Part shown: in pieces, positions 1 to 28,402 of the stretch
Layout of the letters: every line of letters begins with the position of its first letter
Numbering within the stretch: position 1 is the stretch's first letter
From: a virus
Length of the DNA stretch: 28,402 nt
Direction: 5' to 3' (one strand)
Virus record (IMG/VR): IMGVR_UViG_3300028840_000741
Coordinates: 1-28,402 of that record
Notes under the pieces: model-generated
What the model was told of the DNA's origin: nothing
Database searches by the model: none
Seen by the model: only the letters and a program-made list of their open reading frames with translations
Translations under genes and position numbers: made by a program

Positions 1-281
1 TCCTCAGACACGTTAATAAGCAGCTGGCCGGCGTTTGAAAGGTCCCGTAGGTAAATAGGTGACATACTCAGGTTAGGCCCGTCTGCAGCGCGTGAGCGCT
101 CTAGGGACGGCTCTATAATGTCTATTATTTCGTAACCGTGCATTTGTGCTTTTTTGAACGCGTCAGCTTTAACGGTGCTTATATAAAAGTCACCCCGCGG
201 CCCAGCAATAATAAAGCATACGTGGCCTGTTTCGTTTGCGCGTTCCTGTGCCCTCTGTTCTTTTGTTTTGAATTTCTCCAT
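1..281 (-). CDS. Partial small phage protein of unknown function, open at the left edge
   Basis: An uninterrupted frame runs from an ATG at 281 to the window edge (93 full codons, no stop), so the C-terminus lies outside the window. The protein begins MEKFKTKEQRAQERANETGH and contains IIAGPRGDFYISTVKADAFK and later IIDIIEPSLERS. The start is supported by the leader GAGGGCAAGACT directly before the ATG, the same leader used by the next genes upstream. There is no signal peptide or membrane segment. I do not recognise the family. It is the last visible gene of the leftward unit that starts at the promoter near 1656-1683. Confidence 0.7.
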   Translation of the reverse strand, partial: MEKFKTKEQRAQERANETGHVCFIIAGPRGDFYISTVKADAFKKAQMHGYEIIDIIEPSLERSRAADGPNLSMSPIYLRDLSNAGQLLINVSE

Positions 282-308
282 AGTCTTGCCCTCTATAAAA
301 AAAGTAAA

Positions 309-806
309 CTAATCCCGGTACACTATTGCAGTGTCCGGGTAACCTTTGTCTGTCCTGTAAGTAACTGGGTAACAGCTGGTAAGCCCTGAAAAGCCTTTAC
401 CGTTACCGCTAAGCTTTGCTGCAGCTGGGGCGTCTTCGTCCAGCTCCTGAAAGCCCTTTTTACGCATTGTTTCAGCCTTTGCGGGGAAAGCTGTAATAAA
501 TTTTCCGGTAAACTGGTCCCGGTCATCACAGAAAGCCCAGCAAAGCCCGTATTTGCCTTTTATGACCTTTGCCCGGACCCGGACGCCTTCAAGGTCATAC
601 AGACCCTTAAAGCTGCTGAGGCCGTTATTTTCGGCTATGTCAAGCTTTAGCTCTAGCAAACGCCTGTGCAAGCCGTCCCCTACGCGGCTAGCTGCACAGT
701 CCATGCTCTCCATGTCTGCGCGCTGGGCCTGTCTCTTGTCCGTGGCCGCTATTTGGGCGCGTATGCTTTCTGCCTCTGCCGTCCAGTCCGTTACTGTTTC
801 TGTCAT
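309..806 (-). CDS. Unknown small phage protein (165 aa)
   Basis: I chose the start MTETVTDW at 806. The ATG 15 bases upstream (821) would add MEGKT, but its bases form the SD leader GGAGGGCAAGACC, and the same arrangement recurs at the gene starting at 1512. The N-terminal half (about residues 5-60) is charged and probably helical. The C-terminal half, with motifs such as GKYGLCWAFCDDRDQFTGK and GLTSCYPVTYRTDKGYPDTA, looks beta-rich and is probably a small soluble domain. No catalytic motif, signal peptide or membrane helix is evident, and I do not recognise the family. The upstream gene stops only 17 bases before this start, so the two are probably co-translated. Confidence 0.7.
   Translation of the reverse strand: MTETVTDWTAEAESIRAQIAATDKRQAQRADMESMDCAASRVGDGLHRRLLELKLDIAENNGLSSFKGLYDLEGVRVRAKVIKGKYGLCWAFCDDRDQFTGKFITAFPAKAETMRKKGFQELDEDAPAAAKLSGNGKGFSGLTSCYPVTYRTDKGYPDTAIVYRD
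314..339 (-). terminator. Hairpin at gene end with distant T-run, weak terminator candidate
   Basis: CCCGG and ACACT arms (314-318, 320-324) pair with AGTGT and CCGGG (330-334, 335-339) around a 5-base loop, with one bulged base. It overlaps the last codons and the stop region of the preceding gene. On the minus strand a seven-T run follows, but only about 10 bases after the stem, so this is not a classical intrinsic terminator. It may attenuate transcription or only shield the SD site of the next gene. Confidence 0.3.
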
Positions 807-821
807 GGTCTTGCCCTCCAT
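804..821 (-). promoter_or_regulatory. Shared 18-nt translation leader, copy 1
   Basis: On the minus strand this reads ATGGAGGGCAAGACCATG, with the second ATG as the probable start. The identical 18 bases occur at 1510-1527 in front of another gene, and shorter versions precede the starts at 281, 1057 and 1620. GGAGG at 8 bases from the ATG is a strong SD site. Conservation of the following GCAAGACC exceeds what ribosome binding needs. Confidence 0.65.
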
Positions 822-823
822 AA

Positions 824-1057
824 TTAGAAATCTGAATTTTCATTAAAGCCGTTTACAATCCAGTCAACTTGCCCCATAAACTCTTCGTGTACGCAGCTGC
901 TAGCCAGCGCGGCTGAAATAAGTTTACGTGCAGTGACTTTGCCAACTTTGTAACGCTTCATTATTGTACTTGTCAAATTGAATAACCTTATATTAAGGTC
1001 TTCACCTTCTACCATTCCAGCGTTAACAAAGTCTTTTACTTTTTTATTGTTATCCAT
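824..1057 (-). CDS. Unknown small phage protein (77 aa)
   Basis: A compact, probably helical soluble protein. The start at 1057 is set by GGAGGGCAAACC directly before the ATG. It contains a basic stretch (TSTIMKRYKVGKVTARKLISAA split around residues 29-50) that could form two helices. It resembles no family I can name, although the size and charge would suit a small DNA-binding or regulatory protein; that is a guess. A GC-rich hairpin lies just upstream (1084-1107). Its stop almost abuts the leader of the next gene. Confidence 0.65.
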   Translation of the reverse strand: MDNNKKVKDFVNAGMVEGEDLNIRLFNLTSTIMKRYKVGKVTARKLISAALASSCVHEEFMGQVDWIVNGFNENSDF

Positions 1058-1083
1058 GGTTTGCCCTCCGTAGGATAGAAACA

Positions 1084-1107
1084 GGGCGCCCCGGAAGTGG
1101 GACGCCC
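1084..1107 (-). terminator. GC-rich hairpin, possible leftward attenuator
   Basis: GGGCGTCCC pairs with GGGGCGCCC (one G-T pair) around the loop ACTTCC on the minus strand, followed by TGTTTCT. It lies between the gene ending at 1120 and the one starting at 1057. The stem is strong but the T-tract is poor, so partial termination or mRNA-end stabilisation inside the operon is more likely than a full stop. Confidence 0.4.
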
Positions 1108-1119
1108 CAAGCAGTTATA

Positions 1120-1512
1120 TTAAGTGGTCCAAAGTATTTTTTTTCTGAGGCTGTCCCGTTTGTATATCTTAGTTGTTATTTCAATCTTTTTGTTCTCAAG
1201 GTCAAGTATGACAATCCCAGCACCGCCGCTATGAAGACTGCAGCCCATTTCCCATTTATGGAAAATCATATCTCCTTTAACGTCAACTGTAAAATAAATT
1301 TCACCGCTTTTAGTTGTAAAGGTAAATACTACGTCTTTTTCAAAAATGCGCAGTTTGCCGGCTGCAGAATATTTAAAATAGTTGTAAGTTTCCCGCTGGT
1401 CTTTATTCTGCATTATTGCTTCGCGCAAATCATAACCCAGCGTTTCAAACTCTATAACCTCTTCAATCTCTACAGTAATACCGCCTACCTCTTTTGTTTT
1501 AAGTGCCGTCAT
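1120..1512 (-). CDS. Unknown small phage protein (130 aa; possible 36-codon extension)
   Basis: The preferred start is MTALKTKEVGG at 1512, because the 18-base leader identical to that of the 806 gene sits directly before it. The frame stays open to another ATG at 1620, which also has an SD-like leader (AAGGGCAAGTAA), giving MTQTLNTLNTASKGELHK and more. That start lies about 29 bases from the predicted transcription start, so both forms could be made. The body is beta-rich, with alternating charged strands (TVEIEEVIEFETLGYDL, VVFTFTTKSGEIYFTVDV) and a basic C-terminus. I do not recognise the family. It is the first gene after the promoter at 1656-1683. Confidence 0.65.
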   Translation of the reverse strand: MTALKTKEVGGITVEIEEVIEFETLGYDLREAIMQNKDQRETYNYFKYSAAGKLRIFEKDVVFTFTTKSGEIYFTVDVKGDMIFHKWEMGCSLHSGGAGIVILDLENKKIEITTKIYKRDSLRKKILWTT

Positions 1513-1527
1513 GGTCTTGCCCTCCAT
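1510..1527 (-). promoter_or_regulatory. Shared 18-nt translation leader, copy 2
   Basis: The minus strand reads ATGGAGGGCAAGACCATG, identical to 804-821. It fixes the likely start of the gene at 1512, and it also lies inside the longer frame opening at 1620. Confidence 0.65.
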
Positions 1528-1655
1528 AGACAAAATGGTGACCAGCGCGGGGGCACAAAGGGCAAGTTTGTGGAGTTCCCCCTTGCTGGCCGTGTTAAGT
1601 GTGTTAAGTGTTTGAGTCATTTACTTGCCCTTTGCTTAATGCTTACAGTGTCATT

Positions 1656-1683
1656 ATTATATATAATTGAGCTTAAATGCAAA
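1656..1683 (-). promoter_or_regulatory. Leftward sigma70-like promoter
   Basis: On the minus strand a TTTGCA -35 box (1683-1678) is followed 16 bases later by a perfect TATAAT -10 box (1661-1656). The upstream DNA to about 1790 is AT-rich, as an UP-like region would be. Predicted transcription starts near 1649, about 29 bases before the ATG at 1620. It lies just after the terminator at 1801-1843, as expected for the first promoter of a new leftward unit. This region (1513-1868) holds no convincing gene; it contains the promoter, operator-like repeat and terminator. Confidence 0.6.
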
Positions 1684-1694
1684 TACTATTTGCA
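1678..1694. promoter_or_regulatory. Operator-like inverted repeat over the -35 box
   Basis: TGCAAAT-ACT-ATTTGCA is a perfect inverted repeat with 7-base arms and a 3-base centre. It includes the whole -35 hexamer of the leftward promoter, so a dimeric regulator bound here should block RNA polymerase. A second 7+3+7 inverted repeat, purely A/T, lies at 1770-1786. No regulator gene is recognisable in the window. Confidence 0.5.
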
Positions 1695-1800
1695 AAAAAA
1701 ATCAATTTTAGGGCAGATATTTTTAAAAAGGCGCTCTAGGCGGGTATTGCTGGCCGTTTTCGGCATATAAAAATATTTAATATTTTCGGGAATTATACAT

Positions 1801-1843
1801 AAAAAAAGGGCCTGTGTGCTTGGCCGACTAATCACACAGGCCC
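1801..1843 (-). terminator. Strong intrinsic terminator of the structural/lysis unit
   Basis: On the minus strand GGGCCTGTGTG (1843-1833) pairs perfectly with CACACAGGCCC (1818-1808), giving an 11-bp GC-rich stem with a 14-base loop, followed directly by seven Ts (1807-1801). It begins 26 bases after the stop of the last small membrane-protein gene. This is a textbook rho-independent terminator for leftward transcription. Confidence 0.9.
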
Positions 1844-1868
1844 CGGGCAGAGTATGGCAAGCCACACT

Positions 1869-2108
1869 CTATTTATTAAGTTTTCTCTTGTCTTCTGAAA
1901 AAATGAACATGCAAGCAACGCCACAGAGTCCCAAAAATTTAAGGTCGCTTATTGTTTTTACTTCGTGGACCGCAATATAAACAAGCGCAGCAATGAAGTA
2001 TACGCGGTTTGACTTCAGGGCCTTTAGCCCGTTCTCTGCGCTCAGGTATACACGCGTTAGAAACTCCGTTACCTTATTTTTCTTTTTCTCTTTTACTGGT
2101 TCACTCAT
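1869..2108 (-). CDS. Small membrane protein, holin candidate (79 aa)
   Basis: The start MSEPVKEKKK at 2108 is fixed by GGAGG located 9 bases upstream; the longer frame overlaps the preceding gene. A lysine-rich N-terminus (residues 4-12) is followed by two hydrophobic stretches, about 36-50 (VYFIAALVYIAVHEV) and 58-71 (FLGLCGVACMFIFS), and a basic tail. Two short membrane helices in under 100 residues, the last position before the operon terminator and neighbouring membrane genes all fit a holin or lysis accessory protein. There is no diagnostic holin motif, so this rests on size, topology and place. Confidence 0.6.
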   Translation of the reverse strand: MSEPVKEKKKNKVTEFLTRVYLSAENGLKALKSNRVYFIAALVYIAVHEVKTISDLKFLGLCGVACMFIFSEDKRKLNK

Positions 2109-2113
2109 AATAA

Positions 2114-2473
2114 TTACCTCCGTTGTTTTTCTGATAAAATGCGTACTGATTCGGCCAAAGCTTTTAAATGTATAGCCGTGTCTGTCTGCGCCTTTGCTAT
2201 TTCCTTTTGGTCCTGTACTATGGATTGCGGGAAATACCAAACGGGCAGCCCGTCCGGCGTAGTCTTGTTATGTAATGAGTGTAATGTTTTCACTTTGTCG
2301 TTAGTATCTATAGCAACTTCTTTAGTGTCTTTGCATATTTGATTATGCCCGTTATCACCGTTGCCGTTATTTTTAGTGCCTTTAAGTTTTATAATCATAG
2401 CTACAAATCTGTCTATAATTATGATTGCGAAAACTCCGCCAATTCCCAGCTGTACTAGTACGCTTTCTCCCAT
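2114..2473 (-). CDS. Membrane-anchored small protein, holin-like (119 aa)
   Basis: One hydrophobic helix near the N-terminus (about residues 5-29, with GGVFAIIIIDRFVAMII) is followed by an Asn/Gly-rich linker, the segment HNKTTPDGLPVWYFPQS (about 68-84) and a charged C-terminal helix. Anchored proteins with an 'H-x-x-D-x-DG-x-P-x-WY' type segment are common near phage lysis or tail genes, from memory of such families. The SD is AAGGGG six bases before the ATG and overlaps the upstream stop, suggesting translational coupling. A one-helix holin or lysis regulator is the best guess. Confidence 0.6.
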   Translation of the reverse strand: MGESVLVQLGIGGVFAIIIIDRFVAMIIKLKGTKNNGNGDNGHNQICKDTKEVAIDTNDKVKTLHSLHNKTTPDGLPVWYFPQSIVQDQKEIAKAQTDTAIHLKALAESVRILSEKQRR

Positions 2474-2483
2474 GTTAGCCCCT

Positions 2484-2939
2484 TCATTTAATAAATTTTG
2501 CTACAGCGCCTTTGGCAATATGAGCCATTAGCCATATAAAAGCAAGTACGAAAATAAGGACCACTGCCACAAGGCCAATGCCGTATAACGCACTATTACT
2601 GTTTTTGTTAGTTATAACATCGTCCCCCACGTCCCCCGTTTTTACGCTGTCCTGTAGAGTCTCAAACTTTTGGTTAATAGTAGTTTCTACCTCACTTTTA
2701 AAGCTGGTAAAAGACTGCTGCACTTTAGTAAGGTCCCCGGAAAGCGTAGTAATTTTCTCTTGCATTTCCTGTGCCGTCTTCTGGTTACCCTTAACGGCGT
2801 TTGCAAGTTCGTTGCTGGGCTTCACAGTTTGAGAATTACACCCGCACTGTGAAGCCATTACAGCAACTAAGCAGAGTATGGAAAGAGCCGCCATTATAAC
2901 TTTGTCTTTTATTGTCATTTTATCCCGGTCCATACTCAT
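2484..2939 (-). CDS. Possible unimolecular spanin (151 aa)
   Basis: The N-terminal region has a short basic segment, a hydrophobic stretch (about 14-29) and a cysteine pair (MASQCGCNSQ, Cys32 and Cys34) where a lipoprotein signal would be cleaved. A Gln/Lys/Thr-rich probable coiled coil follows (about 45-100), then a strong C-terminal membrane helix (about 117-142). An N-terminal lipid anchor plus a C-terminal membrane helix is the topology of one-gene spanins such as phage T1 gp11, which link the outer and inner membranes. The lipobox is poor: Gln or Cys precedes where small or aliphatic residues are usual. If the signal is only an anchor, it is simply a two-helix membrane protein. Confidence 0.5.
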   Translation of the reverse strand: MSMDRDKMTIKDKVIMAALSILCLVAVMASQCGCNSQTVKPSNELANAVKGNQKTAQEMQEKITTLSGDLTKVQQSFTSFKSEVETTINQKFETLQDSVKTGDVGDDVITNKNSNSALYGIGLVAVVLIFVLAFIWLMAHIAKGAVAKFIK

Positions 2940-2951
2940 TTTTATTACCTC

Positions 2952-3491
2952 TTATATAAAGTCAATGAATTTTCTAAGTAAGCCAATTTCAGACGGTGTA
3001 ATAAGTATGCCGTCTTTACCTTGCTTTACTTTCGTTTCTTCGCGTTCCATTACCGCGGCCAGCTTACTTTTGCTTATCTGTACCGCAAGGTATGTAAGCG
3101 TTATTTCCTTCTGGCCCAGCTCAGAAAATTTAATAGCAATTTCCCGCTGTTTTTTATTTTCCTCCGCCACTTCCTCTTTGGTCATTTTGTCATAATCCGG
3201 GGGCGGCTCTGGCATTTGCGGCCGGGGCTTTCCGTATACCTCTTGGTATATTGCGTCATTAAGTTTAACAAACTTCTTTTGCTCTTTTTCCATAGCGTCC
3301 CGCAGCCCTAGTAAATCGAAATTTTCATCTATTCCAATATACAGCTTGCAGAATTTTTCCAAAGCTTGGTAAACCGGTGCAATGCTAAGGCAAATGTCCC
3401 CAGCTTCGCAGTCTACGCTTTTTTCCCGCCGTGTAGGCACTTCGTCTGTTTTCTCTTTGTCTTTTTCCACTTTGTCTTTTTTGTCGGCCAT
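2952..3491 (-). CDS. Unknown soluble phage protein (179 aa)
   Basis: I chose MADKKDKVEKDK at 3491. The in-frame ATG six bases upstream leaves only one base between it and AGAAAGG, while the second ATG has the proper seven-base spacing. The first 25 residues are extremely charged and probably disordered. The rest looks helical, with a proline-rich stretch (KPRPQMPEPPPDYDK, about residue 90). There is no membrane segment or known catalytic motif. It lies between the virion protein genes and the putative lysis group. I see no endolysin signature despite the position, and I do not recognise the family. Confidence 0.65.
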   Translation of the reverse strand: MADKKDKVEKDKEKTDEVPTRREKSVDCEAGDICLSIAPVYQALEKFCKLYIGIDENFDLLGLRDAMEKEQKKFVKLNDAIYQEVYGKPRPQMPEPPPDYDKMTKEEVAEENKKQREIAIKFSELGQKEITLTYLAVQISKSKLAAVMEREETKVKQGKDGILITPSEIGLLRKFIDFI

Positions 3492-3514
3492 GTTCATACC
3501 TTTCTAAAAATAAG

Positions 3515-3820
3515 TTATTCTGCTGGCTCTGGCTCAGGTGCCGGCTCAGCTGTTTCTATTTTACCCTCAATTTCCGTAACAATCTCTGCAGCTTTCCCGC
3601 TGTAACTGGGGTCAGCCTTTTTTAGCAGCGTTTCAGAAACAAAGCCGAAAACCTCTTTAATTTTGGCTTGCTGCTCTTCTGTAAATTCTTCCAGCAGCGC
3701 GCTTGCTGCTTTCCCGCCGGCTACAAGCAAAGAGCTTTTAAGCCCCGTTGTAAGCTGTAGCCCCAGCTGGTCTTTTTTCTTCTGTACGTTTTCCGTGTAA
3801 CTTAATACTGAGTCTGCCAT
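3515..3820 (-). CDS. Unknown small phage protein with acidic Pro/Glu tail (101 aa)
   Basis: A helical protein with a weakly hydrophobic centre (about residues 25-42, LKSSLLVAGGKAASALLEEF) and a C-terminal EPAPEPEPAE tail. The start at 3820 has AAAGG eight bases upstream. It follows the virion protein gene in the same unit. The Ala/Gly-rich middle is not hydrophobic enough for a confident membrane helix. I do not recognise the family. Confidence 0.65.
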   Translation of the reverse strand: MADSVLSYTENVQKKKDQLGLQLTTGLKSSLLVAGGKAASALLEEFTEEQQAKIKEVFGFVSETLLKKADPSYSGKAAEIVTEIEGKIETAEPAPEPEPAE

Positions 3821-3843
3821 TTTTCTAACCTTTCAAAATAAAA

Positions 3844-4647
3844 TTAAGTGGCTAAGTTAATTAAGTCCGTATCTACCATTACCAAATCAAAGCCCCCAAC
3901 TACGCCTATATCATCTGCAGAGACTTCCACGCACTCTATGCGTATATCTGTCTTTTCCGGCAGCTGGCCGGCTGGGACCCCGTAACGGTATTGCCAATAA
4001 GGCGTACCGTCATTTATTACCTCTATCTGTCCTTTGGTTTGCCATGCACCGTTAACTCCGTTATTCGGTCTGGCTTTCCATTTAAATTTTACTGATTCAC
4101 GGCTAACAGAGCTGCCCCCATCACTCATACCCACGTAACCTTTAATAAAAAAGCCAGTGTAACCGTTTGGTATTGTATATATAGCTTGCTGCGTCTGTCC
4201 GTCCCCAGCCATGATATACGCAGCCGTTGTACCGCCCCCGGAAATACGTACAGTTAAGTTACCGTCATTAGTTCCCACGGTGCCGGCAGTCAGTACAACA
4301 ACTCTGTAAATTCTTAACCAAGTCCCGGGAATAGCTACTGCAGTAGTACCGTCAAGCGTTACCGTTTCGTCTTGCCGGTCCCAGTTAGAATCTAAGCCGT
4401 AAATTATTACAGTCTGTGCCCCGGTCCCAGCTGGGCTGCCGTCATCGTTTGTACTGTCGCTTATAACCTCCATGGACTGCGCGGTAGTAGGGAAAAACGC
4501 ATACAGGCCGCCGGCGCCCCAAACGTCCTCCGGGTCCGTGGTTGTATCCACGTCAGGGTTATGCCCAAACTTGTTAATAGAAAAATGCCCGGGCACATTG
4601 CCTTTGGCTACTTCAAGCAAAAAGTTTTCGTCTGAAAATCTACTCAT
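3844..4647 (-). CDS. Probable virion structural protein downstream of the fibre (267 aa)
   Basis: It begins MSRFSDENFLLEVAKGNVPG and has an early region with DVWGAGGLYAFFPTTAQ (about 42-58), then beta-rich segments with TVIIYGLDSNWDRQDETV, TLDGTTAV and IRIECVEVSADDIG. Proteins with this kind of 'N-K-F-G-x-N-x-D/VW-x-GG-x-Y' opening and beta-sandwich body occur widely in phages and are usually annotated as structural or particle-surface proteins; I recall the pattern, not a defined function. There are no membrane segments. The SD AAGGA lies just after the restored end of the fibre frame (stop at 4660-4662). It could decorate the virion or assist the fibre. Confidence 0.6.
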   Translation of the reverse strand: MSRFSDENFLLEVAKGNVPGHFSINKFGHNPDVDTTTDPEDVWGAGGLYAFFPTTAQSMEVISDSTNDDGSPAGTGAQTVIIYGLDSNWDRQDETVTLDGTTAVAIPGTWLRIYRVVVLTAGTVGTNDGNLTVRISGGGTTAAYIMAGDGQTQQAIYTIPNGYTGFFIKGYVGMSDGGSSVSRESVKFKWKARPNNGVNGAWQTKGQIEVINDGTPYWQYRYGVPAGQLPEKTDIRIECVEVSADDIGVVGGFDLVMVDTDLINLAT

Positions 4648-4659
4648 TTTATTTATTCC

Positions 4660-4746
4660 TTAATACCAACCGTCCGTACCTTCCCAGTGAATTATTAAAG
4701 CATTACCCGGGGCAAGTGTATAGCTTGCATTAACGCCAAGCAGTTT
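4660..4746 (-). other. Out-of-frame C-terminal coding of the fibre (frameshift remnant)
   Basis: In the frame shifted by one base relative to the fibre gene, the minus strand from about 4746 encodes KLLGVNASYTLAPGNALIIH followed by WEGTDGWY and a TAA at 4662-4660. That is a typical end for a phage fibre domain that begins GKEYRIVNTGQT, which sits in the annotated frame. One extra base at the AAA run (4744-4746) would join them. The restored stop is 12 bases from the next ATG, matching the tight gaps elsewhere. Confidence 0.8.
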
Positions 4747-7700
4747 GTCTGACCAGTGTTTACTATTCTATACTCTTTACCGCTAGTGCCTCCGGCCGGC
4801 AGTGTCGCTACAAGTGTAGCGCTGGTAGAGTTAAAAAATAATACGTGGTCCAGCTCAGTTATAGTGTAATTTGCAGTCTTTCTGGCAAGCGCCCTATATA
4901 CCCCGTTAGTCTGTATAAGGTTGCTAGCGTCTATATCATAAGTAAATAATACTTTATCCCCAAGGTGCCCAATATCAGAAGTTAAAGCAAAGGCAAGGTT
5001 ACCAGCGTGGTAATGGTTAAGCTCTACAAGTGGGCCGGTAGTCTCTTTAACTATTTTGTAATCACCCGTTACACCGTCAAAGTATAACGGTTTTTCATCG
5101 CCTAAGTAAACGCCGTCAGTAACATAAAGCAAGTTATTAAAAGTAAGGTATGTACCGGAAACTATAAAAGTTAAATTATCTATTTCATAACTTACGGCCC
5201 CTACTACCATTTCGTTAGCCTGTGTAGTAGTAGCTGCCCTACCAAGTGCTATAGCTTCGCTGTGGCTTGCCGTTGCACTCCTACCCAGTGCCGTTGCGCT
5301 TGTACCGGCTGAGGCGTCAGCCCCAAGAGCCGTAGCAGAAAAGCTGCTCGTACTTGCACTATATCCGATTGCGGTACTTGCATTTCCTCCGGTATTTGCA
5401 CTACGTCCAACTACTACCACTTGCGCGTTAGTATTTGTTATTGAAAAGCCAATTATAACAGAGTCAAAGCTAGAGCAACTTGTATTATATCCAATAATAA
5501 CGTTTTGCCCAGTTACCCCGCCTGAGCTTGCATTATAGCCCATTACTACAGAGTCAGCCCCTGAAGCGCTGGCACCATTTCCAAGTACAGTACTGTAGTC
5601 ACCTGTGGCAGTAGCACTGGCACCGAAAGCCTCAGCGCTTGTGCCGGTCCCGGCTGGACGGGCCGAAACATTGCCGATAAAATCAACTGAATTATTAAAG
5701 GTAAGCACTGTGCCGGAAACTATAAAAGCTAAAGTGTCTATTTCATACGTAGCCGCTCCTACTACCATTTCATTAGCTTGTGTAGTTGCTGCAGCTCTAC
5801 CCAGTGCTATTGATTCACTAGAAGTAGCGTCTGCGTCCCGGCCAATAGCTATAGAATCAGAGCCGCCAGTTGAACCATAGCCAATAGAAACACCGCTAGC
5901 ACTGTTTGCAGTGTGGCCTATTGACGTGCCAGACGTTCCTACTACTGCTTGGTAACCTACGGCTACGCCTGTTTGGTTTACTGAAGCTTGGTAACCTATT
6001 GCCACTGAGTTATTAAAACTAATTGCAGCGTCAGCGCCAATTAAAACAGAGCTTCCAGCTGTACTTGAAATACTGTAACCAACTATTACCGTGTTTGTCC
6101 CGGTCCCGTCTGATTCTGCCCCTACCACTACTGTATTGTCTTCCCCGGAAACTGCTTGGTACCCTATTGCTATACCATTTGTGGCCGTATTAACTTCTGA
6201 TTCTCTGCCCACTGCCACGCCGTATGCGTTATTTATAACCGTAGAAAGGTAACCTATAGCAACTGCGCTAGAGGCTCCGCTTGCTATGCTTGTATCTCTT
6301 CCGATTATTACAGAATACAAGGCACCGCTTGCCCCGTCACCTATTGCCACTGCAGAGCCGCCGGACGTTACGCCGTTTGCGCCTATTGCAATGCCGCGCC
6401 CTGAAGCTGTAGCGCCGTCCCCTATTGCTACGCCGTAGTCACCCGTACCAGAGGCCGCAGTACCTATTATTACGCAGTCAACAAAACCCACATTAGTAGA
6501 GTTTAAACCTATAACAACTGAGGCCCCAGCTGAAACAGCGCTACGGCCTATAGCAACACCCCCGGCCCCTGAAACTATTGATCCGTTACCTATTGCTATT
6601 ACGTTATCATTTTGGGCGTTAATTCCGCCGCCTATTGCTACAGTCCTATTGCCGGTACCGCTGGAAGAGGCACCAATAATAACACCTTGACGCCGTGTAT
6701 ATGTATGGCCCTCACCTATTAAAATACTGTTAATGTCTGAAGTGGTCATATTAGGGCCTATAATAATTGTACCAGTAGCCCCGGCCACTGAGTCAGTACC
6801 TATAACAATTGATTCTAAAAAGCCAGCCGTGGCACCATGGCCAAGCGCTATAGCGTCATCACCCACAGCGGACGCCCCGGACCCGAAAGCCTCAGAATCC
6901 GTGCCAGCTGTTTCCTGTCCAGCTGATATAGTCCCGTCTAAAACGCTGGGCGCGTCTGTCGCGCCTCTTATAAAATAGTCCCAGCCGTCCGCTATGTCAC
7001 CGTCTGCATAATAATGCGTGCAAGTAGTAGTAGAGCCGGCAAATGTACCGCCTGAGGCAAAGCCGTAATACTGGTAAGTAAATACACCGCTTGCGCCCTG
7101 CTGGGCATAAGTACGCACTCCGTATGAGTGTGAGCTTGAAGCGTTTACCACGCCGTTAGAATAATTGCGCACATATATACCAACTAAGCCAGTGTCAAGC
7201 GTGCCGTTATAAACTGCGTTTTGTACTTCAATGCCAGTAAGGTTTTGTATTGTCTCTGCTCCGTTATTAAGCTGGGTTGTAATATATGCACCCCAAAGGC
7301 CGCTAGACGTGTCACCGCTTGTGCCATTGTGGACTATTGAGCTATAAATATTATACTTGTCTATGCCGGCCGTGATTATGTCCCCGGCTTCGCTTACGTC
7401 TAGTATTGCGTCTGCAGCCCCGGTATTATTTCCCACGTCAAGGCTTGCAAAAGTTGCGCCGCCGTCAAAGGTAACCGGACCGCCAAAACGTGAGGGCGCC
7501 GTACCGTTTTGATATATACAATAGTCAATATTTGAAAGCTCATTAAAGTACTGCATATATGCCGTACCTGAGGAAGTGCCGTCTATATCCATTTCCACGT
7601 AATGGCCGGCTATGTCCCCGCTCATTACTGCAGACGGTCCTAAGTTTCTTACAAAAGTTTTCTGCCCGATCATCCAGCCAGTAACGCCCAGCCCTGTACT

Positions 7701-9767
7701 AAAATTTTGCACTACTATGTCGTTACCTACCAGCTCAGTAGTTGTACCAGTGCTGGAAAGTGAAGCGGAAGAGCTGGCCCCTATTATTTCGCCCATTACT
7801 CCGCCTGTCTGGTTTAGACTTGCGCTTACCTGTGAGCCAATTAAAAAGTCTGACGCGTCAGTAGCGCCGGCAGATTTACTAAGACTAACTGCAAAGCCTT
7901 TATAAGTGTCTGCAGTGTCAATACTAGAGGCTACAATTTGAAAACTTGTACCTACACTTGGCGTACTACCTATTGCACTGTTTTCATAAATACCAAAGCC
8001 GGCATTTTCTACCAGTATGTAACCGTTAGTTGTAACAAATTCCAGCCAATCCAACTCATGCCCAAGACTACCAATTTTTATTTGGTGATCTTTTGAAGTT
8101 GTGGCACCATGGCCCAACGCTATACAGTCCTCATGGCCGGCCGTTACTCCGTGCCCTATTGCAATGCTGTAACTATCCGTAATACTTGCGCCGTAACCTA
8201 TGGCCACTGTTTCAGTATAGCAGCTGGCCCCGCTGCCTATTACTACTGATTCGGCCAAATTGCCTACCACGTTATACCCTATTGCTACGGTATCATTACC
8301 CCCGGCCCCGGTGTTTGCGTCTGTGCCCATAGCTATAGACCTGTCCCCGGCAGCGTCAGCGCTATTACCTATTGCCGTTGCGTCATCTCCTAAGGCAGAG
8401 CCGCCGGCGCCGAAAGCTTCAGAGGCAATACCAGCCAAAGCTTGGCCGGCTGAAATCGTACCAGCAAAGTAGCTGTCTATATTATCTGCAATGTATACCC
8501 CCCAGTCCCAGCTTGCCCCGGTTACATAAACTGCGTAGCTGTCACCTGAGACGCCGGCAAAGTCAAGCGCATTATAATAGGCGCCGTATACATTAGTAAC
8601 AGTAGTGCCCACTGCTGCGCTAAGCTGGAAGTAGTCACCGTACAAGTTAGTTATATTGCAGCCAGAGTACATTATTTGTGAGTGGTAGTCACCGTATACG
8701 CTGCCGCTTACTTCCCCGTAAATTGACTGCGTAATATAGTCACCGTATACGTTATACCAGAAAGCGTTAACGCCGTCCCGCATTTCCGTAAAAGTTCCTC
8801 TTACTACTGCGCCGCTGCCACCTACGCCTTGCCCTTCAAAATAAACATATTGCTTGGTACCTTCTACGGGGTTGTTACTTACTTCCCCAGTGTCAGCAAC
8901 GAACAAATAATTATAAGTACCTACAATGCGTGAGCCAAGAGTAGCGCCGGCAAATACGCGGCAAAAGTTTGCGGTACCTGTTAACCAGCCGTCTATACTT
9001 TCGTTTATGCGTAATTCATTCCATACGCCCGTAATCTGTCCCCACGTATTACCGGGGTCATCATAATCAAAGTAGGACCGGTGCCCTATAAAGTGATCAG
9101 TACCAGTAGAGCTGCCGGCAGTTTTAACCGCCTGTATGTCATAACCAGTAAGCGGCCCGTCTGAGTCCCAAGTATTATTAAGCAGCTGTATTGCCGGTGT
9201 AAGTCCCCCCACTGGTATAGGCAGTACCCAAGACTGCGTTAATGTATGCCCTGAAGTTGCAAGCTCTAAATTACTAAGTAACGCGTGGTCACTCCCGGCA
9301 CCGCCGCCCCCGGATCCTCCGCCCTCCGCTATGTGGAAAGTTTCTGTATCTTGGTAAAATCGCCCAAGTGTAATTTTAATTCCGCTTGGCGGCTCCGTGG
9401 TAGTCCACGCCCCGGGCGTAGTCTGAGAAAGGTAATAAATTTTAGACGGGTCACCGGCCCAGCCAGTCTTTACCCAGTTCCCGGCTTTTAAAAATCTACC
9501 CTCTACAGCTTCGGCCGTGTCCTCAGTCAGTATAAAAACCAAAGCACAATTAGCTATAGTGTCTGCCTGTGCTTTCTTTGCTTTACCCGTTGCGTCAAAG
9601 GTATACCATTCCCCCTCAATACCGCCGTTACCAATTGCTACCTCTGCAGTAACCCAGCCCCCGGCGTGGTCCGCTGTCCTGAAGTTATCATTATAATCCT
9701 CTTGCGGATTATTCCCGGTACCTTCGGGGAGTTCGTATTGTGCTTGTGCTGTCTGATTGTCAGCCAT
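4695..9767 (-). CDS. Giant tail fibre with YadA-head-like repeats; 3' end frameshifted (1690 aa)
   Basis: About residues 1-160 are a probable tail-attachment region ending in a Gly-rich linker (GGGSGGGG). About 165-440 carry repeats with a 'VYGDY' core. Long arrays of YadA/haemagglutinin-head-like repeats (SVAIG/ALGxGA/VVIG type) follow in three blocks, about 451-570, 958-1330 and 1378-1500, each opened by SEAFG or AEAFG. Such repeats build left-handed beta-rolls in trimeric adhesins, so a trimeric host-binding fibre is likely. The C-terminal domain (about 1590 on) contains GKEYRIVNTGQT, after which the frame breaks down and ends with nonsense residues. The SD is AAAGGG and the start at 9767 abuts the tip gene. 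All five GATC sites found in the window fall in this gene. Confidence 0.88.
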   Translation of the reverse strand: MADNQTAQAQYELPEGTGNNPQEDYNDNFRTADHAGGWVTAEVAIGNGGIEGEWYTFDATGKAKKAQADTIANCALVFILTEDTAEAVEGRFLKAGNWVKTGWAGDPSKIYYLSQTTPGAWTTTEPPSGIKITLGRFYQDTETFHIAEGGGSGGGGAGSDHALLSNLELATSGHTLTQSWVLPIPVGGLTPAIQLLNNTWDSDGPLTGYDIQAVKTAGSSTGTDHFIGHRSYFDYDDPGNTWGQITGVWNELRINESIDGWLTGTANFCRVFAGATLGSRIVGTYNYLFVADTGEVSNNPVEGTKQYVYFEGQGVGGSGAVVRGTFTEMRDGVNAFWYNVYGDYITQSIYGEVSGSVYGDYHSQIMYSGCNITNLYGDYFQLSAAVGTTVTNVYGAYYNALDFAGVSGDSYAVYVTGASWDWGVYIADNIDSYFAGTISAGQALAGIASEAFGAGGSALGDDATAIGNSADAAGDRSIAMGTDANTGAGGNDTVAIGYNVVGNLAESVVIGSGASCYTETVAIGYGASITDSYSIAIGHGVTAGHEDCIALGHGATTSKDHQIKIGSLGHELDWLEFVTTNGYILVENAGFGIYENSAIGSTPSVGTSFQIVASSIDTADTYKGFAVSLSKSAGATDASDFLIGSQVSASLNQTGGVMGEIIGASSSASLSSTGTTTELVGNDIVVQNFSTGLGVTGWMIGQKTFVRNLGPSAVMSGDIAGHYVEMDIDGTSSGTAYMQYFNELSNIDYCIYQNGTAPSRFGGPVTFDGGATFASLDVGNNTGAADAILDVSEAGDIITAGIDKYNIYSSIVHNGTSGDTSSGLWGAYITTQLNNGAETIQNLTGIEVQNAVYNGTLDTGLVGIYVRNYSNGVVNASSSHSYGVRTYAQQGASGVFTYQYYGFASGGTFAGSTTTCTHYYADGDIADGWDYFIRGATDAPSVLDGTISAGQETAGTDSEAFGSGASAVGDDAIALGHGATAGFLESIVIGTDSVAGATGTIIIGPNMTTSDINSILIGEGHTYTRRQGVIIGASSSGTGNRTVAIGGGINAQNDNVIAIGNGSIVSGAGGVAIGRSAVSAGASVVIGLNSTNVGFVDCVIIGTAASGTGDYGVAIGDGATASGRGIAIGANGVTSGGSAVAIGDGASGALYSVIIGRDTSIASGASSAVAIGYLSTVINNAYGVAVGRESEVNTATNGIAIGYQAVSGEDNTVVVGAESDGTGTNTVIVGYSISSTAGSSVLIGADAAISFNNSVAIGYQASVNQTGVAVGYQAVVGTSGTSIGHTANSASGVSIGYGSTGGSDSIAIGRDADATSSESIALGRAAATTQANEMVVGAATYEIDTLAFIVSGTVLTFNNSVDFIGNVSARPAGTGTSAEAFGASATATGDYSTVLGNGASASGADSVVMGYNASSGGVTGQNVIIGYNTSCSSFDSVIIGFSITNTNAQVVVVGRSANTGGNASTAIGYSASTSSFSATALGADASAGTSATALGRSATASHSEAIALGRAATTTQANEMVVGAVSYEIDNLTFIVSGTYLTFNNLLYVTDGVYLGDEKPLYFDGVTGDYKIVKETTGPLVELNHYHAGNLAFALTSDIGHLGDKVLFTYDIDASNLIQTNGVYRALARKTANYTITELDHVLFFNSTSATLVATLPAGGTSGKEYRIVNTGQTNCLALMQAIHLPRVML
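5134..5254. repeat. Intragenic direct repeat, copy A
   Basis: This aligns without gaps to 5692-5812, with about 98 of 121 bases identical by eye. It encodes the module with NEMVVGA, YEID and FIVSGTxLTFNN that closes a YadA-like repeat block. A more diverged relative (HQIKIGSLGHELDWLEFVTT) occurs near residue 565, so the fibre seems to have grown by internal duplication. Confidence 0.75.
5692..5812. repeat. Intragenic direct repeat, copy B
   Basis: Partner of 5134-5254, offset by 558 bases in the same frame. In the protein it gives NEMVVGAATYEIDTLAFIVS, against NEMVVGAVSYEIDNLTFIVS in copy A. In-frame divergence with conserved protein suggests an old duplication kept by selection. Confidence 0.75.
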
Positions 9768-9768
9768 T

Positions 9769-12700
9769 TTATACCCTTTCTATTTCTTGTTTCATAATGT
9801 CGAAACCTTCACGCCCCGGACCGCGCCCAGTGACTACAGGCCGCACGCCTAGCCAGTAATGGTTAGAGGCTATGCCGCCAAAGTCAATAGCATTTTGCGC
9901 GTCTGTATACGTGTAATTATCAGTAAGGCCAATACTTAAATGCTCAGCAATTACAGTAGTGCCGTCAGTGTCATATACTATTATGTCGTAATCGTCAACG
10001 TCCCCAGCTTGCCAGCCTTGCCACTCCCAAGCAGCAAGTGCGGCCGCTCCCATACCTGAGTTACGGTTAGTGTATTCCCATATTACCTTTACGTCCGTAT
10101 CTTCGGTTTTGGTCCGCCGGCCAAGCGCGCCCCGGGTGCTGTCTTCTATCTGCAGCCGGTCAGTATGCGTAGCTTTCCGGGTCCAGTTTCTAAATGTATA
10201 CTCATACGTTTGCACCTCTGCCAAATCCTCCGGGCCGTCCCCGCGTAAATTGAAAGGCGCAAATTTTAAATATACTATTTTGCCCATCCACTCCGCGGGT
10301 ATCTCAATTTTATTATAACTTATACCCACGTGTAATACTACAGTGTTTGCAGCCACGGTATGCGGCTTATAAAAAGTGTAGTCTTTTTGGCGTACCATAT
10401 TACGTAACTGTATGTCAGACCCGGACGCCACGGCCTCACGGTAAGTACAAAATTCTAAATTTTCAAGCGTGCCCTCAAAACCTGTAGGCACTTCCCCTAC
10501 TAGGCAGTAACTTAAATTATTGCGCTGGTTTGTCCGGGTGTAACTTACTAGCGTACTTTCCGGGTATGCGTCCGTATTAACTTTAAAACGCCGCTCATAC
10601 TTTCCCACGTCCTCTACCAAGTCTGCCACGTTTGCAAACTGAGTTAAGCGCGTTACATAAAAGAAATTGTCCGGGGCGTCAAGGCTGGCCCATACGTCAC
10701 AGTACGTAGTATTTTCCCCGGTCCGTGCTGCAGTAAGTCCCAAGTGGGGCACGTCATTATTATAGCGTGCGTCCTCTTCCCATACTACAGGTATAACGTC
10801 CTCTGGCTGGCCTATATTTGTTTCTTCGCTTATACTGGGGTCGTAGTCTATATTTTCGTAGCTTACTATATAGTCTTCGTCAATAATCCAGCTAACAGTT
10901 ACCCCGGCCCCTACGTCTGCCGGCGGGTCATCAATACTAAACACTCTGCAGCGCTGGTTATTTATATTGTCATTTGGAAAATTAAGCAAGTAACTTTCGC
11001 CGTGTCTTATTTTCAGCCAGCGGCCGTTAAGCACGGTAGTATGTATTGCATTTTGAAAGCGTCCAATTTTCCAGCCCTTCCAAGCCATTTTAGAAATTAC
11101 TGCGGGGTTAGAAAACATATTGTAATTAAGATTTTCTTCTATTACTTCCCCGTCCAAGTCTTGGCTTAACATGTCATCTAACTGAAAAGTTGCGTCACGC
11201 TTATAACCATTAAGTCTGTTTTCATAAATAACGTTAAGACGGTTTGGGCAAAGTCCTATATCCTTCATGCTGGTACTTATTATTGCAAGGTCCGCCGTAC
11301 CCTGTCCGGTAATGCTTAATACGTCATCTTCCGTAATAGGGTCAATTTGCGCTAGCGGGTCATTGACATTAGGCATAAAAAAACCAAATTTCCCTTGGTC
11401 CGTCTGGTATGGGTGTGCTTGTAAGTGTCCCAGTATATCACGTATAACAGCCCCCACGTTACGCTTACGTAATACACTAAATGACATGCCAATACGGTTA
11501 TCAAAGCAAGTACCGGCAAGTGCCGTAAGCTGTGTAGCGTCTACTATATCAGTGTCAAGGCCCCGGGTGTTTTTAAAAAGGTCATAAATAATATGCCCCG
11601 GGTTAGCGTCAATTATAAGCTCCATTGTATGGTAATTATTAAGCGTGTCATAACCTGAATAATAAAGCGTACCGTTTGGCCCTTCGTAAGCGCTTCCAGC
11701 ATATCCGGGCATGCCGGCAAGCGGGGACCCTGTAGCACTGTCCCACCATTCATTATTAACCTGTATTGGCGCTGCAGTATTTGTAATAAACTGCTGCGTT
11801 TCCCGGTCATAAGTTAAGTACCCTATTTTATCATAATCCGGGTCAGGCGGTCCGGGGCTAAAGCCCATGTCTACGCCAAGCACGCACTGGCTGCCATATA
11901 CTGCCACTATTGCGTTAGGTGTTGACATAAGTAACGGCCAAGTAGTAGAGTCCAGCACGTTACCTGTAAAGTCTATCATGTAAAGCGTACCAGCTGAGCC
12001 TTGCCAAAATATAAAGTCTTCGTTTGCCGCTATGTCGTTTGCATTATCTATGCCGCCCATATCATACGTGGCAAGCAGAGTAGTACCGGCATAATTAACT
12101 TTATGCAAATTATTAAAAGGGCTAAACTGGTTATCCTCAGCAATAAAAATATAATCATTAGTTACGGCTACCTCTATACCCTCAAAATTTGAGGACCCCG
12201 CCGGCGTATAAATTACGGTCTTGGTATAGCTACCGCGCTGTAATTCTGTCTGCTCATTATTCACATTACTTACAGTTTTTGAAAACTTAAATAATTGTAT
12301 TTCGCCGTCTATGTCATTACCGTTAATTATGTTAATATAGGTTTTGCTTTTCGTGTAGGTTAAGCACGCGTCCCACTGGAAAGCAAAATTAAGCCCAAGC
12401 GGGGTTAAGTCTACAGTCTTTTGCAAATCCCACTTAGAATTATATACTTTCATTTCCGTACTGGTAAGCGTTATAATTTGGTCGTACTTGTCTCTTAATA
12501 CAACGTCCCCGCCCTCTGTCTGCTCTGTTACTTTGTTAAGAACATACGGCGCCACGTTTGTTATAGCTGCGTCCCATGGCAAGTTATGGGCCTCACTTGA
12601 TATAGTTGGCATGCTTGCGTTATCTTCGCCAAGGTACCAATTATTAAAGTAAGTATACGCAATGCGTTTTAATGGTACTACGTCCTCTGCTCTTATATCC

Positions 12701-13161
12701 CAGTCCGGGTTAACTGTCTGCTCAGGGGTCCCCCGGTAAACAGTTAAAGCGCTGTCTGCTTCGGGTACTAAAATATCGTCATTTTTCCACATACGCGTTA
12801 CGTCAAGTATGCCCCGGCCAAGGCCAAGCGCTGCCCACGTCCAGTACTTATAACCGGTTACGGTTTTCTGTCCGCCCTTACCGCCTTGCTCTACTTTCTT
12901 TTTCCGCAGCGGTCCTTTGTATATCCAGTTACCTTTAATTTTATTAACGCCGTAATGCAAGCCCACTGCTGCGCCCTCTTCGGACGTGTTCAGGTTAAGA
13001 GCTGTATACGGGTCCGGGGCCTCCGGTGCCTCCGGGGGAAATAGTACGGACCCTAGAACGCCGCCGGCAATGTAACCCGGGGCGCCAAGCCATGCACCTA
13101 GGCCAAACGTAAGGCCCAGCCGCGCTGCTGCACTAAAATTGTCATTAGGTCTACCGCCCAT
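9769..13161 (-). CDS. Tail tip / host-attachment protein with propeller-like insertion (1130 aa)
   Basis: The N-terminus has a Gly/Ala-rich hydrophobic hairpin (about 10-42) ending in LFPPEAPEAPDP, then VGLHYGVNKIKGNWIYKGP, typical of tip proteins of the gpJ/GTA 'megatron' class. A YRGTPEQ...YFNNWYLGED segment follows (about 144-182). About residue 520 begins NPGHIIYDLFKNTRGLD, the usual start of the next tip domain (Phage-tail_3 type). Between them lie about 300 residues of repeated beta-strand units resembling a beta-propeller. The C-terminal part (about 790-1130) looks like fibronectin-type modules. It overlaps the peptidase gene by 11 bases and has GGAG ten bases before its ATG. The role is inferred from order and N-terminal features. 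Confidence 0.82.
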   Translation of the reverse strand: MGGRPNDNFSAAARLGLTFGLGAWLGAPGYIAGGVLGSVLFPPEAPEAPDPYTALNLNTSEEGAAVGLHYGVNKIKGNWIYKGPLRKKKVEQGGKGGQKTVTGYKYWTWAALGLGRGILDVTRMWKNDDILVPEADSALTVYRGTPEQTVNPDWDIRAEDVVPLKRIAYTYFNNWYLGEDNASMPTISSEAHNLPWDAAITNVAPYVLNKVTEQTEGGDVVLRDKYDQIITLTSTEMKVYNSKWDLQKTVDLTPLGLNFAFQWDACLTYTKSKTYINIINGNDIDGEIQLFKFSKTVSNVNNEQTELQRGSYTKTVIYTPAGSSNFEGIEVAVTNDYIFIAEDNQFSPFNNLHKVNYAGTTLLATYDMGGIDNANDIAANEDFIFWQGSAGTLYMIDFTGNVLDSTTWPLLMSTPNAIVAVYGSQCVLGVDMGFSPGPPDPDYDKIGYLTYDRETQQFITNTAAPIQVNNEWWDSATGSPLAGMPGYAGSAYEGPNGTLYYSGYDTLNNYHTMELIIDANPGHIIYDLFKNTRGLDTDIVDATQLTALAGTCFDNRIGMSFSVLRKRNVGAVIRDILGHLQAHPYQTDQGKFGFFMPNVNDPLAQIDPITEDDVLSITGQGTADLAIISTSMKDIGLCPNRLNVIYENRLNGYKRDATFQLDDMLSQDLDGEVIEENLNYNMFSNPAVISKMAWKGWKIGRFQNAIHTTVLNGRWLKIRHGESYLLNFPNDNINNQRCRVFSIDDPPADVGAGVTVSWIIDEDYIVSYENIDYDPSISEETNIGQPEDVIPVVWEEDARYNNDVPHLGLTAARTGENTTYCDVWASLDAPDNFFYVTRLTQFANVADLVEDVGKYERRFKVNTDAYPESTLVSYTRTNQRNNLSYCLVGEVPTGFEGTLENLEFCTYREAVASGSDIQLRNMVRQKDYTFYKPHTVAANTVVLHVGISYNKIEIPAEWMGKIVYLKFAPFNLRGDGPEDLAEVQTYEYTFRNWTRKATHTDRLQIEDSTRGALGRRTKTEDTDVKVIWEYTNRNSGMGAAALAAWEWQGWQAGDVDDYDIIVYDTDGTTVIAEHLSIGLTDNYTYTDAQNAIDFGGIASNHYWLGVRPVVTGRGPGREGFDIMKQEIERV

Positions 13162-13714
13162 TATTTTCTAGCTCCATTACTTTTATAGTCCTGTATACTG
13201 TCTTTAGGCTATCAACTTGTAAAAGCCGCTGAAAGCGCACAGTACCCCCGCTGGGGTTATGTATAATATAATCCGGGTCACGCTGCACAATAATACCGCA
13301 ATGGCTTTCTATTCCGTTATACATGAATGTTACAAGGTCCCCGGTCTGCCTGTCATCAAATGGGACCGGCCGGCCAAATTGCATTATAAAGCGCCTGAAC
13401 GTGTCCGGGTCCACTTCTTTGCCTAGTAGCCAATCACGGTGTACCGTAGGCAGCTTTACGCCCTCAGGGACGCAGCCAGCGCGTTTAAAAGGGGTAATAG
13501 CACACATTGCACAATGGCTGCCCTTATACGGCTGTACTGAGTTCCAAATATAGGGACTATCCAGTAAGCTTTTAGCGTACTCCACTATTTCAGCCCTTAC
13601 GCGCTCAGATTCAAGCGTATTGGGGACGCCCTGAGCGTTTGAGGCTCCCGGCGCGCAATTAGCCGTATTTTCTGAAACGGCGTTAGAGGCTAAATTAGAG
13701 GCTTTCACGGTCAT
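13151..13714 (-). CDS. NlpC/P60-type tail peptidase (187 aa)
   Basis: I chose MTVKASNLASNAV at 13714, eight bases past the stop of the hub gene; the longer frame to 13849 would overlap the hub by 128 bases. The core has SPYIWNSVQPYKGSHCAMC, with the likely catalytic Cys near residue 69, ESHCGIIV with the His near 138, and YIIHNPSGG with a third His near 152. This is the Cys-His-His layout of NlpC/P60 peptidases, although the usual Asp before the Cys is His here. In gene transfer agents and related phages this gene lies between the DUF2163 hub and the tip protein and cuts peptidoglycan during DNA entry. The SD is weak, so coupling to the hub gene is likely. Confidence 0.8.
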   Translation of the reverse strand: MTVKASNLASNAVSENTANCAPGASNAQGVPNTLESERVRAEIVEYAKSLLDSPYIWNSVQPYKGSHCAMCAITPFKRAGCVPEGVKLPTVHRDWLLGKEVDPDTFRRFIMQFGRPVPFDDRQTGDLVTFMYNGIESHCGIIVQRDPDYIIHNPSGGTVRFQRLLQVDSLKTVYRTIKVMELENNGR

Positions 13715-13721
13715 AATAATA

Positions 13722-14540
13722 TTATCCCATTTGCTCAGGCCGTGGGACGTGCCTAAACCCAAGAAAATTAACAGTATTTGCCAAGTTTGCGCAGCCGCCG
13801 TATGTTTTCTGGCAGTGCGGCCATGCTGTATACTGGTCCCCGGCTGCAATAGCAGCGCTAAACGGGGGCATAAGCTTAAACTGGCCCGTTGTATACTCCT
13901 GTATTACGCTTTCTTCCCCGGCAAGGGTCCCAGTGTCCATACGGACCTTGCCCCGGTTAAAAAAGCCGTCAAGCTCTGTACGGCTTGCATCAATTAACAG
14001 CCTGTCACTGCTGCCGGCCTGAGCTGCCCCCACAACTTTTATAGTGTCCCAATTTATAGTACACTCTACAGGGTCCCCGAAAATTAAGTTACACTGCTCA
14101 GCGTATATGTCAGGGGGCACGTTCTTTTTAAGTAAAAAGAAAATGTCCCTAAATTCCATTTCAAGAGAAAGCCGGGAAAGCTCTACCTTTCCAGTAGTGC
14201 CCCCGAATTTTAACCGGTTGTTTAAGTCTTCATTGCCAAGCTCTGCTTGGTATAGACGAAAAAAGCCCCGGTCCAGTTCGCGCCGGTTCCTTATTTTGTT
14301 TAAGTCTATGAGACTTTTATTATAATCTGAAAGCCTGAGGGAAACACGCATAGTATTAACTTTTATACTTGCTTCCATTTCGTTAGAGTCCCGGGAAATA
14401 GTAGCCGGGGGGTATACGTTACCGCCGAAAGTTACAGGCTCACTAAAAGTAGTAAAGCGCTCATACACGCCGCCGGTTTTATATTCAAATTCGTACAGCT
14501 CTACAAGCTCTAAATTTTGTTTGTCCGGGTCAAAAACCAT
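13722..14540 (-). CDS. DUF2163-type baseplate hub protein (272 aa)
   Basis: The N-terminal domain has LVELYEFEYKTGGVYERFTT and NVYPPATISRDSNEMEAS, the pattern of DUF2163/BR0599-like proteins. The C-terminal part has QCNLIFGDPVEC (Cys150, Cys160) and PHCQKTYGGC (Cys243, Cys250), then NTVNFLGFRHVP. These four cysteines and the 'NFxGFxxxP' end match family members, including gene transfer agent hubs and the lambda gpL type, whose C-terminal domain binds an iron-sulfur cluster. The start codon overlaps the upstream stop (TAATG). It should form the central hub between the distal tail ring and the tip protein. Confidence 0.85.
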   Translation of the reverse strand: MVFDPDKQNLELVELYEFEYKTGGVYERFTTFSEPVTFGGNVYPPATISRDSNEMEASIKVNTMRVSLRLSDYNKSLIDLNKIRNRRELDRGFFRLYQAELGNEDLNNRLKFGGTTGKVELSRLSLEMEFRDIFFLLKKNVPPDIYAEQCNLIFGDPVECTINWDTIKVVGAAQAGSSDRLLIDASRTELDGFFNRGKVRMDTGTLAGEESVIQEYTTGQFKLMPPFSAAIAAGDQYTAWPHCQKTYGGCANLANTVNFLGFRHVPRPEQMG

Positions 14541-15169
14541 TAGTATATACTTTCCTCTTTAATGCCCACTTTTGCGTTAGTCAAATCATACGCGCTAAGT
14601 ATTGCCTCAGGCGTGCCGTTAAATCTGCAGCGCCGTAAAAAGTACCCTTCTATCTCCACGTCCCCGGTATCAGCTGCTAGTATTTCTATTTCGCCGCTGT
14701 CTACATACGTTACCGTATAGTCCGGGCCTTCGGTAAGCAGTGAGCCGCCTACCCATACTGAAAAGCCAAGCGCTTCCTCTATATTCCAGACCTTGTAAGT
14801 GCGGTCAGCTTCGCCGGCTATACTGTAAGTGCGCAACGCTTGGAAAGTCTCAGCCCCGGCCCCGGCTTTATTTCCAATTGTATTGCGGTTAATTTTATTT
14901 CCTACTAGGCCGTATTCGTCACGGAATAAAAAAGAATCTTGCAGCGTACCCACGTTAAGTATAACCTCTGCAAGCTGCAGCTTGTCTGCCTCTTTGAGCT
15001 GCCTAAGTGGTATGCTGAAAGTGGCCCAGTCATAAGCATCATGTACAAGCTCTTGCGTTACAGTTTTATTGGCGTTTTGCTGCAGAGTTATTAGGCTTGC
15101 GTATGACGCGCCGTAACCGTAAGAAAAACACCTTACTACGTCATTTAAAATAAAAGTTTTCTTGGCCAT
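14540..15169 (-). CDS. DUF2460-type distal tail protein (209 aa)
   Basis: It follows the tape measure and precedes the DUF2163 hub, the place of the distal tail protein in gene-transfer-agent-like tails. Features fitting DUF2460 are an early aromatic/Gly-rich segment (CFSYGYGASYASL), a middle LQDSFLFRDEYGLVGNKINR matching the 'FRFKD' region, and a C-terminal alternating strand region (GEIEILAADTGDVEIEGYF) followed by RRCRFNGTPE. The length matches the family (about 200 residues). The SD is AAAGGG six bases before the ATG. It should form the ring that joins the tube to the hub. Similarity is moderate; position strengthens it. Confidence 0.75.
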   Translation of the reverse strand: MAKKTFILNDVVRCFSYGYGASYASLITLQQNANKTVTQELVHDAYDWATFSIPLRQLKEADKLQLAEVILNVGTLQDSFLFRDEYGLVGNKINRNTIGNKAGAGAETFQALRTYSIAGEADRTYKVWNIEEALGFSVWVGGSLLTEGPDYTVTYVDSGEIEILAADTGDVEIEGYFLRRCRFNGTPEAILSAYDLTNAKVGIKEESIY

Positions 15170-15179
15170 ACTTTACCCT

Positions 15180-17441
15180 TTAACTTATTACGTACCCTTG
15201 CTTCATTGTTTCGTTAAGCTGCCGCGCAAATTTGGGGTCCTTTAACATCATATCCTTAACGCCCCGGGCGTCCGGGCTGTTAAACACAAAATTAACTTGC
15301 TGCGGTTCCCCGCCTCCGCCGCCACTGGCAATACCAAGGCGGCCCCGTTCGTCTTGCTGCAGCGGTATAACTGCCTCTGGCCCAGCTTCACCTATAAGCG
15401 CCGGCGTGGGACCCCGGACCACTCCGCCGTTAGCCATGGCTACAAGCCCGTTACGTGCGGCCGGTGCCGGTGTGCCCCCGGATATGCTAGCCATAATAGC
15501 GCGCTGCACTGCCATACGTACCAGCTGGTCTGAAAGGTCCCTTAATGCGTCCCCAAAAGATTTAGCGCCAAGTGCTGCGTCTGTAAGACTGCTAGCCACT
15601 GAGTCTGCCACGTCCTCAAATTTAATTTTAAATTTCTCCGCAGCTTCGGTGTTTTTCTCTGTGCTTTTTGCTATTTTTTCGTCTATCTCTTCGGCCATGT
15701 CCATAAACTCTAGGGCACGCCGTCCCCTTTCGTCTGCAGCCTCTTGCTGCTCCCTCATAGCTTCGTTAACTTCGCGCTCAGCTTCGGCCCTTTTTTCTGC
15801 AGCCTCTTTAAGTCTCTTTTCGTGGTTTTCTTGCTGCTCCATTGCTGTTAGCTGGTCTTCCAATTCCTGAGTTACTTTATTCTGTGCTATTTCCACGTCT
15901 AAAACTTTGTCTTTCATTTCTGCGGTAACCGTTTTTAAGTCTTCACTCAGTACGCCAACTTCTTTATATTCCATCTGCAGCGCGTTCATAGCGTCCCGGC
16001 TACTGTCCTTAAAATTACCTACAGCTATACGGGCCTCAGCTATTGCGTTAGTTGCGTCCTGAGAGAAAAAGCTAGCTATGCCCTGTGCCTTTTCCAGAAA
16101 GTCCGAAATATCTTGTATAAGGTCCATTACTACCAGCTTAAAAACTCCGGTAATAGTATTACCTATTGCAATATACACGTTAGCAATGCGCTTGCCAAAA
16201 TGGTCAGCAACGGTACCCATTATTTTAAAAATACCTTTCCAAATTTCCAGCCCTGTTTTAAAGTGGCCAATAAATTTAGCCATGGCTATTTGGCCTTTAA
16301 GGAAAGGCTTACTTACTGCGCCTTCTACTCCTGAGAGTACGCGCACTACGTCAGTAGCAAACTTTACAACGTCTTTAAGCACGCCCAAAAAGCCAGCGTC
16401 CCCGGTCTGTAACATTGCTTCCTCAACTGCAGACTTGAAAGTAAGCCAAGCACCGCTTAACGTTTCTTCCATTAGCTTTGCATTTTTCCGGGCCGTACCC
16501 TCTGCGTCTTCGTTTGCCTCTTTTAGTTTTTCCATCATGTTTATATTTTTGGAAAGTATAAGAGCGCTGCCGGCAAATCGTTTTTGAAAAATAGTTGTAG
16601 CTGCGGCCGTGTCCATTTGAGATTCACGCAGAGCCTTAAACGCGCCAATAATTCCCACTTTCTCCGGGTTAACTTGGTCCATAGTAAGCCCCAAGTCTTC
16701 TATCTGCTGCTTGGCCTCTTCTGTAGGCTTAACCAGTGAAAGCATCATACCGCGCAGAGACGTACCAGCCATGCTGCCTTTTATACCTGAGTTAGCAAGC
16801 GCCCCAGCTGCGGCCGCTGTTTCTTCAAGTGATATGCCCAGCGTACCAGCTGTGGCCCCGGCAAACTTCATAGTTTCAGCCAAAGCCTCTACAGTAGTGT
16901 TAGAGCTATTGGCCGTATTTACAAATACGTCACTAACTTGCTGCGCGTCTTCAGCTGCAAGGCTATACTGCCGTATAGTGTTTGCCGTAATGGCAGAGGC
17001 TTGCCCAAGTTCCAGCTGGGCAGCTGTAGCCAAGTCAAGTGTAGAGCCTATAGCTGCTATACTTTCCTCAACTTCAAAACCAGCCCGGGAAAGTTCAAGT
17101 AATCCCTCTGCAGCCTGTGACGCGCTAAAGCGTGTACTTGCGCCAAGCTCACGCGCTCTATTTTTAAACTGCTCCATTTCGTCAGCAGTAGCCCCGGTAG
17201 TACCCTGTAACATTGCCATTTGGTCCTCAAAGCCGGCAATAGTTGTTATGGTCTGCTTTAATGCAACGGCACCGCCTATAGCTGCAAAAGCTGTTTTCAT
17301 GCTGCTACCAAAACTGCGCATTTGTCCGCTGGTTTTTTTAGTTTGCATGCCCATACCGGCAAGCGCTTTTTTAAATGTCCGTGCGCCGGCTACAGCGCCC
17401 CGGGCGCTTATTCCTACTATCAGCTTTGCAACGTCTACCAT
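15180..17441 (-). CDS. Tail tape measure protein (753 aa)
   Basis: Residues about 90-300 match the TP901-type tape measure core: STRFSASQAAEGLLELSRAG, TANTIRQYSLAAEDAQQVSD, VNTANSSNTTVEALAETMK and SLEETAAAAGALANSGIKGS in order. A hydrophobic helical stretch follows (about 385-450, containing KIMGTVADHFGKRIANVYIA), then a long Glu/Lys/Arg/Ala coiled coil (about 510-610). Near the C-terminus is ALIGEAGPEAVIPLQQ, a very common tape measure end motif. The protein sets tail length and occupies the tube lumen; about 750 residues predicts a tail near 110 nm by the usual rule of about 1.5 angstroms per residue. It starts one base after the frameshifted chaperone frame ends. Confidence 0.95.
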   Translation of the reverse strand: MVDVAKLIVGISARGAVAGARTFKKALAGMGMQTKKTSGQMRSFGSSMKTAFAAIGGAVALKQTITTIAGFEDQMAMLQGTTGATADEMEQFKNRARELGASTRFSASQAAEGLLELSRAGFEVEESIAAIGSTLDLATAAQLELGQASAITANTIRQYSLAAEDAQQVSDVFVNTANSSNTTVEALAETMKFAGATAGTLGISLEETAAAAGALANSGIKGSMAGTSLRGMMLSLVKPTEEAKQQIEDLGLTMDQVNPEKVGIIGAFKALRESQMDTAAATTIFQKRFAGSALILSKNINMMEKLKEANEDAEGTARKNAKLMEETLSGAWLTFKSAVEEAMLQTGDAGFLGVLKDVVKFATDVVRVLSGVEGAVSKPFLKGQIAMAKFIGHFKTGLEIWKGIFKIMGTVADHFGKRIANVYIAIGNTITGVFKLVVMDLIQDISDFLEKAQGIASFFSQDATNAIAEARIAVGNFKDSSRDAMNALQMEYKEVGVLSEDLKTVTAEMKDKVLDVEIAQNKVTQELEDQLTAMEQQENHEKRLKEAAEKRAEAEREVNEAMREQQEAADERGRRALEFMDMAEEIDEKIAKSTEKNTEAAEKFKIKFEDVADSVASSLTDAALGAKSFGDALRDLSDQLVRMAVQRAIMASISGGTPAPAARNGLVAMANGGVVRGPTPALIGEAGPEAVIPLQQDERGRLGIASGGGGGEPQQVNFVFNSPDARGVKDMMLKDPKFARQLNETMKQGYVIS

Positions 17442-17442
17442 G

Positions 17443-17799
17443 TTAGTTTTCTTTCAATAAATTTGGCATTTTCTTTTTAGTCTTTTTGGGCTTGGTTAAC
17501 TTTCTCCAAGTGTCATCTAAGCGGCAAATAAGGTTATAAAGAAACTCTTTTATTTCCGGGTCACGAAAACCCCGAATTTCTAACCAGTCTTTTATTGCTG
17601 TTACGCTTATGGGTGACATGGTGTAACCTATTTGCCTCCTGTTATGCAACTCTATAAAAGCTTCCCAAATCGGTGCTAAAAAAAATGACAATTCCGGCTC
17701 TTGCTCTAGCGCTTTTATTCTGCGGCCTTTCTTTTCCAGCGCCCGTAATCGTGGTAAATATTCCCCCCATTCTATTAACCACTCTAGGCGCTCAATTAG
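17443..17799 (-). CDS. Frameshift-only C-terminal part of the tail assembly chaperone (T frame)
   Basis: This frame has no well-placed start of its own. It is entered by -1 slippage at GGGAAAC (17805-17799) near the end of the upstream gene, continuing LIERLEWLIEWGEYLPRLRA and ending NLLKEN at 17443. The added part is 118 residues, making a fusion of about 268. It has helical, basic and Trp-rich segments such as PELSFFLAPIWEAFIELH and KKTKKKM. The gene directly precedes the tape measure, as in the lambda G/GT arrangement, where the T part binds tail tube subunits. A TTG at 17691 might give internal initiation, but no SD supports it. Confidence 0.85.
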   Translation of the reverse strand, partial: LIERLEWLIEWGEYLPRLRALEKKGRRIKALEQEPELSFFLAPIWEAFIELHNRRQIGYTMSPISVTAIKDWLEIRGFRDPEIKEFLYNLICRLDDTWRKLTKPKKTKKKMPNLLKEN

Positions 17800-17805
17800 T
17801 TTCCC
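17738..17805 (-). promoter_or_regulatory. -1 programmed ribosomal frameshift site with stem-loop
   Basis: GGGAAAC is read as G-GGA-AAC in the 0 frame, followed at once by TAA, the stop of the 0-frame gene. Six bases after the heptamer an outer stem AGCGCC (17792-17787) pairs with GGCGCT (17743-17738), and an inner stem GTGGT/ACCAC (17782-17778 with 17755-17751) continues as AATA/TATT after one T-T mismatch. Slippery sequence, spacing and structure all match a -1 stimulator. Confidence 0.9.
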
Positions 17806-18248
17806 GCTGCAGCGTCTTCATTGTCTTTAAGGAATAATTCGCGCTCTTGGCATAAATGGAAAAGCTCTTTATAAAAATCGTAGCTTTTCTCCATTATTTC
17901 AAGTGCAAGCTCTTTGGAAAAGGGGACCGGCTTACCTTTGTCATACATATTACGCCAGTCAAGCAAAATAGTATTGGCTATTGCTTCCCGCATAATATTG
18001 TCTGCTTCGTCCGGGTCCATGGTTTTATTTTCAAAACTCCGCGCGCGGTCCTTACCAATTCTAAGCATAAACTCTTTATATTTTTTGGAATTGAGGCGCG
18101 CTATTTTAACCTCAAAGCCGCTGGCATACGTTACCCATACGCCGGCGTTTTCCTTTTCCGGGTCTGTAAAGAGGCTAGAAAGCTCTAGCCCCTTTACTTC
18201 TTTTTTGTCTTCCACTTTTGCCACTTCCTTTTTGTCATTGTCGGCCAT
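17796..18248 (-). CDS. Tail assembly chaperone, 0-frame product (150 aa)
   Basis: A highly charged helical protein starting MADNDKKEVAKVEDKKEVKG, with GVWVTYASGFEVKIARLNSK (about 36-55) and a C-terminal helical region ending DNEDAAAGN. It sits between the tail tube and tape measure genes, where siphophages place the G-type assembly chaperone. The codons for its last two residues form the slippery site, so most ribosomes stop at TAA and a fraction make the 268-residue GT fusion. Sequence in this family diverges strongly; the assignment rests on position, the SD-preceded start (AAAGG) and the frameshift signal. It helps tube polymerisation around the tape measure and is normally absent from the virion. 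Confidence 0.88.
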   Translation of the reverse strand: MADNDKKEVAKVEDKKEVKGLELSSLFTDPEKENAGVWVTYASGFEVKIARLNSKKYKEFMLRIGKDRARSFENKTMDPDEADNIMREAIANTILLDWRNMYDKGKPVPFSKELALEIMEKSYDFYKELFHLCQERELFLKDNEDAAAGN

Positions 18249-18285
18249 AATAACACCTTTCGTATAATAAGAATTAAAAGAACAA

Positions 18286-19485
18286 TTAAGCCGCTGGCCA
18301 AACTACCAAGCGTGCCGTTATGTTTTCCGTGGGGTCCATGTAAGCTTCGAAGCTTATGCTTTCCACTACTTCAGAATCTACCCCGCCGGCTACTGTTTCG
18401 TTATCTGCTTGCTGGTAACTTGGAATTTCCAGTACCATTGCGTTACCCAGTCCCAGCGCGCCTGTAGTTTCCCCGTCCTCAATAGCAACGGCAAAGCCAC
18501 TGGCAGTATGGGCAAGGTATTTATTTTTCTGCGCAAGGCTTGTAAACAGTAATTCAAGGTCCCCGGTAACACCAAAGCGGCCAATACCTACGCTGTTAAG
18601 GGCAAGCTCCCCAGCGCAGCGGATTTCCCGCAAGTTATTTGTAATTTCAATAGACCCGGAAACAAGGCAAACGCTGCCATAGTCTACGTTAATAAACTGT
18701 ATGTCATTTGCAGAGCTTACTACTGGGTTATCATTTACAGCATTAGGGCTGCCGTCCCCGCTTGTGGCAGTCTTGGCCTCTTCCTGTTTCCCCATAAAAG
18801 AGAAAGTCCCGGTTATGCGGCCGTCTACCGGAATTTCCAAGCTATAACTTGAAACCATCATACCGGTAAACAGTGAGAAAATATTAGTAAGGTCTGTAAA
18901 TTCCCGCTCAATTGAAAAGCTCGTTTCAGCAACGCCGTTAACAATCTGCGCGCCCTGTATAATTGTTTCTGCAGAGCCTACAGCGTCTACAAGGTCATCA
19001 CCATTAGACACGGTAAAAGTAGTAGTAGTGGGGGCCGGTGTTGCTGCTACTTTAAAGTAACCGTTGTTAACTGCAGCTGCGCCGGTGTAGCCGCTTACGC
19101 GTACCCACTGGCCAGCAGTAGGGGTAGTAGTCCACGTGCCGGCAGCAATTGTAAAAAGGTCTGAGGCAGCCGTAACGTCAACTGCTGCAGCGCTTACTAC
19201 TGTAGCTGCAGAGGACCAAGCAGCAGCCATAAAAAGCGCTCTGAAAAAGTCCTCATAACTGACCATAGAAAGCTCAGTATTAATGTCACCTTCAGCCATA
19301 ATGCCGGTGCGTATAATATCCGGTATTTGTCTGTCGCTTCGTATTTCGTCTGAGACTTCGGTACTCTTTGTGCCCTTCAAGCTTTCACTTGTAAAACGCA
19401 AATTTGTCATTTTTGGGTTACCGGTTATAACACCCCACGTGCTTTCCTCCCAGTAACGCAACGCTACTCTGTTAGAATCACTCAT
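18286..19485 (-). CDS. Major tail tube protein (399 aa)
   Basis: The N-terminus SNRVALRYWEESTWGVITGN, followed by LRFTSESLKGTKSTEVSDEI, RSDRQIPDIIRTG and GDINTELSMVSYEDFFRALF, fits the Phage_tube_2 type of tail tube protein. An extra beta module about residues 94-177 (LFTIAAGTWTTTPTAGQWVR, then NNGYFKVAATPA) separates the N- and C-terminal tube parts. The C-terminal part has SFSIEREFTDLTNIFSLFTG and a late GDLELLFTS. Its place between tail terminator and chaperone genes agrees. The SD is AGGAG eight bases before the ATG. It forms the tail tube; the inserted module probably faces outward. Confidence 0.88.
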   Translation of the reverse strand: MSDSNRVALRYWEESTWGVITGNPKMTNLRFTSESLKGTKSTEVSDEIRSDRQIPDIIRTGIMAEGDINTELSMVSYEDFFRALFMAAAWSSAATVVSAAAVDVTAASDLFTIAAGTWTTTPTAGQWVRVSGYTGAAAVNNGYFKVAATPAPTTTTFTVSNGDDLVDAVGSAETIIQGAQIVNGVAETSFSIEREFTDLTNIFSLFTGMMVSSYSLEIPVDGRITGTFSFMGKQEEAKTATSGDGSPNAVNDNPVVSSANDIQFINVDYGSVCLVSGSIEITNNLREIRCAGELALNSVGIGRFGVTGDLELLFTSLAQKNKYLAHTASGFAVAIEDGETTGALGLGNAMVLEIPSYQQADNETVAGGVDSEVVESISFEAYMDPTENITARLVVWPAA

Positions 19486-19507
19486 TTTAAAAACTCCTAT
19501 TAAAAAA

Positions 19508-19933
19508 TTAGTTGACTAAATCAACCCAAAAAATTATAGGTACGTTAACTTGGTATCTACCATTAACGCGCCCTACTGGAAAGGGTGACGGATTCTGAAA
19601 ACGTATTACCGAGTTTTCAGCGTCCCCCACGTTATATTTTTTATATGCAAAGGCGGCTATAATATCATTAACAGCCGCGTTAACTGCTGCTTTGTCATTA
19701 CCGAAAAATCCTATTACCTGAAATTCCAGCGTACCTGTCAAACGGTACCGGACCCCGGCGCCACTGTCAATAGAAATAGGCGTGCTAGGCTGGTACCGTG
19801 TAAAGGCGCGCAAGTATGCTGCGTCATCTGGTTTAGTAAATTTTTCCTCATTATCATACTGTATAGAGTACGTGCCGCCAAGGTCAGTGTTTACCTGTGC
19901 GTCTATAAAAGCGTCTATTTCAGCGTATGCCAT
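19508..19933 (-). CDS. Tail terminator protein (141 aa)
   Basis: A small alpha/beta protein with GVRYRLTGTLEFQVIGFFGN (about 59-78), an amphipathic helix NDKAAVNAAVNDIIAAFAYK and a late strand pair around VGRVNGRYQVNVPIIFWVDL. This pattern (strand, G-x-G, helix, then 'NVPxxF' near the end) is typical of DUF4128/gpU-like tail terminators. It directly precedes the tail tube gene. It should cap the tube and join it to the neck. The SD is AAGGG six bases before the ATG. Confidence 0.78.
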   Translation of the reverse strand: MAYAEIDAFIDAQVNTDLGGTYSIQYDNEEKFTKPDDAAYLRAFTRYQPSTPISIDSGAGVRYRLTGTLEFQVIGFFGNDKAAVNAAVNDIIAAFAYKKYNVGDAENSVIRFQNPSPFPVGRVNGRYQVNVPIIFWVDLVN

Positions 19934-19943
19934 ATTATACCCT

Positions 19944-20360
19944 TTAACCTAATTGCATAGACACGGAGTTTATAGCGTCCCGCAGCATTGCCCGGGGGGC
20001 CATTTTTTCAGTGCCAAACTCTAGGTAAACTGTGTACTCTACATTATTAAAAATAAAAATTACTTCCCCTATACCTTCGTTTTTCAAAAAGTATAGCTGC
20101 TGCACTGCGTCACTTACCGGGGACGCCCCCACGCCTTTTATATCGTCATTGTCACGGCCTACCATTACTTGCCAGTTACCCACGCTAAGCCCAGTGTCTA
20201 CGGCGCGCCGGTCCTCTTGATTTTTTACAGTCTCTTTTAAAATCATAAGCGCAACTTTCCGCAGCAGTTTACCAAACTGTACACTTGTTTTTTTCTGGAA
20301 AGCTACCAAGTTTTTAAAAAACTGTTCAGTATCAATAGTTAACGTCTGGTCTATTGCCAT
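19944..20360 (-). CDS. HK97 gp10-like tail completion protein (138 aa)
   Basis: The N-terminal helices include FFKNLVAFQKKTSVQFGKLL and the C-terminal signature VYLEFGTEKMAPRAMLRDAI matches the 'EYGTSKMAPRP' motif of HK97-gp10-like neck proteins. The middle has DTGLSVGNWQVMVG, also usual for the family. The start codon shares a base with the upstream stop (TAATG), so translation is probably coupled. It acts at the neck between head-closure and tail-terminator rings. Confidence 0.88.
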   Translation of the reverse strand: MAIDQTLTIDTEQFFKNLVAFQKKTSVQFGKLLRKVALMILKETVKNQEDRRAVDTGLSVGNWQVMVGRDNDDIKGVGASPVSDAVQQLYFLKNEGIGEVIFIFNNVEYTVYLEFGTEKMAPRAMLRDAINSVSMQLG

Positions 20361-20698
20361 TATCTAGCAGCCCTTATACGGTAAGCCTGTACTAAGTCCC
20401 CGCTGGTAATGGGGTCTACCCCTGTAACTCTATAAGTGTGACTGTCCAAACTGTCTACCACTTTCATAGTATTATAAGGGTCAAAAGGTAAGTCTTTTGC
20501 AGAAATCAAAAACAGTATAATATTGTCTTCTGCATTTTCGCCGGCCCTGAGTTCGTCAGCTGCCCGGGGCGGGGACCCCTTACGAGTGTACGGGCTGCTT
20601 ACGTCATCTTTGACATGAAAAACAAAATTACGCCCGTAGCCTTCTATAATGTCATCAACTTTAGCGGCTAGTGCGTTTTCGTCAAGGTCACGGCTCAT
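20360..20698 (-). CDS. Probable head closure protein (112 aa)
   Basis: About 110 residues between the adaptor gene and the gp10-like gene, the usual slot for the head-closure or stopper protein. The C-terminal half has DPYNTMKVVDSLDSHTYRVT followed by GVDPITSGDLVQAYRIRAAR, a strand pattern resembling 'xGxxYrVxxvxPvxxgxxvvayrl' ends in that group. The N-terminus is helical and charged. There is no strong diagnostic motif, so position carries much of the call. The SD AGGGG is six bases before the ATG. Confidence 0.68.
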   Translation of the reverse strand: MSRDLDENALAAKVDDIIEGYGRNFVFHVKDDVSSPYTRKGSPPRAADELRAGENAEDNIILFLISAKDLPFDPYNTMKVVDSLDSHTYRVTGVDPITSGDLVQAYRIRAAR

Positions 20699-20700
20699 AA

Positions 20701-21228
20701 TTAACCCCTTGTTACTTCAGAATTTGCCCCGGACCGTTTAAGCAGTCCATTTAGCAAAGAGTCTACTTTACTAGAAATTTCACTGCCGGAGTTACCGCCT
20801 AAAAATTCCTGTTCTATTTCTATAACGTCAATTTTAATTTTCTCCGCTTTCAGCTGGCCCGGGTTATCCAAGTCAGGAAAAGCACTCCCGCTGTCTGCAT
20901 AGTATACGGCTACCTCTACTGTAGCTTGCTCAATTTGCGCCGGTATTTCGTCACTGTCAATTACCCAGCCGTCAGAGTCTACCACGTCAGACCGGGGCCA
21001 CGCTAGGGCCTGAGTCTCACTTGCTTTATACCCTTTCCACGCGCCGTTATATTTCGTGTCAAGGTACCGCGTGCCATTGTTAAGCGCTACTTTCTTTTCG
21101 TCTTCAGTATAACTGTCTGGCCATGCTAGGCCGTAGTCAGTTATTACTTGGTCAGCGTCCGTAACGCTTATATAGCTTGTGGCGTCACTTTTTCCGCTGC
21201 CGTCCTCAACTACAAAATTAACAGCCAT
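20701..21228 (-). CDS. Head-tail adaptor of the DnaT-like (DnaT_2) family (175 aa)
   Basis: The sequence ATSYISVTDADQVITDYGLA, ALNNGTRYLDTKYNGAWKGY, QALAWPRSDVVDSDGWVIDS and DEIPAQIEQATVEVAVYYAD is typical of the family named 'putative DnaT-like ssDNA-binding protein' in databases. In phage genomes this gene regularly sits after the capsid gene and before the head-closure gene, and its helical fold resembles gp6-type adaptors, so a connector role is more likely than replication. The SD is AAGGGG six bases before the ATG. The C-terminus (NSGSEISSKVDSLLNGLLKR) is probably the insertion arm toward the portal. Confidence 0.82.
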   Translation of the reverse strand: MAVNFVVEDGSGKSDATSYISVTDADQVITDYGLAWPDSYTEDEKKVALNNGTRYLDTKYNGAWKGYKASETQALAWPRSDVVDSDGWVIDSDEIPAQIEQATVEVAVYYADSGSAFPDLDNPGQLKAEKIKIDVIEIEQEFLGGNSGSEISSKVDSLLNGLLKRSGANSEVTRG

Positions 21229-21238
21229 GTATTACCCC

Positions 21239-21514
21239 TTATTTCTCTTTGTTTTCTTTTTCAGGTTTGCTGGCCGCTTTTTTCTTGGCCGGCTTTTTCT
21301 CTTCTTTTTTCTTTTCACCCTCTAGCAAAATTTCTGAGCCGTCAAGGTTAGTATACCCGCGTGCCCTATAGCTTGCAAGGTCCGAAACTCTCACGGCCTC
21401 TACGCCGCCTTTTCCTAAAATTTCTTTTGTTTTCATTTTTCCACTTTCATTTAAAAAAGAGGCGGGGACTGCGCGCCGTTTTCCGCACTTTGCACAGCCC
21501 CGCATAATTGGCAT
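21239..21514 (-). CDS. Unknown small protein with CxxC and Lys-rich tail (91 aa)
   Basis: It opens MPIMRGCAKCGKRRAVP, with a single CxxC knuckle, then has GVEAVRVSDLASYRARGYTN (about 37-56) and a tail of Lys, Glu, Ala and Pro. The middle motif resembles INVSDAAAWLKDGWKRE in the neighbouring upstream gene, suggesting a shared small fold. Two cysteines are not enough for a full zinc site. The SD AAGGG overlaps the stop of the upstream gene. It lies between capsid and adaptor genes, so a head accessory role is plausible but unproven. Confidence 0.6.
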   Translation of the reverse strand: MPIMRGCAKCGKRRAVPASFLNESGKMKTKEILGKGGVEAVRVSDLASYRARGYTNLDGSEILLEGEKKKEEKKPAKKKAASKPEKENKEK

Positions 21515-21517
21515 TGT

Positions 21518-21892
21518 TTACCCTTCGGCCTCTTCGCTAAGGAAATCTACAAGGGCTTCTTTCTTTTCGGTAAAAGTCATACCCTCCGCAAACTCAATAT
21601 CTATAGCATATACTGCTATAAGTTCGTCAAGTTTTTTCCCGCTATTACATTTAGCCGCAAGCTCTGCAAGCGTAGGCTCCGGGTCCGGGTCAGGTTCCGC
21701 GGCTTTGCTAGCAGCTGCCCCCTCCCTTTTCCAGCCGTCTTTCAACCACGCTGCAGCATCAGAGACGTTAATAATACGCTTTTCCTTGCCTTTGGTTACT
21801 ATACACGTAGGCAATGCCCGGGACGGGCTGGCAAATGACGCAAGAAAAGCAAGAGACAAAAAAGCAAACATTACAATAAACATTAGGCTCAT
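21518..21892 (-). CDS. Unknown head-region protein with N-terminal membrane segment (124 aa)
   Basis: The start MSLMFIVMFAFLSLAFLASF at 21892 follows AGGGG by five bases; the longer frame (21925) has no SD. About 20 hydrophobic residues with no charge look like a signal anchor or a signal peptide ending near SPSRALP. Next comes a motif TKGKEKRIINVSDAAAWLKD (about 34-53), an acidic/Pro linker DPDPEPTLAEL and a C-terminal helical segment FTEKKEALVDFL resembling HeH/SAP-like small domains. A membrane segment is unusual between capsid and connector genes. Function unknown. Confidence 0.6.
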   Translation of the reverse strand: MSLMFIVMFAFLSLAFLASFASPSRALPTCIVTKGKEKRIINVSDAAAWLKDGWKREGAAASKAAEPDPDPEPTLAELAAKCNSGKKLDELIAVYAIDIEFAEGMTFTEKKEALVDFLSEEAEG

Positions 21893-21949
21893 GTCGGCCC
21901 CTTTCAAAAAGTGCGGGGCGGCCACGGAATTGCAGCCGCCCCTAGGTTA

Positions 21950-23110
21950 CTAGTCTTTGTATGCTCTTACAGCAAGGTTACCGTCCAGTGTCTTAACGCC
22001 AAAAAGCACGTCAAGCACTACAACAACCTTAGAGTTATCACCGTCATAATAGAGACGTGACCGTATAGCAAGGTTTGTTACGGGGTCCTGTACAGAGAAA
22101 ACCCGGGCGCCCAGTTCATTAGGCAGCTCAAAAGGCAGCTGGCCAAATGCAAGGGCAAACGCGTTTTTATGGTAAGCCATATTCTGTACTGAGCTTGCAA
22201 CAATAAGCCCCGTTACAACTGCATCGTCCGCAACGTCTGCAGCAAGTGCCGGGGTAAAACTTACGTCACCTTCGCCACCTGTAAAAGTAACGTCAGCAGT
22301 GACGGCGTAACGCTGAGTATTTCCAGCAATTACGAAAGTGTCACCTACAAGCCATGTGCCGCCGTCTGTTACGCTGTCAATGTGAATAGTTGTAACACCC
22401 GCAGAATATCCAGCCGCATTGTCAATAGCTCCCGTAGCGTCCGCGCATACTCCGCCGGTATGTGTGGGCACGTTCTGGTTAGCAAAAAAGTTAAGGCCGT
22501 AACGCATGCCAAGGGCACCGCTTACCTGAGTGCTTACGCCTTCCTGTCCAGCACCTTGCCACTGGGCAAAAGCTGAGTTAGAAAGTAAGTTAGCTTCCAT
22601 TTCGCCGTCAACCATATAAAACATGTTCATAGAGTCTTTAATTGGAACGGCATTATCAAAGAGGACTTTACGCGGTCCGGTTACGTCTGTAACAACGCTT
22701 CCCGGTGTTGCGTTCAGGTCATATACCCACGGCACCTGTAGGTACAGCTGTACCAACGTCTGGTCAATAAAATCAGCCAGCGCGTAAGCTGCGGGGCGTA
22801 TATGGTCATCAATAATTTTCTGCTCTGAGAAAGCAAGCTCTTTGTCTGTCAATTCAAAGCGTACCTCTTTCCAGTAGTCAAGTGAGAGCTGGACCTGTTT
22901 ACTGGTAATGTCCTGAGAGGACCCGGGGGCGTCCTGAGCTGTGAAAGTGCTAGGGCCTTTAATATTGATTTTCTGACCCTTGCCGAAAGCGCGGCGCTCC
23001 TCATCGTAACCACGGTGTACGGTGTTTGCCATACCCAGCGCTTTTTCAAGCTGTATAAGTGCTTCCTGTGCGTAAAATTCCGGTACATAATAACCTAGTG
23101 AGTTTGCCAT
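21950..23110 (-). CDS. Major capsid protein, P22 coat type (386 aa)
   Basis: The sequence MANSLGYYVPEFYAQEALIQ, then TVHRGYDEERRAFGKGQKIN and IKGPSTFTAQDAPG, fits P22-gp5-like coat proteins (HK97 fold). Later segments agree: FELTDKELAFS, MFYMVDGEMEANLLSN and FFANQNVPTHTGG. About residues 238-300 form an inserted beta module (HIDSVTDGGTWLVGDTFVIA with ADVTFTGGEGDVSF), which probably lies on the capsid surface. It follows the scaffold gene, as in P22-like heads. The SD AAAGG is nine bases before the ATG. Confidence 0.92.
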   Translation of the reverse strand: MANSLGYYVPEFYAQEALIQLEKALGMANTVHRGYDEERRAFGKGQKINIKGPSTFTAQDAPGSSQDITSKQVQLSLDYWKEVRFELTDKELAFSEQKIIDDHIRPAAYALADFIDQTLVQLYLQVPWVYDLNATPGSVVTDVTGPRKVLFDNAVPIKDSMNMFYMVDGEMEANLLSNSAFAQWQGAGQEGVSTQVSGALGMRYGLNFFANQNVPTHTGGVCADATGAIDNAAGYSAGVTTIHIDSVTDGGTWLVGDTFVIAGNTQRYAVTADVTFTGGEGDVSFTPALAADVADDAVVTGLIVASSVQNMAYHKNAFALAFGQLPFELPNELGARVFSVQDPVTNLAIRSRLYYDGDNSKVVVVLDVLFGVKTLDGNLAVRAYKD

Positions 23111-23143
23111 AATGCAAAACCTTTCTTAAAATAATTAGCGGGG

Positions 23144-23947
23144 CTATTCCCCCATTACAAGTTTTAGGCCCTCTTTTGCGGCCCGTTCTCTTGCGGCCCT
23201 GTACTTCACAGGGTCCCGCGCTTCCTCTTGGCTTATTACAAGTTTCCCGGCGTCCGCGGTCCCGGCTATGGACTGCTTACCAGCTCCGCCGCCTCCGCTG
23301 CTTTCCGCGCCTTTAAAAGCAAAAGGAAACTCTTTTACAAAGCCTTTAATAAGAGCGTCAATAGTAATTGGCTTGGCTTCACCGTCAACGGCTGGCTCCC
23401 CTGTTTCTGTAAGCACCTGTATTTCGTAATCGTCTTCTGTTTCAACTACGCGCACGCGGTCCCTTACATGTGGCAGCAAGTTTTTAACGTTGCCTTTAGC
23501 TTCAGTAATTGCGGTTATTGCTTGGTTATCAATAAGCAAAGTACGCAGTTTACCCATAAGCTTTTCATTTTTAGAATTGAGGCCGGCGGTAACTTCCTCA
23601 TGCTGCGTTATAAGCTGGTCAGCCTGAGCCTTTAGCTTTCTCTGTACTTCAGCTTCCATGTCAATATTACCGGCGTCAAATTCTGCAAGCTTCTGCTGGG
23701 CCTCTATGGCGGCGTCTAAATCAACGTCTTTATACTTCTCGTATGCCTTCGCTGATTTTGCCAAATTCTCTTTGGCGGTCCGCTCTGCGTTCAGCGCCTT
23801 TTTAAGCGCTGCAGTGTCCGCAAGCTCAAAGCTTCCAACGGGTGAAGCGTTCAGAATATGCCGGCCGTTATCCTCTCGATAATAACCGCGTAACGCTTCG
23901 GGGACTGTTTCCAAATTTTCCACAACTGTTAACAATTCGTCAGCCAT
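23144..23947 (-). CDS. Capsid scaffolding protein (267 aa)
   Basis: After a short N-terminal region with VPEALRGYYREDNGRHILN, most of the protein is Lys/Glu/Ala-rich coiled coil (about 45-150, including ALKKALNAERTAKENLAKSA). A Gly-rich linker (SSGGGGAGKQS, about 215) separates a basic C-terminal helix (RDPVKYRAARERAAKEGLKL) that would contact the coat protein. Composition, length and position immediately before the coat gene are typical of a scaffold. The N-terminal 'LRGYYRE..GRYxL' pattern is common in phage scaffolds. There is no protease motif. The SD AGGAG overlaps the stop of a small upstream ORF. Confidence 0.88.
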   Translation of the reverse strand: MADELLTVVENLETVPEALRGYYREDNGRHILNASPVGSFELADTAALKKALNAERTAKENLAKSAKAYEKYKDVDLDAAIEAQQKLAEFDAGNIDMEAEVQRKLKAQADQLITQHEEVTAGLNSKNEKLMGKLRTLLIDNQAITAITEAKGNVKNLLPHVRDRVRVVETEDDYEIQVLTETGEPAVDGEAKPITIDALIKGFVKEFPFAFKGAESSGGGGAGKQSIAGTADAGKLVISQEEARDPVKYRAARERAAKEGLKLVMGE

Positions 23948-23958
23948 TTTATTTGCTC

Positions 23959-24111
23959 CTATACAAAAATGGTCTTACCAAAGTCTCTTTGGCGGCGCGC
24001 CTCTCGCACTGCCAGACCTTTTTTTAAATTAAATGCCCCAGCCGCGGGGGTCCCGGGCTGCGAAACCGGGACCCCCTGAAAACCACAAAAAGAAAAAACA
24101 GCCGTAAGCAT
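23959..24111 (-). CDS. Possible 50-aa small ORF before the scaffold gene
   Basis: It starts MLTAVFSFCGFQGVPVSQPG at 24111, one base after the stop of the minor head gene. Its own stop TAG forms part of the scaffold's SD (TAGGAG), a compact arrangement that suggests real translation. GAGGA lies about 12 bases upstream of the ATG, which is long. The frame runs through a perfect 11-bp hairpin. No family is recognised. It may instead be an untranslated spacer whose purpose is the hairpin. Confidence 0.35.
   Translation of the reverse strand: MLTAVFSFCGFQGVPVSQPGTPAAGAFNLKKGLAVREARRQRDFGKTIFV
24046..24076. other. Perfect 11-bp GC-rich hairpin between minor head and scaffold genes
   Basis: GGGGGTCCCGG (24046-24056) and CCGGGACCCCC (24066-24076) pair perfectly around a 9-base loop. 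Neither strand has a T-run directly after it, so a standard intrinsic terminator is unlikely. It could stabilise the mRNA end of the scaffold/capsid message or slow ribosomes. Confidence 0.8.
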
Positions 24112-24112
24112 A

Positions 24113-25183
24113 TTATGCGCTTTCCTCTTTGAGCGGGTTACCCGCTCTGTTAAGTCCAAAGTCTTTAAGCGGTATTGTCCCGCCGTTACCGTCTACAAAT
24201 GCGTCTACACTCTGCACCTTGCCGCTGCGGTACATATCCGCCCGGACCGGTCCAAGTAATTTATTTTGCGTTTCTTTGTCTTGGTTTTTTATCCAAGTAT
24301 CAAAACTTTCAGCCGCCGGTATATCCCCAGCCATACGCGCGCGCTGGTCCGGGCGCAACGTTGCGGGGTCTATGCCCATTTCTTCCCAGCTCTTTAACAC
24401 TGGCACGGTAGTAGACCTGCAGTTAACATGCTGGGGCGGACGCTCCCCGGATTCCACGGGGTATACGTTGCCATGCAATGACATGCAAATATAAGTAGTA
24501 CGGTCATCTAAAGTAGCCACGTACTCTACGCCGGCTACCACGTCCGCGTTAGCTTCGTATACTGCTTGGCGTGCCCTATTCTGTATAGCGTTTGCTGCAG
24601 TCCGGGCCACTGCCTCTGCGTTATTCACTGCGCGCCCTATTCCGTTTGTACTGAACGCGCCAAAGTCTCTGTCTAATAAATCTGCTGCCATTTTCTTTAT
24701 GCTCTTACCTTGTACCATGTCAGCTTTTATAGTTTCGTATACGTCCGTCTGTATGTCAGCGCCCAGCTTACTAAACCAGTCATTAAGTAATTTACCGTCA
24801 GAAAAAGGACGCTCCATTACAATAGCTTGCAGCAAGTCAGGCCCGGGCACTATAAAGTTAATTTGCGGTATAGCAGCTTGCTTTAACTGTTCTATTGTTA
24901 CTTCTACCTCTTCGCCCATTACCTCACGCAGTGTAGTATTAAGGCGCGTAGTAACACGGTCCCAGCCCATACCGTTTTCAATTGCGTTACGTAATTCTAT
25001 AAGTCTAAAGTCATTTAGTTTAAGGCTGTTAAACGGCAAGTCTTGTAACTGCTTTGCAATGTCAGGTAATACCCTGTTACGCATAAGCTGTACAATGTCA
25101 TTAGCTATATCATCAGCTATGCCCTTTTGTTCAAGCACGCGGAATAATGAGCTTTCTAATAATTGTTCGTTTGCCGTAGCCAT
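24113..25183 (-). CDS. Minor head protein, Mu gpF-like (356 aa)
   Basis: The C-terminal domain has the gpF/SPP1-gp7-like signature: VEYVATLDDRTTYICMSLHG, then a Gly/Glu segment and RPPQHVNCRSTTVPVL (about 225-265). N-terminal residues 1-220 are mainly helical, including NGIGRAVNNAEAVARTAANA. Such proteins sit inside the head near the portal and may act during DNA ejection; some family members carry toxin tails, but the C-terminus here (about 270-356) shows no obvious toxin domain. It follows the portal by five bases with a weak SD, so coupling is likely. Confidence 0.88.
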   Translation of the reverse strand: MATANEQLLESSLFRVLEQKGIADDIANDIVQLMRNRVLPDIAKQLQDLPFNSLKLNDFRLIELRNAIENGMGWDRVTTRLNTTLREVMGEEVEVTIEQLKQAAIPQINFIVPGPDLLQAIVMERPFSDGKLLNDWFSKLGADIQTDVYETIKADMVQGKSIKKMAADLLDRDFGAFSTNGIGRAVNNAEAVARTAANAIQNRARQAVYEANADVVAGVEYVATLDDRTTYICMSLHGNVYPVESGERPPQHVNCRSTTVPVLKSWEEMGIDPATLRPDQRARMAGDIPAAESFDTWIKNQDKETQNKLLGPVRADMYRSGKVQSVDAFVDGNGGTIPLKDFGLNRAGNPLKEESA

Positions 25184-25188
25184 TTAAT

Positions 25189-26739
25189 TTATAACCCCAC
25201 TGTTTCTGTAGTCTGCGGCTGTCCGGCTGCAGCGTTAGCTACTGCTGCAGCTCCCAGCGGCCCGGGCTGTGCGCCGGTGCCCCCGCCCTCCGCTGTATTA
25301 CCAGTTAAAAACCCTAGCCCCGGCGCACGGTCCGCCCGGGCACGTGCTGCTATTTCTGTAGCGTCACCGTCTGCAATGCGGCCGTAACGCTGCATTTCTT
25401 TTATAAAGTCCACGTGGCTAAGGTCCCCGTTTTTACGCATTTCTATTACGTCCTTAACCTCTTGCGCCGTCTTCGTTGCAAAAACAAAGTCTTGGTAAAT
25501 ATTATACTCTATATCCTCTAGTGGCACGTCATGGCCAAGCCATTTTAGATTATTCTGTATTACTTTCCGCATAGCTGTATTGGCTGCGTCTATCCAACTT
25601 TCTACTTGGCTGCGGCTCTTGTCTTCATTGGCTGCAATACCTGTAGCCTTGACGTTTGCCAGTCTTTGAACCATAGGGTTCATGCCCTGAGTCTCTAGGC
25701 GCTCCATAATGTCCCGTATGTCTTTCCAGCCATTTTCTGCCGGTGCCCCGCTTGTCTCTACGCGGCCAAGTTTTGCGTCTGGATTCTCAGTCAATATGGA
25801 ATTAGTGGGGGCTATCATAAGCCCAGCTGCTACTTGCTCAGGTGTAAACCCGGACCCGAATATAAGGCCCAGCCGGTCAAAGCGTAATATATTTTTTTGG
25901 TCACTCATTGACTGCCATAACTCTAGGTTTGTCCAAGCCATGTTAAGGAATGGAGGCAGCGCAGTAAGCAGCGCAATTTTTTTAGTGTATGAAGTTACAA
26001 GCGGTATCTCCGTGGGGGTGTTTCCGTTTACAGTTATGTTACCGCTTTCAGCCTCAACTATTCCCCACTCTTCTTTTTTTGCACTGGTACTGCCGCGCTG
26101 TCTCTCTTTGCGCCGCCACACTTCGTAACTGTCAGCTTTAATAACCCGGATTTGGTCATATACTTGCTGCTCCCAGTTTGCCAAGTCTTCTATGTAAGTT
26201 TCCTGTATACGTATCTCTGTAAGTTTCTCTACACCGTTAGCCTGTCTGTCTGCTTTCCAGCCTATTACCTTTGGCGTCTCAAACACTGAGTTAATGGGCC
26301 GGCTTTCGCTGTCCGCTGTTTCGTTTTCCGGGTCCTCTACTTTTGAAAAGTCAGTATACGCACTGGCCACGCCCCAGCGCATAAGCACGCGGAAATATTC
26401 TTTAGCAAATTCTTGGTGCGTCATGCCTTCGCCGTCCATGTTTTCCATTATGGGGGCCATAGCCTCTTTAGCTTCGTCATTGTTTTTAATGTCCCAGTTA
26501 GAGGGACGGCTAAACGGTCTAGCTACATACGTTTCTATAGTATTGTCATAGGCATTATGTAAAAAGGACCGCTTAACGCGTACATTGTAATTTTTCTGTT
26601 TTTCGTCTGGCTCTTTTGGCGTCCACTTCGTACCGCCGGCACGCATAGCCGGGGTACCGCCCAGTAACCCTTTGCACAGGTCCCAGCTACCCTTTGTAGC
26701 CATGGCCATATATTGCTTACTTTTTGTGTCAACTGCCAT
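25189..26739 (-). CDS. Portal protein, DUF4055 type (516 aa)
   Basis: The N-terminal region contains WDLCKGLLGGTPAMRAGG, then EKQKNYNVRVKRSFLHNAYD and NTIETYVARPFSRP, the pattern of DUF4055 phage portal proteins. The middle has KEYFRVLMRWGVASAYTDFS and later TSYTKKIALLTALPPFLNMA, also fitting. The C-terminal helical part is followed by a Pro/Gly-rich tail (GGGTGAQPGPLGAAA). It lies directly between large terminase and minor head gene. The SD GGAGG is seven bases before the ATG. It forms the dodecameric ring for DNA packaging and exit. Confidence 0.9.
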   Translation of the reverse strand: MAVDTKSKQYMAMATKGSWDLCKGLLGGTPAMRAGGTKWTPKEPDEKQKNYNVRVKRSFLHNAYDNTIETYVARPFSRPSNWDIKNNDEAKEAMAPIMENMDGEGMTHQEFAKEYFRVLMRWGVASAYTDFSKVEDPENETADSESRPINSVFETPKVIGWKADRQANGVEKLTEIRIQETYIEDLANWEQQVYDQIRVIKADSYEVWRRKERQRGSTSAKKEEWGIVEAESGNITVNGNTPTEIPLVTSYTKKIALLTALPPFLNMAWTNLELWQSMSDQKNILRFDRLGLIFGSGFTPEQVAAGLMIAPTNSILTENPDAKLGRVETSGAPAENGWKDIRDIMERLETQGMNPMVQRLANVKATGIAANEDKSRSQVESWIDAANTAMRKVIQNNLKWLGHDVPLEDIEYNIYQDFVFATKTAQEVKDVIEMRKNGDLSHVDFIKEMQRYGRIADGDATEIAARARADRAPGLGFLTGNTAEGGGTGAQPGPLGAAAVANAAAGQPQTTETVGL

Positions 26740-26752
26740 TTAAAAGCCTCCG

Positions 26753-28159
26753 TTATATAGCTTGATTTTTCATTGTATAGCCGCCGTCTATCGGGTGACG
26801 CTTTACCACGTAATACCCTACACCGTCTGAATGGTGAGACCGCGCTTTATTAGTTTTTTTATCTATCTGTCCAGCCCCGCCGTCAAGCACTGTAGTTTCG
26901 TCAAAGTCTGTAACTATGTCTGCAGCGTTTGCGGGGTCTATTTTCATACGTACTACGCCGCTTGCACTTTCAAAGCGTGAGTTAACAGAATTAACGCGCA
27001 CACGCTCCGGCGGGTTTTTAGTGGGGACCCGGAAAAAGAGACGGCCGCCAAAGTACGGTTTTAACTCTTGCCGTATAAGGTCCCAGTCTGAGCCTTGCAC
27101 TTTTGCTGAGCCGCCGGCCCCGCCCGTTGCGTCACCGTAACAATATACAGCGCCCTTATGCTTTCCCCAAGTCTGCATAAGTGATTTACATACAGCCGGG
27201 GTAGTACTATTTTTAGGTATAGTAACCTGTCCTATAATGTATGTACAATCCTCACGGCTTTTACCGCGCTGCTCCCGGCTTTCCTGAATTACTGCAGCAG
27301 TACCCGGGGCAGTGTTAAAGTCAAAGCATAAATGCAGCGGCGCGCTAGGGTCATAAGGCAAGCGCTCTATTGCGTGTTTTTCTCTGTCAAATTTATGGTA
27401 AGCGCGGCCAGTAAAATATATAAACTCTGCTTCATACTCTTGCTTAAAGGTTAACTCGTCCATACGCCTTTCAGCGCGTGCAATTTCCCGGGCTGCTGCC
27501 TCTTCCCCTAAATACAGCGGCATAACGTCCCGGGACCGCCACCAATAATAGCCCCACTCGTCCGCGTTCTCTTCCTCTAGCGCAAACATAGCAGTTTTGT
27601 AATAGTGGTTATGTCCCTCAGGCACGCCGTACAAGTCAAGGCCGCCCAGCCGTTCAGAAAGCGCGGGGAAAATATGCTGCTCCACTGCTTCGGCTTTCAT
27701 GTTTGGCGCTTCGTCAGCAAATACCCAGTTATAACTTGGACCCTCAAAGCGGTCTGGCTTGTCCATACCTATTAGCCAAATCATAGAGCCATTAAAAAGC
27801 TTTATCATTAAGTCCGTTTTGCTTTCGTCTACTATAAGCCCTTTACCATGGCCGTTAATTATCCTGTGTAAATCGTCCCAGTAATTACGCTTTACCTGTG
27901 CGTAAGTGGGGCAAGTAAACGCTATCCTGAAGTCAGGCCAAAACGTGTTAAGCAGTGCAAAGCGGACGCCCCGGCGCTTAGCTATTTGTGTTTTTCCTGA
28001 GCGCCGCCCAGCTGGTATAATATTAAAACGCTTCTGGCTGAGTTCATACGCAGCCTGTATAGCGCTAGGCGTAAAGTCCAGCGGGTCCGTAGCCGTTACA
28101 GATACGCGGCGCGCTCTCTCTTCAGCGGTAGGGGGCGCGTATAAGGTCATACTAGCCAC
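26753..28159 (-). CDS. terL: Terminase large subunit (about 468 aa)
   Basis: The ATPase part has a Walker A PAGRRSGKT (about residue 50) and Walker B WVFADEA (about 149). The nuclease part has acidic positions in LCFDFN (about 279), YGDATGG (about 342) and HHSDGVGYY (about 444), as in RNase H-like terminase nucleases. I prefer a GTG start at 28159 (VASMTLYAPP), because GAGGGGGCAAGCC lies directly before it and resembles the leader at the left-end genes. The ATG at 28150 is the alternative; the frame to 28285 would overlap the upstream gene heavily. It packages genomic DNA through the portal. No small terminase gene is visible in the window. Confidence 0.93.
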   Translation of the reverse strand: MASMTLYAPPTAEERARRVSVTATDPLDFTPSAIQAAYELSQKRFNIIPAGRRSGKTQIAKRRGVRFALLNTFWPDFRIAFTCPTYAQVKRNYWDDLHRIINGHGKGLIVDESKTDLMIKLFNGSMIWLIGMDKPDRFEGPSYNWVFADEAPNMKAEAVEQHIFPALSERLGGLDLYGVPEGHNHYYKTAMFALEEENADEWGYYWWRSRDVMPLYLGEEAAAREIARAERRMDELTFKQEYEAEFIYFTGRAYHKFDREKHAIERLPYDPSAPLHLCFDFNTAPGTAAVIQESREQRGKSREDCTYIIGQVTIPKNSTTPAVCKSLMQTWGKHKGAVYCYGDATGGAGGSAKVQGSDWDLIRQELKPYFGGRLFFRVPTKNPPERVRVNSVNSRFESASGVVRMKIDPANAADIVTDFDETTVLDGGAGQIDKKTNKARSHHSDGVGYYVVKRHPIDGGYTMKNQAI

Positions 28160-28400
28160 GGCTTGCCCCCTCAAACTTAGTAAAAGAAATTCTATTTTCT
28201 TTAAGCCACGCCTTGGCCTGTTCAGGTGTAAACCGTGTACGCGGAAAGCGGTAACTCTGCGCAATGCTTGGGCCGGCGGGGTCACTCTTCAGCTGGCCGC
28301 CGTAAATCATAATGCCATTACGCAGCGTGCGCAGTACCCGTATGCGCTCAAAGGCGCCCGGGGTCCGCACTCTTGCTGCGTGAAAATTCGGGTAAGGCAT
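28152..28400 (-). CDS. Small conserved phage protein beside terminase, possibly partial (82 aa)
   Basis: It reads MPYPNFHAARVRTPGAFERI and ends with RFTPEQAKAWLKENRISFTK plus a short tail. A 'PYPNxHAARxxxPxxF ... FTxxxAxxWLxxN' layout recurs in short phage proteins and in domains fused to prohead proteases; I recall the pattern but no function. The ATG is two bases from the window edge, so the true start, SD and any larger protein lie outside. The end overlaps the GTG start of terL. It is not recognisable as a small terminase subunit, because no helix-turn-helix is evident. Confidence 0.6.
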   Translation of the reverse strand: MPYPNFHAARVRTPGAFERIRVLRTLRNGIMIYGGQLKSDPAGPSIAQSYRFPRTRFTPEQAKAWLKENRISFTKFEGASRG

Positions 28401-28402
28401 TA

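Follow-up and report, generated by a model that had tools for sequence, protein, structure and literature searches.

A predicted six-bladed propeller in a reused insertion slot of a siphophage tail-tip hub

We analyzed a window of 28,402 nucleotides, which is the whole stretch of IMG/VR virus record IMGVR_UViG_3300028840_000741 from position 1 to 28,402, and found that its tail-tip protein carries an inserted domain predicted to fold as a six-bladed beta-propeller. Judged from sequence comparison with related hubs, the propeller occupies a slot that is reused across the family and lies where the adhesin-like domain gives way to the hub core. Propeller folds, hubs of this family and accessory domains near HDII are all known already, and the accessible part of a 2026 paper calls the region neighboring the slot a hypervariability focus (PMC13243795). 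Among the papers listed from the literature searched, which covered few subscription journals, none described a propeller at this position of the hub or the repeated use of a single hub loop for dissimilar domains of many kinds. The slot is of more interest than the propeller that fills it here.

Results

Tail module of the window

The tip gene lies within a siphophage structural module that encodes terminase, portal, head morphogenesis, scaffold and major head proteins together with connectors, tail assembly chaperone, tape measure, hub, NlpC-like peptidase, tip and fibre-like protein (Table 1). A four-cysteine hub (PF09931/PF09356) and a peptidase precede the tip, an order similar to that of hub, peptidase and megatron in RcGTA and R4C, where we take g14 of RcGTA to be the NlpC peptidase. 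By analogy, the four cysteines of the baseplate hub protein may have an iron-sulphur role. The gene at the Dit position (14540-15169, minus strand) matched no Pfam or PHROG family. The YadA-head repeats in the fibre-like protein downstream of the tip seem unusual for a phage fibre. Compared alone with PDB sequences, the tip protein gave no match, and two scans of genome_contigs returned no relative of the tip; since no bacterial relative was found, no host was assigned.

Table 1 Features of the tip protein and neighboring tail genes, with positions in the window (the name iris/penetration follows PMC7296036, accessible part)
Feature	Position	Strand	Basis
Tail-tip / central hub ('megatron'-type) protein, 1130 aa	9769..13161	-	ORF; PHROG 1101 and 4271 'tail protein'; homology to RcGTA/R4C megatron and Chi/JBD30 hubs
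Tip residues 1-50, hydrophobic N-terminus, in the place of the RcGTA iris/penetration domain	13012..13161	-	Family profile vs 6tba from residue 22 (query) / 19 (chain); presumed first-residue equivalence
Tip residues 51-197, adhesin-like / HDII-ins-type domain	12571..13011	-	Query 22-194 vs RcGTA megatron, query 28-192 vs R4C megatron
Tip residues 198-517, inserted domain, predicted six-bladed beta-propeller	11611..12570	-	AlphaFold2, VIA-align, HMM breaks
Predicted propeller: closing strand 206-214; blades about 220-251, 263-318, 326-367, 374-407, 417-460 and 490-518			Deduced from strand order
Tip residues 518-790, hub core (HDII onwards), begins NPGHIIYDLF	10792..11610	-	Profile matches to Chi, JBD30 and lambda gpJ; inner domain limits approximate
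Tip residues 791-1130, C-terminal part, perhaps FNIII-like / fibre-binding	9772..10791	-	Deduced from place after hub core
NlpC/P60-like tail peptidase	13151..13849	-	Pfam NLPC_P60 E 0.0014 (below curated cut-off); PHROG 329 minor tail protein E 6e-13
Baseplate hub protein (RcGTA g13 / lambda gpL type)	13722..14540	-	Pfam PF09931 and PF09356; cysteines 150, 160, 243, 250
1690-aa fibre-like protein with YadA-head repeats, next gene after tip	4695..9767	-	PF05658, seven stretches

Limits of the insert

The sequence-only reading had proposed that about 300 residues separate YRGTPEQ...YLGED from NPGHIIYDLFKN, and the motifs it quoted are all present in the tip open reading frame. The estimate agrees with a hidden Markov model (HMM) built from 23 relatives that have no insert at this place and cut about 40 residues past the start of the NPAHIIYE motif. 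This model matched residues 93-130, 139-197 and 511-555 of the window tip (E 7e-9 for the whole protein), with two weak upstream pieces (E about 1) and a third piece at E 1.5e-6. The gap is bordered by model positions 138 and 144 and breaks the tip between residues 197 and 511, leaving about 313 extra residues between the last upstream-domain strand (PTISSEAHNLPW) and NPGHIIYDLF. The break falls at the junction of the adhesin-like domain with the hub core.

Limits of about 198 and about 513/517 were taken from the HMM breaks; a MAFFT alignment of nine tips put the inserts in wrong places. The upstream limit was independently confirmed by the match to the RcGTA megatron, which stops at residue 194. 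The C-terminal limit is less certain than the N-terminal one because the best stretch of PHROG 1101, starting at residue 426, and two tblastn matches, starting at 463 (Aeromonas phage vB_C4) and 474 (Acinetobacter phage MD-2021a), all begin inside the insert.

Predicted fold of the insert

Modeled alone with AlphaFold2 (residues 193-526, 8 sequences), the insert reached a mean pLDDT of 77.6 and a pTM of 0.82 with 24 strands, and a run that included the flanks (residues 50-640, 7 sequences) returned 24 strands that coincided with these to within a few residues. Confidence in the flanked run was confined to the insert (ten-residue block means of 46-90), with most of the flanks below 50 and an overall pLDDT of 51.7. 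The strands of the insert model are ordered as one N-terminal strand, five sets of four and then three (1+4x5+3), from which we infer six blades closed by the N-terminal strand.

For both models, the closest solved folds were six-bladed NHL propellers, with Z scores of 22.1-22.2. VIA-align aligned 255 residues of the insert model to 1q7f at 3.4 A (Z 22.1, spanning 12-331 of the 334 model residues), and further matches included 7b96 (Z 21.4, 2.8 A), the designed Pizza6 (Z 20.3) and phage K1F endosialidase (Z 18.5); sialidase Neu2 (2f13) reached Z 19.6 with the flanked model. According to the structure search's own guide, a best Z of 7-8 is typical for models without a clear match. The entries that we recognized by name in the VIA-align and Foldseek results are presumably propeller proteins. 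Foldseek superpositions were modest, with a TM-score on the query of at most 0.53 among the 50 matches listed; against viral models, 42 matches were obtained at E<=0.001, with a TM-score on the query of at most 0.34 among the 50 listed and no relative worth naming among them.

The propeller domain suggested by the sequence-only reading is therefore recovered by structure prediction, in two AlphaFold2 runs and with Z of about 22 to six-bladed propellers. Its accompanying statement that repeated strand units are visible in the sequence fared less well, as a profile self-comparison (7 sequences) gave only a 9-13-column off-diagonal match with 0.1% probability; with no repeats visible in the sequence, the propeller call rests on the predicted fold. 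Pfam, PHROG and solved-structure sequence searches did not identify the propeller's family, and the search for NHL repeats returned no Pfam family at E<=1 for tip or insert. In the model, the insert would fold like an NHL propeller, but we do not assign it to the NHL proteins. Matches of the family profile to MHC over residues 352-477 (E 0.02) were judged to be due to chance.

A modeling artefact is extremely improbable. The shallow alignments (7-8 sequences), the low confidence of the flanked run over the core, the blades invisible as sequence repeats and the modest Foldseek scores are what an artefact might produce, but two runs with different limits and alignments arrived at the same strands, the pTM was 0.82, and the Z score of 22, obtained over nearly the whole domain, compares with the 7-8 typical of models without a clear match.

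Conservation within the clade

All ten close homologues found carry the insert: nine match it along its whole length (L001, L002, L003, L019, L020, L021, L022, L023 and L111) and L024 stops inside it. The tip of L022 is incomplete at its C-terminus. On this sequence evidence, the insert is fixed in the clade as sampled. The earlier reading had named, as a finding that would count against it, close homologues that all carry the region as part of the core; narrowly, ten of ten do carry it, but the region diverges much faster than its flanks and is absent or replaced in the wider family. Identity between the window and L020 was 76% for residues 51-197, 42% for 198-513 and 74% for 514-790, and the corresponding values for L111 were 63, 27 and 53%, making the insert the fastest-diverging part of the tip. 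A tblastn search of named phages and plasmids found no relatives of the insert.

Between the window and L002, dN/dS was 0.095 for the insert (bootstrap interval 0.056-0.137), 0.035 for the upstream part (0.016-0.062), 0.062 for the hub core (0.030-0.094) and 0.080 for the C-terminal part (0.051-0.122), at dS of 0.85-1.32, which is near saturation. The interval for the insert overlaps those of the hub and the C-terminal part and, narrowly, that of the upstream part. Because dN/dS is low and the intervals overlap, the insert is constrained, with no sign in the sequences of positive selection for new receptors.

We regard it as improbable that the propeller is a glycan-cleaving enzyme, a sialidase- or lyase-like domain clearing surface polysaccharide. 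Such a role would fit the sialidase and endosialidase propellers among the structural matches (Neu2 and K1F endosialidase), the peripheral domain at the equivalent place in R4C, which its authors describe as mannanase-like (PMC10276861, accessible part), and the separate BNR sialidase-like gene that the insert-free Acinetobacter phage MD-2021a carries in the same tail module (L008:994-2748, between the PF09931/PF09356 hub gene and the NlpC gene). However, the Asp-box motif S-x-D-x-G-x-x-[WF] was found in strict form in none of seven tip proteins and in a loose version in none of seven insert regions, neither the tip nor five clade inserts had a Pfam sialidase or BNR match, and identity within the clade drops to 27%, with 21 invariant columns in an alignment of eight sequences, one of them truncated. 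The specific sialidase reading was dropped for want of Asp boxes and a Pfam match.

Slot occupancy in the wider hub family

Wider relatives were taken from one core scan as the best 80 of at least 152 confirmed loci, ranked by similarity to this core; three belong to the window's own clade, which leaves 77. The hub is continuous in 50 of these 77, is split at the same place in 26 and lacks the upstream part in one, which is uninformative. The extra residues at the split number 103-520 (median 211) in the 26. Dereplication at >=95% core identity reduced these 77, drawn from the best 80 of at least 152 loci, to 53 (31 without, 21 with and 1 uninformative), and at 90% core identity to 47 (25, 21 and 1, respectively). 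The earlier claim that the region was inserted, as judged against the hub family, is supported by its absence from the Chi and JBD30 hubs and from the 50 continuous relatives.

Insertions of at least 100 aa in the same 77 relatives, mapped over the 575 positions of the hub model, were concentrated at positions 135-151 (26 of 27), with one at position 44. Three loci have smaller insertions (37-54 residues) at position 47, and three have them at position 113. The one large insertion off the main slot among these relatives is a 147-aa segment at model position 44 in L079 / L013 (Achromobacter phage AchV4).

We compared 33 inserts, namely the 26 above, those of L009 and L010 (named phages) and five from the window's clade, including the window. 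They fell into 17 clusters by blastp and phmmer (E 0.01), 16 of which are represented among the 26; inserts are called dissimilar here when neither blastp nor phmmer matches them at E 0.01, which remains compatible with a shared fold. Dissimilar inserts were found in L009 and L067, whose cores are 94% identical, and L041, L064, L086, L101 and L071, at 69-78% core identity, carry inserts from four clusters. When 27 inserts covering all 17 clusters were searched against Pfam, the cut-off was reached in two, by VWA (L060) and Laminin_G_3 (L090), and the other 15 clusters, including that of the window, had no Pfam family at cut-off.

The slot of L060 holds a von Willebrand A domain (L060:5320-6033; 30 bits, cut-off 23.8) and that of L090 a laminin-G/concanavalin-like domain (L090:3989-4774; 47.5 bits, cut-off 27.6). 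Pfam matches below cut-off were set aside, including Sial-lect-inser and DUF4179 (L031), PA2794-like_C (L068) and DAO (L097). For L071 and L103, whose occupants look propeller-like, no relatives for alignment were found beyond their own or identical contigs. Ruegeria phage vB_RpoS-V18, a laboratory phage, has an occupant of about 195 aa. In the alignment, the tip of L009 (Aeromonas phage vB_C4) has a long C-terminal array of near-identical PYGLRSTVQAELLP-type repeats after the hub core.

A neutral or purely structural spacer, kept because the loop tolerates insertion, would be in keeping with the dispensability of the slot for hub function, to which the 50 of 77 relatives without an insert point (among the best 80 of at least 152). 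We nonetheless consider a spacer very improbable, given the low dN/dS of the propeller, its presence in all ten close homologues found and the fact that a single site has been filled again and again by dissimilar domains. Occupancy that ranges, among related phages, from nothing to a variety of unrelated domains suggests an exchangeable site for components in contact with the bacterial surface.

Comparison with known hubs

The family profile matched the RcGTA megatron (g15; 6tba) over query residues 22-194 and chain residues 19-204 (E 4e-11) and the R4C megatron (8gtc) over query residues 28-192 and chain residues 33-208 (E 0.008), and the window tip shares with both a homologous N-terminal part composed of iris and adhesin-like domains. 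The RcGTA central domain was not matched by the insert-free, family or post-insert profiles. In the accessible parts of the published descriptions, the RcGTA megatron is divided into iris (1-46), adhesin-like (47-229), peripheral (230-744) and central (745-984) domains, so that in RcGTA and R4C, as in the window, an accessory domain stands between the adhesin-like and central hub domains (PMC7296036). The peripheral domain there is TIM-barrel or mannanase-like, with about 515 residues in RcGTA, whereas the domain here is a predicted propeller without a Pfam match (PMC7296036, PMC10276861, PMC13420450), and the R4C megatron is further described as having an extra CBM-like domain (PMC10276861). 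On the basis of the N-terminal homology and the published limits, the propeller would take the place of the RcGTA peripheral domain.

Downstream of the slot, a post-insert profile built from the window tip and its relatives matched 8vjh over 135-431 (E 2e-63), 8rk3 over 148-423 (E 2e-48) and lambda gpJ over 271-497 (E 2e-8 to 3e-8), and a profile of insert-free relatives matched 8vjh and 8rk3 at E 2e-147 and 2e-115, respectively. We take 8vjh to be the hub of phage Chi (listed as 'Minor tail protein') and 8rk3 to be that of JBD30. The Chi minor tail protein and the JBD30 baseplate hub have the same hub core, with no more than a short loop where the window tip has its insert. In Staphylococcus aureus phage phi11, a beta-propeller presumably resides in the receptor-binding protein Gp45, which differs from the window tip in being a separate protein of a Gram-positive phage, with no hub insertion. 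As far as the accessible text goes, the phi11 propeller is involved in host recognition (PMC4901313).

Two other siphophage systems have domains added near HDII. Lambda gpJ resembles the window tip in that the HDII-insertion region of its hub has taken up an extra domain (HDII-ins2 / FNIII-A, at gpJ 72-215; PMC10721106, PMC11101478), but that domain lies inside HDII-ins1, whereas the window insert lies just before the equivalent of gpJ 271, near the HDII-ins1/HDII junction (PMC10721106). In the hubs of Alishewanella phage LSH1 and Salmonella phage Jersey, the Jersey 'HDII-ins3' is likewise an added domain, Ig-like and regarded as a possible antireceptor, and the authors also report a focus of hypervariability; unlike the window insert, it is a predicted Ig-like domain, the focus is the gpL/gpJ split and the main text mentions no propeller (PMC13243795).

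Discussion

The predicted fold, its limits and position, the recurrence of the slot and the dissimilar occupants on near-identical cores are computational results, and the function of the propeller is argued from analogy. Binding to the host surface, probably to a glycan, is the likeliest role, with docking of another tail protein as the main rival. A propeller fold says little about function, and laminin-G and VWA, the two recognizable occupants of the slot, are commonly binding domains. Support for glycan binding comes by analogy from these domains and from R4C, whose authors describe a mannanase-like peripheral domain together with an extra carbohydrate-binding domain and propose attachment to capsule (PMC10276861, accessible part).

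We propose the following arrangement. Closure of the propeller by its N-terminal strand would place the two ends side by side, which would allow the domain to fit a surface loop without disturbing the hub. On a trimeric hub of the GTA/Chi type, three propellers would project sideways from the tail tip near the bacterial surface and, as seems rather probable to us, would serve as additional adhesins fastening the phage to a glycan on that surface (capsule, exopolysaccharide or LPS); engagement of the final receptor would fall to a fibre protein. Occupants of the slot may be exchanged by recombination.

Docking would instead have the propeller bind another tail component, such as the adjacent YadA-head fibre or a tailspike, and not the host. 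Propellers often serve protein-protein contacts, and in L021 the tip frame (2284 aa) continues into a homologue of the next-gene fibre protein (E 3e-53), a natural tip-fibre fusion which suggests that tip and fibre act as a unit. Docking is the main rival because a loop of the RcGTA peripheral domain (591-599) helps to hold a detachable tailspike, forming part of the TspA attachment site according to the accessible part of a 2026 preprint, which itself calls the function of the peripheral domain unknown (PMC13420450). However, adjacency and the L021 fusion already provide a link between tip and fibre at the C-terminus, and the occupants vary widely in sequence and size among relatives, which would be unexpected for one shared docking task. 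We therefore consider docking rather unlikely and retain glycan binding as the preferred role.

More broadly, the adhesin-like/HDII junction may be a general 'payload port' of the hubs of Gram-negative siphophages and gene transfer agents, a generalization to which we give slightly less than even credence. Phages would exchange entire domains (propeller, TIM barrel, laminin-G, VWA and others) at this one loop by recombination on near-unchanged hubs, changing which surface polysaccharide is held, independently of the tail fibres.

Searches for what sets the host range of tailed phages usually look to the tail fibres. A single hub loop able to accommodate dissimilar domains, on cores as much as 94% identical, would add a second candidate locus for host recognition, one that annotation misses because its occupants rarely match known families (2 of 17 groups at the Pfam cut-off). 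The slot gives a common reading for the peripheral domain of RcGTA and the short loop in Chi and JBD30, and it supplies defined limits for deletion in laboratory phages.
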